Part shown: one piece after another, positions 1 to 64,000 of the stretch
Position numbering within the stretch: position 1 is the first letter of the stretch
How the letters are laid out: each line of letters begins with the position of its first letter
Assembly (NCBI RefSeq): GCF_016904885.1
Contig: NZ_JADWYI010000001.1
Location: 2,480,001 to 2,544,000, forward strand
Length of the DNA stretch: 64,000 nucleotides
Reading direction: 5' to 3'
Source of the DNA: Archangium primigenium
GTDB taxonomy: Bacteria; Myxococcota; Myxococcia; Myxococcales; Myxococcaceae
Notes under the pieces: generated by a model
Database searches by the model: none
The model's input: the letters and a program-made list of their open reading frames with translations, nothing else
Told to the model about the DNA's origin: nothing
Position numbers and translations under genes: made by a program

Positions 1-704
1 TACGCGCGCGCCACGGGCAGGAAGAGCCCCTCGCACAGCGCGCCATAGTCGGCATCGGTGCCGCCCCCGGGCAGGCCGCAGTTGACGGTGTAGCCCGTGC
101 CCTCGCCCGCGCCGATCTCCCCCGGCGCGCCCGTATGCGGGTAGTAGGGGAACTGGTGCACCGACATGTAGAGCACGTCCGGCCGCGTCCAGAAGGCCTC
201 CTGGGTGCCGTTGCCGTGGTGCACGTCCCAGTCGAAGATGAGCACGCGCCGGGCGCCCAGGCGGCGCGCGGCTTCCGCCGCGAGGGCCGCGTTGTTCACC
301 AGGCAGAAGCCCATGGCCCGGTCCGGCTCGGCGTGATGCCCCGGCGGGCGCACCAGGGCGAAGGCGTTGCGCGCCCGGCCCGCCATCACCTCCTCGACGG
401 CCTGGATGCTCGCGCCGGCCCCCAAGAGGGCCGCGTCATAGCTCTCCGGGCTCGTGGCCGTGTCCTCGTCGATCTTCACGCGCTGTCCCTGGAGACCTCT
501 CAGGTAGGCGAGCAGCCGCGGGGTGTGCACGGCGGCCAGTTCCTCGGCGGTGGCCGCGCGGGGGAGGCGTCGCTCCGTCCCCGGGATGGGCCGACGCTCC
601 AGCAGGTCCAGGATGCGCGAGAGTCGCGCGGGGGACTCGGGGTGCCGCGGGCCTGGGTGGTGCTGGAGGAAGAGGGGGTCGGTCAGCAGCAGCGTCTGGA
701 TCAT
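1..704 (-). CDS. Histone deacetylase family protein (3' end cut by window edge)
   Basis: Zinc-dependent deacetylase of the class II HDAC / acetoin-utilisation (AcuC-like) superfamily, predicted cytosolic. About 234 codons are visible, from ATG at 704 to the left edge. The family's active-site elements are readable: the His pair in RPPGHHAEP (residues 119-127) and DWDVHHGNG (158-166), which carries an Asp zinc ligand and a catalytic His. MGFCLVNN follows the first motif as in known family members. The missing C-terminal part should hold the second zinc-binding Asp and the catalytic Tyr. The substrate cannot be told from sequence; bacterial members act on acetylated lysines or acetylpolyamines. 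The gene is divergent from the chemoreceptor at 834. Confidence 0.9.
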
Positions 705-833
705 CGCGCGGGCTCCCACTTCTGTAGTATGGCGCGGCCAAAGTCCAGGTGCCTGCCCGCCCCGCGGGCAAGTCGGGGCGGGCCCGTCGGTTTCTTGCCC
801 TCCGAGGGCCAACCTTCCTACAGTCCCGGGGCT

Positions 834-2903
834 TTGCTCCGACGCGTAAAAAAGTCCGGCCTCCGCCTCACGCTCTTCCTCTACTTCACGGTGGCCCTGG
901 CGGCCATCATGGCCGTGCTCTACGCGGCCATCTCCTGGCGGAGCTCGTCGTATTCCGAGAACCGGCTCATGGACCACGGCCGCGCGCGGCTCCAGGAGGT
1001 CACCGGCATCCTGTCCTGGCCGGCCTCGGCCCAGGAGCGGGACATGCGCGCCATCCGCCTCATCGGCGGGCTGCCGGACGTGGACAAGGACTTCACCTAC
1101 GCGGCCATCGTCTCCGGCGGGGGCATCGTGCTGGAGAGCGGCACCGCGCCCGAGGACGCCAACTGGAAGGGCCAGGTCTCGGCCTTCGAGGGCTATGGCG
1201 CCTTCAAGCTGCTCAACGGGGACTGGCTCTTCACGGACCGGGTGCCCGAGGGCGCTTGCAGCGCCAACGTGCCGCAGTGCCGCCTGGTGCTGGTGGTGAG
1301 CTTCGCGCCCCTGCGCGCCATGCTCGGCGAGCTGCGGGTGCTCCTGCTCGTCGTGTTCGGCAGCGGCCTGGTGCTGGTGGTGGCGCTCATCTCCTACGTG
1401 ACGCACCGGCGCATCCTCCAGCCGCTGGACCGGATGATGGCGGTGGCGCGCAAGATGGCCGAGGGGGACTTGACGAGCCGCGTGGCGCTGGACACGGGCG
1501 GGGAGTTGGGCGCGCTCGCCGAGGCGCTCGATGGCATCGGTCAGTCCCTGCGCAAGACGCTCGGCCAGGTGCGGGGCGTGTCGGAGGTGGTCTCCAACGT
1601 CATCGAGCAGTTGTCGCGCGCGGGCACCACGGTGTCCTCGGGCGCGGCCACCATCCAGGGCCGGGTGACGGAGACGTCCTCGTCCATGGAGGAGATGCTC
1701 GCGTCCTTGCGCGGCATCGCGGAGAACGTGGAGGTGCTCTACCAGAGCGCCGAGGAGAGCAGCTCCTCCATCATGGAGATGGCCGCCACCAACGACGAGG
1801 TGGCCGAGAACGTCCAGGCCATGGCGGGCAGCGTGGAGGAGACCACGAGCGCCATCGAGGAGATGACGTTCTCCATCAAGGAAGTGGCCAAGAACATCGA
1901 CGAGCTGCGCGACTCCACCGAGGAGACGAGCACGTCTATCGGCCAGATGGACAACGCCATCGGCCAGGTGGAGGCCAACGCCAACGAGACGGCGCGCCTG
2001 TCCGAGCAGGTGTCCGAGGACGCCAAGACGGGCGTGGAGGCCCTGCGCAAGACGATGCAGGGCATGGACCGCATCAAGGAGAACAGCCGCACGGCCGCGG
2101 GCGTCATCGACAGCCTGGGCAAGCGCATCTCGGAGATCGGCAACATCCTCAACGTCATCGACGACGTGGCCGAGCAGACCAACCTGCTCGCGCTCAACGC
2201 CGCCATCATCGCCGCGCAGTCGGGCGAGCACGGCAAGGGCTTCGCCGTGGTGGCCGACGAGATCAAGGACCTGGCCGACCGCACGGGCAAGTCCACCAAG
2301 GAGATCGCCGACCTCATCAGCGGCGTGCAGGAGGAGAGCCGCAACGCCGTGCAGGTGATGAACCAGGGCGTGCGCAACGTGGAGGAGGGCGTGCAGCTGG
2401 GCCGCGAGGCGGAAGGCACCCTGCGCAAGATCAACGACAGCGCCCAGAAGTCCACGCAGATGGTGAAGGCCATCGCCCGCGCCACCGTGGAGCAGGCGCG
2501 CGGCAGCCGCCAGGTGACCCAGGCCATCCAGCGCATCTCCGAGACGGTGCTCATGATCTCCAAGGCCTCCAACGAGCAGGCCAAGGGCGGCGAGCAGATC
2601 ATGAACAGCGCCGAGCGCATGAAGGCCATCACCGCCCACGTGCAGCGAAGCAGCCAGGAGCAGGCGCACGGCAGCAAGCAGATCACCCGCTCCATCGAGA
2701 ACATCAACGAGATGGTCACCCACCTCAACCGCGCCCAGAAGGAGCAGACCAAGGGCAGCGAGCAGGTGCTCAAGGCGGTGGAGGCCATCCAGGGGGTGTC
2801 CGACCACCAGACCCGCTCGGTGAAGGCCCTCGAGGAGGCGATCGACAGCCTCCAGCGTCAGTCCGAGGTGCTGCGCGCCGAGAGCCGCCGCTTCAAGGTC
2901 TGA
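834..2903 (+). CDS. Methyl-accepting chemotaxis protein
   Basis: Membrane chemoreceptor of about 689 residues. The first transmembrane helix is near residues 8-30, a periplasmic sensor of about 135 residues follows, the second helix is near 165-188, then a HAMP segment, then a long cytoplasmic coiled coil. The signalling tip (about residues 440-470) contains [16 protein letters not shown] and [15 protein letters not shown], the CheA/CheW contact hairpin. One familiar position departs from the E. coli-type consensus: AAIIAAQ where AAIEAAR is usual. No CheR-tethering pentapeptide is seen at the C-terminus. The start is uncertain. TTG at 834 places the first helix close to the N-terminus, while an in-frame ATG at 729 would add 35 residues that look non-coding and sit only 25 bases from the divergent HDAC gene. 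No che genes are nearby, so the pathway it feeds is unknown. Confidence 0.9.
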
Positions 2904-3026
2904 GCCCCGGGGCACTCCGCCCCAGGCCGTGCAGGCCAGGCAAGCGGACGTGCACCGGGCGTATCGGGTTGCACCCCGCCGCCGGGGGCGCGATAACGCT
3001 CGGTGCCATCTCGGGAGTTCACCTTC

Positions 3027-3401
3027 ATGTTCAACATCGGCGCAGGCGAACTCATCTTCATCCTGGTGGCGGCGCTGCTCGTGCTGGGCCCGAAGCAGCT
3101 GCCCGAGTTCGCCCGGGCCATCGGCAAGTTCGTGCGGGAGTTCCGTCGCCAGACGGACGACGTGCGCACGACGGTGGAGCGCGAGTTCTACAAGATGGAC
3201 CAGGAGTTCCAGGACGAGCCGCGTCCCCCGGTCCCCATGGGCTTTCCGAGCGCCCCCTCCCAGTCGCTCGCCGCGCTCCCGCCCCCCCAGGCGGTGGTGG
3301 ACCCGGGCCTCGGGTCCTCGCCCGCGCCGGTCGCCGAGTCCCTGGCCGCCTCGGTCGTGCCCGCGCCGAAGCCCCCCGACGATCCCTCCCAGAGCGGCTA
3401 G
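3027..3401 (+). CDS. tatB: Sec-independent protein translocase TatA/TatB family subunit
   Basis: Small single-span component of the twin-arginine translocase, 124 residues. An N-terminal transmembrane helix (about residues 5-20) is followed by the hinge LGPKQLPEFARAIGKF and a charged amphipathic helix. The tail beyond about residue 65 is Pro/Ala-rich and probably disordered. The helix-hinge pattern fits both TatA and TatB; the LGPKxLPEFAR hinge and the position directly upstream of tatC favour TatB. ATG at 3027 is preceded by GGGAG at a sensible distance, whereas the GTG at 3003 has poorer support. tatC begins 18 bases after the stop, so the two are probably co-transcribed. Confidence 0.88.
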   Translation: MFNIGAGELIFILVAALLVLGPKQLPEFARAIGKFVREFRRQTDDVRTTVEREFYKMDQEFQDEPRPPVPMGFPSAPSQSLAALPPPQAVVDPGLGSSPAPVAESLAASVVPAPKPPDDPSQSG

Positions 3402-3419
3402 CCCGCGAGATCCGCCCCC

Positions 3420-4646
3420 GTGGACAACGACCTTCGCATGAGTCTGATGGAGCACCTGTCGGAGCTCCGTTCCCGCCTCCTCAAGTGCACGGCCGCCGTC
3501 TTCGTGCTCGGGGCCGTGGCGCTCGTCTTCGCCCGCCCCATCTTCGGCGTGCTCATGCGGCCGGTGCTCGACGCGCTGCCCCCGGACGGGCGCGCGCTCG
3601 TCTACACGTCGGGCATCGAGGAGATCAACGTCCTCATGAAGGTGGGCGTCTACTGCGGCATCTTCCTCACCACGCCCGTCATCCTCTGGCAGATCTGGGG
3701 CTTCGTGTCGCCGGGGCTCTACCCGGAGGAGCGCCGCTACGCCTCGCCCTTCGTGGTGATGGGCTCGCTCGCGTTCCTGCTCGGCGCGATGTTCTGCTAC
3801 TTCGCCGTGCTGCCCTCCATGTTCCAGTTCCTCCTCAACGAGGAGGAGAGCACCGCCATCGCGCAGCGCCTGGAGGTGGGCCGCCTGCGGGCCGACGATG
3901 CCCTGCGCTTCCTGCGCATCGGCGAGGCCGAGCGCGCGGGCAAGGTGGCCTTGGACGCCAGCGCGGGGCTCAAGGAGTCCGGAGAGGGCCAGTTGTCGGA
4001 CCCCTCGCGCCAGCCCTCGGAGAAGGTGGAGCTGGAGGCCCGGCTGACGGGGCTGGGCGCGCTCATCGACGCGACGGCGGCGGGCTTTCCCACGCCGGCG
4101 GCGCGGCTGGCGCAGCGCCAGGCGGTGGAGAAGCGCTCCGAGGCGGTGGAGGCCTTCGTGAAGGAGGACTACGGCACCTCGGCGCGGGCCATGGACGACG
4201 CGGCCGGGCTCTTGGCGGGCTCCGCGCCCACGCGCGCCGAGGAGCTGGGCGGCCTGTGGCGGCTGGAGAAGGAGCTGGCGCTGGGCAAGGCGCGCTACGT
4301 GGCGGAGGCCTGGACGCGGCCCATGCTCACCATGGACGAGCAGCTGTCGCTGGTGCTGCTGCTCATCCTCTCCTTCGGCATCATCTTCGAGCTGCCGTTG
4401 GTGATGGCGCTCCTGGGCCTCCTGGGCATCGTGAGGGCCGGCTTCCTGATGAAGTACCAGCGGCATGCCTTCGTGGTGTGCCTCATCGCCGCGGCCATCC
4501 TCACGCCCACCGGTGACGTGGTGAACCTGTCGCTCATGGCCGGCCCCATGCTGCTGTGCTACGAGATGGGCGTCCTGGCGGTGTGGTTCATCGAGCGCAA
4601 CCGCAAGAGCGACCCGAACATCGGCATCACGCCCACGGGCGCCTGA
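3420..4646 (+). CDS. tatC: Sec-independent protein translocase TatC with a large extra domain
   Basis: Multi-spanning receptor of the Tat export pathway that binds twin-arginine signal peptides. The N-terminal MEHLSELRSRLLK and the EERRYASPF segment are classic TatC signatures, and the C-terminal helices (LLLILSFGIIFELPLVMALL and onward) are intact. The protein is 408 residues, against roughly 250 in most bacteria. The excess is a hydrophilic Ala/Glu/Arg-rich block of about 150 residues (near residues 140-295) between the third and fourth helices, in the large periplasmic loop. GTG at 3420 is the chosen start; ATG at 3438 is an alternative. Two proteins in this window (start codons at 40267 and 60681) carry twin-arginine signals and could be clients. 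Confidence 0.93.
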   Translation: MDNDLRMSLMEHLSELRSRLLKCTAAVFVLGAVALVFARPIFGVLMRPVLDALPPDGRALVYTSGIEEINVLMKVGVYCGIFLTTPVILWQIWGFVSPGLYPEERRYASPFVVMGSLAFLLGAMFCYFAVLPSMFQFLLNEEESTAIAQRLEVGRLRADDALRFLRIGEAERAGKVALDASAGLKESGEGQLSDPSRQPSEKVELEARLTGLGALIDATAAGFPTPAARLAQRQAVEKRSEAVEAFVKEDYGTSARAMDDAAGLLAGSAPTRAEELGGLWRLEKELALGKARYVAEAWTRPMLTMDEQLSLVLLLILSFGIIFELPLVMALLGLLGIVRAGFLMKYQRHAFVVCLIAAAILTPTGDVVNLSLMAGPMLLCYEMGVLAVWFIERNRKSDPNIGITPTGA

Positions 4647-4690
4647 GCCAGAGTGGCCGGGCCCTCCGGGGCCATGGTACGCAGGGGGCG

Positions 4691-5749
4691 ATGCTCGACG
4701 CGCGTCGCCGCCTGGTGATGAACCTGCGCTACCTCCGGGCGCTGCTCAAGCGCTTCCGCCCCACCATGCTCATGGGGGTGGTGCTCTTTGGCCTCATGCC
4801 GCTGCTCTACCGGTGGCGGCACGTGTCGCCCGAGGGGCACCGGGTGAGCCTGGGCAAGGCGCTGCGCCACGTCTACTTCCTGCTCTACGGGCAGCCCTCC
4901 CTGGACGTGGACGACACGCTGTTGATGATCGTCGACATGATCATCCCGCCCGTGGGCATCGCGGTGCTGGTGGATGGTGTGGTGCGCTTCGCCTACCTCT
5001 TCTTCGCGAGGCATCGTCAGGACAAGGAGTGGTTCGAGGTGATCTCCGAGACGTTGACGGGACACGTGGTGGTGTGTGGCGCGGGGCGCGTGGGCTACCG
5101 CGTGGTGTCGCAGCTGCGGGCGCTGGGCAAGGACGTGGTGGTGGTGGAGAAGCGCGAGGACGCGGCGTTCGTGGCGGTGCTGCGCGACGAGCAGGTGCCG
5201 CTGCTCATCGACGACATCCGCAGTCACCAGTGCCTGCCGCGCACCAACGTGCTCAAGGCGGCGGCCATCGTCTGCTGTACGGACGACGACCTGGCCAACC
5301 TCAACATCGCGCTGGATGCGCGCAAGGTGAACCCGGACATCCGCGTGGTCATCCGGCTGTTCGACGACGACCTGGTGGCCAAGGTGCGCGACACCTTCAA
5401 GGCCGAGGCGCTGAGCAGCTCGTCCCTGGCGGCGCCCGCCATGGCGCTGGCGGCGTTGGACCCGCGCATCGTGCACTCCTTTCGCATCGGCACGCACCTG
5501 ATGGTGGTGTCCGTGTTCGAGGCGCGCACGAGCCTGCCGGGCATGACCATCTCCGAGGTGCGCGACCGCTTCGGCGGGCTGACGCTGTCCATGCGCCGCC
5601 AGGGCGAGCGCGACGAGCGGCTGCACCCCAAGGGGGAGACGCGCATCGAGCCAGGCGACGCGCTGACGGTGCAGGCCGAGTACGAGGACTACCGCAAGCT
5701 CCGCGCCTTCACCCAGGAGGCGCAGGCCCCCGTCTTCGCGGTGCGCTGA
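4691..5749 (+). CDS. TrkA-N (RCK) domain protein, potassium-channel-like
   Basis: Predicted membrane protein of 352 residues. Two hydrophobic segments (about 17-37 and 75-105) flank a short loop, followed by a Rossmann RCK domain (GHVVVCGAGRVGYRVVSQL with GxGxxG, near residues 118-136) and a C-terminal TrkA-C-like region. This is the layout of MthK/KtrA-gated K+ channels. The pore loop is odd: between the helices I see FLLYGQPSLDVDD and no TxGYGD filter, so conduction of K+ is not assured. ATG at 4691 is preceded by AGGGGG with five-base spacing. The gene follows tatC at 44 bases and is followed one base later by the toxin-like gene. Confidence 0.8.
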   Translation: MLDARRRLVMNLRYLRALLKRFRPTMLMGVVLFGLMPLLYRWRHVSPEGHRVSLGKALRHVYFLLYGQPSLDVDDTLLMIVDMIIPPVGIAVLVDGVVRFAYLFFARHRQDKEWFEVISETLTGHVVVCGAGRVGYRVVSQLRALGKDVVVVEKREDAAFVAVLRDEQVPLLIDDIRSHQCLPRTNVLKAAAIVCCTDDDLANLNIALDARKVNPDIRVVIRLFDDDLVAKVRDTFKAEALSSSSLAAPAMALAALDPRIVHSFRIGTHLMVVSVFEARTSLPGMTISEVRDRFGGLTLSMRRQGERDERLHPKGETRIEPGDALTVQAEYEDYRKLRAFTQEAQAPVFAVR

Positions 5750-5750
5750 C

Positions 5751-7232
5751 GTGCTCATGCGTCCGTGCCCACGCGCTGACATCGCGTGGGCTCGCTGGGT
5801 ACGCCCGTGGCTCATCCTCTGTCTGCTGGGCGCGGGATGTACTCCCCTGATGGCGACCCGCCCGGGCCTGGACCTGCGTGACTCTCCGCGGGAGGCTGGT
5901 ACGAGGCTCGATGTGTCATTCCCACGGGCCGCTCCTCCAGGGATGCGCCCAGAGGCGGAAACCCACGGCCAGGCGCGGACGGAGTGGCGGGCTGTCCTCG
6001 CGGCTCAACTGGCGTTTCGCGGTGCCGTGCGTGACGTGTCTGGCGCCACGCGCGAGATGTCCGGTGTCCTCTCTCGTCTCAAGGCGAGCCCCATGGGCAT
6101 CGCGGGCAGGGCCTCGGGCCTCTTCCTGCCAGTCCTCGAGGAGGTGGAGCGACAACTTCAGTGGAGCGAGGCCCAGCTCGCCGCCGCCAATCGTATGGTG
6201 GACATCGCCTCGGAGGTGGAAGACCCGGACATGCAACTCGCCTTGCTCCGCCTCGCGGGCCCCCGCCTGGAGGCCACGCTGGTGGGTGCTCCCTTGCTCG
6301 CGGCATGGCTCGACCTCCTGCAACTCGTGGATGGAGCGCTCAAGCAGGGGTTCATCAGCGTGGAGACGCTTTACGTCAACATGGAGCGTTGGCGGGCGAG
6401 GTTGACGCCCGCCTTGTCGGCACTCTCCTCCCTGGACGCTGTCCAGGTGGAAGCGGCGACGGTGGATGCGCCCGCGCTCACCAACCACCTCGCCGCTGAG
6501 TTCCGCTCGACCGTGGACTCCTTTCGTGTCGCGACGAAGCGGGGTGAACGGGTGGTTGTGTTGGCGCAGGCGGTCGAGTTCGCGTCGTTGTTACCGGCGA
6601 TGAGATTCTCGCTTCCCCCCTTGCCGCCCTCCGCTCCCGCCGCGCTCGGCATGAGTCTCCTGGTGAGGGGTGATGGGGTGATGGCGGGGACTCGACTGGT
6701 TGTCTCCGCCGAGTGGGTGGAGATGATGCGTCGGCTCGTCCGGGCGGGGGTGATTTCCCTGCCCGCCGTCGGCTCGGTCGTGCGGATCCACGCCGGCCAG
6801 GCCGTGATGGCGCAGTCCCATGATGGGCTGCCCAAGGGGGTGCGCGATGCCCTAGGTGATGGGCCCGAGGTTCGGAGCATGCGCGTGACGGGAAGGGCGG
6901 GGGCTGGAATGAGCGCGCCCCCTCGGCACCACGTCCTTCCCAAGGAGTTCCGCGAATGGTTCGAGGCGCGCGGTTTCACCGGTGAGATGGACATCGATCA
7001 GTTTTGCGTTGAAATGCAGCGGTCTCACCACGAGGCCATCCATGGGGGGGGCGACTGGAAGCTCGGTCGCACCTGGCCCGGTGAATGGAATCGAATGATC
7101 ATGGGCACCTTGCGCGAATCCGAAGCCGCGATCGGCCGGATGTTGACGCGCAAGGAGATCCTGAACATCGTCGCGGGTCGCATGACTGTGTACAAGGTTC
7201 CAATCCGTTTCATGACTTGGCGCGGACGATGA
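5751..7232 (+). CDS. SitA-like polymorphic lipoprotein toxin (DUF2380/TIGR02269-type C-terminus)
   Basis: Predicted outer-membrane lipoprotein of 493 residues with lipobox LLGAGC at about residues 25-30. A long Ala/Leu-rich middle shows no enzyme signature. The last ~100 residues carry HHVLP (near 394) and SHHEAIHGGGDWK, a His-rich module like the nuclease-type tips of myxobacterial paralogous lipoproteins. From memory this matches SitA toxins, which are passed between kin cells by TraA/B-dependent outer membrane exchange. The next gene starts inside its stop codon and looks like the immunity gene. GTG at 5751 (or ATG 5757) comes one base after the channel gene. Codon use is visibly less GC3-biased than in neighbours, which fits recent acquisition. 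The toxin role is inferred. Confidence 0.72.
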   Translation: MLMRPCPRADIAWARWVRPWLILCLLGAGCTPLMATRPGLDLRDSPREAGTRLDVSFPRAAPPGMRPEAETHGQARTEWRAVLAAQLAFRGAVRDVSGATREMSGVLSRLKASPMGIAGRASGLFLPVLEEVERQLQWSEAQLAAANRMVDIASEVEDPDMQLALLRLAGPRLEATLVGAPLLAAWLDLLQLVDGALKQGFISVETLYVNMERWRARLTPALSALSSLDAVQVEAATVDAPALTNHLAAEFRSTVDSFRVATKRGERVVVLAQAVEFASLLPAMRFSLPPLPPSAPAALGMSLLVRGDGVMAGTRLVVSAEWVEMMRRLVRAGVISLPAVGSVVRIHAGQAVMAQSHDGLPKGVRDALGDGPEVRSMRVTGRAGAGMSAPPRHHVLPKEFREWFEARGFTGEMDIDQFCVEMQRSHHEAIHGGGDWKLGRTWPGEWNRMIMGTLRESEAAIGRMLTRKEILNIVAGRMTVYKVPIRFMTWRGR

Positions 7233-7699
7233 GTGAGGACCGTTCCTGGGAAGGCAATTGGAGGGTCCGCTTGTACGCGCGGGTTCGTGAACGGGGTTAC
7301 GCTTCACTCACGGCCTTCGCGGAGGCGCGTCCGACCGCTTCGCTCGTGGCGTTGGCCGAGGAATTGGGGCCAGAGGACGTCGCCGGCGTGCAGATCTACA
7401 GCGGACTGGTGGCCGAAGCGGAACGAAGCGGTCGGGTGACGCGCCTCGTGCGCGGACAACTCGTGCGAGAACTGTGCGAGTGTCTTCCGGACGGTTGGCC
7501 CGCCGTACTGGATGATGCCAACCGTTTCGAGGTCGCCCGGGCGATCGGTCCGTGGATCGCGTTCACTCCGGAAGAGCACAAGGCGCGCGCCAGACGGGTC
7601 CGGGACGCACTCTTCTCGATGCCACCTCCGCCCGGCTGGCGCCCGCTCGGTCCGGACGACGCGTTGCTGCTCACGCTCCTACCCGACGAGGAAGTCTGA
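7229..7699 (+). CDS. Probable immunity protein of the lipoprotein toxin
   Basis: Soluble 156-residue protein with no signal peptide or membrane segment. ATG at 7229 overlaps the toxin stop (ATGA), so translation is probably coupled. The sequence (LYARVRERGYASLTAFAE near residues 13-30, then LVALAEELGPEDVAGVQI) resembles small cytoplasmic proteins that in my memory regularly follow His-rich lipoprotein toxins in Myxococcus, some labelled NUDIX hydrolases in databases. I see no NUDIX box (GxxxxxExxxxxREUxEExG) here. Position, size and coupling support a cognate SitI-type inhibitor; binding to the toxin tip is inferred. Codon use matches the toxin gene rather than the surrounding genes. Confidence 0.65.
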   Translation: MSEDRSWEGNWRVRLYARVRERGYASLTAFAEARPTASLVALAEELGPEDVAGVQIYSGLVAEAERSGRVTRLVRGQLVRELCECLPDGWPAVLDDANRFEVARAIGPWIAFTPEEHKARARRVRDALFSMPPPPGWRPLGPDDALLLTLLPDEEV

Positions 7700-7711
7700 G
7701 GCCAGGGCCTC
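7698..7711. repeat. Short perfect inverted repeat at the end of the immunity gene
   Basis: GAGGCC-AG-GGCCTC overlaps the TGA stop at 7697-7699. It may act as a weak terminator or mRNA-protecting hairpin, but no T-run follows. Confidence 0.35.
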
Positions 7712-8010
7712 CCGCGCCACCGCCAACCCTCGAACGGACCGTGACAGTGGCGAGCGAGCAGGCAACGGGATGCCCGGTCGGCAAGACCCAGGGTACGGGT
7801 GGAGGCCTGCCTTTCTCTCGGCCCGTTCACAAGGGGTGAATCCGCCGGGTGTTTCGCGCCGTACAGCGGACATCCGCGCGAGCCTTCCGGGCGCGTTGCC
7901 GTCACGTGGGGAGCGCCGCGCGGGAGCGGAAGTTTCCAACCCATCAGGACTGGTACTCGCGGCAAACGGCCCCCGTGGACTAAGTGGAAAGCCAAGGACA
8001 AGATGCGTGG
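7712..8010. other. Intergenic region between the immunity gene and the glycosyl-phosphotransferase
   Basis: About 300 bases without a convincing gene. It should carry the promoter of the downstream transferase, but I cannot pick a clear -35/-10 or -24/-12 pair. Small ORFs here have atypical composition and no ribosome-binding site. Confidence 0.4.
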
Positions 8011-9558
8011 GTGAGCACCCCCGTCCCTCCTCTTGGCAAGCTGACCGCGTCGGGCCGTTTCGCCGCGGTCAAGTCCCTCTGGTTGGTGCCCCCCCGGGTC
8101 ATCCTTCAACGCCGGGCTTCGCGCACCCTGCTGATGCACGCCATCCGCGCCACCGCGCGGGTGGTGCTGCTCGTGGCCGCGGACATCGCGGCCTTCGTGC
8201 TGGCGCGCGCCGCGGTGAACGCGCTGCAGACGAGTCACCGTCTGGAGCCCATCGACGCGGCCACGCGCTGGGCGGTACCACCGCTGGGCTCCGCGGGCGG
8301 CTGGCAGATGGGCGCCGCGCTCGTGGTGGGCCTCATCGTGGCGGGGGCGTACCACTCGGGTGATGCCTGGCGCTCGCCCCGGCGCATCCTCAGCGGCGTG
8401 CTGCTCGCGGTGGGCCTCGTGCTCTGGCGCGACCTGTGGGTGCGGGGCCTGGCGCCCGTGGTGGTGCACTACCTCACGGCGGTGGTGGGCCTGGGCATCG
8501 CGATGCTGCTCGCGCGCGGCGCGCTGGATCGGCTCATCGGTCGGCTCATCCGCATTCCGCTCTTCCACTCGCCCGCCGAGCGCGTGGTGCTCGTGGGCGA
8601 CCCGGATGCGCCCGACTGCCGCCGGGTGCACGCGCGGCTGACGCACTTCGGCGTGCTGGACACCGTGGGGTGGATCTCCCTGGGCGCGCCCGAGGGGTTG
8701 GATCCTCGTCCGGGCGTGCTCGGCACCCTGGATGACCTGTGGAACGTGCTGCAGCACAACGCCGTGGACACGGTGGTGCTCTGCGGCACCGTGGACGACG
8801 CGCAGCTCAAGCTCATGCTGGAAGCGGTGGAGTCCGCCGGCGTGCGGCTGCTCGCCGCGTCGCGCTACGAGCGCCTGGGTTGGGTGCGGCCCTCGCCCAT
8901 CTCCTACCGCTCGCAGCCCTTCATGGAGCTCACGCTGCCGTCGCTGCGCGCCCAGCAGCTGTGGGTCAAGCGCGGGGTGGACCTGCTGGGCGCGGGGCTC
9001 GGCCTGGTGCTCATCTCGCCGCTGCTCGCGTTCATCGCCCTGGCCATCAAGCTCGACTCCTCCGGGCCCGTGTTCTTCGCCCAGGAGCGGGTGGGGCGCG
9101 GCGGCCGGACCTTCCGGATGATGAAGTTCCGCACCATGCGCGTGGGCGCGGACGCGGAGAAGGCCAAGCTCGCGCACCTCAACACGAGCGGCGACGCGCG
9201 CCTGTTCAAGATTCCCAACGATCCCCGCGTCACCCGGGTGGGGACGTTCCTGCGCAAGTGGAGCCTGGACGAGCTGCCCCAGCTCTTCAACGTGCTGCGC
9301 GGGGACATGTCCGTGGTGGGGCCGCGGCCCTTCTTCGAGTCGGACCTGGCCACCTACCGCGACCACCACTTCGGGCGGCTGGGCGCCCGGCCGGGCATCA
9401 CCGGGCTGTGGCAGGTCAGCGGCCGCAGCTCCATCACCGACTTCGAGGAGGTGGTGCGGCTGGACTGCGAGTACATCCACCGCTGGTCGCTCTGGTTGGA
9501 CCTGGAGATCCTCTTCAAGACGTTGCCAGCGGTGCTGCGCCGCACCGGCGCCTACTGA
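8011..9558 (+). CDS. Undecaprenyl-phosphate sugar-1-phosphate transferase (polyisoprenyl glycosylphosphotransferase)
   Basis: Integral membrane enzyme that moves a hexose-1-phosphate from a UDP-sugar onto undecaprenyl phosphate, the first step of a polysaccharide. The N-terminal part has four or five hydrophobic helices and a CoA-binding-like domain ([12 protein letters not shown] near residues 190-201). The C-terminal bacterial sugar transferase domain begins at [13 protein letters not shown] and contains the [15 protein letters not shown] and DMSVVGPRP motifs, then [11 protein letters not shown]. This is WbaP/EpsZ architecture of about 515 residues. No other polysaccharide genes are adjacent, so its product (EPS, O-antigen or spore coat) is unknown. 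GTG at 8011 is preferred; GTG at 7984 is an alternative. It overlaps the convergent deoD gene by seven bases. Confidence 0.92.
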
Positions 9559-10268
9559 GCGTGGGCCACGTCCAGCGCCAGTTCGATCATCTCGTCGAAG
9601 GTCGTCTGGCGCTCGGTGGCGCTCATGGACTGGTGGGTGAGCAGGTGGTCGGACACGGTGAGGAAGCCGAGCGCGCGAGCGCCATGCTCCGCCGCCACGC
9701 CGTAGAGGCCCGCCACCTCCATCTCCACGGCGAGCACGCCCATGCTCGCGAACAGCGCCGTCTTCTGCTTCTCCACGGCCGGCGTGTAGAAGTAGTCCGA
9801 GGTGAAGACCGAGCCCACGCGCACGGGGCGGTTGCGCTTCTCGGCCGCCTCCACCGCCTGGCGCGCCAGGGTGAAGTCCGCCACGGCCGGGAAGTCATGG
9901 CCGCCCACGCGCATGCGGTTGACGTTGGAGTCCGTGCCGGCGCCCAGGGCCACGATGATGTCGCGCAGCTTCACGTCCTCGCGGATGGCGCCGCAGCTGC
10001 CCACGCGCAGGATGACCTTCACGCCGTACTCGCGGATGAGCTCCGTGGTGTAGATGGACAGCGAGGGGATGCCCATGCCGTGGCCCATGACGGACACGCG
10101 CCGGCCCTGGTGCATGCCGGTGAAGCCGAGCATGCCGCGCACCGAGGTGACCTCGCGGGCATCCTCGAAGAAGCGCTGGGCGATGTGGCGCGCGCGCAGC
10201 GGATCTCCCGGCATGAGCACCACGTCGGCGAAGTCCCCTGGGGCGGCGGAATTGTGCGGAGTTGGCAT
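9552..10268 (-). CDS. deoD: Purine-nucleoside phosphorylase, DeoD type
   Basis: Cytosolic enzyme splitting purine (deoxy)nucleosides with phosphate into base and (deoxy)ribose-1-phosphate. It is 238 residues long, the usual size for hexameric DeoD. Family motifs are clear: the phosphate site near [31 protein letters not shown], the nucleoside-binding [13 protein letters not shown], and FLTVSDH with the catalytic Asp. ATG at 10268 follows a normal leader and no better start exists. It converges on the glycosyl-phosphotransferase and overlaps it by seven bases, so antisense interference is possible. It is the window's clear purine salvage gene and lies far from the PurZ-like operon. Confidence 0.95.
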
Positions 10269-10392
10269 GGCGCGGCAGCATAGTCCGTCCAATGTTGGGG
10301 AGAGGAAGTTCCAGGAGGGCTCCGGCACGCGGGCGTCCTGATGGCCCGCCCGGGGACGTCCGCCCGCGCTATGCCTGCCTCGCCCGAGGCTC

Positions 10393-13134
10393 ATGCGTTC
10401 CCCTTCCTTCCGCTCGCTCTTCCTGCTGCTGATGGTGACGCCCGTCCTCGTGGCGACGGCGGTGCTGGGGTGGCTGTCCTATCGGGCCGCGCACGAGGTG
10501 CTCGTCCAGGACGCCATACGGGCGGTGAAGATCTCCTCGCAGGCACGCGAGCAGCTCCTGGTCACCCGGCTCTTCCGTCAACGCGAGCGCGCCCAGGGTC
10601 TGCTCGCGCTCGTGGGCAAGGAGTGCGCCGCGGTGCCGGTGGCCGGGCAGCGGGAGTGCTTCCGAAGGGCGATGGATGACTTCCGCGTCACCGAGGGGGC
10701 GCTGTCGGCGCGGCTGGTGGTGCCCGCGCTCGGGGTGATGACCGTGGGCGAGCCGACGGGGCCCCCCGACGAGGGCCCGCCGCGGCTGCCTCCGGGCCAG
10801 TGGGTGCGCTTCGAGCCCCGGCGCGGGGGGGCGCCCCGCGTCTATGAGCTCGTCGTCGACTCGGGACCGCGGCGGCTGGGCCTGCGCTTCAGCGCCGCCG
10901 CGCTGGATAAGCTCTTCCTGAATCCCTACGGACTCGGCGCGTCCGGCGAGACGTTCCTGGCCGACAGCCAGGGCTTCTTCATCACCCCGCCCAAGTACCC
11001 AAGCCACTCCGGACACAGTCATTCCATCGACGCGCGGCCGATGCTCACGTGTCTGTCGGGTCAGGACGCGGCGATGCTGGCGCCGGACTATCGGGGCGTC
11101 CCGGTCATCCACTCCTTTCGCTACATCGAGGAGATTGGCGGCGGCTGCATCATGGCCCACATCGACCAGGACGAGGCCTTCGTGCCCGCGCGGCAGCTGG
11201 GCCGCCGGGTGGTGGAGGCGTCCGTGGCCCTCGTCCTGGTCACCGTGGCGCTCTCCTTCCTCTTCGCGCGTCGGCTGTCGCTGCCGGTGTTCGGCCTCAT
11301 CCGGTCCACCAGCGCGCTGCGCGCCGGTGACTTCGACGCCCCGGTGGAGAGCGGCGGACCCCGGGAGCTGCGCACGCTCGCCCTGTCGTTCACGGACATG
11401 GCGCGCTCGCTCCGGGAGTCCTCCGCCGAGCGGGCGCGGCTGCTGGCACGCGAGACCGAGGCGCGCGAGGACGCGGAGGCCCAGCGCTCGCTGCTGCGGC
11501 TCATCATCGAGCAGAGCGGGGAGGGCATCCTCATGGCGGACGCGCGGGGCGTGCTGCGCGTCTTCAATCCCGCCGCCGAGCGCTACCACGGCGTGCCCGC
11601 GCGCGAGCTGGAATCGTCCGAGTGGGGGCGGGCCTACGGGCTGTTGTCGCTGGACGGCGAGCCGCTGAGCGAGGCCCAGACGCCGCTGGCCCGCGCCGTG
11701 CGGGGCGAGACGGTCGTCAACGCGCGCTGGCTCGTGCGCGCTCCCGACGGGGTGACGCGCACGCTGGAGGGGACGGCCTCGCCACTGCGTCACGTGGACG
11801 GCACTCCCGCGGGCGCGGTGCTCATCGCCCATGACGTCACCGAGCAGCAGGCGGCCGAGGCCGAGCGCGAGCGGCTGCTGCGGGAGGTGGACGCCGAGCG
11901 CGCGCGCCTGCTGGTGCTCTCGGAGCTGTCGCGCGCCCTGGCCGAGTCGCGCCTGTCCCTGGCGTCCATCCTGGACACCACCTGCCGACAGCTCGCGGAG
12001 CGCGTGGGGGACATGTGCTCGCTGCGTCTGGTGTCCGCGGACGGGCAGTGGCTGGAGGCGCGCGCGGTGTACGCCCGTGCCGGCCACATGGAGACGCGCC
12101 TCCGGACCCTGCTGGACAGCCAGCCGCAGAGCGCCCGGACGGGCATCTCCGGGGTCGTGCTGGCCTCGGGCTCGCCTCGGATGATCTCCCCCCTCACCGA
12201 GGAGGATCTGGCGCAGCTGATGGCGCCCCTGCCCGAGGACTACCGCGACTTCCTGCGCGAGCAGCGTCCGAGCAGCATCGCCGTGCTGCCCGTGCGGGGA
12301 CCGGATCGCACCCTGGGCCTGTGGATGTTGCTGCGCTTCGCGCCCGAGCCCTATGGCACGGACGACCTGATGCTCTTCCGGGAGATCGCCGACCGCACCG
12401 CGCTCGCCATCGAGAACGCGGAGCTCCTGCGGCAGGCGCACGACGCGGTGCGCCTGCGCGAGGACCTGGTGGCGGTGGTGTCCCATGATCTGCGCAACCC
12501 CATCTCCGCCATCTCCATGGCCGCCACGGCGCTGCTCAGGCGCGGGCCGCTGGCGGAGGGCCTGGACAAGGGCGTGCGGCGCATCCACGCGGCGGCGGAT
12601 CGCGCGCTGCGGATGATCCGGGATCTGCTCGACTCCACCCAGGCGCGGGTGGGCGAGCTGCCGGTGGAGCGCCGGCCGTTCGACTTCCAGGAGTGGGTGC
12701 GGGGCGTGGTGGACGAGGTGCAGCTCGCGCACCCGGGCCGCGTCATCCTCCTGCACACCGAGGGGCCCGCCCGGGGCGCCTGGGACGCGGACCGCATCGC
12801 CCAGGTCGTCACCAACCTGGTGGGCAACGCCCTGCAGCACAGCCCCCCGGAGAGCACCGTGCGCGTGGACGCGCGCCCCCTGGACGGCGAGGTGCTCCTG
12901 TCCGTCCACAACGACGGGGCGCCCATTCCGCCCGAGGCGCTGGCGACGCTGTTCGAGCCCTTCCGCCGGGGCCCGGGCGCGGGCAATCAGCCGGGCAGCG
13001 TGGGGCTCGGGCTCTTCATCACCCAGCGCATCGTCCAGGCGCACGGGGGCCGCATCGAGGTGCGCTCCCGGGCGGGGGAGGGCACCACGTTCACGGTGCA
13101 CCTGCCCCGCGACGTGGCGCCCCCTCGCGAGTGA
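10393..13134 (+). CDS. Sensor histidine kinase with cache-like, HAMP, PAS and GAF domains
   Basis: Inner-membrane sensor kinase of 913 residues. Order: transmembrane helix (about 8-28), periplasmic cache-like sensor to about 275, second helix (about 277-297), HAMP, PAS (about 370-490), GAF (about 510-680), HisKA with VVSHDLRNP (phospho-His near 698), and HATPase_c with [16 protein letters not shown] and GEGTTF. No receiver domain is fused and no response regulator is adjacent, so it is an orphan kinase, common in myxobacteria. ATG at 10393 lies 124 bases from the divergent deoD start. The sensed signal is not evident from the sequence. Confidence 0.93.
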
Positions 13135-13144
13135 GGCGGGCCGG

Positions 13145-14983
13145 CTACGGCGCGCACTTCGCCGGGCCGAGCGTGCCCCGGAAGAAGTACGCGTAGAGGT
13201 CCGGCGAGAGCACGAAGTTGCACGTGTTCACGGCGTCCGGGTCCAGGTCGGGATGCTTCTCCACGTAGCGGGCGATGTAGTCGCGCACGCCATCGGCCGA
13301 GGTCCACACGAGCGTGCCCTCCTTGAACATGGAGTAGCCGCCGCCGCCGCCGCCCCGGTAGTTGTTGATGGCGATGGTGAAGGTGTCCGTGTCCTTCACG
13401 TCCTGGCCCTTGAAGCGCAGGTGGGTCAGGCGCGAGCCCTGGGGCTTCGTCAGGTCATAGCCGTACTCGATGCGCGAGTAGAGATCCCAGTTGTAGTCGG
13501 CCACGCTGGCCACCTTGGCCGTCTCCGGCTTGGAGGCATCCGGCGGCGCGGCCGGGTTCCACGGCGCGAGGTAGCGCGTGTTGTGCTCCAGGGCCCGGCG
13601 CAGGATGGAGCCGTTGATGCGCATCACGTAGAGCGTGTTGTCGTAGATGTAGATGCTGTAGGCGTCGCGCAGGGTGAGGCGCCCGGCGGGCAGCTGGCCG
13701 TCATTGGTGAACAGGGCGGCGAGCGAGAAGTCCACCGGGTGGCCCGCCTCGGCCGCGGCCTCCTCCTGCACGGTGTTGATGAGGTCGCCCAGGGCGCTGT
13801 CCACGTAGCGGCCCGCGAAGCCGCCGGGGAACGGCGCGCGGGTGGAGCCGATGGGGGTGTTCACGTACGCGACCGTGGTCTGGTGGTGGCCCTGGGTGAG
13901 CCGGTCCACCTCGGCGTCCACCGCGACGGTGTCATCCACCTTGCGCAACAGCGAGTCCTTGCCGTCCACCTTCCAGTGGCCCGCCTCCCACACGAGCGAC
14001 AGGTCCACCTGGCCCAGGTGGCTGCCCCAGCGGTTGGGCTGGATGAGCAGCACGTCCTGGCCCTGGGGGTTCTTGAGGAGCATCTTGGGGATGGGCTGGT
14101 GGGTGTGGCCGGTGAGCATCACGTCGATGCCCTCGACCTCCTGGGCGATCTGCACCGCCTCGTTCTCGCCGGGCAGGTTGCCCCGGTCCGCCCACTTCGT
14201 CGGGTCCGCGTAGTCCGCGAGCCAGCTCGCCGGATCGCTCGCGCTGCCGGTGGGCTGCTTGTCCGGGCCGCTGTGGATGGCCACCACCACCACGTCCGCG
14301 CCCTCCTGGCGCATGCGGGGCACGTACGTGCGCGCCGTCTGGAGCGGGTCATCGAACCGCAAGCCGGGGATGTTCTCCGGCCGCTCCCACGTCGTCACCC
14401 CCGGCGTCACCAGGCCGAGGATGCCCACCTTCACGCCGCACACGTCCTTGATCAGGTAGGGCGTGAAGGCCTCGCCGCCGTCGGCCTCGTGGCGCACGTT
14501 GGCGCCGAGCAGCGGGAAGTTCACCTCGCTCTTGAACTTGCCGAGCACGCCGAGCCCGTAGTTGAACTCGTGGTTGCCCAGGGCCATGGCGTCATAGCCC
14601 AGGGCGCTCATGGCCACGGCCATGGGGTGGCGGGGGGCGTTGTCCACCAGGGCGTAGTAGGTGCCCAGGGGCGTGCCCTGCAGGGTGTCTCCCGTGTCGA
14701 GCAGCAGGTTGCAGTCCGGGTGCTCCGCGCGCGCCTGGCGCACGAGCGTGGCCACCTTGGCCAGGCCCCGCTGGGCATCCGCCTTGCCGGTGAAGTAGTC
14801 CCAGGGCTGGATGTTCGTGTGCAGATCGCTCGTCTGCATCAGCCGCAGCGTGCGTGGCGCGGGCGGCGGCTCGGGCTGGGGTTCGGGCTCGGGACCGTCG
14901 CACGCCGCCAGGGGCAGGAGCACCCAGCAGCAGGCGCGCAGGAGGGTCGCGCGGCGCGCGCGGCTCACGAAACGAAGTGTCAT
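13145..14983 (-). CDS. 2',3'-cyclic-nucleotide phosphodiesterase / 5'-nucleotidase lipoprotein
   Basis: Secreted metallophosphoesterase of 612 residues that degrades extracellular nucleotides or cyclic nucleotides. ATG at 14983 opens a lipoprotein signal ending in LLPLAAC; upstream in-frame codons look non-coding. The two-metal site is visible in QTSDLHTNI, DTGDTLQG, LGNHEFNYG and GHTHQPIP. The NHEFNYG form is more CpdB-like than UshA-like. The C-terminal 5'-nucleotidase domain follows, with NNYRGGGGGGYSMF near the end. The gene is convergent with the histidine kinase and divergent from the pectinacetylesterase-like gene. It probably scavenges nucleic-acid-derived phosphate during predation; that role is inferred. 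Confidence 0.9.
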   Translation of the reverse strand: MTLRFVSRARRATLLRACCWVLLPLAACDGPEPEPQPEPPPAPRTLRLMQTSDLHTNIQPWDYFTGKADAQRGLAKVATLVRQARAEHPDCNLLLDTGDTLQGTPLGTYYALVDNAPRHPMAVAMSALGYDAMALGNHEFNYGLGVLGKFKSEVNFPLLGANVRHEADGGEAFTPYLIKDVCGVKVGILGLVTPGVTTWERPENIPGLRFDDPLQTARTYVPRMRQEGADVVVVAIHSGPDKQPTGSASDPASWLADYADPTKWADRGNLPGENEAVQIAQEVEGIDVMLTGHTHQPIPKMLLKNPQGQDVLLIQPNRWGSHLGQVDLSLVWEAGHWKVDGKDSLLRKVDDTVAVDAEVDRLTQGHHQTTVAYVNTPIGSTRAPFPGGFAGRYVDSALGDLINTVQEEAAAEAGHPVDFSLAALFTNDGQLPAGRLTLRDAYSIYIYDNTLYVMRINGSILRRALEHNTRYLAPWNPAAPPDASKPETAKVASVADYNWDLYSRIEYGYDLTKPQGSRLTHLRFKGQDVKDTDTFTIAINNYRGGGGGGYSMFKEGTLVWTSADGVRDYIARYVEKHPDLDPDAVNTCNFVLSPDLYAYFFRGTLGPAKCAP

Positions 14984-15168
14984 GGGAGAAGACCTCGTGG
15001 CTAGGACCCGGAGCACCGTGCCCGGGGGCGCGCACCCTACTACCCGCCGCCGACATCGCGCGGCCGTCCAGCCGGGCATTCGCCCGTCCTCTTCACGGAG
15101 GTGGAGCGCGCCAGGATGCCCGCTTATATGGTGACACCTTGCCTTCTTTCTTTTCCGAGGACGTGACG

Positions 15169-16230
15169 ATGCGCGGCCGAGTCGAGACACGGAGTGTGCG
15201 GATGCTGCTGGCCCTGGTGGTGGCCGGGAGCGTGGCGTGTAAGGGCGACCCGCCGCCCGTGACGACTCCCGCGCACTCCTGGGGCTGGACCTCCGTGCCC
15301 GAGTCCATGTGCGACGAGGGCACCCCCACGGGCATGGGCAGCGACCTGGCGCCGGACAGCAAGAACCTGGTCATCTACTTCAGCGGCGGGGGCGCGTGCT
15401 GGGACGCCACCACGTGTCTGGAGACGAACCGCTCGCTGCACGGCCCCTTCACCGAGTCGCACTTCGGCTTCCTGCGCACCAACCTCCTGCGCGACTCCAT
15501 CCTGGACCGGGCGCTGGCCAACAACCCGTACAAGGACTGGAACCTGTTCTTCCTGCCGTACTGCACGGGGGACTTGCACATCGGTGACGCGGACCGGGTG
15601 TACACGAGCGGCTCGCGGACGCAGACGATCCACCACCGGGGCCGGGCCAACACCAAGGCCTTCCTCGAGCGCATCGCCGCCACGGTGCCCGAGCCCGAGC
15701 AGGTGCTCGTCACCGGCTCGAGCGCGGGCGGCTTCGGCGCGGCGCTCAACTACGTGCTCGTGCGCTCCACCTTCCCCAAGGCACGGGTGTTCCTCGTGGA
15801 CGACGCGGGCCCGCTGTTGCGCAACGAGGCCCTGTCGCCCCAACTGCGCGCCGCCTGGGCCCAGGCCTGGAACTACGACGCGGTGATCGACGAGATCGAC
15901 CCCGCGGTGCGCAACGACTTCTCCGCCGTCTACCCGGCGATCGCGCGCAAGTTCCCGGAGGATCGCCTGGTGCTCCTGTCCTCGCTGCGCGACCAGACCA
16001 TCCGCGACTACTTCAACCTCACGCCGGACGCGTTCGAGACGGCGCTGCGCGAGCTGGACACCGCGGTGCTCTCGCCGCTGCCCCACGCGCGCGTCTTCCT
16101 CACCTCGGGCGAGGGCCACACCCTGTTGTCCCGGCCCACGAGCCAGACCACCCGGGGCGTGACGCTGCTCGACTGGCTCCAGCAAATGCACACCGCGAGC
16201 GACGCCGAATGGACGTCGGTGCGGCCGTAG
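15169..16230 (+). CDS. Pectinacetylesterase-family lipoprotein (serine hydrolase)
   Basis: Predicted secreted lipoprotein of 353 residues; the signal ends at VVAGSVAC (Cys24). The alpha/beta-hydrolase-like core has YFSGGGACWD near residue 70 (oxyanion region), the nucleophile elbow GSSAGG (Ser about 185), VDDAG downstream, and a late His in GEGHTLL (about 317). These match the pectinacetylesterase/Notum family, whose members remove acetyl or acyl groups from polysaccharides or proteins. ATG at 15169 is chosen because GAGG sits eight bases upstream. The substrate in a predator that does not obviously degrade pectin is uncertain. Confidence 0.85.
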   Translation: MRGRVETRSVRMLLALVVAGSVACKGDPPPVTTPAHSWGWTSVPESMCDEGTPTGMGSDLAPDSKNLVIYFSGGGACWDATTCLETNRSLHGPFTESHFGFLRTNLLRDSILDRALANNPYKDWNLFFLPYCTGDLHIGDADRVYTSGSRTQTIHHRGRANTKAFLERIAATVPEPEQVLVTGSSAGGFGAALNYVLVRSTFPKARVFLVDDAGPLLRNEALSPQLRAAWAQAWNYDAVIDEIDPAVRNDFSAVYPAIARKFPEDRLVLLSSLRDQTIRDYFNLTPDAFETALRELDTAVLSPLPHARVFLTSGEGHTLLSRPTSQTTRGVTLLDWLQQMHTASDAEWTSVRP

Positions 16231-16239
16231 GCGCGGACC

Positions 16240-16719
16240 ATGGACGACTCCATTCTCACCCTGGCGCTGGGGCCCAACGGCACCCGCGCCCTGACGACCC
16301 GGGCCGTGGAGCGGGACGCGGTGCTGCTCGTGCTCGAGGGCTCCCGGGTCCCCGAGCCGGAGCGCCACTCGCTGCAGATTGGCGAGGCGCTGCACCTGGT
16401 GTCCCCGGACGCGCCCTGGCGCTACCTGGACCATGCGTGCGAGCCCAACGCCTGGATCGAGCTGGACGCGACCGCGGACGTGGCCGGTGTGCGGCTGCGC
16501 GCCCTGGTGCCGCTCGAGGCGGGCGTGGCCGTGACGTTCAACTACCTGACCACGGAGTGGGAGCTGGCGACGCCCTTTCCCTGTGGGTGTGGGGCCGCGT
16601 CGTGCGCCGGGTGGATCCGCGGCGCCCGCCACCTCGACGCGGCCCGGCTGGCCGCGCTGCGCCCGACGCTCGCGCCGCACGTGCGCGCGCGGCTGCGGGC
16701 CGAGGGGCGGCTCGGCTGA
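16240..16719 (+). CDS. SET-domain protein, probable lysine methyltransferase
   Basis: Short 159-residue protein spanning a compact SET domain. DHACEPNA (residues 64-71) matches the NHxCxPN AdoMet/pseudoknot motif with one change, TFNYLTTEW (99-107) supplies the second SET motif with its Tyr, and CGCGAASC (115-122) is a post-SET zinc-binding Cys cluster. Such SET proteins are mainly eukaryotic, with a scattering in bacteria. ATG at 16240 is nine bases after the previous stop, so it may be co-transcribed with the esterase gene. The target protein is unknown and no histone-like gene is close by. Confidence 0.85.
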   Translation: MDDSILTLALGPNGTRALTTRAVERDAVLLVLEGSRVPEPERHSLQIGEALHLVSPDAPWRYLDHACEPNAWIELDATADVAGVRLRALVPLEAGVAVTFNYLTTEWELATPFPCGCGAASCAGWIRGARHLDAARLAALRPTLAPHVRARLRAEGRLG

Positions 16720-16726
16720 GGGCCGC

Positions 16727-18406
16727 CTACTCGTTCATGGACGGGTAGGGCACGCGCGTGGGCGGCACGAAGTTCTCCTTGATGGTGCGCGGCGACGTCC
16801 AGCGCACCAGGTTGAGGAAGGAGCCCGCCTTGTCGTTGGTGCCCGAGGCGCGTGAGCCGCCGAAGGGCTGCTGGCCCACCACGGCGCCGGTGGGCTTGTC
16901 GTTGATGTAGAAATTGCCCGCCGTGTGCCGCAGCACGTGCAGCATCCGCTCGATGGCCTTGCGGTCGCGCGCGAACACCGCGCCGGTGAGGGCGTAGGGC
17001 GCGCCCGTGTCGCACAGGCGCAGCGCCTCGTTGAAGTCGGCGTCCGGGTACACGTACACGGCCACCACCGGCGCGAAGATCTCCTCCTGGATGATGCGGT
17101 GGCGCGGGTTGGTGACCTGCACGAGCGTGGGCCGCACGAACCAGCCCTCGCTCCGGTCCGTCTCGCCGCCGGCGAGCACGGCCGCCTCGTTGCCGCCGTG
17201 CCGCGCCATCTCGATGTAGGAGCTGGCGCGCTTGAAGGCCTTCTCGTCGATGACGGCGCCCATGAAGTTGCGCAGGTCGGTGACGTCGCCCATGCGCAGC
17301 TCGGCGATCATCTCCTGCAGCCGGGGCTTGAGCCGGGGCCAGAGGGACTCGGGCACGTAGACGCGCGAGGCGGCCGAGCACTTCTGGCCCTGGTACTCGT
17401 AGCCGCCGCGCACGATGGCGGTGGCGAGCGCGTCCAGGTCATCCGCCGCCGAGGGGTGCACGAAGATGAAGTCCTTGCCGCCCGTCTCGCCCACGAGCCG
17501 CGGGTACTGCCGGTAGCGGGCGATGTTCTCGCCCACCATGCGCCACATGCCCTGGAAGGTGGGCGTGGAGCCGGTGAAGTGGATGCCGCCCAGGTCCGGG
17601 CTGGAGAGCACCGGGTTGCCGATGGTGGGCCCGTCCCCGGGGAGCATGTTGATGACGCCCTCGGGCAGGCCCGCCTCGCGCAAGAGCTCCATCACGTACC
17701 AGTTGCTGAGCGCCGCGGTGGTGGAGGGCTTGAAGAGCACCACGTTGCCCATGAGGGCGGGGGCCACGCACAGGTTGAGCGCGATGGCGGTGAAGTTGAA
17801 GGGCGTCACCGCGAAGACGAACCCGTCCAGCGGCCGGTAGTCGAGCATGTTCCACGTCTGCGCCGAGCTCACCGGCTGCTCGGACAGGAGCTGCTGGGCG
17901 AAGTGGACGTTGAAGCGCAGGAAGTCGATGGCCTCGCACGCCGCGTCGATCTCCGCCTGGTAGACGGTCTTCGACTGGCCGAGCATGGTGGCGGCGTTGA
18001 GGATGGGGCGGTAGCGCGTGGCGAGCAGCTCCGCGGCGCGCAGGAAGATGGCGGCGCGCGAGGCGAAGGGCATGCGGGCCCACTCGTCCTTGGCCGCGAG
18101 CGCCGTCTGAATGGCGGGCTGCACGTGGCTGGCGTCCGCCTCGTGCACCGTGGCGAGCACGTGCGCGTGGCGGTGGGGCATGCGCACGGTGTCCGTGCGG
18201 TGCGAGCGCACGTGCTGGCCGCCGATGACGATGGGGATCTCGATGCGCTCGGCGGCGATGCGCTTGAGTTCACCCTGGAGCGCGGCCCGCTCGGGGCTGC
18301 CCGGGGCATGGGCGAGGATGGGCTCGTTCTGGGGCGGGGGGACGCGGACGTAGGCGTTGATCACGCGGAGCACCTGGGGGTCGGGAGGACAGAGGGCGCG
18401 GAGCAT
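16727..18406 (-). CDS. pruA: L-glutamate gamma-semialdehyde dehydrogenase (P5C dehydrogenase)
   Basis: Second enzyme of proline catabolism, oxidising glutamate semialdehyde to glutamate with NAD+. It is 559 residues, the monofunctional ALDH4-type form rather than PutA. The catalytic Cys is in GQKCSAASR (about residue 343), the general-base Glu in LVGETGGKD, and NAD-site features are in TPFNFTA and FTGSTPTF. ATG at 18406 is used here; GTG at 18364 (V-I-N-A-Y-V) would remove 14 poorly typical residues and may be the true start. No proline dehydrogenase is nearby. It converges on the SET gene with a seven-base gap and no visible terminator. Confidence 0.95.
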   Translation of the reverse strand: MLRALCPPDPQVLRVINAYVRVPPPQNEPILAHAPGSPERAALQGELKRIAAERIEIPIVIGGQHVRSHRTDTVRMPHRHAHVLATVHEADASHVQPAIQTALAAKDEWARMPFASRAAIFLRAAELLATRYRPILNAATMLGQSKTVYQAEIDAACEAIDFLRFNVHFAQQLLSEQPVSSAQTWNMLDYRPLDGFVFAVTPFNFTAIALNLCVAPALMGNVVLFKPSTTAALSNWYVMELLREAGLPEGVINMLPGDGPTIGNPVLSSPDLGGIHFTGSTPTFQGMWRMVGENIARYRQYPRLVGETGGKDFIFVHPSAADDLDALATAIVRGGYEYQGQKCSAASRVYVPESLWPRLKPRLQEMIAELRMGDVTDLRNFMGAVIDEKAFKRASSYIEMARHGGNEAAVLAGGETDRSEGWFVRPTLVQVTNPRHRIIQEEIFAPVVAVYVYPDADFNEALRLCDTGAPYALTGAVFARDRKAIERMLHVLRHTAGNFYINDKPTGAVVGQQPFGGSRASGTNDKAGSFLNLVRWTSPRTIKENFVPPTRVPYPSMNE

Positions 18407-18446
18407 AGCGCCGGGCCCTTCCTCCAGGAACCGCCCAGCGCGGCCA

Positions 18447-18830
18447 TCAACTCCCGGTGCGCGCGGGAACGGGACGCACCGCGGCGACGAGCTCGTGCAG
18501 GCGCGAGATGAGCAGCGTGGGCTCCACCGGCTTGACGAGGTAGGCGTGGCCGCCCTCGGGCGTGCCCGGGTCGGGCGCGTGGCCGCTCAGGAACAGGAAG
18601 GGCACCTCGCGCAGCGGTGTCTCCTCACGCACCCGGCGGCACAGCTCATACCCGTCCATGCCCGCCATGCTCACGTCGGAGACGATGACGTCGGTCGGGT
18701 GCGTCCGGGCGTGCGCGAGCGCGGCGTCTCCATCCTCCGCGAGCGCGCAGTCGAAGTCGGGGGCCAACAGGAAACGCAGGGTCAGACGCATGGACCGCGA
18801 GTCATCCACGATCAGGACTCTGGGTTTCAC
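18447..18830 (-). CDS. Single-domain response regulator (CheY-like receiver)
   Basis: 127-residue stand-alone receiver with no output domain. The acidic pocket is at VDDSRS (Asp 9-10), the phospho-acceptor is Asp52 in IVSDVSMAGMDG, and the conserved Lys is in AYLVKPVEP (about 100). The GTG start at 18830 has GGGAGG six bases upstream; no ATG is better placed. Its partner kinase is not adjacent, and the orphan kinase at 10393 is only one possibility. It lies downstream of the trypsin-like gene on the same strand with a 133-base gap. Confidence 0.93.
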   Translation of the reverse strand: MKPRVLIVDDSRSMRLTLRFLLAPDFDCALAEDGDAALAHARTHPTDVIVSDVSMAGMDGYELCRRVREETPLREVPFLFLSGHAPDPGTPEGGHAYLVKPVEPTLLISRLHELVAAVRPVPARTGS

Positions 18831-18916
18831 GATGGGCCTCCCCTGGTGCCGGGAGCCGGGGGGGCTCCGGAGCGTGTGGACTGGCCCGTCTACCCCCCGG
18901 CCAGCCTGTTGATTTT

Positions 18917-18934
18917 CGCCCAAACGCCTGGGCG
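18917..18934. promoter_or_regulatory. Palindrome upstream of the response regulator gene
   Basis: CGCCCA-AACGCC-TGGGCG is a perfect six-base inverted repeat in the gap before the receiver gene. On the minus strand it is followed by A residues rather than T, so an operator is more plausible than a terminator for the upstream gene. No regulator can be named. Confidence 0.3.
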
Positions 18935-18963
18935 TGTGAAGGGGGAGAGCGGATTTCTCCGGA

Positions 18964-19665
18964 TCAAGGGGCGCTCCCCGAGCCGCCCACGCCCTGCTGC
19001 GCGTCGGGCCGGGCCACCTCCGCGACGAGCATGTCCACCAAGGGGGACACCTCGACGGTGGGGGCCGCGATGCTGCACGCCGCGCCGCCGTGGACCAGGC
19101 CCACCACCCGCAGGTGTTCATCCACCACGGGGGCGCCGGAGTCGCCCTTGGCGCCGCGCAGGCTGGTGAAGAGCGCCTGGGGCACGTCGGGCAGCGAGGG
19201 GCAGCGGCCGAGCCGGCGCAATTCGATCTCCTGGGGCTCGCCCGGTCGGTCATTGCGGCCCGCGAAGAGCAGCGCCATGCCGGGCGTGGGGGGCGTGCTC
19301 GCCACCGCGAGCGGGTGGACGGGGGCCAGCGTGTCCAGGCGGATGACGGCCACGTCCCGGTGCACGTCCACGACCTTCACCTCGCCCCCCAACAGTTGGC
19401 CTTTCCGCAGGACGACGGGCTGACGGCTGCCCGGCTCGCCCCGGATGCAGTGCGCGGCGGTGAGCGCGTGGTGGCCGTCGGCCACGATGACGCCCGCGCA
19501 GTGGCCCGGATAGAGCGTCACGGTGGCGTCCTTCAACGCGCTGAACCCGTCGACCCGGACCGCCTCCGGGGTGGGAGCGCTCGCGGCGGGGGCCTCGTCC
19601 CGGGTGGGCGTGCATGCCGCCAGCAGGCCGAGCGCCAGCAGTCCGCCCCATCTCGTTCGTGTCAT
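18964..19665 (-). CDS. Trypsin-like serine protease lipoprotein
   Basis: Secreted S1-family protease of 233 residues. ATG at 19665 has GGAGG eight bases upstream and opens a lipoprotein signal ending in LLAAC (Cys18). The catalytic triad is readable: His72 in LTAAHC, Asp104 in HRDVAVIRLD, Ser176 in KGDSGAPV. Paired cysteines near 56/73 could form the His-loop disulfide. The enzyme would face the periplasm or cell surface and probably helps degrade prey or host protein, which is inference. The next gene on this strand is the receiver at 18830, probably a separate transcript. Confidence 0.9.
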   Translation of the reverse strand: MTRTRWGGLLALGLLAACTPTRDEAPAASAPTPEAVRVDGFSALKDATVTLYPGHCAGVIVADGHHALTAAHCIRGEPGSRQPVVLRKGQLLGGEVKVVDVHRDVAVIRLDTLAPVHPLAVASTPPTPGMALLFAGRNDRPGEPQEIELRRLGRCPSLPDVPQALFTSLRGAKGDSGAPVVDEHLRVVGLVHGGAACSIAAPTVEVSPLVDMLVAEVARPDAQQGVGGSGSAP

Positions 19666-19841
19666 CCGAGGCCCTCCCATGTGCGGTGATGGGGAGACGA
19701 TGTGCATTCCCCCCGGGGCACCGGTGTCGAGCCTCCGTCGCAGGTCCGCCCAGCGGGCGTCCGGGCGGGGCTTGCACCCCGTGCCTTGGCATCCCATTGG
19801 CCGAGACGGCGCGCGCCGGGGCGGGGTAGGGTGCTCGCCCC

Positions 19842-20471
19842 ATGCGGCTCGCTCCCGATGCGCTCCCCGCCCTCCTCGAGCTGGTGATCGTGCTCGCCGT
19901 GCTGGCCATGGCGCTCCAACTGCTGCGCCTCAACGCGTGGCGGGCCTGGCTCTTCCTGTTTCCCCACCAGGTCCGGCTCCTGCCCGAGGCCCCGTCCGAG
20001 CCGCCCGCGCCGCTCGCCGCCTGGACCCAACAACTGCGGGCGCTGGGCTTCGTCCCGGTGGGCGCCCACGTCCAGAAGTCCCCCCTGCAACGGGGCACCC
20101 CCTCCTACGACTTCGCGCATCAGGGCGAGCGGACCTTCGCCACCCTCTACTTGTCCCTGCGCGGGCAGCCCCGGCTCTACCTGCTCACGCCCCTGGCCGG
20201 AGGCGATGCCGTACTCACCGATGGGGCGCTCGCGACCCGGGGGGGCGTGGCCCCGCCGCCGGAGGCCCTGCTCCAGACCCACCGCGCGCGGCTCGTGGGC
20301 CTGTCTCCGGAAGGGGAGTTCACCGCGGCGGGCCGGTTGGTCGCTGGGCGCTCGTGGTTCCAGGGACGGGGTCAGCGGGAGATTCGACGACAGAGCGTTC
20401 CTGGGTTGTTATGGACACTCGTGGCCCTCGCCATGGTGGTCTACCTGTTCGTGGGGGGCCGTACGGTTTGA
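19842..20471 (+). CDS. Hypothetical membrane protein
   Basis: 209 residues with a hydrophobic segment at each end (about 10-28 and 188-205) and a soluble middle that should lie on one face of the membrane. No catalytic motif or known family is recognised. ATG at 19842 follows the gap from the divergent protease gene. Codon use is typical of the window, so it is probably a real gene. The thiolase gene begins 79 bases downstream. Confidence 0.7.
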   Translation: MRLAPDALPALLELVIVLAVLAMALQLLRLNAWRAWLFLFPHQVRLLPEAPSEPPAPLAAWTQQLRALGFVPVGAHVQKSPLQRGTPSYDFAHQGERTFATLYLSLRGQPRLYLLTPLAGGDAVLTDGALATRGGVAPPPEALLQTHRARLVGLSPEGEFTAAGRLVAGRSWFQGRGQREIRRQSVPGLLWTLVALAMVVYLFVGGRTV

Positions 20472-20477
20472 CCCATC

Positions 20478-20496
20478 GGGCGCGTGCACCGCGCCC
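20478..20496. terminator. Strong hairpin after the 19842 gene
   Basis: GGGCGCG-TGCAC-CGCGCCC, a perfect seven-base stem with a five-base loop just after the stop. No T-run follows, so termination is uncertain. Confidence 0.35.
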
Positions 20497-20550
20497 CCGT
20501 GCGGAGTAGGAAGGGGCTTTTCCTCCTCCCCAGTTCCGGAGCGTCCCGCG

Positions 20551-21747
20551 ATGAAGAGCGTGTCCAAGAGCGAAGAGATCTACTTCCTGTCCGGCAAGCG
20601 CACGCCGTTCGGGACCTATGGGGGCGCGCTCAAGGACGTGAGCGCCACGGATCTGGCGGTGGAGTCGGCGCGGGCCGCGCTCGCGCAGGCGAAGGTGTCG
20701 CCCGAGCACATCCAGCACGTCGTCTACGGCAACGTGGTGCAGACGAGCGCGGACGCCATCTACCTGCCCCGGCACGTGGGCCTGCGCACGGGGGTGCCGG
20801 TGCCGGTGCCCGCGCTGGGCGTCAACCGGCTGTGCGGCTCGGGCTTCCAGGCCTTCATCAACGCCGCGGAGCTGATGATCACCGAGCAGGCCGAGTGCGT
20901 GCTGGCCGGTGGCACCGAGTCCATGAGCCAGGCGCCCCACGTCATCCGCGGGGCGCGCTTCGGCATTCCGCTGGGCAAGGGCGGCATGGAGGACATGCTC
21001 TGGAGCGCCCTGACGGACAGCTACACCGGCATGCCCATGGCGCTCACCGCCGAGCAGCTCGCGGTGGACTACGGGCTGAGCCAGGACGTGGTGGACGAGT
21101 ACGCGGTGCTCACCCAGAAGCGCTTCGCCGCCGCGCAGGAGTCCGGCCGCTTCGAGCAGGAGATTTCTCCCGTCACGCTCAAGGGCAAGAAGGGCGACAC
21201 GGTGGTGTCCCGCGACGAGCACAACCGTCCGGAGACCACGGTGGAGGGGCTCAAGAAGCTGCCCAAGGTGTTCAAGAAGGACGGCGTGGTGCACGCGGGC
21301 GCCGCCAGCGGCATCTGCGACGGCGCGGGCTCCATGGTGATGGCCACGCGCGCCTTCGTGGAGAAGCACGGTCTGACGCCCATCGCCCGGCTGGTGAACT
21401 GGGGCGTGTCCGGGTGTGACCCGAAGGTGATGGGCATCGGCCCCGCGCCCGCCATCCGCAACCTGCTCACGCGCGCCCAGTGCAAGCTCACGGACGTGGA
21501 CCTGTTCGAGGTGAACGAGGCCTTCGCGCCGCAGTACCTCGCGGTGGAGAAGGAGCTGGGGCTGCCGCGCGAGCACAGCAACGTGAACGGCGGCGCCATC
21601 GCCGTGGGCCACCCGCTGGGCGCCTCCGGCGCGCGCATCACCATGACGCTCGCCTACGAGCTCAAGCGCCGCGGCGCGCGCTACGGCATCGGCTCGGCCT
21701 GCATCGGTGGCGGCCAGGGCATCGCGCTTCTCATCGAGGCGCTCTGA
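20551..21747 (+). CDS. Acetyl-CoA acetyltransferase (thiolase)
   Basis: Cytosolic thiolase of 398 residues that condenses or cleaves acyl-CoA (acetoacetyl-CoA to two acetyl-CoA, or 3-ketoacyl-CoA in beta-oxidation). The acyl-enzyme Cys is about residue 95 in RLCGSGFQ, the His is in GHPLGASG, and the second catalytic Cys is in SACIGGGQG. VNEAFAPQYLAVEKELG is the NEAF motif. The ATG at 20551 gives normal family length. No beta-oxidation partner is adjacent, so acetyl-CoA acetyltransferase is the modest call. A small zinc-ribbon-like gene follows 31 bases downstream and may be co-transcribed. Confidence 0.93.
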   Translation: MKSVSKSEEIYFLSGKRTPFGTYGGALKDVSATDLAVESARAALAQAKVSPEHIQHVVYGNVVQTSADAIYLPRHVGLRTGVPVPVPALGVNRLCGSGFQAFINAAELMITEQAECVLAGGTESMSQAPHVIRGARFGIPLGKGGMEDMLWSALTDSYTGMPMALTAEQLAVDYGLSQDVVDEYAVLTQKRFAAAQESGRFEQEISPVTLKGKKGDTVVSRDEHNRPETTVEGLKKLPKVFKKDGVVHAGAASGICDGAGSMVMATRAFVEKHGLTPIARLVNWGVSGCDPKVMGIGPAPAIRNLLTRAQCKLTDVDLFEVNEAFAPQYLAVEKELGLPREHSNVNGGAIAVGHPLGASGARITMTLAYELKRRGARYGIGSACIGGGQGIALLIEAL

Positions 21748-21778
21748 GGCACAGACGATTTCCATGGATCAGGTGACG

Positions 21779-21994
21779 ATGAGCAACGAGCTGGATGCGA
21801 AGGCGGCCCGGGAGCGGGCCAAGGCGATCGCCGAGCAGCGGCGGGCCGAGCGCCGCAACCGCAAGCGCAAGTGCGTGGTGTGCGGCGTGGAGGAGAACGA
21901 CAAGGCCCCCCTGGTGGCCCACCCCGATGGCATCGGCCCCTCGTGCAAGGACGACCAGTCCTGCCAGGCGCGCCGGGCCTCGGCGCTGCGCTGA
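21779..21994 (+). CDS. Small Cys-containing protein, zinc-ribbon-like
   Basis: 71-residue basic protein. An Arg/Lys/Ala-rich helix (RERAKAIAEQRRAERRNRK) leads into CVVCG, with two further cysteines about 20 and 26 residues on, spacing that could bind one metal. ATG at 21779 has AGGTGACG directly upstream; ATG at 21764 is an alternative without a ribosome-binding site. It could be a small nucleic-acid-binding or regulatory protein. I do not recognise a named family. Confidence 0.6.
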   Translation: MSNELDAKAARERAKAIAEQRRAERRNRKRKCVVCGVEENDKAPLVAHPDGIGPSCKDDQSCQARRASALR

Positions 21995-22077
21995 GACGGC
22001 GGGTTCGGGTGACGGCTCCCACCGTACGGGGTAGGGTGGGAGCGGCACCGACGGGTAGGCGGGGGGCCGGAGATTCG

Positions 22078-22093
22078 GGACGTTTCCTTGCTG
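22078..22093 (+). promoter_or_regulatory. Possible -24/-12 (sigma-54) promoter for the 65-residue gene
   Basis: GG at 22078-22079 and GC at 22090-22091 in TTGCT have the right spacing for a sigma-54 promoter upstream of the gene at 22149. A weak sigma-70 pair (TTGCTG/GATATT) overlaps the area. This spacing is common by chance in GC-rich DNA. Confidence 0.3.
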
Positions 22094-22148
22094 GTCCCCG
22101 AGACTCGCGATATTCCTGGGGAATCTCTTCGGCTACACGAGGATGGAA

Positions 22149-22346
22149 ATGGCCGTGACCAACTTCACCGGAGTCAAGGTGTTCTCCACCACGCTCGCGC
22201 GCGATCGCGAGAACATGGGCGAGAACATCACCAAGTGGCTCAAGGAGAACCCGCAAGCGGACGTGTTGGACAAGATCGTCACGCAGTCCTCCGACAAGGA
22301 GTTCCACTGCCTGACCATCACCCTGTTCTACCGGCACAAGACCTGA
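22149..22346 (+). CDS. Small conserved protein of unknown function
   Basis: 65-residue protein with no signal peptide, motif or membrane span. It looks like a compact alpha/beta domain: VTNFTGVKVFSTT, a helix around ENITKWLKENP, then FHCLTITLFYRHK. From memory very similar small proteins occur widely in myxobacteria, so it is probably a real, conserved gene. ATG at 22149 is preferred over 22143 because GAGGA lies six bases upstream. It has its own terminator at 22378-22416. Confidence 0.65.
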   Translation: MAVTNFTGVKVFSTTLARDRENMGENITKWLKENPQADVLDKIVTQSSDKEFHCLTITLFYRHKT

Positions 22347-22377
22347 GCCGGACGGCCGTCCGGGCCGCGGTGAGACC

Positions 22378-22416
22378 GAGGCGCTCTTTCCCAGAAGGTG
22401 GGGAAGGGCGCCTTTC
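22378..22416 (+). terminator. Rho-independent terminator
   Basis: Stem AGGCGC..TTTCCC pairs with GGGAAGGGCGCCT across an eight-base loop, followed by TTTCGTC. It follows the 65-residue gene and precedes the rhomboid-like gene. Confidence 0.75.
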
Positions 22417-22521
22417 GTCATTCGGAGTGGCGGGTAGTGGACGGAAACGGTTGCCAAGCGGGCTGCGTTTCCCCACCTTTTGCTCCACTCCCGGGCGCTA
22501 CCGGGTGGAGAGGATGACGTG

Positions 22522-23244
22522 ATGCGACCGATGCGCAGCATGGGCGGTGGGGGTTTTGGATTCGCGGGCGTGGAATCCATGGCCGCGAAGCTGGCGATCG
22601 CGCTGGTGGCCGGCTCGGTGATTTCGCTCGCGGCGGGCCAGGTGGGCTCGCTGCTGTTGCTCGCGCCGCAGGGCGTCCTGGGCAACTTCTGGCTCTGGCA
22701 GCCCTTCACCTACGCCTTCGTGGAGCGCAGTCCGCTGGGCATCATCTTCGGCGCCCTCATCCTCTACTCCATTGGTGGGGGCCTGGAGATGACGTGGGGC
22801 TCGCGCCGCCTGCTGTGGACCATCTGGGGCGGGGCGGTGCTGGCCGGCGTCCTCACGGTGCTCACCGGGCTCGTGCTGCCGGTGCAGGTGGCCTACTCGG
22901 GCGGCGGCGTGATGACGACGCTCGCGTGGGTGTCCTACGGCCTGTCCATCGGACGCGGTCAGGCCAACTTCTGGGGCCTGCCCCTGAGTGGCTACTGGCT
23001 GGCGGCCATTGGCGCGGGCTTCGTGGTGCTCAACGCCCTCACCGCGGGCGTGGCCAGCCAGATTCCGGAGATCTTCGCGCTGGGGATCGCCTGGTTGGCG
23101 GTGAACGCGGCGAGCCCGCGGCGCCTCATGCTCCGGGCGCAGCACTGGCGGATGCAGCGGCAGATGCGCGGGCGCTCCAAGCACTTGAAGGTGCTCTCGC
23201 GCGACCGCGACGCGGAGCGGCCCAACGACCGCTACCTGAACTGA
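22522..23244 (+). CDS. Rhomboid-like multi-spanning membrane protein
   Basis: 240 residues with about six transmembrane helices and an Arg-rich cytoplasmic tail. The arrangement (WLWQPFTYAFVE, then EMTWGSRRLLW) is rhomboid-like, but I find no GxSG nucleophile; the local sequence is AYSGGGVMTT, and no late catalytic His is evident. It is therefore more likely a rhomboid-fold pseudoprotease or derlin/TMEM115-like relative. ATG at 22522 has GGAGAGG eight bases upstream. It is convergent with the sigma-54 activator. Confidence 0.65.
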   Translation: MRPMRSMGGGGFGFAGVESMAAKLAIALVAGSVISLAAGQVGSLLLLAPQGVLGNFWLWQPFTYAFVERSPLGIIFGALILYSIGGGLEMTWGSRRLLWTIWGGAVLAGVLTVLTGLVLPVQVAYSGGGVMTTLAWVSYGLSIGRGQANFWGLPLSGYWLAAIGAGFVVLNALTAGVASQIPEIFALGIAWLAVNAASPRRLMLRAQHWRMQRQMRGRSKHLKVLSRDRDAERPNDRYLN

Positions 23245-23266
23245 GCCGGGTGCTTCGGCCCGGGCG

Positions 23267-24907
<1,641 letters not shown>

Positions 24908-25002
24908 GTCCGGGCCTCCCTCTCAGGATGAGCCTCTTCCCTATCGTTTTGAGAGGCCCGTGGCGAGCCGATGTGGGGCGGTCCGAGTCATTCCGAGGAT
25001 TT

Positions 25003-25034
25003 ACAACGTTGTGCGTCCTGGTCTGGGGCTTGCT
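25003..25034 (+). promoter_or_regulatory. Candidate sigma-54 promoter with adjacent palindrome, upstream of the YceI gene
   Basis: TGGTCTGGGGCTTGCT at 25019-25034 has GG at 25020-25021 and GC at 25032-25033, the exact -24/-12 spacing with TTGCT. A perfect palindrome ACAACGTTGT lies at 25003-25012. Overlapping TATAGG (25034-25039) with a TTGTGC upstream could instead be a sigma-70 promoter, so the assignment is open. Confidence 0.5.
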
Positions 25035-25103
25035 ATAGGAAGGCGCCGTGGGGCCGCGGCGACGCCTGGCCGCCCTCGTGCCGCCCCGCGCTGGAGACAC
25101 ACC

Positions 25104-25736
25104 ATGAAGCTGTTCCTCAAGTCCGTCGTCGCCGCCGCCGTCCTCGTTCCCTCGTTCGCGTTCGCCGCCACGTACACGCTCGACCCGTCCCACTCGACGG
25201 CGGAGTTCTCCGTGCGGCACATGATGGTGTCCAACGTGAAGGGCGCCATCAAGCTGACGTCCGGCAGCCTGAACCTGGACGAGAAGGACGTCACCAAGTC
25301 CACCGTGGAGGCCACGCTGGACACCTCCACCATCAACACCAACGAGCCCAAGCGCGACGAGCACCTCAAGAGCGCGGACTTCTTCGACGCCGCCAAGTAC
25401 CCCACCATCACCTTCAAGTCGACCAAGGTGGCCAAGGCCGGCAAGGACAAGCTCAAGGTGACGGGTGACTTCACCCTGCACGGCGTGACCAAGCCGGTGG
25501 TGCTGGACGTGACGGGCCCCACCGCCGAGGCGAAGGATCCCTGGGGCAACACGGTGCGCGGCGTGGAGGCCACCACCACCATCAACCGCAAGGACTTCGG
25601 CCTGTCCTGGAACAAGGCGCTGGAGACGGGCGGCGTGGCGGTGAGCGAGGACGTGAAGATCACGCTGAACCTGGAGATGAAGAAGGAGGCGCCCGCGGCC
25701 GCGGCGCCCGCGGCGGCCGAGCCCGCGAAGAAGTAG
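25104..25736 (+). CDS. YceI family periplasmic protein
   Basis: 210 residues with a cleavable signal (MKLFLKSVVAAAV to about FAFA/A) and one YceI domain, a beta-barrel lipocalin-like fold that binds isoprenoid quinones or related amphiphiles. YTLDPSHSTAEFSVRHMM at its N-terminus and GDFTLHGVTKPVVLDV near residue 130 are family signatures. The Pro/Ala-rich end is unusual but common in myxobacterial envelope proteins. It is divergent from the sigma-54 regulator, which may control it through the promoter at 25019. Confidence 0.93.
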   Translation: MKLFLKSVVAAAVLVPSFAFAATYTLDPSHSTAEFSVRHMMVSNVKGAIKLTSGSLNLDEKDVTKSTVEATLDTSTINTNEPKRDEHLKSADFFDAAKYPTITFKSTKVAKAGKDKLKVTGDFTLHGVTKPVVLDVTGPTAEAKDPWGNTVRGVEATTTINRKDFGLSWNKALETGGVAVSEDVKITLNLEMKKEAPAAAAPAAAEPAKK

Positions 25737-25770
25737 TCCCTCGCGCGGTTTCATCAAGACGGCCGTCCTG

Positions 25771-25803
25771 GCGGGGCCCCGGGCGACGGGGCCCCGCTTG
25801 TCG
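25771..25803 (+). terminator. GC-rich terminator after the YceI gene
   Basis: GCGGGGCCCCG and CGGGGCCCCGC form a perfect 11-base stem around a five-base loop, followed by TTGTCGT. Confidence 0.6.
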
Positions 25804-25834
25804 TGCGGGGGCGGATACGGCATCGTCGCGCGTC

Positions 25835-26347
25835 ATGACCAGCCAGCATTCGCCGCGTCCCTCCACCTGGAGAGCGCTCTCCGGTGCCCTCGTGCTCACC
25901 GGTGCCTTGTGGGGTTGTGGGGCGAACGGATCGACGCCTCCCCCGAAGCCCGTGAAGGCCCCGGCCCCCGTCCTGGTGGCCGCCAAGCCGCCGCCCGCTC
26001 CGGCGCCCGCCGCCAAGCCGCCACCCGCTCCGGCGCCCGCCGCCACGCCGCCGCCCGCTCCGGCGCCCGCCGCCAAGCCGCCCGCGCCCAAGGTGGACCC
26101 CGCGGTGCTCTTCACCAAGTACGGCTGCCCGCTGTGCCATGCCCCCGGCGCGCGCTACCACGAGAAGATCCTCAAGGCGCCCACGCGCTCGCCCGAGGAC
26201 CTGGCCAAGTGGATCCGCAATCCGGAGAAGTTCATCCCCGGCACCGGCATGCCCACCTACGCGACGATGATCGACGAGCCCACGGCGCTCGTGCTGGCCA
26301 ACTGGCTCAAGGAAGCGGGCCCCGGCGCGCCCACGCACAAGAAGTAG
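25835..26347 (+). CDS. Cytochrome c lipoprotein with Pro/Ala-rich repeat linker
   Basis: 170 residues: lipoprotein signal ending in GALWGC, a linker built from near-identical KPPPAPAPAA units (about residues 50-82), and a single-heme cytochrome c domain with CPLCH heme attachment and a downstream Met in GTGMPTYATM as sixth ligand. The fold is short class I. The linker would let the domain reach from the outer membrane into the periplasm. Electron partners are not nearby. ATG at 25835 follows the YceI terminator. Confidence 0.85.
   Translation: MTSQHSPRPSTWRALSGALVLTGALWGCGANGSTPPPKPVKAPAPVLVAAKPPPAPAPAAKPPPAPAPAATPPPAPAPAAKPPAPKVDPAVLFTKYGCPLCHAPGARYHEKILKAPTRSPEDLAKWIRNPEKFIPGTGMPTYATMIDEPTALVLANWLKEAGPGAPTHKK
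25985..26085 (+). repeat. Tandem Pro/Ala-coding DNA repeat
   Basis: About three and a half copies of a 30-base unit coding KPPPAPAPAA. Copies are near-identical, so length variation between strains is likely. Confidence 0.7.
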
Positions 26348-26378
26348 CCGGCGCTTCTTCCCCCGCGCGCCCCCGGCG

Positions 26379-27482
26379 TCACGGATCCACGATCCGGTGC
26401 ACCAGGGTCTCGAAGAGCGCGGGGTGCTGGGCGAGCTGGCGGATGACCCGCGCCCGGAGCCAGGGTCGGCGCGCCAGGGTGAGCAGCATGCGCGTGAAGA
26501 CGACGTAGCGGCGGTAGTGTGGCCGCACGGCGCGCTCATAGGCCCGGAAGGACTCCCGGGTGGCCCCGCGCTGGAGGATCTCCGGCAGCCGCTGTCCCAG
26601 CTCGCGCGCCGAGCGCAGCGCGAGCGTCAGGCCCTCGCCGGTGATGGCATCCACGTACCCGGCGGCATCCCCCACCAGGACGAAGCGATCCAGGGCCCGC
26701 GCGCGCACCGTCTGGGCGAGCGGCCCCGCGCCCCGGGGCGACGAGTCCTCGGGCGCGCCGGCGATGCGCGCCTCCAGGGCGGGAAACCGCTGGAGCAGCT
26801 GCGGGAAGCCGACCCGGCCCTCCACGCGTCCGTCCTCCCACAGGAAGGCCACGCCCACGCGCGTGTCGCCCGTGGGCGTGACATAGGCCTCCACGCCCGA
26901 CGCGAAGTGGACCTCCACGAAGGGGGACCACGGCGCCAGGCGGAAGTGCTGCCGCAGCCCGAAGCGCCGGGGCGCATGGGGCAGGGGCGCCACCTCCAGG
27001 CCCTGGGCGCGCCGCAGGGGCGAGGCGAGTCCGTCCGCGGCCACGAGCAGCCGGGCCTCCACCCGCTCCCCACTGGCGAGCGTCAGCCGGGCCTGCTCGC
27101 GCGTGCGCTCGACGTTGGTCACCTGGCAGTGCTCGCGCACGTCCACACCCGCCTCGCGGGCCACCTGCGCGAGCACCCGCTCCAGCGCGAGCCGCCGGAT
27201 GCCCAGGCCCCCGGGCGCCGGCAGCCGGCCTTCCACCGTGGTGCCGTCCTCCTGCAGGTAGCGGATGCCCTCCAGGCGCGCGCAGTCCTCCGTGGTGAGC
27301 AGCGCCCGCGCACCCAGCGCCTCGAGCTCCCGCAGGCCCGCGGGCAGCAGGCCCTCGCCGCACGCCTTGTCCCGGGGCAGGCCCTGCCGCTCGAACAGCC
27401 GCGTGACGAGTCCCTTCCTCGCGGCGTGGATGGCCACCGCGAGCCCCGCCGGGCCACCGCCCACGATGGCCACGTCCGTCAT
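26379..27482 (-). CDS. FAD-dependent oxidoreductase, geranylgeranyl-reductase-like
   Basis: 367-residue flavoprotein of the group A monooxygenase / geranylgeranyl reductase type. VAIVGGGPAGLAVAIHAAR at the N-terminus is the dinucleotide-binding motif, DKACGEGLLP follows around residue 37, and FVLVGDAAGYVDAITGEG around 265 is the second FAD motif. It begins nine bases after the methyltransferase gene, so the two form an operon. Such pairs often sit beside type III polyketide synthases in myxobacteria, but none is visible here. The substrate is unknown. Confidence 0.85.
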   Translation of the reverse strand: MTDVAIVGGGPAGLAVAIHAARKGLVTRLFERQGLPRDKACGEGLLPAGLRELEALGARALLTTEDCARLEGIRYLQEDGTTVEGRLPAPGGLGIRRLALERVLAQVAREAGVDVREHCQVTNVERTREQARLTLASGERVEARLLVAADGLASPLRRAQGLEVAPLPHAPRRFGLRQHFRLAPWSPFVEVHFASGVEAYVTPTGDTRVGVAFLWEDGRVEGRVGFPQLLQRFPALEARIAGAPEDSSPRGAGPLAQTVRARALDRFVLVGDAAGYVDAITGEGLTLALRSARELGQRLPEILQRGATRESFRAYERAVRPHYRRYVVFTRMLLTLARRPWLRARVIRQLAQHPALFETLVHRIVDP

Positions 27483-27491
27483 CGCCGGGCC

Positions 27492-28073
27492 TCAGGACTC
27501 ATGGGCGCCGCCGGGCACGAAGCGGGGGCGGGCGCCAAAGGCGCGCTGGTACTCGGGGCCGAGCGCGGCTTCCTCGGCGCGGATGCGCACGACGAGCAGC
27601 GCCGCGTTGGCCACGCTGAAGACGAGCGCCGTCAGGTAGGCCCCGTGGATGAGCGGAATGCACGCCATCTCCAGGATGACGGCCACGTAGTTGGGGTGGC
27701 GCACGAAGCGGTAGGGGCCGCTCGTCACCGGCCGCGCGCCCGGGATGAAGAGGATGCGCGTGTTCCAGCGCTCGCCCAGCGTGGTGATGGCCCAGTAGCG
27801 CAGCGCCTGCGCCAGCACCGCGCCGCCCAGCGCCACCCACCCGAGCACGCCGGGGAAGGCCCGGGGCCAGCCCACCACCTCGGCCGCGCACGACACGAGG
27901 AAGGCCGTGTGCAGCACCGTCATCACCCGGTAGTGGCCCTGGCCCACCTCCCGCCCGCCCGCGGCGAGCGCTCGCCGGGCGTTGCGCGTGGAGAGGACGA
28001 GCTCCACGACCCGCTCCACCCCGATGAGTCCGAGGAAGAACAGGTAGGCCCGTGCGGAATCCGAGAGTTCCAT
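27492..28073 (-). CDS. Isoprenylcysteine carboxyl methyltransferase family membrane enzyme
   Basis: 193 residues with about five hydrophobic helices and the ICMT signature RFVRHPNYVAVILEMA near residue 132, followed by EEAALGPEYQRAFG near the C-terminus. ICMT-like enzymes such as BpsB methylate polyketide-derived alkylpyrones or isoprenoid thiols with AdoMet. ATG at 28073 (MELSDSARAY) is chosen, since the upstream in-frame residues are Arg/Gly-rich noise. It leads the operon with the FAD oxidoreductase; its normal partner synthase is absent here. Confidence 0.85.
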   Translation of the reverse strand: MELSDSARAYLFFLGLIGVERVVELVLSTRNARRALAAGGREVGQGHYRVMTVLHTAFLVSCAAEVVGWPRAFPGVLGWVALGGAVLAQALRYWAITTLGERWNTRILFIPGARPVTSGPYRFVRHPNYVAVILEMACIPLIHGAYLTALVFSVANAALLVVRIRAEEAALGPEYQRAFGARPRFVPGGAHES

Positions 28074-28205
28074 CGCGGCGGCACCCCTTGAGCGCCCCTG
28101 GCTGGCCGAGCGCCACCGCGAAGATAGGGGCGCCCCCCCGCCCTCGCACCCGGCGCGAGGCCTGGGCGGGGGCAAGTGGGGGCTAGCGGACGTCCGGCGT
28201 CGGGC

Positions 28206-31200
28206 TCAGCCCTCGGCCACGGCCTGCACGCTCGCGCGGTAGATGAAGATGCGCGAGGTGTTGGTGCGCGTGTCGGCCGGGACGACGAAGAAGCCCTGGC
28301 CCGCGCCCTGGTAGTCGCTGGAGAAGCCCGCCACCTGGCGGCCGTCGTTGAAGGTGACGCGGATCTTCTGTCCCTCGGGCTGCGGCGGACGCGCGCCCGT
28401 GGCGAACATGAAGAAGATGGCCTTGACGCGCTGGATGGCGATGCGCTCGGGAGCGAAGCCCGCCTGCTGCTCGAGGGGGATGGCCTCGTCGAGCAGGTTC
28501 ACGTCGCGGATGGCGCCTCGCTTCACCTGGCCCTCCACGGTGTGGATGATGACCCGGTGCTCGCCCTCGATGAAGGCGTTGACGGGCGTCACCGGCACCG
28601 GGGCGGCGGTGGGGGCCTTCACGGCGGCCATGGCGACGCGCGAGGCGCGGGGCAGGGGCGAGCCGGGCACCATCGTGGGGGTGGCCGGCGGGGTGAACAC
28701 CGGCGGAGCCACCGGCGCGGGCCGGGGCGCGGCGGCGGCCGGAGCCAGGGGCGCCCGAGGCGGCGCGACGGGGACGGGCACCGGGAGCGGGGCCTCCTCC
28801 ACGATGTCCTCGGTCACATCGATGTCCTGGGGCTCGGGGGCCTGGGCGAAGGCCTCGGCGGGCTCCTCGGGCGGAGGCGGAGGCGGCGCGTAGGCGGGCT
28901 CGGGCTCCATGACGGCGACGTCGGTCTCGAGCGGAGGCAGCTCCTCGAGGGGCGCGGCCTGATGGGCGTCCTGCCCCCAGGCGCTCGCTTCCGAGTCCTG
29001 CGCCCACTGGCCATCCGTCGCCGCGACGGGCGCGTTCCACTCGCCCTGGGGCTCCTGGGCGGCCCATTCCCCCGCTGCTTCCACGGGCATTTCCTCGACG
29101 GGCGCTTCCCAGGACGCGGTGGCCTCCTGGGGTGACCAGTCGGCCTGCGCGGCGGTGTTCATCCACGGCTGGGGCTCGGCGGGCGCTTCCCAGCCGGCGT
29201 GCGCCGCCTCTCCGGCTTCGGCCGGGGCCGTCCAGTGATCGCTCGCGGGCTGCTCCTCGGCGGCCCACTCGGACTGAGGCTCGGCGACAGGCTGCTCCTC
29301 GGCGGCCCACTCGGACTGAGGCTCGGCGACAGGCTGCTCCTCGGCGGCCCATTCGGGCTGAGCGGCGAGGACGGGCTGCTCCTCGACAGCGCCCCACTCG
29401 GACTGAGGCTCGGCGACAGGTTGCTCCTCGGCGGCCCACTCGGGCTGCGCGGCGAGGACGGGCTGTTCCTCGACAGCACCCCACTCGGACTGAGCCTCGA
29501 GGACGGGCTGCTCCTCGGCGGTGGCCCATTCGGGCTGAGCCTCGGCGACGGGCTGCTCCTCGGCGGCCCACTCGGGCTGAGCGGCGAGGACAGGCTGCTC
29601 CTCGACGGCGCCCCACTCGGACTGAGGCTCGGCGACGGGCTGCTCCTCGGCGGCCCACTCGGGCTGAGCGGCGAGGACAGGCTGCTCCTCGACAGCACCC
29701 CACTCGGACTGAGGCTCGGCGACGGGCTGCTCCTCGGCGGCCCACTCGGGCTGAGCGGCGAGGACAGGCTGCTCCTCGACGGCGCCCCACTCGGATTGAG
29801 CCTCGAGGACGGGCTGCTCCTCGGCGGCCCACTCGGGCTGAGCGGCGAGGACGGGCTGCTCCTCGGCGGCCCACTCGGACTGAGGCTCGGCGACAGGCTG
29901 TTCCTCGGCGGCGGCCCACTCGGGCTGAGCGGCGAGGACAGGCTGCTCCTCGGCGGCACCCCACTCGGACTGGGGCTCGGCGACAGGCTGCTCTTCAGCG
30001 GCGGCCCACTCGGACTGGGCCTCGAGGACGGGCTGCTCCTCGGCGACGGGCACTTCCTCGGCAGCCCACTCGGGCTGAGCGGCGAGGACGGGCTGCTCCT
30101 CGACGGCGCCCCACTCGGACTGCGCTTCGAGGACAGGCTGCTCTTCAGCGGCGGCCCACTCAGACTGCGCCTCGAGGACGGGCTGCTCCTCGGCGATCGG
30201 CTGCTCCTCGGCGGCCCACTCGGGCTGAGCGGCGAGGACAGGCTGCTCCTCGGCGGCGCCCCACTCGGACTGAGGCTCGGCGACAGGCTGCTCTTCAGCG
30301 GCGGCCCACTCGGACTGGGCCTCAAGGACGGGCTGCTCCTCGGCGACGGGCACTTCCTCGGCGGCCCACTCGGACTGAGTCTCGGCGACCGGCTGTTCCT
30401 CGGCGGCCCACTCGGACTGGGCCTCGAGGACGGGCTGCTCCTCGGCGACGGGCACTTCCTCGGCGGCCCACTCGGCCTGAGGCTCGGCGGCGGGCTGCTC
30501 CTCAGCGGCGGCCCACTCGGACTGCGCTTCGAGGACGGGCTGCTCCTCGGCGACGGGCACTTCCTCGGCGGCCCACTCGGACTGAGCCTCGAGGACGGGC
30601 TGCTCCTCAGCAGCGGCCCACTCGGACTGAGCCTCGAGGACGGGCTGCTCCTCAGCAGCGGCCCACTCGGACTGAGCCTCGAGGACGGGCTGCTCCTCGG
30701 CGACCGGCTGCTCCTCGGCGGCCCACTCAGCCTGCGCTTCGAGGACGGGCTGCTCCTCGGCGGCGGGCACTTCCTCGGCGGCCCACTCGGCCTGAGCCTC
30801 GAGGACGGGCTGCTCCTCGATGGGCGTGCTCCACTCAGCCTGCGCTTCGAGGACGGGCTGCTCCTCGGCGGCGGGTACTTCCTCGGCGGCCCACTCGGCC
30901 TGGGCCTCGAGGACGGGCTGCTCCTCGGCGGCGGGCACTTCCTCGGCGGCCCACTCGGCCTGGGCCTCGAGGACGGGCTGCGCCTCGGCGGGCTCCGCCC
31001 ATGCGGCGTGCGCCTCGGTGGGCTCGGGCTCCGCCTCCGCGCCGGGCTGGTGGCCCCAGGTCGCGCTGGCCGAGATGAACTCCGGCGTGCTCATGAACTC
31101 CGCGGCGCTCTCCAACTGCAGGCGCTCTCCGGATTCATAGGCCTGATCTGCGCTCCAACCCGTGTCCATGTCCTCGAGCGGCACGGGCTCGTCGGAGAAC

Positions 31201-32879
31201 GTTCCTCCCGCGGGCAGGTTGTGTCCCAGGTAGTCCGAGGCGCTGGACAGGGGAACCGGATCGCTCGGGCTGCCCGAGTCGAACGTCTCCTCCGCCATGC
31301 CCCACTGACCGGGCTGGGTGGCCTCGGGATCGAACGAGTCGGCGACCTCGACGGTATCCGCCACGAGGTCCGGCCCCACCTGCACGGGGTTGAGCTCCAG
31401 CGTGGTGACGTGGGGGGACACGTGCGCCGGCTCGGGCTCCACCTCGGCGCCGAGCGCCTCCATGTCGAAGGTGGGCGCCTCCGCGACCGGCGTGCTGGCC
31501 GAGAGCTCGTCCACGGGCGTCTCCCAGGGCGTCTCCACCGCGGGGTAGGCATCGCGCGGCTCGGGCGAGGCCTCGAGCTCGGACACATCGAACGTGGGGC
31601 TCTCCTCCAGGGCGAGCGGCGCGGGCGCCGGCGGAGGCGGGGTGACGCTCGAGGGGTAGGAGGGCAGGGCGTAGGAGGCGGTGACCTCCATGCGATCCGC
31701 GTCGGCCAGGCCGTCCTCGTCGGAGTCGAACGCGCGGGGCACGTCCCCCTCCTCCCAGGCGTCGGCGGAGGACGGCGCCGTGGACTCCCACTCCTCGGAG
31801 ACGGGCTGCACGGGCTCCTCGGACGGAGGCAGGTGGCCCGAGGCGTCGAGCACCGAGATGTCGGTCGCGGGGATGTCGAGCGTCTGGGTGGGGCTCAGCT
31901 CCTCCACGCGCGGCGCGGCGGCCCGGGGGGGCACGGCGGAAGCGGCGCTCTCATCGTTGTTGAGGGAGGAGAAGTCGTCCTCGCCCAGCTCCTGCACGGG
32001 CTCGGGCGCCGCCAGGACGGGCTCCGGCTCGGGCGCGGGGCTGTCTTCCCAGTCCCCCATGTCGACGGACTCGATGATGGGCTCGGGCAGGGGCGTGGCG
32101 GCGCTGACGGGCGCGAGGTCCGTGTCGGCGACCTCGAAGACCTCCTCGGCCATGGGCTCGAGCGGCGCGGGCTCCGCGGGCTCGGGCTCGACGTCCGCCC
32201 AGGAGGACTCCGCCTCCATCACGGGCATGTCGGGCTCGGCGGCGGACAGGTCCAGGGCGGAGGTGTCCACCTCGAGGGTGGTCTGCAGCACGAACGGCGT
32301 CACGGGGGCGGGCGCCTCGAACTGCGCGGCCTCGGCCACCGGCTCCTCGGCGGTCAGCGTCTCGGCGGCGGGCGCCTGGGCCTGGGCGTCATCGCTCGTG
32401 GGGTAGGCGTACCACTGGCCATCCTCGCCGTAGTAGCCCTGGGGCTGCTGGGCGTCGTAGTTGGCGGGGTAGGCGTACCACTGGCCGTCCTCGCCGTAGT
32501 AGCCCTGGGGCTGCTGCGGGGCGGTGTAGTCAGCGGGGTAGGCGTACCACTGGCCGTCCTCGCCGTAGTAGCCCTGGGGCTGCTGCGGGGCGGTGTAGTC
32601 GGCGGGGTAGGCGTACCACTGGCCGTCCTCGCCGTAGTAGCCCTGGGGCTGCTGCGGGGCGGTGTAGTCGGCGGGGTAGGCGTACCACTGGCCGTCCTCG
32701 CCGTAGTAGCCCTGAGGCGCGGCTTCCGCGACCATCGGCTCCGCCCCCGTGGCCCCCGGGTCTCCCAGTTGGCCCCGGAGCTCGTTCCAACGAGCCTCCT
32801 CGACGGGAGAGAAACTCCCCCGTGCCCGCTTCTCGTTCAAGAAGCGGTACTCCCTCATCGCCGCGCGTGTGTCGGACAT
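28206..32879 (-). CDS. Giant acidic repeat protein with C-terminal DUF6982-like domain
   Basis: 1557-residue cytosolic-looking protein without signal peptide or membrane span. The N-terminus (EYRFLNEKRARGSF, then EEARWNELRGQL) resembles short heads of other myxobacterial multi-domain proteins. Residues 51-163 hold five near-identical 22-23 residue copies of a Tyr/Gly/Gln motif (PQGYYGEDGQWYAYPADYT). Residues 165-620 are low-complexity Glu/Pro/Ala. Residues about 628-1215 are roughly 36 units of 14-20 residues ending in EW (such as EEQPVLEAQSEWA). Residues 1430-1555 are a compact domain with RVTFNDGRQVAGFSSDYQ that I recall as DUF6982. The acidic, aromatic-punctuated repeats suggest a disordered scaffold. 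ATG at 32879 follows a good RBS and a candidate sigma-54 promoter. Confidence 0.85.
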   Translation of the reverse strand: MSDTRAAMREYRFLNEKRARGSFSPVEEARWNELRGQLGDPGATGAEPMVAEAAPQGYYGEDGQWYAYPADYTAPQQPQGYYGEDGQWYAYPADYTAPQQPQGYYGEDGQWYAYPADYTAPQQPQGYYGEDGQWYAYPANYDAQQPQGYYGEDGQWYAYPTSDDAQAQAPAAETLTAEEPVAEAAQFEAPAPVTPFVLQTTLEVDTSALDLSAAEPDMPVMEAESSWADVEPEPAEPAPLEPMAEEVFEVADTDLAPVSAATPLPEPIIESVDMGDWEDSPAPEPEPVLAAPEPVQELGEDDFSSLNNDESAASAVPPRAAAPRVEELSPTQTLDIPATDISVLDASGHLPPSEEPVQPVSEEWESTAPSSADAWEEGDVPRAFDSDEDGLADADRMEVTASYALPSYPSSVTPPPPAPAPLALEESPTFDVSELEASPEPRDAYPAVETPWETPVDELSASTPVAEAPTFDMEALGAEVEPEPAHVSPHVTTLELNPVQVGPDLVADTVEVADSFDPEATQPGQWGMAEETFDSGSPSDPVPLSSASDYLGHNLPAGGTFSDEPVPLEDMDTGWSADQAYESGERLQLESAAEFMSTPEFISASATWGHQPGAEAEPEPTEAHAAWAEPAEAQPVLEAQAEWAAEEVPAAEEQPVLEAQAEWAAEEVPAAEEQPVLEAQAEWSTPIEEQPVLEAQAEWAAEEVPAAEEQPVLEAQAEWAAEEQPVAEEQPVLEAQSEWAAAEEQPVLEAQSEWAAAEEQPVLEAQSEWAAEEVPVAEEQPVLEAQSEWAAAEEQPAAEPQAEWAAEEVPVAEEQPVLEAQSEWAAEEQPVAETQSEWAAEEVPVAEEQPVLEAQSEWAAAEEQPVAEPQSEWGAAEEQPVLAAQPEWAAEEQPIAEEQPVLEAQSEWAAAEEQPVLEAQSEWGAVEEQPVLAAQPEWAAEEVPVAEEQPVLEAQSEWAAAEEQPVAEPQSEWGAAEEQPVLAAQPEWAAAEEQPVAEPQSEWAAEEQPVLAAQPEWAAEEQPVLEAQSEWGAVEEQPVLAAQPEWAAEEQPVAEPQSEWGAVEEQPVLAAQPEWAAEEQPVAEPQSEWGAVEEQPVLAAQPEWAAEEQPVAEAQPEWATAEEQPVLEAQSEWGAVEEQPVLAAQPEWAAEEQPVAEPQSEWGAVEEQPVLAAQPEWAAEEQPVAEPQSEWAAEEQPVAEPQSEWAAEEQPASDHWTAPAEAGEAAHAGWEAPAEPQPWMNTAAQADWSPQEATASWEAPVEEMPVEAAGEWAAQEPQGEWNAPVAATDGQWAQDSEASAWGQDAHQAAPLEELPPLETDVAVMEPEPAYAPPPPPPEEPAEAFAQAPEPQDIDVTEDIVEEAPLPVPVPVAPPRAPLAPAAAAPRPAPVAPPVFTPPATPTMVPGSPLPRASRVAMAAVKAPTAAPVPVTPVNAFIEGEHRVIIHTVEGQVKRGAIRDVNLLDEAIPLEQQAGFAPERIAIQRVKAIFFMFATGARPPQPEGQKIRVTFNDGRQVAGFSSDYQGAGQGFFVVPADTRTNTSRIFIYRASVQAVAEG
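29230..31000 (-). repeat. About 36 degenerate tandem repeats coding EEQPVxEAQxEW units
   Basis: DNA units of 42-60 bases with alternating classes (VLEAQSEW, VAEPQSEW, VLAAQPEW) arranged in higher-order pairs. Codon differences between copies are few, which suggests duplication or gene conversion. Assembly collapse is possible in other strains. Confidence 0.85.
32390..32725 (-). repeat. Five tandem 66-69 bp repeats coding Tyr/Gly/Gln motif
   Basis: Copies share GTAGGCGTACCACTGG beginning at 32403, 32469, 32538, 32607 and 32676, giving spacings of 66, 69, 69 and 69 bases. Confidence 0.9.
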
Positions 32880-32929
32880 CCGTCACCTCGCTGCGAACCG
32901 GGGGAACCGGTGCTCCCGGTGCAGCGCCA

Positions 32930-32945
32930 AGCAAGAAATTTCCCA
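32930..32945 (-). promoter_or_regulatory. Candidate sigma-54 promoter of the giant repeat gene
   Basis: Minus-strand TGGGAAATTTCTTGCT places GG (32944-32943) and GC (32932-32931) at -24/-12 with TTGCT. The predicted start of transcription is about 40 bases before the ATG at 32879, with a GAGGTGA ribosome site in between. Confidence 0.5.
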
Positions 32946-33007
32946 GCCGGACTCTAGGAGACTCGGACAGGGGGGTAAACTTCGCGTCCGTGGATTCCGC
33001 CCGCCTG

Positions 33008-34369
33008 TTACCTGCGCGAGAGAGCGGCCTTCACGGCCTCGTTCAATTCTGGAATCGTCCGGCCGTAGCGGTCGCGCAGGGCTTGCTCGAAGGGGGCGCC
33101 CTCGCCCACCTCGCGGATGAGCCTGAGCAGGCGGCCGGGCCCTCCGTCGGCCATCAGCTCCCGCACGGCCATGGCCGAGGTCGCGTACGCCAGCCCCGGA
33201 TCCCCCAGGGAGATGAGGGACTGGCCGGACATCTGCTCCAGGGAGGGCAGCTGGTCGGCCTGGGCGGCGCCGCGCAGGCGGTTGGCCATCTGGACGGGGG
33301 GCTTGTCGTGGCCCAGGTAGCGCCATTCCACGTACTCGGCCAGGCCCTCGTTGAGCCAGACGGGCACGTGCTGGCCGCCGCGCGCGGCTTGGACGAGGTC
33401 ATCCACCACGGCGTGGACGTACTCGTGCACGAGCGTGGCCTTGGTCTGGCGGGTGAGCTCCGCGGCGTCGTTGATGCGGATGGCGCCGGCCGAGTACAGC
33501 CCGGCCACGGTGCGCGCGAGCGCGGCGCCCTGGTGGGTGCGGAACTCCTCGCGGGTGTAGAGCACGACGTCCACGGGCGCCTCGCGCGCCTCGCCGAGCA
33601 CCTGGCGGGTGTGGCCATGCGCCTCGTCGAGCGCGGCGACGATGCGGCCCTCGTACTCGGCGCGCTGGCTGAAGTCGCGCGCGTTGTTGAAGTACTTCAC
33701 GATGAAGCGGCTGTTGGCGCGCGTGCGCATGCCGTCCTCGCCCACGCCGGACGCGTAGGAGAGTCCGGAGGTGCTCGGGGCGGCGGGGGGCAGCCCCGCG
33801 CTGTCCCCCTCGCCGGAGAAGCGCCGCTCGATGGCGCGCGCCTGGGAGCGGGCCTCGCGCTCCTCGCTGGAGGCGCCTCGGGCCTTCTCCAGGAGTTCCC
33901 GGGCCTGCTCCGCCTCGGGCGCGCGCGGGGAAATGCGCTGGAGCACCTCGAGCGCGCCCTGGGCATCCTTGTCCTCCAGCAAGAGCCGCCCGAGCTCCAG
34001 CGCGAAGGCGCCCTCCTTGGGAAAGCGCTTGTGGCCCCGGCGCAGGGCCTCCTCGGCGCCGCCGCGCTGCTCGGTGGCGAGCGAGGTCTTCGCCAGACAG
34101 CGCAGGCCGGGCACGGTCTCCTCGAAGAGCACGGCGCGCTCGCCCAGCGAATACGCCATGACGGCATCGGTGCCGGACAGGGCGTCACAGCCCTTGCCGA
34201 GGGCGAGGGCGACGGCGCGGCGGTCGGGGGCGGAGTAGCCCTGGGGTTTGACGGCGGCCCAGGCGAGGTACAGCTCGTCCCACTGCTCCTGCTCGGCGAG
34301 CTTCTGGGCCTGGGCGGCGGAGGGCGGCGGGGCGGCGGACAACAGGGCGGACAGGAGGAGTGCACGCAT
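33008..34369 (-). CDS. Secreted HExxH peptidase (peptidase MA-like) with TPR region
   Basis: 453 residues with an N-terminal signal peptide. Residues about 30-180 are tetratricopeptide-like (repeated Ala/Leu helix pairs such as EEALRRGHKRFPKEGAFALELG). The catalytic part has LVHEYVHAVVDD (HExxH near 314-318) and a downstream Glu-containing segment WLNEGLAEYVEW, the third zinc ligand of gluzincins. It matches the peptidase MA / basic secretory protease type. ATG at 34369 has a G-rich ribosome site; ATG at 34384 is an alternative. It lies downstream of the DUF7002 gene on the same strand with a 79-base gap, so partial co-transcription is possible. Confidence 0.85.
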   Translation of the reverse strand: MRALLLSALLSAAPPPSAAQAQKLAEQEQWDELYLAWAAVKPQGYSAPDRRAVALALGKGCDALSGTDAVMAYSLGERAVLFEETVPGLRCLAKTSLATEQRGGAEEALRRGHKRFPKEGAFALELGRLLLEDKDAQGALEVLQRISPRAPEAEQARELLEKARGASSEEREARSQARAIERRFSGEGDSAGLPPAAPSTSGLSYASGVGEDGMRTRANSRFIVKYFNNARDFSQRAEYEGRIVAALDEAHGHTRQVLGEAREAPVDVVLYTREEFRTHQGAALARTVAGLYSAGAIRINDAAELTRQTKATLVHEYVHAVVDDLVQAARGGQHVPVWLNEGLAEYVEWRYLGHDKPPVQMANRLRGAAQADQLPSLEQMSGQSLISLGDPGLAYATSAMAVRELMADGGPGRLLRLIREVGEGAPFEQALRDRYGRTIPELNEAVKAALSRR

Positions 34370-34448
34370 CGGGGTACCCCCCATTATGGCCGAGCCGCCC
34401 CATCGAGGGCGAGCGGCCCGCTCCCCCCTTGACTCCCGCCCGCTCGGG

Positions 34449-35105
34449 CTATGGGGTCGCGACGGGGTGGCCCGCCTCGTAGTCCTCGACCCGCAGCACG
34501 AGCTCCCGGATGTCGGGCACGGAATGTTCCACGGTCAGCTCCACCACCGGCTCCCGGCGCTTTCTCTTCTGGTCCCAGTAGGCGAACGGGTAGCGCGCCA
34601 GGGACAGGAAGGTGTCCGGCCCCCGGGGCGCGGGGAACGGCTTGGTCGCCCCACTGTTGATGGGGGAGAGCAGGACACGCGCCTCGTGACGCGCCAGCAG
34701 CCGCGCGGTGTCCACCGTCAGCACCGTCTGCCGCTTGTCCCGGTACGCTCGGGCCCCGAGCAGCCGGGTGAGCCGCTCGGCGCTGACCCAGAAGAAGACC
34801 CGGGCGTTGAGCAGCCGGTACCAGTCCGTCGGGGACAAACCCCCACCCAGGCTCCGCGCGAGCCCCTGGTCATCCATGGGCTTCTGGTCCCGGACGACCG
34901 CCGTCCCGTGCCGGGGGTGCTGGAGCGCGACCGACTCGGGCCGATGCCGCGCCTCCAGGGCCACCCGGCGCTCGCCCTGGACCTCGAAGAGCTCCAGGAG
35001 CGCCGAGGTGCTCAACAACCCGTGGCGCTGGATGCTCGGCCAGCTGCCCGCCTCCGCCATGTGGAAGAGCTGGGGGAACCGCTCGGCGAAGGCCTTCGCG
35101 TCCAT
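34449..35105 (-). CDS. DUF7002-family protein, possibly DarT/ADP-ribosyltransferase-like
   Basis: 218-residue soluble protein, second gene of the operon with the PurZ-like fusion. ATG at 35105 lies five bases after that stop; a GTG at 35114 would overlap it by four bases. FAERFPQLFHMAEAGSWPSI near the N-terminus, then HGLLST, resembles the NAD-binding HxT / RHGL region of DarT- and ART-like folds. Later YRLLNARVFFWVSAERL and LTVDTARLL resemble DarT beta strands. No catalytic Glu can be assigned with confidence. This likeness is by eye and the DUF7002 label is from memory. Candidate roles are a nucleotide- or nucleic-acid-modifying enzyme or toxin. Confidence 0.55.
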   Translation of the reverse strand: MDAKAFAERFPQLFHMAEAGSWPSIQRHGLLSTSALLELFEVQGERRVALEARHRPESVALQHPRHGTAVVRDQKPMDDQGLARSLGGGLSPTDWYRLLNARVFFWVSAERLTRLLGARAYRDKRQTVLTVDTARLLARHEARVLLSPINSGATKPFPAPRGPDTFLSLARYPFAYWDQKRKRREPVVELTVEHSVPDIRELVLRVEDYEAGHPVATP

Positions 35106-35110
35106 GCCGC

Positions 35111-36757
35111 TCACCACGCCCTCCGGTCGAGGATGCTCCGAAACCCGAAGCCCGTGGACAGCAGCGACACGGGGGACTGGGCGACCCGCTCGATGCCCTC
35201 GATGAGGCGGTGCGCCTCGGGAGTCAGCTGCTCGATGCGTCGGGCGGAGCGGTGGCCCGCGGCGAGGTAGTCCAGGAAGGTCAGCACCACGTCCGTGGGG
35301 GCGTTGAGCGCGGCGGCCTTGCGCAGCAGGGCCCAATCGAACTCGGCGACCCGCCGCTGACGGTTCGTCGTCGAGGTCCGCTCCTGGGCGCGCAGCTCGT
35401 CCAGCGGCAGGCCCGAGCGCCGGGCGATCTCCTCCCAGGACAGCTCTGCGACCATGGGCCCCGAGGTGCCCGTCCCTTCCTCCGTCCCTCTCTCTGGGTT
35501 CTGCACCCGGATGGGGTAGGTGCGGCACACCAGGAGCGTCTTGCGCACCCGCCCGGGCGCGATGCCGGCCTCCGCCAGGCACCCGCTCGCCGTCGTGTCC
35601 CGCGAGGTCACGTAGGGGTAGTCCCCATGGTGCAGGCTCAAGCCCGCCCCCTGGGTTCCCTCGACGAGCACCCGGCCTCCCCGCGCGTAGGCGTCCTCCA
35701 GCACCTCCCGCGTGGGACGCAGGTAGGGCCCGAGCTCCGGGATGTCCCGGGCGAAGCGCACCGGGAGCCGCGCCGCCGTGCGCAGCACCTTGCGCGCGGC
35801 CGCGGCCCCCACGCCTCGTGCTGTCGATGCGATCTGCTGGCGCAAGGACGCCTCCTCGAACGCGACGTCCTCGGGCTCGATGAGGAGTGCCTGGGGGTCG
35901 ATGAAGAGCCGCCCCGGCTCGAGCCGACAGTCGGCGATCTCCTGCTGAAGTACCGTCAGGTCGAGCGTGGCTCCAGGACCCAGCACCACCCGTGTCCGGG
36001 GGGCTACCCGCGTCCCCGAGGGCAGGAGGTGGAAGGTATAGGGAACGCCCTCCTCGTACACGCGATGTCCGGCGTTGGGCCCCCCCACCCGCACGAGGAC
36101 GTCGTACTCGGGGGCGAGGTAGGCGGCGATCTGGCCCTTGCCCTCGCTGCCATACTGGCCGCCCACCAGCACGTCGACGAGCCGCTCCGCGTCCCGGCCG
36201 TACAACCCGAGCAGGGCGGAGACCTGGACGCGCACGGCCTCGGTGGGATGGCGGTGGGTGTCCAACACCAGGTCCGCCCGCGTCGCGAGCGCCTCCACGC
36301 CGCGCTCCGTGGTGTCGGCGCGGGCCTCCGCGAACGAGGTGCGCTCGGGATCGGACGCCGCGTGGGCACGCCGCTGGTCGTACCGCGCCGCGAGCTCCGG
36401 CTCGGGCGCGGTCAAGTGCACGTGGAGCACCCGGGAGCCCAGGGCCTCTCGCAGGGACTCGACCTGGGCGGCGACACGGACGGAATCCACGACGAGCAGG
36501 GATGGGGGCACCTCCGCGCGCTGGAGGAGCTCCTTCACGCTGTCCGCCACCCAGCGCCCGCCCGTCTCCCGATCCAGCGCCGCCCCCGCCTCCTGGAGCG
36601 AGCGCCGGTCCTCGCCGCGTCCCTCCAGACGCGCGAGCAACAACGCCCGGGAGCTGACACGGTGCGCTCCGTGGCGCGCGACGAGTCCCTCGGCGAGCGT
36701 GGACTTGCCCGCGCCTATCGGACCCGAGATGACCAAAATCCGCTCCCTCGACGACAT
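35111..36757 (-). CDS. P-loop nucleotide kinase fused to a PurZ-like adenylosuccinate synthetase
   Basis: 548 residues, two enzymes in one chain. Residues 1-190: dNMP-kinase-like P-loop NTPase (GPIGAGKST, 12-20). Residues 193-548: adenylosuccinate synthetase homologue with GGQYGSEGKG (Ser204 where PurA has the catalytic Asp), NAGH (His231, conserved), VEGTQGAGLSLHHGDYPYVT and a PurZ-type RRVAEFDWALL near the C-terminus. The Asp-to-Ser change marks phage PurZ, which makes N6-succino-2-amino-2'-deoxyadenylate from dGMP for diaminopurine DNA. ATG at 36757 has GGGGAGG upstream. It is followed immediately by the DUF7002 gene and divergent from the GNAT gene. A bacterial role in phage defence or nucleotide signalling is conjecture. 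Confidence 0.8.
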   Translation of the reverse strand: MSSRERILVISGPIGAGKSTLAEGLVARHGAHRVSSRALLLARLEGRGEDRRSLQEAGAALDRETGGRWVADSVKELLQRAEVPPSLLVVDSVRVAAQVESLREALGSRVLHVHLTAPEPELAARYDQRRAHAASDPERTSFAEARADTTERGVEALATRADLVLDTHRHPTEAVRVQVSALLGLYGRDAERLVDVLVGGQYGSEGKGQIAAYLAPEYDVLVRVGGPNAGHRVYEEGVPYTFHLLPSGTRVAPRTRVVLGPGATLDLTVLQQEIADCRLEPGRLFIDPQALLIEPEDVAFEEASLRQQIASTARGVGAAAARKVLRTAARLPVRFARDIPELGPYLRPTREVLEDAYARGGRVLVEGTQGAGLSLHHGDYPYVTSRDTTASGCLAEAGIAPGRVRKTLLVCRTYPIRVQNPERGTEEGTGTSGPMVAELSWEEIARRSGLPLDELRAQERTSTTNRQRRVAEFDWALLRKAAALNAPTDVVLTFLDYLAAGHRSARRIEQLTPEAHRLIEGIERVAQSPVSLLSTGFGFRSILDRRAW

Positions 36758-36931
36758 GCGCACCTCCCCGCTGTCGAAGAAGCTAGGGAAGACGGTGCCG
36801 GGGGCCCATACCCCTTTCGGGGGGGGCCGCAGAGGGGAAAAAACGACGGCCGCGGCGCACTCGCGCCTCGGGCCCCGAACAGTTTCCTGAATGCACGGTT
36901 CGGCACGACGCCGACCCGTCAGGAGGGGTTC
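36758..36931. other. Divergent control region between the PurZ-like operon and the acyl-synthase gene
   Basis: 174 bases with G- and C-tracts and a short A-run. It must hold both promoters; none is clear enough to name. The GNAT start has AGGAGGGG directly before it. Confidence 0.4.
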
Positions 36932-37735
36932 ATGGCCACACTGACCTGTCACATCGCCGCCACCCAGCGGCAGCTCGATGATGCGCTGCGCGTGCGCTGG
37001 AAAGTCTTCGGCGAGGAGCTGGAGCTGCTCGGACGCACGCCCCATGGCGTGCCTCGGGAGAACAATGGTTTCGACACCCTGGCCACCACCGCGCACGTCA
37101 TCGTCTACGCGGAGGACGTGCCCGTGGCCACCGCCCGCCTGCTGCTGCCCAACCCCGAGGTGGCCCGCGCCACCGGACACCGGCTGGGCATCGATCTGGA
37201 GAGCAAGGTGGACCTCACGGACCTGGCGGGGCCGGGCCTGGTGTTCGCCGAGACCACCCGCTTCTGCATCCTCAAGGACTGGCGCCACTCCGCGGTCCTC
37301 ATGCGGTTGCACGCCGGGCTCTATCAGGAGAGCCGCCTGCGGGGCGTGACGCACTGGATCGCCTCCGCCAACACGGAGACGGACTCGGCCGAGGACGCGC
37401 GCCTCCTCCACCAGGTGGCGGCCCACCAGGGGCTGCTGAGCACCCGGTGGCGCGCGCGGACGCTCGTCTCGCCTCCGTCGCCGGAGGTCCCGACCGCGCC
37501 CCTCTACACCCCCGAGGAGCGGGCGCGCGCCCACCAGGGGCACCTGGAGGGCCTGCGCCTGCCCCGGGTGTTGTCGCTCTTCTCCGGCAAGCTGGGCGCG
37601 CGGTTCATCGCCGAGCCCCTCTATGACGCGGGCTTCCGCCGCTTCTCCCTGCCCCTGGTCGCGGCGCTCGACGCCACGCCCGCCAGCACCCGGGCGCTGT
37701 TCGACAAGCTGACCGCCCGCACCTCGCGCGGCTGA
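36932..37735 (+). CDS. GNAT N-acyltransferase, acyl-homoserine-lactone-synthase/OlsB-like
   Basis: 267-residue cytosolic protein of the GNAT group that includes LuxI-type autoinducer synthases, FeeM N-acyl amino acid synthases and OlsB. VRWKVFGEELELLG (about 20-33) resembles the LuxI RxxVFxxxL region, VATARLLLP is the second core strand, and FAETTRFCILKDWR (about 110-123) matches the E-xx-RF/L core of LuxI/OlsB. The acyl donor is likely acyl-ACP. ATG at 36932 has a strong AGGAGGGG. A haem-oxygenase-fold gene follows 80 bases on, and both converge on a LuxR-type regulator. The product is unknown. Confidence 0.75.
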   Translation: MATLTCHIAATQRQLDDALRVRWKVFGEELELLGRTPHGVPRENNGFDTLATTAHVIVYAEDVPVATARLLLPNPEVARATGHRLGIDLESKVDLTDLAGPGLVFAETTRFCILKDWRHSAVLMRLHAGLYQESRLRGVTHWIASANTETDSAEDARLLHQVAAHQGLLSTRWRARTLVSPPSPEVPTAPLYTPEERARAHQGHLEGLRLPRVLSLFSGKLGARFIAEPLYDAGFRRFSLPLVAALDATPASTRALFDKLTARTSRG

Positions 37736-37815
37736 GTCGCGCCCGACTTTTCCCCCCACACCTCTTCACCTCACCACCCACGGTCCCCTTCCCGGGGCCC
37801 GAACAGGAGACGTCC

Positions 37816-38493
37816 ATGCACACGCCCACCGAGAACCCCTCCCCGATGAACTGGCTCACCCTGTTGGAGCACGAGGCGCGCACGCTGCTCGCGGAGTTGG
37901 ACGCGCACCCCGAGGCCCGGCGGCTCTTCGACGGCAGCATCGACAAGGACCGCTACGTCCACTACCTCATCCAGACGTACCACTACGCGCGGTGGAGCAC
38001 GCCCCTGATGGCCGAGGCGGGGCGGCGCATGAAGCGCCTGAACCCGAACTCCTGGCTGGGGGAGCTGTTGCAGCAGAAGGCCGACGAGGAGCGCGGGCAC
38101 GAGCGCTGGCTGCTGTCGGACCTGCGGCAACTGGGCTGGTCCGCCGAGCGCGTCGAGCGGCAGATGCCCAACCCCGCGACCACCGCCTACGTGGCGTGGA
38201 ACCGCTTCACCTCGCGCTGCGGCCGGCCCGAGGCGTTCCTCGGCACGGCCTACGTGCTGGAGTACCTGTCCGTGAGCCGCGCGAGCCAGTCCGTGGAGCG
38301 GATGCTCGCGGCGGACACCATCCCCAACATCCGCAAGGCCGTCACCTTCTTGAGGGCGCATGGCCCCACGGATGAGGGGCACGTGGCGGAGCTGACGTCG
38401 CTGTTGGGCTCCCTGGAGGAGCCGGAGGCGCGGGACGCGCTGCTCTTGTCCGCGCGCACCACCCGGGTGCTCTACCTGGGGCTCTTCGCCTAG
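37816..38493 (+). CDS. Haem-oxygenase-like diiron oxidase / TenA-family protein
   Basis: 225-residue all-helical protein of the TenA/PqqC/haem-oxygenase fold. IQTYHYARWSTPLMAE and the EERGHERW (E-xx-H) and TDEGHVAEL (DExxH) motifs match haem-oxygenase-like diiron enzymes such as UndA and those acting on acyl chains or amino acids. Metal ligands appear present, which favours a redox enzyme over a thiaminase. It follows the GNAT gene in the same direction and could tailor its product. Its TAG stop overlaps the convergent regulator by four bases. Confidence 0.75.
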   Translation: MHTPTENPSPMNWLTLLEHEARTLLAELDAHPEARRLFDGSIDKDRYVHYLIQTYHYARWSTPLMAEAGRRMKRLNPNSWLGELLQQKADEERGHERWLLSDLRQLGWSAERVERQMPNPATTAYVAWNRFTSRCGRPEAFLGTAYVLEYLSVSRASQSVERMLAADTIPNIRKAVTFLRAHGPTDEGHVAELTSLLGSLEEPEARDALLLSARTTRVLYLGLFA

Positions 38494-39551
38494 GAGCGTC
38501 GGGCCAGGGCGAGCAGCCCGGTCCGGCCCGAGGTCACCCCCAAGCGCTTGAAGGACGCCTCGACGTGGTCCTTCACCGTGCCCTCCTTGATGGCGAGCGC
38601 GGTGGCGATGTCCTGGTTGGACAGGCCCTGGGCGATGAGGGTCGCCACCTCGAATTCTCTGGGCGTCAGGATCCGTCGCCACGCCTCGGGGATCGCGTGG
38701 AGCTCCTTGAGCCGGAGCTCCCACAGGTCGCGGCCCTCGATGCGCGGCAGTCGGGTGAAGCACACCTCCAGGGAGCTCGTCCCCCGCTCCTCCCGCCACA
38801 CGAGGGGGGTGGACGTGACCACGGCACTCCCCGCCAGGAACGCGTCCATCCGCTCCTTCCAGGCCCGGGGGATTCCGTCCTCGTCCCGGTCCGAGCGGGA
38901 GGGGAACCACCGCTCCAGGAGGGCCGTGACGGCCTCCGTCCGGAAGCCTTCCCGCCGCCGGGCATCCAGCACGATGGCGTGGGCGCCTTCCTGGCGGAGC
39001 AGCTCCTCCATCAGCTGACTGTGCGCGGACAGCGCGCCGAAGCGCGCGAAGTTCTGGAACGCCCCGGACAGGGCGGGGGTGAGTTGCTGCAACAGGCGCT
39101 GCTTCGTCGCGGAGAAGGCCCGGACGCGGTCGCTGTACAGCGCGACCGCGCCACTGCCCACCTGGTGCTCGGGCACGAGCAGGACCGCGAGCACGTGCCG
39201 CAGGCGCAGGTGCGACTCCCGGCTGCGCCGATACGTCTCCGTGTCGTGGAGCTTCTTGCCCCGGAGCATCTCCAGGTCACTCCAGGCGGTGTTGGGATTT
39301 TGCGAGAGCGACTGGAAGACGAAGTCGTCCGGGTACCACTGGTGGTAGCTCTGGAGGAAATGGCCCGTGGTGCTCGCCCGCCACTCGAAGCCGGTGGGCA
39401 GGTCCGGATGCATCTGGCAGAACGCCACGTGGTCCGCGTCGAACAGCCGCGTCAGGAGCGACTCCGTGCGCTCCTGGAACTGCGCGAGGCTCCGGGACTC
39501 GACGAGCCCACACGTCAGGTCGAGCAGTGGCTGCTTCGGCGAACGGCTCAT
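38490..39551 (-). CDS. LuxR-family regulator with N-terminal sensor domain
   Basis: 353 residues. The first 250 form a GAF/PAS-like sensor without a transmembrane span. The last 65 are a LuxR HTH (LTPREFEVATLIAQGLSN, then IKEGTVKDHVEASFKRLGV). It is convergent with the GNAT/haem-oxygenase-like genes, sharing four bases at the stop codons, a common layout of quorum-sensing circuits. The sensor does not show the classic LuxR autoinducer domain, so ligand binding is unproven. ATG at 39551 opens a gap that should hold its promoter. Confidence 0.88.
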   Translation of the reverse strand: MSRSPKQPLLDLTCGLVESRSLAQFQERTESLLTRLFDADHVAFCQMHPDLPTGFEWRASTTGHFLQSYHQWYPDDFVFQSLSQNPNTAWSDLEMLRGKKLHDTETYRRSRESHLRLRHVLAVLLVPEHQVGSGAVALYSDRVRAFSATKQRLLQQLTPALSGAFQNFARFGALSAHSQLMEELLRQEGAHAIVLDARRREGFRTEAVTALLERWFPSRSDRDEDGIPRAWKERMDAFLAGSAVVTSTPLVWREERGTSSLEVCFTRLPRIEGRDLWELRLKELHAIPEAWRRILTPREFEVATLIAQGLSNQDIATALAIKEGTVKDHVEASFKRLGVTSGRTGLLALARRS

Positions 39552-39691
39552 GGCGCGGCGTCTCCCGTGTCAGAGATGGGCCCCCCGGGCCTCGTCCGGT
39601 CCGGGACGATAGCGCGCGCCGCTCGACGGGTGGAAGGCATCGGGTCGTCTCACCCGACCTGCCTTCCCGCGTTCTCAGGGACTCCGCGGCC

Positions 39692-40267
39692 CTAGAGGAG
39701 GATGACCACGACCACGACGACCACCACGATGATGCCGCCACACAGCCACCAGCGGCCGTGGCAGTTGATCCCGAGGGTGAGGCCAATGAACCGCTCCGCG
39801 GCCTCGGCGTGCTCCTCGGCGAAGAGGGGATCACAGGCGATGCGCGCCTTCGTGCGCTCCAGCATCCGCCGGAAGTAATCCGGGTTCATCGGGCTCACGT
39901 CGATCGGCGAGGACAGGCCCTCGACCAGCTTCTCGTGGGAGGGCCGCTCGGCGCGCATCTCGAAGAGCCGCCGCGCTTCCATGTAGAGCGCGCCCTGCAG
40001 GATCCGATCGTCCTCCGAGCCGAACTCCACGGGGTAGTGGTTCTTCATGAACTGCTCGAGATCCCGCAGGCCCTCGGCCTCGGGCTGCTCCTCGATGAAC
40101 TTGCCGATCGACTGTGCCGTCTCCGTGATGAACTCATCCTCCCGCCCGTGCTCCACGGCGGCGCAGGTCTTGGCGGCCGAGGCGGTCCCGGTGAGTCCCA
40201 GTCCCGTGGCCAGGGACACGCCCCCCATGACTCCCGTACCCATGAAGAACCTGCGCGACATCGTCAT
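39692..40267 (-). CDS. Tat-exported, C-terminally anchored protein of unknown function
   Basis: 191 residues. The N-terminus has a twin-arginine signal (MSRRFFMGTG with hydrophobic core and TASAA), and the last 13 residues are almost pure Ile/Val/Leu (IIVVVVVVVV), a C-terminal membrane anchor preceded by HGRWWLCGG. Between them is a soluble helical domain with Asp/Glu-rich helices. No family is recognised. The tail layout recalls C-tail-anchored or sortase-like substrates without a cleavage motif. ATG at 40267 (or 40261) fits. Confidence 0.6.
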   Translation of the reverse strand: MTMSRRFFMGTGVMGGVSLATGLGLTGTASAAKTCAAVEHGREDEFITETAQSIGKFIEEQPEAEGLRDLEQFMKNHYPVEFGSEDDRILQGALYMEARRLFEMRAERPSHEKLVEGLSSPIDVSPMNPDYFRRMLERTKARIACDPLFAEEHAEAAERFIGLTLGINCHGRWWLCGGIIVVVVVVVVILL

Positions 40268-40486
40268 TGAAGCGACTCCCTCTCGGTGGTGGACCCGTGC
40301 TGCGGGGTGGCCACAACGGTAAATAACACTTCCAATGAAATCAAGTGCTCACCGTCAGACAGGTCAAAGCCGTAAAGCGGTAAAGAATGACCCAGGTGGC
40401 GGGCTCGGCTGGAGTCCATCGGGGCGCTGAAGCGCCGCGTCGCGCCCCACCGCGAGAGCGCCACGCGCGGCGCCGTCCTGGTCGCT
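40268..40486. other. Gap upstream of the Tat-exported protein gene
   Basis: 219 bases. The part near 40310-40390 is unusually AT-rich for this genome (CGGTAAATAACA, then TCCAATGAAATCAAG) with repeated CGGTAAA-like elements at 40317, 40372 and 40380. It probably contains the promoter of the minus-strand gene at 40267. Confidence 0.4.
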
Positions 40487-42115
40487 TCAGGGGGTGGCGC
40501 GGGTCACGGGGCGGGACACCATCCCGCGCAGGCGGCGCAGCAGGCCGAGGAACTCGGCGCGGTCGCTCATGCCGTCCAAGGCGGCCTCGGTGAGGACCTC
40601 GGCGGCGGCCAGGTTCCAGCTCTCGGCGTGGGATTCACCCCGGAGGATGTCGGCGGTGCCCGCGACGGCGGCGGCGAAGCGCAGGTTGGCCGAGGCGCGT
40701 TGCAGCGAGTCGTGCACCTGGCCCCGCTCCAGGAGGAAGCGCTGCTCGGCGGCCTCGACGCCGCCGGGCCGCTTGGCGCGCACCCGCACCAGGGCCAGGG
40801 TCGAGTGCGTGCCGACGAGCTTCACCTCGTAGAGCGCGGTGACGGTATGCCCGGCGCCAATCTCCCCGGCATCCACCTTGTCGTCGCGGAAGTCCTTGTC
40901 GGCGAGGTCCCGGTCCTCGTAGCCCATCAGCCGGTAGGTGTTGACGGCGTCGGGGTTGAACTCCACCTGCACCTTCACGTCCTGGGCGATGACCTCCAGC
41001 GTGCCCGAGAGCTTGTCCTGGAAGAGGCGGCGCGCCTCGTCCTCGCTGTCGATGTAGTAGGCGTGGCCGTTGCCCTTGGCGGCCAGGCGATCGAGCACAC
41101 CATCGCGGGAGCCGCCCAGGCCGAAGCCAACGGTGGACAGGGTGACACCCTCCTGTACGTAGCCCCGGATGTTCTCGTACAGCACGCTCGCCGAGGTGCC
41201 GTCGAGGTGGGCATCGCCGTCGGTGAGCACGATGACGCGCGAGACGCGGTCGGGGCGGGCGTGCCTCGCCGCGTGCCGGTAGGCGAGCTCCAGACCACTG
41301 CCCAGGGTGGCGGATCCCTTGGCGCTCAGCGAGTCGATGGCGGTGAAGAGGGTGTCGCGCTCGGTGGCGGGGGTGGGGGGCAGCACGTCCCGCACGCCGC
41401 CCGCGGAGGTGACGAGCGCCACGGTGTCCTGGGGGTTGAGTCCCCGCACCAGCAGCTTCAGGGCCTTCTGGGCGAGCGGCAGCTTGTCCTGACTGGACAT
41501 GGAGTCACCGGTGTTCACCAGGAAGACGAGGTGGGCGGGCTTGCGCTGCGCGGCGGGGACGACGCGCCCTTGGACGCCCACCTTGATGAGGTGCCAGCCC
41601 GGAGTGTACGGCGAGGGCGCGCCCTCCAGGTCCACGTGGAAGTCCCCTTCCTGGGGCGCGGGGTAGCGGTACTGGAAGTAGTTCACCCACTCCGCCACGC
41701 GCACCGCGTCGCGCGGCGGCGGGCGGCCCTCGGCCATGGAGCGGCGAAAGAGGGTGTAGGCGGCCGTGTCCACGTCCACCGCGAAGGTGGAGAAGCGGTC
41801 ATGGCTCACGCAGATGTAGGGGTTGGACGGGGGCTCCTCGTGGGTGCTGCCCGCCCTGCGCGGGGACCCGGGGACGGGCTCGTCGGTGGCCAGGGCCTCG
41901 GAGGGCTTGAATCGCTTGCTGGAGTTCCTGCTGAAGTCCTGCAACGGTCTGGGCTCGCGGGGGGGCTGGAACTCCTCTCCCGGCATGCTGGTCGTGGCCA
42001 GGCCCATGAACCTGCGGATGTTGTTGCCGAAGAAAAGCAGGGTGACGATCAGCAGGAGCCCGACGAGCAGGAGGCCGCCGAGAATGCGCAGGCTCCACGA
42101 GACGTACTTCTTCAT
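40487..42115 (-). CDS. YfbK-family VWA protein with degenerate metal site
   Basis: 542 residues; one N-terminal membrane helix (about 9-30), a Pro/Ser-rich linker, a von Willebrand domain and a C-terminal region of the DUF3520 type. It matches the YfbK family. The first MIDAS motif should read DxSxS but here reads NTGDS at 201-205, losing the Asp and first Ser; LTDGDAHL later keeps the Asp-Gly-Asp. The protein may therefore bind ligand without a metal. ATG at 42115 follows GAGAG. It lies downstream of the DUF2381 gene on the same strand. Confidence 0.85.
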   Translation of the reverse strand: MKKYVSWSLRILGGLLLVGLLLIVTLLFFGNNIRRFMGLATTSMPGEEFQPPREPRPLQDFSRNSSKRFKPSEALATDEPVPGSPRRAGSTHEEPPSNPYICVSHDRFSTFAVDVDTAAYTLFRRSMAEGRPPPRDAVRVAEWVNYFQYRYPAPQEGDFHVDLEGAPSPYTPGWHLIKVGVQGRVVPAAQRKPAHLVFLVNTGDSMSSQDKLPLAQKALKLLVRGLNPQDTVALVTSAGGVRDVLPPTPATERDTLFTAIDSLSAKGSATLGSGLELAYRHAARHARPDRVSRVIVLTDGDAHLDGTSASVLYENIRGYVQEGVTLSTVGFGLGGSRDGVLDRLAAKGNGHAYYIDSEDEARRLFQDKLSGTLEVIAQDVKVQVEFNPDAVNTYRLMGYEDRDLADKDFRDDKVDAGEIGAGHTVTALYEVKLVGTHSTLALVRVRAKRPGGVEAAEQRFLLERGQVHDSLQRASANLRFAAAVAGTADILRGESHAESWNLAAAEVLTEAALDGMSDRAEFLGLLRRLRGMVSRPVTRATP

Positions 42116-42257
42116 TCTCTCGCTTATCCCATGATCCCGCGCGGCCGAGCGTCCGTCATCGGGCGGAGGTCGGTCGTCCGGCGGAGGGGGAGGGCCGCTG
42201 AGGTGGCCGTGGCGCACGGGTTCAAGACGTGTGAGCGGGTAGGTCTCGGTCGCACGG

Positions 42258-43190
42258 TCACGGGAAGCGCACGCCCGAAATCGTCGCCGTTCGTGTGGCT
42301 TCCTGATTCCAGAGCTTGAGGGTGCTTGGGCCGGGGGTCGCATTTCCTGGGAGGTCGACTTCGATGAGAACCCGCCCGGTGCTCTTGGGAAGAATGGGCT
42401 GGGGTGACCACACCTCGGCGGGCCATTCTCCGGTCGGCGTGACGAGTCGGGCCTGGGTGGGGGTCCAGGGGGTCGAACCGTGATTCGTCAATTGGAGATC
42501 CACGGCCAGGCGCATCCTGGGCATGCGCATGCTCCCATCCGCGGCCCGATAGCTGACGGCGTTGCGGACGCGAAATGTCTCGGGTTGACCGATGATGAGG
42601 TGGGCTGTGATGGACATGCTGGCGATTCCCGCCGACGAGAGTTGGCCCTGGATGAGCATTCGCATCAGACCTTCATGTCTGTCCTGTTCCTTTGTCGCCA
42701 GGAGCAATGCCGTCTGGCATTCCTGGAGCCGCGTGCGGCTCTCCTCGGCTTCTGTGTGAGCGCGATCGGAAGGAGCGAGGCGTCTGGAGACCTCCCACTG
42801 CGGCTCCGATTGAGGTGACACCACGAGAACGAGATCGAGCGGGTTGGGCTCGGCCTCGTTCACGAACTGGAGGGTCAAGGTCAGGCGCCTTCCCATCCGC
42901 AGTTCACGCGAGGGCAAGAGGGTGAGCAGCAGGCCATCCGCCGACAACGTCACGTGCCGGAAGGATTCTCGCGCCTCCAATACGATTCCGTCCCGAGTGA
43001 GGGGGGCGTCGAAGATCAGCAGCAGTCCCCGCCCTGGACTGATGCGTATTTCTCGCGGTGACCGTGACGCTCCGGTGGTCCCGGAGGAACGTGAACCCGT
43101 CGAGCTTGTTCCCGCATCGGGCCGAGCTTCCGCCGGTTCAGGTGTGCTTGTCAGCAACAGCCAGGACAGCATCGCGAGCGGGACGGGCAT
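42258..43190 (-). CDS. DUF2381 family secreted protein
   Basis: 310 residues with an N-terminal signal peptide. The body is beta-rich (EIRISPGRGLLLIFDAPL, LTLTLQFVNEAEPNPLDLVLVV, and the C-terminal GRVLIEVDLPG), typical of the Myxococcus paralogous family TIGR02268/DUF2381. Members are commonly encoded beside Ser/Thr kinases, as here: the kinase gene lies 59 bases upstream in the same orientation. I infer that it is a partner or target of the kinase's extracellular part. Codon use is somewhat less GC-biased than neighbours. Confidence 0.85.
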   Translation of the reverse strand: MPVPLAMLSWLLLTSTPEPAEARPDAGTSSTGSRSSGTTGASRSPREIRISPGRGLLLIFDAPLTRDGIVLEARESFRHVTLSADGLLLTLLPSRELRMGRRLTLTLQFVNEAEPNPLDLVLVVSPQSEPQWEVSRRLAPSDRAHTEAEESRTRLQECQTALLLATKEQDRHEGLMRMLIQGQLSSAGIASMSITAHLIIGQPETFRVRNAVSYRAADGSMRMPRMRLAVDLQLTNHGSTPWTPTQARLVTPTGEWPAEVWSPQPILPKSTGRVLIEVDLPGNATPGPSTLKLWNQEATRTATISGVRFP

Positions 43191-43249
43191 GCAGAGGTGA
43201 CCTCCTGGGTGGACACCTTATCAGGCACCTCCGACGTCAGTCCTCGAAT

Positions 43250-45052
43250 TCAATCCCGGTGGGCGGTGTACTCGTCGAAGCGAGCCACCGCCATCAGATA
43301 GACGGTCGAGACAATCTTGATGGCGCCAGGCTTGCTACCGGCCTCGATGGGCATACCGCGTCGAAAGGGGACCTGATCCCAAATCTCCATGCAGACGGGA
43401 TAGACCTTTCCGTCCGGGGTTTGGGCCCGCGTATAGCGGCCATAGGCCCGATCCTCCGAGAAATACAGTCGACCCGTGAAGACGGTCTCTTGAGGCAGGT
43501 GCTCTCCCCACGCTTCGAGCGCGGCGAGGGGCGCGTCTGGCTGAACGACGACAGGTGCCACGTGGCTCTCGTTCGGAAACGTCGCGAGGTATTTGCCTCC
43601 GGGCCCGACTCCCCATTCCCGCATGTAGAGCCAGGCCTCGGGAGGGCACTCCTCTTCAGGGGGCAGGACAGGCCTGGCCGCCTGAGGGGTCGCGCAGGCG
43701 AGTTGTCCCAGCGCCCAGGCGGAGATGCAGGCCTGGGTCAGTCGAAAGGTCTTCATGAGCATGTTGTCCTGGGTGGGCGCCGCGTGGGCGCTGTGCGTGG
43801 GGTGACCTTCGGGTGGCTCGCTCGACGTGGTCACCTCCGACGTCGAGACGAGAACGGTCAGGGCGAGAAGCAGCAGCATGAGGCCCATTCCGAGCAGAAC
43901 GGGCCGGGTGATGCGTCGCGCGGGCGGGGGTGCTTCGTGCCCGCCCGCGTCCGTGGAGGCCTCCTCCCGGGGCCGGGGCGCGCCTCGCCGGGCGTGGCGC
44001 CGCGCGTAGTCCCGCAGGCGCAGGGCCTTGTCCCTCCGGTCTCCCGGCGTGAGCGGCCCGTCCTGGGGCGTGGTGGCGGTGTCGGGGGACCACGGCTGGC
44101 ACAGGGGCGCGTCCCACGTCGGGTCCGCCGCCCGCTCCAGGGCCTCCAGGGCCGTGTCCAGGGCGCCAGCGTCGGGGAGGCGCGCGTCGAGCGCCTTGTC
44201 CAGCAGGCGCAGACACAGCTCGCCCAGCGCCCGGGGCGCGCGCGGGTTGCGCACATGGGGCGGCTCGGGCGTCTCCTGGAGGATCCGGTCCGCGAGGCCG
44301 CCCTCGTCCTCCAGGGCCGAGCGGGGCTCGAAGGGGTAGCTGTGCGTGAGCAGCCAGTAGAGCAGCACGCCCAGCGCCCACAGGTCATCCGAGGGCCGCG
44401 CCGGGGAGAACTCGCCCACGTGCTCGCGGCGGAAGCGCAGGGCCTCGGGGCTGCGGTAGTACGGCGTGCCGGGCAGGGCGAGGGGATGGGTGATGTGCGG
44501 CGCCCCGAGGTACGTGCCCACCCCGAAGTCCACCAGCACCGCCCCGCCATCCACGTCCCGCACGAGCACGTTGGACGCCTTCACGTCCCGGTGCACCACG
44601 CCCGCGCGGTGGATGTACCGCACCTGCCGCGCGAGCTCGCGCATCACCCGCGCCACCGCGCGCGCCGAGGGGTTCTCCTCCCGAGCCCAGGCCTCCAGCG
44701 GACGACCCCTCACGTAGGGCAGGACCAGGAAGAGGTGAGTGGGGTGGTCCGCGGGCCATTGGCCATGGCCGAGCACGCATGCCGACCCCAGGCGCCGCAG
44801 CCGCAGCCCCACCTCCAGCTCCCGCCAGGGCCACCCGCCGCGCGCCAGGGGGAGGAACTTGAGCGCGTAGAGCCGGCCCGCGCGCCGGGCCCGGTACACC
44901 GTGCCCTGGCCACCCGCGCCCAGCCGGGCCTCCAGCCGGTAGCCGTCCACGTGCTCGCCGAGCGCGGGCGGCGTCGCGTCCTCCAGCCCCGGTGGGGGCC
45001 GCTCGGTCCTCCACCGCCGGGGCGCCCCGTGCGGTTGTCCTGCCTCGTTCAT
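43250..45052 (-). CDS. Serine/threonine protein kinase with a lipoprotein-like C-terminal half
   Basis: 600 residues. The N-terminal kinase domain has GAGGQG (45-50), Lys65 in YALKFL, HRDVKASN (Asp156), VDFGVG (Asp175) and GTPYYRSPE, so it is probably active. After a basic linker, a transmembrane helix (about 384-403) is followed by MLMKTFRLTQ, then LGQLAC (Cys453), which looks like a complete lipoprotein signal inside the protein. The last 145 residues are extracellular-type sequence. ATG codons exist at 43762 and 43756, so a separate lipoprotein could also be made by internal initiation. It precedes the DUF2381 gene in one operon. Confidence 0.9.
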   Translation of the reverse strand: MNEAGQPHGAPRRWRTERPPPGLEDATPPALGEHVDGYRLEARLGAGGQGTVYRARRAGRLYALKFLPLARGGWPWRELEVGLRLRRLGSACVLGHGQWPADHPTHLFLVLPYVRGRPLEAWAREENPSARAVARVMRELARQVRYIHRAGVVHRDVKASNVLVRDVDGGAVLVDFGVGTYLGAPHITHPLALPGTPYYRSPEALRFRREHVGEFSPARPSDDLWALGVLLYWLLTHSYPFEPRSALEDEGGLADRILQETPEPPHVRNPRAPRALGELCLRLLDKALDARLPDAGALDTALEALERAADPTWDAPLCQPWSPDTATTPQDGPLTPGDRRDKALRLRDYARRHARRGAPRPREEASTDAGGHEAPPPARRITRPVLLGMGLMLLLLALTVLVSTSEVTTSSEPPEGHPTHSAHAAPTQDNMLMKTFRLTQACISAWALGQLACATPQAARPVLPPEEECPPEAWLYMREWGVGPGGKYLATFPNESHVAPVVVQPDAPLAALEAWGEHLPQETVFTGRLYFSEDRAYGRYTRAQTPDGKVYPVCMEIWDQVPFRRGMPIEAGSKPGAIKIVSTVYLMAVARFDEYTAHRD

Positions 45053-45118
45053 GGACGTGACCTCCGACGTGGTTCACTGTAACAGAACCCCGGGCGTCAC
45101 GTCCTCGGATTTCCGCGC

Positions 45119-46588
45119 TCAGGGGCCCCGGCGCAGGCGGCGCATGTCCACGAGGATGTCGTACTGGCGACGCTCGGGCGCCACGCGGCCCGTGGCGAAG
45201 CGGTACAGGCGGCTCACGTCGCGCTCCTGGGGGAAGCGCTCGCGCACCACCGCCTTCCACATCTCCTTGGCCACCCACTCGGCGTCCACGGACACCGAGC
45301 CGAACTCGTCCAGGTAGCGCTGAGGCGCCGAGGTGTCCGACTGGAGCGCGGTGAGCACGAAGACGCGCGGGCGCGCCGAGGGCACCACCTGCCGGGCGCC
45401 TTCCTCCATCAGCGCGAGCTCCCGGCCCTGGGGCTCGACGAACAGCTCCAGCGTCTGGCGGTGCGCGAGCCACGCGCTCACCGCCACGAGCCCCGCGAGC
45501 ACGCCCGAGGCCACGCGCGGTCCCCTCCCGGGCCAGCACGCCCCGAGGTTCACGAGCGAGGCGGCGAAGAAGACGCCGCACACGCCGGTGAGGGCGAAGA
45601 GGGTGCGGTAGGTGGGCCAGCGCTCGCCGGCGAGGAAGCTGATGGAGCAGGCCGTACCCGACAGCAACACCAGGCCCAGCAACCACCGGCCGCTGGCGGC
45701 GAGGCCTTCGCGACGGCCCTCCAGCGCGACGCCCCCGGCCACGAGCACCAGGCTCACCCCCACCATGAGCGGATAGCCCACGGGGGGCGCGCCCGTGGTG
45801 CGGTTGAGCGCGCCCAGGGCGAGGCCGTTGGGGAGGACGTGGGTGACGACCCACACGGCCTTGTCCCAGAAGTGCCGCTCGAAGGTGAGCCGCGGCGAGG
45901 GCGTCATCCAGCCCGAGCGGAAGGCCACCTGGGTGGTGACGTACGCGAGGCCGAGGCCCAGGGCGAGCAGGCCCAGGTGCCGCGCGAGCCAGCGTCCCGT
46001 CTCCGGGAGCGACGTGTCGCGCCGGGCCACGAGCGCCGCGGCCACCAGCACGGCGTAGACGAGGCCGCTGACCTGATAGGTGAGCGTCGCCGCCGCGAGG
46101 CCCAGCACCGTGAACGGCCAGCGGCGCGGGGCGAGCGCGAAGGCTCCGGCGCCCAGCAGCATCGCCACCGTGTGCGGCCAGCAGATGCCCCAGCTCACGA
46201 TGACCTGCGCGGACGGCGTGAGCGGCAGGAAGGCGGCGAACAGGGCCGCGGGGCCCCAGGCCCAGCCCTCGCGCACGAGCAGGAGGAAGACGGCCACGGC
46301 GAGCAGGCCCAGGCCCGTCACGGCGAGCAGGCGCAGCTCGGAGAGGTCCCCGATGCTGTCCGCGCCGCGCAGGGACGCCTCCAGCAAGAGTCCGTACAGG
46401 GGCCGCCCGAAGGTGGAGCACACGCGGACGATCTTCCCCGGCTCCTCCAGCGCCTCGCGCAGGATGGCGTAGTCGTCGCGCATGCCGTAGCGGCGGAAGA
46501 TGGCGCTCCAGTAGGTGAGCCAGGGCAGGGCGAACAGCAGCGCGGCCGCGCCCCCCAGGAGCGCGCCGCGGCGGGGGAGGGTGTCCAT
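45119..46588 (-). CDS. Multi-spanning membrane protein, glucosyltransferase GtrII-like
   Basis: 489 residues with about ten hydrophobic helices and a soluble C-terminus. The early RYGMRDDYAILREA, with an Asp pair, resembles the acidic motif of GtrII/GT-C glycosyltransferases that use polyprenyl-phosphate sugars. No other GT motif is clear. Its ATG at 46588 is one base beyond the ilvA stop, so it is co-transcribed with ilvA, an odd pairing with no obvious metabolic link. Confidence 0.65.
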   Translation of the reverse strand: MDTLPRRGALLGGAAALLFALPWLTYWSAIFRRYGMRDDYAILREALEEPGKIVRVCSTFGRPLYGLLLEASLRGADSIGDLSELRLLAVTGLGLLAVAVFLLLVREGWAWGPAALFAAFLPLTPSAQVIVSWGICWPHTVAMLLGAGAFALAPRRWPFTVLGLAAATLTYQVSGLVYAVLVAAALVARRDTSLPETGRWLARHLGLLALGLGLAYVTTQVAFRSGWMTPSPRLTFERHFWDKAVWVVTHVLPNGLALGALNRTTGAPPVGYPLMVGVSLVLVAGGVALEGRREGLAASGRWLLGLVLLSGTACSISFLAGERWPTYRTLFALTGVCGVFFAASLVNLGACWPGRGPRVASGVLAGLVAVSAWLAHRQTLELFVEPQGRELALMEEGARQVVPSARPRVFVLTALQSDTSAPQRYLDEFGSVSVDAEWVAKEMWKAVVRERFPQERDVSRLYRFATGRVAPERRQYDILVDMRRLRRGP

Positions 46589-46589
46589 G

Positions 46590-47804
46590 TCAGGTCTCCT
46601 CCACCACCTGCCAGCCCTTCTGCCCGAGGCTGCCCATCAGCTCCTCGATGTGGGGGCGCCCGCGCGTCTCGAGCGTCACCTCCACCGCCACCTCGCCCAG
46701 GCCCGCCTTGGAGAAGGCGCGGTTGTGGTAGATCTCCACCACGTTGGCGCCCTGCTGGGCGATCTCCGCCGTGAGCCTCGCGAGCATGCCCGGCCGGTCC
46801 GGCATGCGCACGATGAGGCGCACGAGCCGGCCGCCCTTGACGAGGCCGCGCTCGATGATGCGGCTGACCAGGTTGACGTCGATGTTGCCGCCGGACAGCA
46901 GCACCACCACCTTGCGGCCCCGCGCCGCGGGCAGCTTGCCGTTGATGAGCGCCGCGAGCCCCACCGCGCCCGCGCCCTCGGACACCGTCTTCTCGCGCTC
47001 GAGCAAGAGGAGGATGGCGTTGGCGATCTCCTCCTCGTCCACGGTGAGGATGTCGTCCACGTAGCGCTGGATCATCCCGAAGGTGTAGTCCCCGGGGCGC
47101 TTGACGGCGATGCCGTCCGCGATGGTGGTGCCCGAGGCCACCTCGGTGAGCGCGCCCGCGTCCACCGACGCCTTCATGCTCGCGATGCTCGAGGCCTGCA
47201 CGCCGATGATCTTGATGCGCGGGTTGGTCTCCTTGAGGGCGCACGCCACGCCGGAGATGAGCCCGCCGCCGCCCACGGGCACCAGCACGAAGTCCATCTG
47301 CGGGCACTGCTCGAGCAGCTCCAGGCCGATGCTGCCCTGGCCCGCGATGACGCGGGGATCGTTGAAGGGGTGCACGAAGACGCGGTTGTCGCGCTCCTGC
47401 AGGCGCACCGCCTCGGCGAAGGCCTCGTCGAAGTTGGCCCCGTGCAGCACCACCTGCGCGCCGTAGCTGCGCGTGCGTGTCACCTTGATGATGGGCGTGC
47501 GCTCGGGCATCACGATGATGCTGGACACCCCCCGGCGACCCGCGTGGTAGGCGAGCCCCTGGGCGTGGTTGCCCGCCGAGGCGGCGATGACGCCGCGGGC
47601 CTTCTCCTCGGCGGAGAGCGACAGGAGCGTGTTGAGCGCGCCGCGCTCCTTGAACGCCCCGGTGAGCTGGAGGTTCTCCAGCTTGAAGTACAGCGCCGAG
47701 CAGTCCGTCAAATCCTTGAAGTGCTCGGAGCGCGGGCAGGGGGTGCGGTGGATGGAGTCGGCGATGCGCTGCTGCGCGGCCTCGATGTCCTGGAGCGTCA
47801 CCAT
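46590..47804 (-). CDS. ilvA: Threonine ammonia-lyase (threonine deaminase)
   Basis: PLP enzyme converting threonine to 2-oxobutanoate and ammonia, first step of isoleucine synthesis or threonine breakdown. It is 404 residues, with the PLP Lys in LTGAFKERGA, the Gly-rich loop in VPVGGGGLISG, and a C-terminal ACT-like domain (DRPGMLARLTAEIAQQG). This single-ACT form resembles the catabolic/TdcB-with-ACT enzyme more than long biosynthetic IlvA. ATG at 47804 is the only good start. Confidence 0.93.
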   Translation of the reverse strand: MVTLQDIEAAQQRIADSIHRTPCPRSEHFKDLTDCSALYFKLENLQLTGAFKERGALNTLLSLSAEEKARGVIAASAGNHAQGLAYHAGRRGVSSIIVMPERTPIIKVTRTRSYGAQVVLHGANFDEAFAEAVRLQERDNRVFVHPFNDPRVIAGQGSIGLELLEQCPQMDFVLVPVGGGGLISGVACALKETNPRIKIIGVQASSIASMKASVDAGALTEVASGTTIADGIAVKRPGDYTFGMIQRYVDDILTVDEEEIANAILLLLEREKTVSEGAGAVGLAALINGKLPAARGRKVVVLLSGGNIDVNLVSRIIERGLVKGGRLVRLIVRMPDRPGMLARLTAEIAQQGANVVEIYHNRAFSKAGLGEVAVEVTLETRGRPHIEELMGSLGQKGWQVVEET

Positions 47805-47876
47805 GGGCGTGTGGGCGCCCCATAACCGAAGCCCGGCCCGCGCGAAAGAGGCGGGCGGGCGGGCGGTCGCGGCGGG

Positions 47877-49109
47877 TCAGATTCCGCGCAGCACCGTGGC
47901 CTTGCCCACCCGGCCAATGGCGAGAATGTACGCCGCGGTACGGAGGGTCACCTTGCGCGAGCGCGCCAGCTGCGCCACCCGGTCGTACGCCTCCTTCATC
48001 GTCCGCTCGAGCTCGGCGTTCACCCGCTCCTCCTCCCAGGAGAGGTGCTGCAGGTTCTGCACCCACTCGTAGTAGCTGACGGTGACACCGCCCGCGTTGG
48101 CGAGGATGTCCGGCACCACGAGCACGCCGCGCTTCTCCAAAATCTCGTCCGCCTCGGGCTCGGTAGGGCCGTTGGCGCCCTCGATGACGAGCCGGGCGCG
48201 CACCTGGCCCGCGTTGTTGCGGTTCAAAGCACCGCCGATGGCCGCCGGGATGAGCACGTCGCAGTCCGAGGCGAGCACGTCCTCGTTGGAGCAGGCTTGG
48301 CCGCCGCCGAAGCCGGTGACGGTGCCGGTGCGCTTGACGTGCTCGAAGAGGCCGGGGACGTCCAGGCCCTGGGGGTTGTAGACGCCGCCGTACACGTCCG
48401 ACACGGCGATGATGACGCCGCCGTCCTGCCAGAGCAGCTGGGCGGTGTGGCTGCCCACGTTGCCAAAGCCCTGGAGGGAAAAGCGCGTGCCGCGCATGGG
48501 CATGCCGGTGTCCCGGAGGATTTCCCGGGTGATGTAGAGCAGGCCGCGGCCGGCGGCGGCGTCCCGGCCGCGGGTGCCGTAGAGCTCGGGGGGCTTGCCG
48601 GTGACGATGGCGGGCGAGTGCCCGTGGAAGCGCGAGTACTGGTCCATCATCCACGCCATCACCTGGGGGTTGGTGTTGACGTCCGGGCCGGCGATGTCAC
48701 GCGTGGGGCCGATGAGGTCCTGCACCTGGTCCACGTACTTGCGCGTGAGCCGCTCCATCTCCTTGAGCGACAGCTGGGTGGGGTCCACCGCGATGCCGCC
48801 CTTGGCGCCGCCGTAGGGCAGGTTCACCACGGCCGTCTTCCACGTCATCAGCGAGGCGAGCGTGACGCACTCCTCCTGGGTGATGGAGGGGTGGAAGCGC
48901 AGGCCGCCCTTCATGGGGCCGCGGCTGTTGTCGTGCTGGATGCGGTAGCCGTGGAAGGTGCGGATCTCCCCCGTGTCCAGCTCGATGGACACCTGCACCT
49001 TCACCTCGCGCAGGGGCGTGGCGAGCAGGGTCTCGATGCGCTCGCCCACGTCCATGATGCGCGCGGCCTTGCGGAAGTAGTGTTGGATTCCCTCGATGGC
49101 GGGCGGCAT
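47877..49109 (-). CDS. Glu/Leu/Phe/Val dehydrogenase (glutamate dehydrogenase)
   Basis: 410 residues of the small hexameric glutamate dehydrogenase group. Readable motifs: GGLRFHPSITQEE with the substrate Lys upstream (RGPMKGG), NLPYGGAKGGIAVDP with the catalytic Lys, PDVNTNPQVMAW, and the nucleotide-binding LQGFGNVGSHTAQLL. NAD or NADP use is not determined. ATG at 49109 is 64 bases from the divergent XRE gene. It precedes ilvA on the same strand by 72 bases; both release ammonia from amino acids. Confidence 0.92.
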   Translation of the reverse strand: MPPAIEGIQHYFRKAARIMDVGERIETLLATPLREVKVQVSIELDTGEIRTFHGYRIQHDNSRGPMKGGLRFHPSITQEECVTLASLMTWKTAVVNLPYGGAKGGIAVDPTQLSLKEMERLTRKYVDQVQDLIGPTRDIAGPDVNTNPQVMAWMMDQYSRFHGHSPAIVTGKPPELYGTRGRDAAAGRGLLYITREILRDTGMPMRGTRFSLQGFGNVGSHTAQLLWQDGGVIIAVSDVYGGVYNPQGLDVPGLFEHVKRTGTVTGFGGGQACSNEDVLASDCDVLIPAAIGGALNRNNAGQVRARLVIEGANGPTEPEADEILEKRGVLVVPDILANAGGVTVSYYEWVQNLQHLSWEEERVNAELERTMKEAYDRVAQLARSRKVTLRTAAYILAIGRVGKATVLRGI

Positions 49110-49173
49110 GGGCGGGTGGTCCTCCTGGGCACGAGGCCCGGAACTCCAGGGCTTGCGCTAACATGGGTTGGCC

Positions 49174-49677
49174 ATGCGCTCCAGTTCCCCGTCGGTGCCG
49201 GACCCGAGGGTTCCCCTGCAGGCGCTCGCCCGGCGCATCCGCGCGCTGCGCGAGCGGCGGGGGCTCACCCAGGAGGACTTCGCCTCCCGGTGTGGCATCT
49301 CCGTGAGCTTCGCGTCGCTGCTGGAGCGCGGGGAGCGCGGCCCCAGCTCCGAGACGCTGGTGCAGGCGGCGCTGGCCCTGGGCGTGCCCCTGGCGGAGCT
49401 GTTCCGGACCGAGGAGGACGAGGCGGCGGGGGTGCACCGGCTGGTGGACTTCGCGCGGGAACGCTCCCTGTCACGCGCAGAGGTGGACCAGATGCTGGAG
49501 GTGGCGCGGGTGCTCTTCGGCGCGGGGGCGCGCGCCGCCCCGGGACCCGCCGCCCCTGAACCCCCCCGGTGCCGGGTGGAGGCGTGTGGGCGGGTGGTGC
49601 TGGCGCGGGGCCTGTGCGGCGCGCACTACCACCGCGAGCGCCGGGCGGTGAAGGCGACGAGGCCCTCCCCACCCTGA
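49174..49677 (+). CDS. XRE-family regulator with C-terminal Cys/His cluster
   Basis: 167 residues: XRE helix-turn-helix (LARRIRALRERRGLTQEDFA, then SFASLLERGERGPS) in the first 70, a helical linker, and a C-terminal CRVEACG-x8-CGAHYHRER segment whose Cys/His spacing could bind zinc. ATG at 49174 is used rather than TTG 49168. Placed divergent from glutamate dehydrogenase, it may control nitrogen metabolism; that is inference. It converges on the DEAD-box helicase. Confidence 0.85.
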   Translation: MRSSSPSVPDPRVPLQALARRIRALRERRGLTQEDFASRCGISVSFASLLERGERGPSSETLVQAALALGVPLAELFRTEEDEAAGVHRLVDFARERSLSRAEVDQMLEVARVLFGAGARAAPGPAAPEPPRCRVEACGRVVLARGLCGAHYHRERRAVKATRPSPP

Positions 49678-49689
49678 CGCCCGGCGGGA

Positions 49690-52122
49690 CTACTTGCGGC
49701 GGGCGCGCTCGAGCTTGAGCGTCTTGTTCTCGCCGTACGACTTGCCGTGGAGCGCCTCGAAGGCGGCCACGTCCTCGTCGGCGATGAAGACGTAGGCGTA
49801 GGTGGACTTGAGCTCCACGCGCTGCACCTTGCCGGCCGGCGCCCCGAGCGACTCCAGGGTGCTGGTGACGGTGGCCTCGTCGGCGACGTCGGAGCGGCCC
49901 AGGCCCACCCACAGCCGGGCCTGGCCGGGCTGCTCGGGGGTCTCGGTGCGCTCGGGCCGGGGCGGACGCTCGCGGGTGCCGCGGGGCCGGTGCCGGTCCA
50001 CCTTGAGGGTCTTCTGGCCGTGGCCCTTGCCCTCGAGCGACTCGAAGGCCTGGGCGGAGTCCTCGGGCACGTAGGCGTAGCCGTAGTGGCCGCGCAGGAG
50101 CGCCCGGGTCACCTGGCCCGCCGGAGCGCCCGCGGCCTCCAGGGCGGCGATGAAGCCCGCCTCGTCCAGGCCGTCATCCGTGCCCAGGTTGAACTTGAGC
50201 TTCGCCTCGCCGGGGCCCGCGTCGGGGGAGGGCGGGGGGCGGTTCGGGTCGCGCTCGCCGCGCGGCCGGCTCTTCTCCACCTTGAGCGTCTTGTCCTTGT
50301 ACTGCTTGCCGGACAGGGCCTCGTAGGCGGCCAGGTCCCCCTCGGACACGAAGACGTAGGCGAAGCCCGGCTTGAGGTCCGCGCGCACCACGGTGTTGGC
50401 CGGCGCGCCCGCCTCCTCCAGCGCGGTGACGATGCTGCCCGGGCCGAGGCCATCCTCGCTGCCCAGGTTGATCCACAGCTTCACCTCGCCCGGAGCGGCC
50501 TCCAGCGAGCGCCCGGGGGCCCGGTCGGGGCGATCCCGGCGGCGCTTGTCGCCAGTGCGCTCGTCGCGGCGCTCCTCGCGGCGCGACTCGCCCGGACCCT
50601 CGGCGCGGCGCTCCTCGCGGCGGGGCGGACGCTCGCCCCCGCGCTCCTCGCGGCGGGGCGGACGCTCGCGCTCACCGCGCTTGTCGCGGCGGGGCTCGGA
50701 CGTGCGCGAGGGGGCGGACGCGGCCTGGCCGGTCGCCTCCTCGGCGGCCTTGGCCTTCTCCATGCGCAGGTGGCTGAAGAAGTACTTGAGCAGGAAGGCG
50801 ATGAGGTCGTCCGAGTCCGCGCGCCCCTTGAGGTGCGACACGAGCGGCAGGAAGCCCTCGAAGATGGAGCCGGAGGCGGCGTCGCGGATCTCCCGCACGT
50901 GGCGCTCGGCCCACAGGCGCACGGCCTCCTCGGGGGCGGGCATGCGCTTCTTCTCGAACTTGATGCCGAACTTCTTCTCCAGCGTGGTGTACGTGGCCAG
51001 CTCGCGGCCGGAGAAGAGGTTGATGGCCGTGCCCTTGTTGCCGATGCGGCCGGTGCGGCCCACGCGGTGCAGGTAGACGGCGGGGTCCTCGGGCAGCGAG
51101 TAGTTGATGACGTACTCGAGGCCGGAGATGTCGATGCCGCGCGCGGCGATGTCCGTGGCCACCATGAAGGCCACTTCCCCGCGCTTGACCTTGGCCATCA
51201 CCCGCTCGCGCTCCTTCTGCGGCAGGTCGCCGTTGAGCAGGTCCGCGTCGAAGCCGTTGCGGTTGAGCACCGCGGTCACCAGCGCCGTGTCATCCCGGGT
51301 GTTGCAGAAGATGATGGCGTTGCTGGGCTCCTCGGCCTCCAGCACGTAGATGAGGTTGCGCGGCTTCGGGTACTCGTCCGACACGTCGTAGCGGATGTGG
51401 TGGATGTGCTCGACGGTGAAGACGTCGCCGGAGAGCAGGAGCGTCTCGGCGTTGGTGGTGTAGCGCGCGATGAGGTTCTGGATGTCCGTGGGCACCGTGG
51501 CGCTGAAGAGCAGCACCTGCCGGTCCTTGGGAAGGCGGTCGAGGATGCGCGTGACTTCCTCGTAGAAGCCCTGGTTGAGCATCTCGTCGGCTTCGTCCAG
51601 CACCGCGTGGGTGCAGGCGTCGAGCTTGAGGTTGCCGCGGTTGATGTGGTCGAACACGCGGCCGGGCGTGCCCACGATGATCTGCGTGCCCTCCTCGAGC
51701 GCGTCCTCCTGCTGCTTCATGGAGGCGCCGCCGTAGATGGCCGCCACCTTCACGCCCTTGTACTTGCCCAGGGCGCTGAGCTCCTCGGACACCTGGAGCG
51801 CGAGCTCACGCGTGGGGCAGAGGATGAGGGCGCGCACGCGCTTGTCCTCGGCCGACAGCTTCTCGAGCAGGGGCAGGCCGAAGGCGGCCGTCTTGCCCGT
51901 GCCCGTCTTGCTGCGCACGATGAGGTCCCGCCCCGCGACCACGGGCCCGAACGCCTTGGCCTGGACAGGGGTGGGGTGGGTGTAGCCCCGCTCGGTGATG
52001 CCACGGCGCAGGAGCTCGGAAATGTTCAGGTCATCGAAGCTGACGTCCGCCACGTACTCGGCGGGGCGGGACGAGGCTTCGGCAGTGGTACCCGGCTGCT
52101 CCGGGGTTTCGATGTCACTCAT
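49690..52122 (-). CDS. DEAD-box RNA helicase with three DbpA-like RNA-binding repeats
   Basis: 810 residues. The helicase core spans about 30-380: SKTGTGKT, PTRELALQV, VLDEADEML, LLFSATVP, ATDIAARGID, HRVGRTGRIG. A highly charged Arg/Glu linker (about 470-555) follows. The end has three copies, near 560-640, 648-725 and 735-805, of a roughly 75-residue motif (VKLWINLGSEDG-, AKLKFNLGTDDG-, ARLWVGLGRSDV-like) matching the DbpA/CsdA C-terminal RNA-binding domain. Most relatives have one. It shares a 69-base gap with the sigma factor, divergent. Confidence 0.92.
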   Translation of the reverse strand: MSDIETPEQPGTTAEASSRPAEYVADVSFDDLNISELLRRGITERGYTHPTPVQAKAFGPVVAGRDLIVRSKTGTGKTAAFGLPLLEKLSAEDKRVRALILCPTRELALQVSEELSALGKYKGVKVAAIYGGASMKQQEDALEEGTQIIVGTPGRVFDHINRGNLKLDACTHAVLDEADEMLNQGFYEEVTRILDRLPKDRQVLLFSATVPTDIQNLIARYTTNAETLLLSGDVFTVEHIHHIRYDVSDEYPKPRNLIYVLEAEEPSNAIIFCNTRDDTALVTAVLNRNGFDADLLNGDLPQKERERVMAKVKRGEVAFMVATDIAARGIDISGLEYVINYSLPEDPAVYLHRVGRTGRIGNKGTAINLFSGRELATYTTLEKKFGIKFEKKRMPAPEEAVRLWAERHVREIRDAASGSIFEGFLPLVSHLKGRADSDDLIAFLLKYFFSHLRMEKAKAAEEATGQAASAPSRTSEPRRDKRGERERPPRREERGGERPPRREERRAEGPGESRREERRDERTGDKRRRDRPDRAPGRSLEAAPGEVKLWINLGSEDGLGPGSIVTALEEAGAPANTVVRADLKPGFAYVFVSEGDLAAYEALSGKQYKDKTLKVEKSRPRGERDPNRPPPSPDAGPGEAKLKFNLGTDDGLDEAGFIAALEAAGAPAGQVTRALLRGHYGYAYVPEDSAQAFESLEGKGHGQKTLKVDRHRPRGTRERPPRPERTETPEQPGQARLWVGLGRSDVADEATVTSTLESLGAPAGKVQRVELKSTYAYVFIADEDVAAFEALHGKSYGENKTLKLERARRK

Positions 52123-52191
52123 CAGGCAGGGGGCATAACCCCTGCATTACCCTCTGGCAACAATCGGAGCACTTTGCTTAAGGAACCCCTC

Positions 52192-53289
52192 ATGGCGATT
52201 GGGAGGAAGAAAACGGGCGGGACGGGCTCCCGGGGCCGGGCCAAGAAGCCCGCCGAGGCCCCGACCCCCTCGGAATCCGAGGCGCAGGAGCCCGAAACCG
52301 TCGAGCCGGAGGCCCTGGAACCCCTCCTGGAGGAACTGGAGGAGGTGGACGCCGAGCTGGAGGAGGCCACCCCCTCCGCCCGGGCGCCCTCCTCGGCCCT
52401 GGTGCGCGCGGGCGATGCGGCCGTCACCCGGACGGACCCCCTCCAGGCCTACATGAACGAGGTCCACCGCCACCCCCTGCTCAAGCGGGAGGAGGAGGTG
52501 TCGCTCGCCCGGAGTTTCCGTGACACTGGAAATGTCCAGGCCGCCTACCGGCTGGTGGCGAGCAACCTGAGACTCGTGGTGAAGCTGGCGCACGAGTACC
52601 ACCGCAACCCCCTGTCCCTGTTGGACTTGGTGCAGGAGGGCAACATCGGGCTCATGCAGGCGGTGAAGAAGTACGACCCGGAGCGGGGGGTGAAGCTCAG
52701 CTCCTACGCCGCATGGTGGATCCGCGCCTACATCCTGCGCTACATCATGGACAACTGGAAGATGGTGAAGCTCGGGACCACCGAGGCCCAGCGCAAGCTC
52801 TTCTTCAAGCTGCGCCAGGAGCAGGAGAAGCTGGTGGCGCAGGGCTTCGAGGTGACGCCGAAGATGCTGGCCGACCGCCTCAACGTCACCGAGCAGGACG
52901 TGGTGGAGATGGACCAGCGGCTCGGGCACGACGAGGTGTCCCTGGACGCGCCGGTGGGTGGGGACGACTCGACGGCGACGCGGGGCGACCGGCTCCTGCC
53001 GTCCTCCTCGTCCATGGGCGCCGAGGAGCGGCTGGGCAACGAGGAGCTGCGGGTGCTCTTTCGCGAGAAGCTCCAGGAGTTCGCCAAGTCGCTCGAGGGC
53101 AAGGAGCGCTACATCTTCGACCACCGGCTCATCTCCGACGAGCCGCTCACCCTGCAGGACATTGGCGACAAGTACGGGGTGAGTCGCGAGCGGGCCCGGC
53201 AGATCGAGGCCGCGCTCATCAACCGGATGCGCGAGTACATGCGCGAGCACATCCCGGACTTCGACCTGGTGGCGGTCCCCAAGGGGTAG
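52192..53289 (+). CDS. RNA polymerase sigma-70 family factor, RpoH/SigB-like
   Basis: 365 residues with a Pro/Glu-rich N-terminal extension (about 1-80), region 1.2/2 (DPLQAYMNEV, LKREEEVSLARSFR), region 2.4 (VKLSSYAAWWIRAYILRYI), region 3 and region 4.2 (TLQDIGDKYGVSRERARQIE). It matches the heat-shock-type alternative factors that myxobacteria use as SigB/SigC, some developmental. ATG at 52192 has AAGGA upstream at seven bases. No anti-sigma gene is adjacent. It ends in a bidirectional terminator. Confidence 0.9.
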   Translation: MAIGRKKTGGTGSRGRAKKPAEAPTPSESEAQEPETVEPEALEPLLEELEEVDAELEEATPSARAPSSALVRAGDAAVTRTDPLQAYMNEVHRHPLLKREEEVSLARSFRDTGNVQAAYRLVASNLRLVVKLAHEYHRNPLSLLDLVQEGNIGLMQAVKKYDPERGVKLSSYAAWWIRAYILRYIMDNWKMVKLGTTEAQRKLFFKLRQEQEKLVAQGFEVTPKMLADRLNVTEQDVVEMDQRLGHDEVSLDAPVGGDDSTATRGDRLLPSSSSMGAEERLGNEELRVLFREKLQEFAKSLEGKERYIFDHRLISDEPLTLQDIGDKYGVSRERARQIEAALINRMREYMREHIPDFDLVAVPKG

Positions 53290-53291
53290 GC

Positions 53292-53320
53292 CCGGGGGCC
53301 TGGACGCCCCCGGCTATTTC
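53292..53320. terminator. Terminator between sigma factor and nucleotidyltransferase-like gene
   Basis: CCGGGGGC-CTGGAC-GCCCCCGG, an eight-base stem followed by TATTTCTTCTT on the plus strand. It serves both convergent genes. Confidence 0.6.
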
Positions 53321-54198
53321 TTCTTCGTGTCGTCCGGCGCGCGGTGGTCGCGGAACGTGGGCACCTCTTCCATGCGGGCGTCGGCGTAGCCCCAGTGCTC
53401 CACGTCCACGCGGTACTGGCCCTGGGCGATGATCATCCCCCGGCACAGCTTCTTCTTCTCGGGCTCGTTCTGCTGGTGGCGCGCGCGCTCGAGCAGCTCC
53501 TCCCAGACCCACTGGGGCACGTGGTCGCGCTGGCCCGGGTAGGCGAAGCGGTAGAAGGTCAGGTGCGCGAGCAGCACCTCCCAGTGCGGCTGGAAGCGCA
53601 TCATCAGATGGTTCCAGTCCATCTGCTTGCCGCGCGCGAGGATGAGGTGGTTGATGTCCGTGCCATCGAAGCGCTCGCGCTCGCACACGAAGGACTTGGA
53701 CCAGATGATGTCCTCGGGGGGCGCCACCAGGATGGGCAGGCCGTGCACGATGCCCGCGGTGGCCCGGTCGATCCACAGGTCGTCCACCACCGCGATGCCG
53801 TTGCCAGAGCTGAAGATGAGGTCCGCGAAGTACTCGTCGCTGGCGTACGCCTTGGCGATCCACACCGGGTCGTGCATCTTCGTCTGGAAGGACATGGCGG
53901 ACAGGGCCTCCATGGCGCGCTCCACGTGCTCGCGCTTGAGGAAGAGGTCCAGGTCCTTGGTGTCCCGGTAGATGCCCGTATAGAGGTGCAGCGCGTAGGC
54001 GCCCGCCACCACGAAGGGAATCTCCGCGTTCTTGAGCGCGCTCAGGGCGAGCAGGTGCGCGCCCCGCTCGATGGGCGGGCGCTGGTCCGCCTGCATTGGC
54101 GGCGGGGCCTTGCTCGGGCGCTGCTCGATGGGCGGGGTGGCGCGCTGGGGCTGGGGCCCGCTGCCTCGTTCCGCCGTCTGGGTGTCGGTGTCGCTCAT
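53314..54198 (-). CDS. Nucleotidyltransferase-fold protein (AbiEii/MNT-like)
   Basis: 294 residues: Pro/Gln-rich disordered N-terminus (1-42), then a nucleotidyltransferase core with IPFVVAGAYALHLYTG, where AGAYA aligns with the GG/S motif, and TKDLDLFL with the two Asp residues of the metal site. The C-terminal half is helical. The family is related to AbiEii and HEPN-partner MNT proteins, but no antitoxin or HEPN partner is adjacent. Its activity may be tRNA- or protein-directed adenylylation; not shown by sequence. Confidence 0.65.
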   Translation of the reverse strand: MSDTDTQTAERGSGPQPQRATPPIEQRPSKAPPPMQADQRPPIERGAHLLALSALKNAEIPFVVAGAYALHLYTGIYRDTKDLDLFLKREHVERAMEALSAMSFQTKMHDPVWIAKAYASDEYFADLIFSSGNGIAVVDDLWIDRATAGIVHGLPILVAPPEDIIWSKSFVCERERFDGTDINHLILARGKQMDWNHLMMRFQPHWEVLLAHLTFYRFAYPGQRDHVPQWVWEELLERARHQQNEPEKKKLCRGMIIAQGQYRVDVEHWGYADARMEEVPTFRDHRAPDDTKKK

Positions 54199-54300
54199 GG
54201 CCGCCCTCGCTGGTCTTGTCGGAGAAGGTAGGGATGGAGGCAGCCAGGCGCAGGGCGGGGCGTCACACCCCCCGCCCGGCTGGCCGCCTGCCCAGCGGGA

Positions 54301-54516
54301 CTACCGCGCCCAGAGCGCGGTGCCCGGCTCGCTGCCGGCGACCTGTCGCTCGGCGTGGCGGTAGGCGAGGGGCTCGGACGCGGCCTCCACCTTCATGCGT
54401 TCCCCCCGTGGACCATGGAGTTCCAAGTGAAAGACCTTCTCCCGCTGCCCCTCGTTGGCGATGCTCCATCCAGCCTGCCGGATGTGCTTCTTGCACACGC
54501 GCGTGCGTCCCTTCAT
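54301..54516 (-). CDS. Small basic protein of unknown function
   Basis: 71 residues, MKGRTRVCKKHIRQAG at the start, with no membrane span. ATG at 54516 has an ideal GGGAGG six bases upstream, which is why I keep it as a gene despite its size. A single Cys near residue 8 and a charged middle are the visible features. It lies between the nucleotidyltransferase-like and MBL genes, same strand. The family is not recognised. Confidence 0.6.
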   Translation of the reverse strand: MKGRTRVCKKHIRQAGWSIANEGQREKVFHLELHGPRGERMKVEAASEPLAYRHAERQVAGSEPGTALWAR

Positions 54517-54632
54517 GTCGTGCCTCCCGTCGAGCCTGGCGAATGAGCCACTCAGGATTCGTCCGGGTGCGTCGGACGGCACGAGGGCCCGCGCGGGGCG
54601 TGCCTGGATGCTCGCCCCGCGACCACGCCAGC

Positions 54633-56180
54633 TCAGGCGGCCGGGGGGCCGGGCGGACCGCCGAAGGGCCAGCGGAAGCCCGCGTATTGAAGGACATCGG
54701 GCGCCTTGCGGCCGTGCCAGCCCACCGCCTCGCCGGGACGCAGGAGCAGGGCCCGGGGCAGGGTCTTGTCGCGCCCCCGGACCTGGGCCAGGCGCTCGGG
54801 GTAGGGGTCCGCGTCCGGGTTCTCGTCCCGGGTGCTGGCGCCGCTCACGGGCGTGCCGGGGTAGCCCGGGTAGCGGGGGCCCATGCCCTCGCGCCAGTAC
54901 CAGGGGGCGCCGCCATCCGCGCAGGGCACCACGTACCGGGCGCCGAGCCACTGGCCATAGCGCAGCGCCTCCTCGGGGCCGGCCATGAGCCGCTGCGGCC
55001 GGGTGAGCGCGTCGAGCGGCACGTCGACGAGGTAGGCGTCCAGGGTGGTGTAGCCGAAGAAGAGCGGCTCGAGCCGGAAGCCGCGCACGCCGCAGAAGAG
55101 CACGTCCACGGGAGCCTCCTCGCGCACGGCGTGGCACACCGACTCCATGTCGCCGCGCACGTCGTGGCCGGCGTCGGCGAAGAAGGCCGCGGAGAAGCCC
55201 GGCGCGCGCACGAGCCACGTGTTGCCCTGGTTGAAGAGCCCCGGGTAGAGGCCCTCGCCGTCGGTGGGCTGCTCGCCGTAGAAGGGCAGGGCGCGCACGG
55301 TGATGTCGCCCACGCGCCGCTCCTCGCCCCAGCCGAGCGCCTCCACGCGCGTGTAGCCCAGCTGGGTGAGCCGCAGCACGCAGTCGGTGGAGAAGAGGCT
55401 CTCGCGCGGCACGGCGGGCACGAAGATGCGCGTGTCGCGCGGCAGTTGCAGCAGCGAGCCCAGGTGGAAGTGGTCCCCGTGCGAGTGGGTGATGACCACC
55501 GCGTCCACCGGCCCCAGGTCCTTGGGCTGCATGGGCGGGTAGTCCGCGTCCAGCGCGTGCGCGGGGCGGAAGTACGGGTCCACCAGCACGCGCGCCTGGG
55601 CGCTCGCCACCAGCACGGTGTTGTGGCCCACGAAGAGCGCGCCCGGGGTGGGCACGGGCACGGTGCCCTCGTGTTCCTCCAGCCAGCCCGCGCCGGACAG
55701 GTCCGCGAGCAGCTCGCCCGCGGCGGGCCGGGCCGACAGGGCGCGCAGCTCGGCCGGGGTGGCGCCGCGCGCGAGCGTGGCGAAGAGCTCGGCGAGCGCG
55801 GGCCACTCGCGCGCCTTCACCGGGAAGTCGAGCCCCTGCGCGTCGCGCCGCAGGTGCAGCACCCGGGGCGTGTGCCGGGTGGCGTCCGGGAAGAGCACGT
55901 CGGACCGGAGCGGCCGGCGGCCCTGGCGCCGGGGCCCCTCGGTGCACAGCGCGGCGTAGCGGGGCGTGTCCTCCAGCCAGCGCACCAGCGCCTGGGCCTC
56001 GCGCAGGGCCCGCTCGGGTCCCAGCTCCGCCAGCCGGCGCTTGAGCGCGGCCTGGGCGTGGCGGACGGGGCGGGCGGTGGGCCCCTGGATGCTGCAGCCC
56101 AGATCCTCATGGTGCTCGGCTTCGTTCCGGGCCGAGGCGAGCACGGCGAGACTGATTTCCCGGCGCAGCGACAGACGCAT
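54633..56180 (-). CDS. MBL-fold metallohydrolase
   Basis: 515 residues. A long N-terminal helical region (1-170) precedes a metallo-beta-lactamase fold with THSHGDHFH (the HxHxDH site) and downstream FFADAGHDV; a final tail with many Trp/Pro residues follows. It resembles UlaG/RomA-like hydrolases but the N-terminal addition is unusual. The substrate is unknown; lactonase, phosphodiesterase or phospholipid hydrolase are all possible. ATG at 56180 faces an inverted repeat at 56190. Confidence 0.8.
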   Translation of the reverse strand: MRLSLRREISLAVLASARNEAEHHEDLGCSIQGPTARPVRHAQAALKRRLAELGPERALREAQALVRWLEDTPRYAALCTEGPRRQGRRPLRSDVLFPDATRHTPRVLHLRRDAQGLDFPVKAREWPALAELFATLARGATPAELRALSARPAAGELLADLSGAGWLEEHEGTVPVPTPGALFVGHNTVLVASAQARVLVDPYFRPAHALDADYPPMQPKDLGPVDAVVITHSHGDHFHLGSLLQLPRDTRIFVPAVPRESLFSTDCVLRLTQLGYTRVEALGWGEERRVGDITVRALPFYGEQPTDGEGLYPGLFNQGNTWLVRAPGFSAAFFADAGHDVRGDMESVCHAVREEAPVDVLFCGVRGFRLEPLFFGYTTLDAYLVDVPLDALTRPQRLMAGPEEALRYGQWLGARYVVPCADGGAPWYWREGMGPRYPGYPGTPVSGASTRDENPDADPYPERLAQVRGRDKTLPRALLLRPGEAVGWHGRKAPDVLQYAGFRWPFGGPPGPPAA

Positions 56181-56189
56181 AAGTTCGTG

Positions 56190-56202
56190 GTCCTACCAGG
56201 AC
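56190..56202. promoter_or_regulatory. Inverted repeat between the MBL and DUF6683 genes
   Basis: GTCCT-ACC-AGGAC, perfect five-base arms, ten bases from the MBL start codon. A possible operator. Confidence 0.3.
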
Positions 56203-56343
56203 GAAAGTACCAGTGATGAGAGACGATTCGGGGCGCTTGCCCGCCCCCTGCTTTCCGATGATGCTCCGCGCGCGACCGGGACCGTGGGCTGGAGGCGGAG
56301 GAGGGTGCCGGGTGGATTCTCTGTTCCAGCCATCGGAGGGGGC

Positions 56344-57069
56344 ATGAAGGGTGTTTACAGGAAGGTCGCCGTCCTCGCGACGGTGGGTACCCTCCTGGGT
56401 CAGGTGGGGCTCGCGGCCGCCCGGCCCCCGAGTGCCTACCGCGAGTACGACAGCACCCTGTTCGTCAACGGGGGCTTCAAGCTCGCCTTTCCCAAGAAAG
56501 GCCGGGCCGTCTCGCCGCGGGAGAAGGGGGGCGAGGAGGCCGTCTCGCCCGTGCTGTTGCCGCTGTCGGTGTCGTCGTTCCGCACCGTGGGCAACCCCAT
56601 CATGCCCAAGCGCATCGCCTCGGGCGTGTCGGACCTGGACGCGGACACGCGCCGCCAGCTCGAGGCGGCCCTGCTGACGCTCTTGCGCGAGTACGAGCAG
56701 ATGCTCGACCGCAACGACGACTCGCGCCTCAAGAACAACCTGGCCGGGGCCTTCAACCACCTCTTCGGCGCCGCCTACCGGGTGCTCAAGGGCGCGGGCC
56801 TGTCCTCCGAGCAGCAGAAGAGCATGCTGACGCAGCTCAACGCCGGCTTCGCCCTGGGGCTCAAGGAGCAGCGGCTGTCGGACCGGCAGAAGCAGGAGCT
56901 CTACGAGGCCGCCGTGCTCTCGGGCTCCATCATCCTCGGGCTGTCGGGCGAGGGGCGGGACAAGGACGTGAAGACGGCGCGCGCGCTGGCGCGCTCCCTG
57001 CTCGAGCAGCTCATGGGGATTTCCCCGGAGCGCATCCACACCGAGGGCGAGGCGGTGTGGGTGGAGTGA
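56344..57069 (+). CDS. DUF6683 family protein
   Basis: 241 residues with an N-terminal signal peptide (MKGVYRKVAVLAT to about GLAAA). The C-terminal half, KNNLAGAFNHLFGAAYRVL with QLNAGFALG downstream, matches what I recall as DUF6683. It is predicted periplasmic and helical, of unknown function. ATG at 56344 is the first good start after the divergent region. It converges on the ketosynthase with a 40-base gap. Confidence 0.75.
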   Translation: MKGVYRKVAVLATVGTLLGQVGLAAARPPSAYREYDSTLFVNGGFKLAFPKKGRAVSPREKGGEEAVSPVLLPLSVSSFRTVGNPIMPKRIASGVSDLDADTRRQLEAALLTLLREYEQMLDRNDDSRLKNNLAGAFNHLFGAAYRVLKGAGLSSEQQKSMLTQLNAGFALGLKEQRLSDRQKQELYEAAVLSGSIILGLSGEGRDKDVKTARALARSLLEQLMGISPERIHTEGEAVWVE

Positions 57070-57109
57070 GGTCCGGTGGGCGCCACGAGGGGCGCCTCGG
57101 TCCGGGTCG

Positions 57110-58675
57110 CTACGGCCAGGGGCGGGAGATGACGCAGGCGTTGATGCCGCCCACGCCCATGGACAGCTTGCCGGCGCAGCCCTGGGGCGAGGCCACCGCC
57201 GCGTCGAAGACGTAGCGGCCGTGCACCCGGCCAATCTCCTTGTTGAGCTCGCCCTCGCCCAGGGGCGTGGGGAACACCTGGCCCGCCGCGTAGCCGAGGT
57301 ACTGGGCCGTCAGCTCCCAGCCTCCGCCCGCGCTCATGCCGTGGCCGAAGGTGCCCTTGCGCGCCGTGACGAGCACCGACTCGGGCATCACCGCGCGCAG
57401 GGTCTCCATCTCCAGGAAGTCACCCGGGGTGGCCGTGGCGTGCAAGTCCCAGCTGCCCATGTCCGCGGGCGTCAGGCCCGCCTTGCCCAGGGCCTCGTGG
57501 ATGGCCAGGGTGGGGCCTTCCTTGGAGGGGGTGATGATGTGGTCGGCGTCCGAGGTGACGCCCACGGTGACGGGCTCCATGCCCAGGGGCTTGAGCCCCT
57601 TGGCGGTGAAGTGCTCCAGGTCCCCGAGGATCCACACCACCGAGCCGCCCGCCACGTGCGTGCCGCGCAGCTGGGTGAGGGGCTTGGACACGGCGCCGTC
57701 CGCGCTCACCACGCGCGCGTTGTAGAAGCCGCCCACCACGAGCGGGTGCGGCGGCGGGTCCGTCATGCCCAGCACCACCGCCTGGGCGTCCCCGGAGCGG
57801 ATGGCGTCCAGCGCCAGCTTGAGCCCGTAGCCGAACGAGGAGCACGCCGCCACGGGCGCGAAGCTCATGCCGGTGAGCTTGCCCAGGATGGAGATCTGCG
57901 AGGCGGGCATGTTGTGGATGTTCCAGAGGATCTCCGCCGGCACCGCGTTCCACGGCGGCTCGGGCGCGCCCCACTTCTTCTGCAGGCGCTGGTTGCGCGT
58001 GCGCTTCTCCTTGATGACGGCGAGCTTGGCGGCCTCCACGTTGCCGCTCTCCACGCCCAGGCCCTCGATCTGCTTCTGCTCGGCCAGGTACTCGCCGAGC
58101 TCCGGGGACTGGGCGGCCCAGAAGTGCCACCAGGCCTCCTCGGCCTCGTCCCGGTCATTCTCCTCCACGCTCGCGGGGTCCGCCGGCAGGCCCGGCAAGG
58201 GCTCGCGCGTCTCCAGCCAGCGGCGCAGCACGCTGTTGCGCTCGGGCGCCGCCCAGAACCGGTCCCACTTGCGCTGGGCGCGGTGCAGGCCGAGCGTGAT
58301 GTCGTGGATGGTCGGCAGGTCGCCCAGGCCCGTGCCCACGTAGACGTGCGTGCGCGGCCCGAGCGCCTGCAGCTCCTTCTCCAGGCCCGGGTTCTGGCCG
58401 AGCGCCTGGATGAAGGAGCCGATGGCCATCTTCGTGGGCTGGCCCATCTTCTTGTCGAGCTGGGCGAAGCGCGTGGCGGGAAAGCGCGCGTCCACCCACG
58501 GCTTGTACTCGGAGAAATCGAAGTCCGGCTGGCCCACCAGGAAGTTGTTGGGACCAAACCCCGTGGTGAACGCGGACAGCCAGCTGTCCGAGGAGGCCAG
58601 GTTCTTCTCGAAGGACTCGATGTTCCGCGACCGGGGCGCGACCACTCCCCAGCCAAAGATTCCGACTCTGCGCAC
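57110..58675 (-). CDS. Beta-ketoacyl synthase with a central insertion
   Basis: 521 residues, against about 410 for FabF. The KS catalytic Cys is in AACSSFGYGLKLA, with His residues in DLHATATPGD and KGTFGHGMS (Cys-His-His triad intact). An extra block of about 110 residues (near 135-250) rich in charged residues lies between N-terminal core and active site. It stands alone without ACP or KR genes, so it is not a normal FAS member. The start is a GTG at 58675 with a distant GAGGA; an ATG is lacking. A FabF-like role in a special lipid is possible. Confidence 0.85.
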   Translation of the reverse strand: MRRVGIFGWGVVAPRSRNIESFEKNLASSDSWLSAFTTGFGPNNFLVGQPDFDFSEYKPWVDARFPATRFAQLDKKMGQPTKMAIGSFIQALGQNPGLEKELQALGPRTHVYVGTGLGDLPTIHDITLGLHRAQRKWDRFWAAPERNSVLRRWLETREPLPGLPADPASVEENDRDEAEEAWWHFWAAQSPELGEYLAEQKQIEGLGVESGNVEAAKLAVIKEKRTRNQRLQKKWGAPEPPWNAVPAEILWNIHNMPASQISILGKLTGMSFAPVAACSSFGYGLKLALDAIRSGDAQAVVLGMTDPPPHPLVVGGFYNARVVSADGAVSKPLTQLRGTHVAGGSVVWILGDLEHFTAKGLKPLGMEPVTVGVTSDADHIITPSKEGPTLAIHEALGKAGLTPADMGSWDLHATATPGDFLEMETLRAVMPESVLVTARKGTFGHGMSAGGGWELTAQYLGYAAGQVFPTPLGEGELNKEIGRVHGRYVFDAAVASPQGCAGKLSMGVGGINACVISRPWP

Positions 58676-58699
58676 GGTGATTGTCCTCGAAGGCGAGCG

Positions 58700-59557
58700 C
58701 TAGAGCGGCTCGATCCTCAGGTTGTCGAAGTAGAGCTGGGCCTCCCAGGAGGAGAACCCGAACCGGTCATGGCCTTTTCCCACGAGGGGAAGGGGATCGT
58801 CGAACTCCATGAAGGGCCGCCCGTCGATGCTCCAGCGCAGGAGCGAGCCCCGGCGCTCGATGCGCCAATGATACGTCTGCCCGATCTTCACCGGGTAGGG
58901 ACGGGCTTCCACGCGCATGTGCGTGTCCTTCTTGAACACGCCCGTCTCCACCAGGCCCGCGCTCGCGCCCCCGCCCCGCTTCTCGGCCGCCCGCTGGGCC
59001 TGCGCCTGGAGCGTGCCCAGGGACGCGCCGTGCTCGTCCAGCCGCGCGATGATGGACAGCGTGTTGTTCCACCCGCCGTGGATGAAGACGTAGCCCGAGG
59101 CGTGGTCCGTGCCGTCCCCGAACAGCTCCACCTTGATGTCGCCCTCGGGCGACTCGGAGCGCACGTCGAACTCCACCGCCACGTTCGGCGGCAGCGCGGC
59201 CTGGAGCCACAGCGGGTTGTTCTTCACGCCGGGTGACAGGAGTTGCCCCTTCACCACGCGCCACAGGCCGCCCGTGGAGAAGAAGTCGCGCGGGACCACG
59301 CCCGGGTCCCCGAAGTCCTGGGTGTAGGGCAGGCTCGCGGTGGTGGGCGCCTCGCCCCGCAGCAGCGCGTAATGGAGGAGGGGGAACTGCAGGAGCACCA
59401 GCACCCCGAGCAACACCGCCCAGCCCCGGCCCGACAGGCCCTCGGGCTTCTTCCAGGCGACGTGGCCCGCGGGCTCGCCGGGGGACGTGTCCTGGGTGGC
59501 GGGGGCCTGGGGCCCCGGGGCCTCGGGTTGCTTCTCCTTGCGTCTGGCCTGGCCCAT
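58700..59557 (-). CDS. Single-span membrane protein with a concanavalin/LamG-like domain
   Basis: 285 residues: Pro/Lys-rich cytoplasmic N-terminus, one helix (about 46-64), then an extracytoplasmic beta-sandwich region (VAVEFDVRSE, ASGYVFIHGGWNN, RRGSLLRWSIDGRPF) that resembles a carbohydrate-binding LamG/DUF1080-like jelly roll. No catalytic residues are seen. It lies upstream of the ketosynthase on the same strand, 24 bases apart, so the two may be co-transcribed. Confidence 0.7.
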   Translation of the reverse strand: MGQARRKEKQPEAPGPQAPATQDTSPGEPAGHVAWKKPEGLSGRGWAVLLGVLVLLQFPLLHYALLRGEAPTTASLPYTQDFGDPGVVPRDFFSTGGLWRVVKGQLLSPGVKNNPLWLQAALPPNVAVEFDVRSESPEGDIKVELFGDGTDHASGYVFIHGGWNNTLSIIARLDEHGASLGTLQAQAQRAAEKRGGGASAGLVETGVFKKDTHMRVEARPYPVKIGQTYHWRIERRGSLLRWSIDGRPFMEFDDPLPLVGKGHDRFGFSSWEAQLYFDNLRIEPL

Positions 59558-59641
59558 TCGGTGTCGCTCGTCCCCGGGGGAGGGTGAAGGGGCGCGGACT
59601 CTACGCGCGGCCCTGTTACAGGTAAAGCCCGACGCCCGGGC

Positions 59642-60355
59642 CTACTTCCGGGTCACATCCCAACGCTTCTCCATGGCCCGTTGTTCTTCCTTGCGCTTCT
59701 TGAGGCGCTGGCGCTCGGCCTGCTGCTTCTCCACCTCCTCGGGCGAGGGGCGCACGAGGATTTGATAGATGCTGCCGGCCACCGCGAACAGCGCCGCGGC
59801 GAGCACGATGCCCCAGGGCTGCCGGGCGAGCGCGCCCACCAGGCCGCTGAAGTGGTGCAGGGCCGCCATGCCGCCGATGACGAGCAGCCAGGCGCCCAGG
59901 CACGAGCTGATGATGGCGGACATGGGACGCGAGAGCACCACCGCCACCAGGCCCCCGAGGATGAGGCCCGGCGCGAAGCCGAGGATGAAGTCGTTGGGCC
60001 CGGCGATCTCCCCGCCGAGCAGGCCCAGGGGAATGCCCACGGCCAGGTAGATGATGGCGGGGGGGAAGATGAAGCCCACGGCGGCGAGCACGGCCGCCGC
60101 GAGCGTGGGCAGGCGCGGGTCCATGCCGGTGAGGGAGAAGCGCGCGAGCAGCACCCCCGTCCACGCCAGGCCGATGAGCGCGCCCAGCGGGCCGGCGACG
60201 AGGCGGAAGAGCCGACCGCCGCCCATGAGCAGCAGCACGAGCCCGAGCGCGCCACACACGATGCCGGCCCACATGGGCAGCACCCGGTAGAGCGCCACCC
60301 AGCCCGCGGGATTGAAGGTCTGATAGGCCTTGAGGGCCTCGATGTACGCGTCCAA
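59642..60355 (-). CDS. Multi-spanning membrane protein (DUF4203-like)
   Basis: 237 residues with six or seven helices and a basic C-terminal coiled-coil tail (EEVEKQQAERQRLKKRK). The start is an apparent TTG at 60355, ten bases from the upstream stop, with AGGA seven bases before it; no ATG or GTG is better. The helix pattern is like DUF4203/TMEM198 proteins. The function is unknown. It is the second gene of a two-gene operon. Confidence 0.6.
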   Translation of the reverse strand: MDAYIEALKAYQTFNPAGWVALYRVLPMWAGIVCGALGLVLLLMGGGRLFRLVAGPLGALIGLAWTGVLLARFSLTGMDPRLPTLAAAVLAAVGFIFPPAIIYLAVGIPLGLLGGEIAGPNDFILGFAPGLILGGLVAVVLSRPMSAIISSCLGAWLLVIGGMAALHHFSGLVGALARQPWGIVLAAALFAVAGSIYQILVRPSPEEVEKQQAERQRLKKRKEEQRAMEKRWDVTRK

Positions 60356-60364
60356 TGCGGTGTC

Positions 60365-60625
60365 CTAGTAGCGCGCGGCGGCGAGCCCCACGAGCAGCAC
60401 GAGGAGAAGCGCGGCGAGCGCCGCGAAACCAAAGAGGGCGGGGGGCGGCGTGGCCCGGCGCAACAGGTCGCGCGCCTGGGCCGCGTCCTCGGGGCCCGGC
60501 TCCCGCGCGAGCACCCGCGTGGCGAGACGGCGCGCGGCCACCACGTCGCCCGCGTCCTTGAGCTGCCACGCCTCGCGCATCCAGGGAGACGCGGGGTCTG
60601 TGGGCGTCTGTCCGCCTTTCGCCAT
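60365..60625 (-). CDS. Small membrane protein with a tail anchor
   Basis: 86 residues, a short helical-repeat-like region (REAWQLKDAGDVVAARRLA, TPR-like) and a C-terminal transmembrane helix (about 64-82). ATG at 60625. It is the first gene of the operon with the multi-spanning protein. Longer upstream in-frame Met codons look non-coding. Confidence 0.6.
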   Translation of the reverse strand: MAKGGQTPTDPASPWMREAWQLKDAGDVVAARRLATRVLAREPGPEDAAQARDLLRRATPPPALFGFAALAALLLVLLVGLAAARY

Positions 60626-60680
60626 GCCCCCCGTGTATAGCGGGGAATGCAAGGGCGAGTCGACGGTATATAGGTCCCCC

Positions 60681-61439
60681 ATGTCCGTGCGCCCCCTCAG
60701 CCGTCGCCACCTCCTGTTCGGGAGCGCGGCGCTCGTCCCGTTGCTCTCCGGTCGTGCCTCGGCCTTTGGCGAGAAGAGCCGCTTCATCCCCGCCGTGGCG
60801 CGTCACGGGGGCCGCTGGGACGGGCGGTTGTCGGGGCTCCGACGAATCGCCTGGGAGCTGCAGCGGCGCACCTCGGTGGAGGTGCTCCCCGACGCCCGGC
60901 CCTTCGCCCTGTCCAGCCCGGACATCTTCGAGTTCCCCTTCCTCTACCTGGGCGGGGACGGGGCCTTTCCGCCCTTCAGCACCGCCGAGGTGGAGAACCT
61001 GCGGCGCTACCTCACCTTCGGCGGCTTCCTGCTCGCCGACGCCAACGACGGCAGTGACGGCCAGGGCTTCGACGCGAGCTTCCGCCGCGAGCTCGCCCGG
61101 GTGCTGCCGCAGAGCCCCCTGCGCGACGTGCCCTCCACGCACGTCGTCTTCAAGAGCTTCTTCCTCCTGGAGTCCGCCCCGGGGCGACTGCTCAACAAGC
61201 CCCAGTTGCAGGCGGCGAGCATCGGCAAGCGCGCCGCGGTGATGTACTCGCAGAACGACCTGGCCGGGGCGTGGAGCCGCAGCGAGGCGGGCGACTACGA
61301 GTTCGACGTGTCCCCCGGCGGAGAGCCCCAGCGCGAGCTCGCCGTGCGCCTGGGGGTGAATCTCTGCATGTACGCCCTCTGCCTGGACTACAAGGACGAC
61401 GCCGTCCACCTGCCGCTCATCCTCAACAAGCGCCGCTGA
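60681..61439 (+). CDS. DUF4159 family Tat-exported protein
   Basis: 252 residues with a twin-arginine signal (SRRHLLFGSAALVPLL). The mature part is DUF4159, a GATase-like domain (YLTFGGFLLADANDGSDG) found in gene clusters with MoxR ATPase, DUF58 and VWA membrane proteins. It is followed four bases later by the VWA/GATase-like membrane protein, consistent with such a cluster. ATG at 60681; the TATATA just upstream could be the -10. Confidence 0.85.
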   Translation: MSVRPLSRRHLLFGSAALVPLLSGRASAFGEKSRFIPAVARHGGRWDGRLSGLRRIAWELQRRTSVEVLPDARPFALSSPDIFEFPFLYLGGDGAFPPFSTAEVENLRRYLTFGGFLLADANDGSDGQGFDASFRRELARVLPQSPLRDVPSTHVVFKSFFLLESAPGRLLNKPQLQAASIGKRAAVMYSQNDLAGAWSRSEAGDYEFDVSPGGEPQRELAVRLGVNLCMYALCLDYKDDAVHLPLILNKRR

Positions 61440-61443
61440 CTTC

Positions 61444-63729
61444 ATGGACACCACTGCCTTCAATGCCTGGAAGCTCGTCAGCCTCTCGCCCCTGCCCGTG
61501 TGGGTGCTGGGGCTTCTGGCGGTGGGCCTGGCGCTGGGTGTCGTCCTGGCCGCCTGGGGCGTGCGCCGGGAGTCCTCGCGCGCGCGGCGCTGGGTGCTGT
61601 GGCTGCTGCGCGCGGGCGCGGGGCTCGCCGCGCTCTTCTTCCTGCTCGAGCCCGGCATCCGCAACCTCCAGGTGGCGCGGATGAAGAACCGGCTGGCGGT
61701 GCTCGTGGACCGCTCGGCCTCCATGAACTTCCCCGTGGAGCCCGGCGGCGTCACGCGCTCGGCCCAGGCCGCGGACTTCGTCACCCGCGCCACCGCGGGG
61801 CTCGCCTCGCTCGCCGACCGCTACACCGTGGAGGTGTACGGCTTCGATCCCGAATTGTCGCCCACCACCGCCGAGGCGCTCGCGAGCGAGCCCGCGCGCG
61901 CGGGCACGTCGGACCTGCTCTCGGCCCTGCGCGCGGCGGGCGCGGGCGCCCAGGGCGGCAAGAAGCTGGGCGGCGTGCTGCTGGTGAGCGACGGGGCGGA
62001 CAACGTGGACCTGGCCCAGGGCGCGGTGGGTCGGGCGCGCGCGGCGCTGGCGGACCTGGACGTGCCGGTGTCCACCTTCCTCGTGGGACAGGAGGCCCTC
62101 AAGGACCTGGCCGTCGAGCGCGTGAAGGTGGACGACTTCGCCTTCGTGCGCAACTCGCTCACCGTGGAGGTGGAGCTGCACGCCCGGGGCTTCTCCGGCC
62201 AGGAGGTGCCGGTGGTGCTCAAGCAGGAGGGCAAGGTGGTGGCGAGCAAGTCCGTGCGCTTCGACTCCTCCGACGACGTCAAGCCCCTGGGCTTCACCTT
62301 CACCCCGGATCAGACGGGCCGCTTCGTCTACACGGTGAGCATGCCCGTCTACCCGGACGAGGCTGTGGGCGAGAACAACAGCCGCTCCTTCGTGCTCAAG
62401 GTCATCCGCGACCGGGTGCGCGTGCTGCTCGTGGTGGGCAAGCCCTCGTGGGACGAGCGCTTCCTGCGCGGGCTGCTGCGCCAGGACGCCAACGTGGACA
62501 TGGTGTCCTTCTACATCCTGCGCACCATGTCCGATGACCCCGGCGTGGTGAGCCAGGAGCGCGAGCTGTCGCTCATCCCCTTCCCCATGGAGGAGATCTT
62601 CGACACGAAGCTGGACACCTTCGACGTCGTCATCTTCCAGAACTTCGGCTACACGGACTCGTCGCTGTCCATCGCCCAGTACGAGCGCAACCTCGAGCGC
62701 TACGTGCACAACGGCGGCGCGCTGGTGATGATCGGCGGCGACAGCGTGCTCGGCGAGGGCCGGGCGAACATGCCCACCCTCTACGAGGCCCTGCCGCTGG
62801 AGGGCGCGGGCCCCGCCAGCCCCGAGCCCTTCAAGGCGCGGCTGACCCCCGAGGGCCTGCGCCACCCGGTGACGGCCATGGCCTCGGGCGGCGTGAGCAC
62901 GGAGGCGGCGTGGGGCGAGCTGCCGCCCATTCCGGGCGCCAACCTCACGCGCGCCAAGCAGGGCGCCACCGTGCTCATGGACCACCCCTTCCTCACCGCG
63001 GACGGCAAGAACGCGCCGCTCGTGGCGGTGTGGGACTACGGCCGGGGCCGCACCCTGGTGATCGCCACGGACGCGAGCTGGTACTGGGCCTTCAACGCCC
63101 ACAAGGAGGGCTCGCCCAACCGCACCTACGACCGCTTCTGGGGCAACGCGCTGCGCTGGCTCGTGCGCGACCCGGACCTGACCACGCTCAACGTGACGGC
63201 GGATCCGCCCTCCGTGGAGCCGGGCCGGCCCGTGGGCGTGGTGGTGGCGTCGCGCACGTCCGACTATCAGCCCGCCCAGGACGCCCAGGTGCGCGTGGAG
63301 CTGGTGTCCGTGGACACGCAGCGCCCCGTGGCGGTGCAGACGGGCCAGACGGGGCCGGACGGCGTGGTGCGCCTGGAGTTCCCCCCGCCCGCGCCCGGCC
63401 CCTACAAGCTCGTGGCCACCGCGAAGAAGGGCGAGACGGACCTGGGCCAGGGCGAGGACGCCGTGGCGGTGCGCGCCGTCGGGCCCGAGCTGTCGGACGC
63501 CTCGGTGCGGCCCGAGCTGATGGAGCAGATCGCCAAGTACACCGGCGGCAAGGCCTACCGCCTGCCCCAGGACGGACTGCCCGGGGACGTGCCGCTGCTC
63601 GACCCGCCCGTGGTGGAGGTGGGCCGGGCCAAGGACAAGCCCCTGTGGGACCGGTGGTACTACCTGGTGGCGCTCGTGGCGCTGCTCGGCGGGGAGTGGT
63701 TCCTGCGCCGCCGCTTCGGCTACGTGTGA
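61444..63729 (+). CDS. Membrane protein with VWA and glutamine amidotransferase-like domains
   Basis: 761 residues; two N-terminal helices (about 17-40, 50-67), VWA domain with intact metal motif DRSAS (about 89-93) and VSDGADN, a large extracytoplasmic beta-rich part, a GATase-like segment (HNGGALVMIGGDSVLGEG) and a C-terminal helix (about 737-753). This matches the BatA/DUF58-cluster membrane components, probably working with the DUF4159 protein upstream and a MoxR ATPase outside the window. ATG at 61444. Confidence 0.85.
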   Translation: MDTTAFNAWKLVSLSPLPVWVLGLLAVGLALGVVLAAWGVRRESSRARRWVLWLLRAGAGLAALFFLLEPGIRNLQVARMKNRLAVLVDRSASMNFPVEPGGVTRSAQAADFVTRATAGLASLADRYTVEVYGFDPELSPTTAEALASEPARAGTSDLLSALRAAGAGAQGGKKLGGVLLVSDGADNVDLAQGAVGRARAALADLDVPVSTFLVGQEALKDLAVERVKVDDFAFVRNSLTVEVELHARGFSGQEVPVVLKQEGKVVASKSVRFDSSDDVKPLGFTFTPDQTGRFVYTVSMPVYPDEAVGENNSRSFVLKVIRDRVRVLLVVGKPSWDERFLRGLLRQDANVDMVSFYILRTMSDDPGVVSQERELSLIPFPMEEIFDTKLDTFDVVIFQNFGYTDSSLSIAQYERNLERYVHNGGALVMIGGDSVLGEGRANMPTLYEALPLEGAGPASPEPFKARLTPEGLRHPVTAMASGGVSTEAAWGELPPIPGANLTRAKQGATVLMDHPFLTADGKNAPLVAVWDYGRGRTLVIATDASWYWAFNAHKEGSPNRTYDRFWGNALRWLVRDPDLTTLNVTADPPSVEPGRPVGVVVASRTSDYQPAQDAQVRVELVSVDTQRPVAVQTGQTGPDGVVRLEFPPPAPGPYKLVATAKKGETDLGQGEDAVAVRAVGPELSDASVRPELMEQIAKYTGGKAYRLPQDGLPGDVPLLDPPVVEVGRAKDKPLWDRWYYLVALVALLGGEWFLRRRFGYV

Positions 63730-63751
63730 GCCGCCGGGCCCGGGGGACTTC

Positions 63752-64000
63752 ATGAACGCCGCGGACATCGACGCCATCCTCCGCAGCACCCTGGAGGACC
63801 GCACGCTCACCCGGAGCGAGCGGCAGGCGCTCCAGGCGGTGCTGGAGGAGCGCAAGGCGAGCGAGGCGCTCCTGGCGCTCTTCCGCTCGCGGGCGTTCGA
63901 GCTGGCGCGCGACTCCGTCACCGACTTCCGGGCCCGCGAGGTCATCACCTGGCTGGAGGACATGGTGAAGACGCTCCTGCCCGCGCGCGAGTCGGGTCAG
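63752..64000 (+). CDS. N-terminus of an unknown protein (cut by window edge)
   Basis: 83 codons are visible from ATG 63752. The segment is helical and charged (DAILRSTLEDRTLTRSERQALQ). It resembles the N-terminal helices that in my memory precede phospholipase-D-like domains in myxobacteria, but no catalytic motif is inside the window. It is 22 bases downstream of the VWA gene and may be in the same operon. Confidence 0.5.
   Translation, partial: MNAADIDAILRSTLEDRTLTRSERQALQAVLEERKASEALLALFRSRAFELARDSVTDFRAREVITWLEDMVKTLLPARESGQ

Follow-up and report, generated by a model that had tools for sequence, protein, structure and literature searches.

A nested lipoprotein gene in a kinase frame?

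The kinase gene at positions 43250-45052 (minus strand) of the window, by which we mean the whole 64,000-nucleotide stretch of Archangium primigenium DNA that was analysed, raises the question whether one reading frame may encode both a transmembrane Ser/Thr kinase and a separate lipoprotein. The preliminary description of the locus had proposed as much, with the fusion of a kinase to a lipoprotein gene as the other possible history. We consider it probable (about 0.75), judging from sequence comparison and structure prediction, that the locus comprises two genes in one frame, one for a VirB10-like transmembrane kinase and one, with a nested start, for a VirB10-like lipoprotein, paired with a VirB9-like DUF2381 protein. 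The observations behind this reading are a conserved start codon, Shine-Dalgarno (SD) sequence, cysteine and DNA motif, the existence of standalone and decoupled forms, gene linkage and the predicted folds.

Organization of the window gene

The open reading frame of 600 amino acids contains, in this order, a kinase domain, a transmembrane (TM) helix, a linker, the internal lipoprotein signal and a C-terminal domain, and is overlapped by an antisense open reading frame that is longer than the gene itself. The kinase domain (residues 38-291; 44180-44941, minus strand) matched Pfam family PF00069 (Pkinase) with an E-value of 2.2e-29 and has kept, by motif position, the catalytic lysine (K65), the HRD motif (at 154) and the DFG motif (at 175). 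The TM helix of the full-length kinase (residues 384-403; 43844-43903, minus strand) has a hydropathy of 2.64, versus 0.97 for the best 19 residues of the lipoprotein-type signal. A Thr/Ser/Pro linker then runs into NMLMKTFRLTQACISAWALGQLAC453, followed by a mature domain of 148 residues, so that the stretch from M431/M433 to LGQLAC behind the TM helix is present as first described.

The putative nested gene covers 43250-43762 (minus strand), that is 170 codons from the ATG of M431, an assignment based on the conservation of the start codon across the family; a second ATG, that of M433, lies at 43754-43756. The lipoprotein-type signal comprises residues 431-452 (43697-43762, minus strand) and precedes the codon of the presumably lipidated Cys453 (43694-43696, minus strand), whose column is kept among relatives. 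From C453 onward the mature product would have a mass of 16.5 kDa, in line with the earlier estimate of ~17 kDa. Searched against the Pfam and NCBIfam models, the 170-residue nested product had no match at E<=1. Directly next to the kinase gene and on the same strand, we indeed identified the DUF2381 gene (42258-43190, minus strand), which scored above the cut-offs of both PF09544 (E 1.6e-24; 87.2 bits versus 29.2) and TIGR02268 (E 1.1e-41; 143.1 bits versus 76.15), and whose product has a hydrophobic N-terminus.

Family, distribution and sampling

The C-terminal domain belongs to a large paralogous family, with at least 612 matches in 28 of 58 sampled genomes of the GTDB family and the highest numbers per genome (at least 57 and at least 60) in a two-contig and a fragmented genome, respectively. 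The survey of the order covered 145 genomes and detected the domain in 67, with 64 of these in the same GTDB family. All these copy numbers may be lower bounds, as up to 62 candidates were scored per genome in the GTDB family and up to 28 in the order. The other three genomes in the order (G073, G074 and G078, of another family) gave marginal matches (E 5.5e-4 to 8.3e-4), which could be distant relatives or chance. A match of 44 residues in a gut metagenome-assembled genome, obtained in a single-protein scan, was discarded as spurious. For the window gene no close orthologue was found in three other genomes of the genus, where the best match was 40% identical. Its own genome holds seven more kinase-fused copies (L008-L013 and L019) and nine DUF2381 genes. 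In seven of the eight fused copies, the window gene included, an ATG is followed by a stretch containing K or R, a hydrophobic run, [AG]C, a spacer with Pro and finally CP or CS; L011, the remaining copy, offers just a TTG with a weak SD sequence.

For the comparisons below we used 89 open reading frames, namely nine from the own genome and 80 loci that were hand-picked among the best matches listed, with short-frame cases deliberately included. The 88 loci of the kinase-linker type are these 89 without L020, and a few of them have a broken or lost kinase; L062, L066 and L067 run to the end of a contig. Forty more loci, from the same list and genomes, were fetched once the hypothesis was fixed and served as a hold-out set. 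The sequences tested are related to each other, and cluster weighting lessens the effect of this kinship and does not remove it. A full kinase was found in frame in 80 of the 89 loci (a count that includes L010, which seems frameshifted in the glycine loop) and DUF2381 directly downstream in 86, the exceptions being L020, L019 (DUF2381 upstream) and L062 (contig end).

Conservation of the lipoprotein-type signal

A lack of conservation of the lipobox Cys, which would have spoken against the proposal, was not seen. In several tests the Cys was located by pattern, so that the invariance of position C1 in alignment A2 follows from the procedure; in the independent check it occupied one alignment column in 87 of 89 rows, the other two being slightly shifted, and 36 of the 40 hold-out rows had it in the aligned column. 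All 88 linkers contain [AGS]C. The 12-residue hydropathy of the lipoprotein-type signals had a median of 1.84, and in the 69 linkers with an SD match of at least 4 nt the net charge was +3.7 after the start and -1.2 over the preceding 35 residues. Past an N-in TM helix such a basic stretch fits the full-length chain poorly, and in a fresh signal it is normal. A second TM helix at the position of the signal was also considered and rejected, as the stretch reached a hydropathy of 1.6 in just 5 of 88 linkers; the TM helix itself did so in 73.

The lipobox proper is another matter. The strict pattern [LVI][ASTVI][GAS]C was found in only 9 of the 88 linkers and in none of the five standalone lipoprotein signals described below, and the window gene has Q-L-A-C, with a non-canonical Q at -3. 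As far as can be judged from these sequences, the shortfall weakens the case for a canonical lipobox. The start codon, the basic n-region, the hydrophobic core and the small residue before the Cys are the elements of a lipoprotein signal that the relatives do show.

A generic scan for such signals (start codon with an SD match of 4 nt, net charge of at least +2, hydrophobic 12-mer, [AGS]C and at least 60 codons inside the frame) flagged 60 of the 88 relatives at their own Cys, the window gene included, and missed 28. Applied to the window (194 six-frame open reading frames of at least 150 codons; 72,616 codons), it gave six hits, one of which was the 43250-45052 gene. Among the remaining five, some resemble genuine N-termini within overlong frames.

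The internal start codon and Shine-Dalgarno sequence

In the MAFFT alignment of the linkers, ATG, GTG or TTG was present at one of two neighbouring columns in 83 of 88 cases and absent from these columns in five (L091, L099, L120, L123 and L130). Where the main start column held Val, the codon was GTG in 44 of 44 cases, from 28 of 28 sequence clusters, against a background in which GTG makes up 73% of the Val codons in the kinase-encoding portion of these genes. The hold-out set gave the same picture, with GTG for Val at the start in 22 of 22 cases and a start codon in 37 of 40; for the 16 dissimilar loci in it, which share less than 20% of their 9-mers with any sequence of the first set, these figures were 9 of 9 and 14 of 16. 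The Val columns, and the Glu columns used below, were taken from the MAFFT alignment, in which rows shift between columns 89 and 90. We also observed that the Val of a PAPVA motif (alignment column 76, 14 columns upstream of the start) is encoded by GTC in 51 of 52 cases, or 73 of 76 with the hold-out set included, despite the GTG preference of the same genes. Perhaps this reflects avoidance of a competing start, or the Val codon is part of a 5' leader.

The mean best SD match in front of an in-frame start was 3.89 nt, compared with 3.03+-0.22 under synonymous recoding (300 draws, maximum 3.59) and 2.04+-0.23 under codon shuffling (maximum 2.66). With one vote per cluster the mean was 3.86, compared with 3.15+-0.24 (200 draws, maximum 3.82) and 1.96+-0.27 (maximum 2.71), respectively. 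An SD match of at least 4 nt before a start located 15-48 codons upstream of the Cys was found in 69 of the 88 linkers and was absent in 19. The window gene itself has only a weak AGGA (43767-43770, minus strand) upstream of M431, annotated as SD-like on the strength of the family-wide test. Read at the nucleotide level, the constraints on the start codon, the SD sequence and the DNA upstream (next section) go beyond what the protein sequence of the kinase explains.

A conserved DNA element in the linker

Between the TM helix and the internal start we found a DNA element of the form GAA-N-T-R-GCG, followed at a fixed distance by [G/C]AA-NN-T. The GAA-N-T-R-GCG part was matched by pattern in 76 of the 89 sequences, and the A and T were in place in all 76. 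The first Glu of the motif is encoded by GAA in 56 of 57 cases and in 21 of 21 in the hold-out set (background 10%), and where the codon after it specifies Leu, it is TTG (11 of 11). One motif codon specifies seven different amino acids, yet its wobble base is T in 122 of 128 cases (background 5.7% of codons), and A is the second base of the adjoining upstream codon in 119 of 127; we know of no protein constraint that would fix a wobble T across seven amino acids. The distance from the start of the motif to the internal start was 102-123 nt in 52 of 60 relatives. In the window the element (GAG GTG ACC ... GAA GGT; 43805-43837, minus strand) was assigned by the register of the family motif; it has GAG in place of GAA and lies 75 nt from M431.

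The A2 and T6 positions are the most critical bases of a -10 hexamer. Because the fixed A and T of the linker motif match these positions and a -35-like hexamer (xTRGCG) lies 18 nt upstream of the -10-like box, the motif may be read as an internal promoter, which on this sequence pattern we hold to be somewhat better than an even bet. The window copy would then consist of a -35-like GTGACC (43829-43834, minus strand) and a -10-like GAAGGT (43805-43810, minus strand) with a spacer of 18 nt. The motif is absent at the examined loci where DUF2381 comes first (L019, L151 and L158) and at the standalone loci, a pattern compatible with a promoter for the lipoprotein-DUF2381 pair.

It is also quite conceivable, at odds that we put a little short of even, that the motif is another nucleic-acid signal, such as an operator, an mRNA element or a site of recombination or gene conversion, and that the internal start is translated from the full-length mRNA. 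A standard sigma-70 scan found no promoter within the gene, and the additional codon constraint at PAPVA is not explained by a promoter. Neither does the motif appear to be a genome-wide feature: its strict form had 10 hits in the own genome, five of them in these linkers, versus 31 hits for the reversed pattern, and a genome-wide regulon was for this reason dropped as unsupported. Against such a signal stand the coincidence of the two most constrained bases with A2 and T6, the hexamer at 18 nt, the narrow range of distances to the start and the lack of the motif in the examined loci with DUF2381 upstream. In the RNA-fold test of the motif region (76 sequences) the shuffled controls scored 0 too, and the region had no Rfam match.

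Standalone, split and broken forms

The survey for split and fused forms that had been suggested for this kinase family turned up standalone, out-of-frame, kinase-less and fused copies. Five loci (L020, L152, L153, L154 and L155) encode separate lipoproteins of 162-166 residues directly after DUF2381. These standalone members of the same family, adjoining DUF2381, lend support at the sequence level to a fusion of the kinase with a lipoprotein gene. In L151, DUF2381 is followed by a kinase with TM helix and then, out of frame with the kinase, by the lipoprotein, which has an ATG of its own and the SD sequence AAGGAAG; the related L158 is fused around this same SD sequence and carries a TAG inside the kinase. 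In L069 an in-frame TAG lies between kinase and TM helix and DUF2381 is kept, and at L057/L159 and L065/L160 the kinase was not found in the locus and DUF2381 is again present. The loci were found by means of the lipoprotein domain, so that loss of this domain could not show up. Together with the constraints on start codon, SD sequence and upstream DNA, the broken or lost kinases next to a persisting lipoprotein frame and DUF2381 favour, as far as sequences go, the idea of one gene with two products.

Two further loci may be mentioned here. In L011 (own genome, C1:4663328-4666760) the kinase is interrupted by an insertion with a transposase-like open reading frame, and the lipoprotein part and DUF2381 stay open despite this interruption. 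In L160 (G028:C38), which has lost its kinase, the sequence upstream of the linker encodes PLSLWERAGVR, which we take to resemble a dispersed repeat.

Predicted folds of the C-terminal domain and DUF2381

The AlphaFold model of the C-terminal domain of the window protein (about residues 475-591; 43280-43630, minus strand), built with 55 sequences, had a pLDDT of 91.2. The 16 best PDB rows found with Foldseek were all chains of type IV secretion system (T4SS) core complexes, and VIA-align gave Z-scores of 6.2-10.6 for 14 VirB10-type entries, the next row having 2.6; the best match was 9ngw_A (Z 10.6, rmsd 2.9, 100 residues aligned). The fold is thus predicted to resemble the VirB10 C-terminal domain, and the model has a single helix (residues 19-27) and lacks the antenna helices. 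At the sequence level the VirB10/TrbI model PF03743 matched 3 of the 55 members at E<=1 and the related TraM model 7, the window member being in neither group; the best PF03743 score (22.8 bits, E 8.9e-5, in L010) stayed below the gathering score of 35, and the own genome had no PF03743 match at E<=0.01.

For DUF2381 (model pLDDT 86, pTM 0.53), the four best Foldseek rows and the seven best VIA rows were T4SS chains, with VIA Z-scores of 10.3-12.6 for VirB9-type chains and 8.6 for the next. Its N-terminal domain superimposed on 7mue_AH with a Z-score of 12.6 and an rmsd of 2.0 over 98 residues, suggesting a VirB9-like protein of two beta-sandwich domains; superpositions over the whole length had an rmsd of 13-27 and, at this pTM, leave the domain arrangement unconfirmed. 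The VirB9/CagX Pfam model was not among the matches listed (25 of 33 families; 40 members). We take the matched chains to be VirB10, TrwE, CagY and DotG for the domain and VirB9, TrwF, TraK and DotH for DUF2381, partly from titles and partly from chain names. Sequence searches of the PDB gave nothing useful for either protein.

A model for the locus and alternative explanations

In the model that we favour, the first start would yield a Ser/Thr kinase with one passage through the inner membrane and a VirB10 C-terminal-type domain in the periplasm, and the internal start (M431/M433 in the window gene; ATG, GTG or TTG in relatives) would yield the C-terminal domain alone, as a lipoprotein. Use of the internal start would depend on its own SD sequence and probably on its own promoter in the linker codons, and the nested product, carrying its own export signal, would be exported and lipidated. 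The lipoprotein and the VirB9-like DUF2381 protein may then form an envelope pair, with contacts like those of VirB10 and VirB9 in T4SS core complexes, which the kinase form could join and whose assembly state it could report to the cytoplasm.

Two other explanations keep a single translation product, and we consider both unlikely. The lipoprotein signal might be the relic of an ancestral fusion, only the full-length kinase being made and its C-terminal domain serving as an ordinary TM-held periplasmic sensor. The standalone lipoproteins would be plausible donors for such a fusion, and the kinase in frame at 80 of 89 loci (L010 among them) and the rarely matched strict lipobox are in line with it. 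It is nevertheless improbable that a relic would keep the Cys, the [AGS] at -1, the basic stretch, the NTG codon and the SD sequence across 57 sequence clusters, with GTG chosen at one Val and avoided at another 14 alignment columns away, and the basic stretch would come to lie on the periplasmic side. Less probable still is that the full-length kinase is cleaved or lipidated at the internal Cys, without internal initiation. The full-length protein likewise keeps the Cys and the hydrophobic stretch, as such processing would have it; but it leaves the selection at the codon level for NTG, SD sequence and upstream motif unexplained, the lipoprotein of L151 is out of frame with its kinase, and in 83 of 88 linkers the hydropathy of the stretch falls short of a second TM helix.

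Relation to known systems

VirB10 is described in one account (PMC6536674) as a cytosolic part, a TM helix, a periplasmic part that is mostly unstructured and in many cases rich in Pro, and a C-terminal domain in a ring with VirB9 and VirB7; according to another (PMC12624023) it reaches from the cytoplasm to the outer membrane. The myxobacterial kinase has the same order of cytoplasmic part, TM helix, Pro-rich linker and C-terminal domain as VirB10/TrbI (PF03743) in the former account (PMC6536674), and the predicted folds of the lipoprotein domain and DUF2381 match the respective chain types. Moreover, the five standalone loci share the gene order of the VirB9/VirB10 pair of T4SS, with the VirB9-like gene first and the VirB10-like one second. 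Unlike VirB10, the myxobacterial protein has a kinase as its cytoplasmic part and no antenna helices, and its domain also exists as a lipoprotein. Tentatively, and at somewhat less than even odds, the VirB9-VirB10 outer-membrane core of a T4SS may have been converted in fruiting myxobacteria into a large repertoire of trans-envelope receptors, in which the lipoprotein builds the assembly, the kinase-tethered form reports on it and each locus, besides yielding both forms by means of the nested promoter and start, supplies its VirB9-like partner. If so, several dozen versions per genome would suit the recognition of kin, prey or surfaces.

In-frame internal starts are known from other systems, for instance from CheA, whose short form is produced in this way. 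Excerpts of the respective reports describe shorter C-terminal products of this kind for archaeal Cas11b (PMC11899642) and a short form for SpaO (PMC13059759). In all these cases, as far as the excerpts describe them, one frame with an internal start gives the C-terminal product alone, as proposed here; unlike them, the myxobacterial short product would gain an export and lipidation signal and thereby another location, and the nested arrangement recurs in a family whose largest sets comprise at least 57 (two-contig genome) or at least 60 (fragmented genome) domain matches, and has an additional upstream DNA element. The window kinase also shares the order of kinase, single TM helix and extracytoplasmic domain with the Hanks-type PASTA kinases (PknB/Stk1), and differs from these in that its extracytoplasmic domain is predicted to be VirB10-like; the PASTA equivalog scored 110.5 bits versus a cut-off of 450.

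The neighbouring gene is a member of the Myxococcus paralogous family TIGR02268/DUF2381, whose TIGR02268 description, we believe, notes the adjacency to kinases. We found no description of TIGR02268 or DUF2381 that mentions a lipoprotein nested in the kinase gene, and our literature searches returned no paper on DUF2381 or TIGR02268 and none on a Myxococcus xanthus kinase together with a lipoprotein and an internal start codon. Among the matches listed for VirB10/VirB9 with Myxococcus and kinase, none was on the subject by its title, and a term search did not find the word 'lipoprotein' in the accessible part of one survey of myxobacterial signalling. If the two-gene reading is true, annotation would overlook hundreds of lipoprotein genes inside kinase genes (given the domain matches in 28 genomes), DUF2381 would be given a direction, and a large group of myxobacterial kinases would gain a physical partner and a possible input. 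The locus would then offer a clean example of coding sequence that selection shapes for four roles at once, those of regulatory DNA, a ribosome site, a linker and a signal peptide, which could be addressed by synonymous changes alone.

Other observations

Elsewhere in the window, three open reading frames (18966-19929, minus strand; 14793-16227, plus strand; and 13147-15370, minus strand) have an internal Met with a clean lipoprotein-type signal behind it; these Met codons are probably the true N-termini of lipoprotein genes in overlong frames. We also noted a small protein (39692-40267, minus strand) with a twin-arginine-like N-terminus and an odd, entirely hydrophobic tail, ...GGIIVVVVVVVVILL. 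Finally, the own genome encodes sister kinases (L014-L017) in which we saw, by eye, no nested lipoprotein part and which end in a short Cys-containing tail (QK.APC..GLE.E...CW); this tail is a second conserved extracytoplasmic kinase module.
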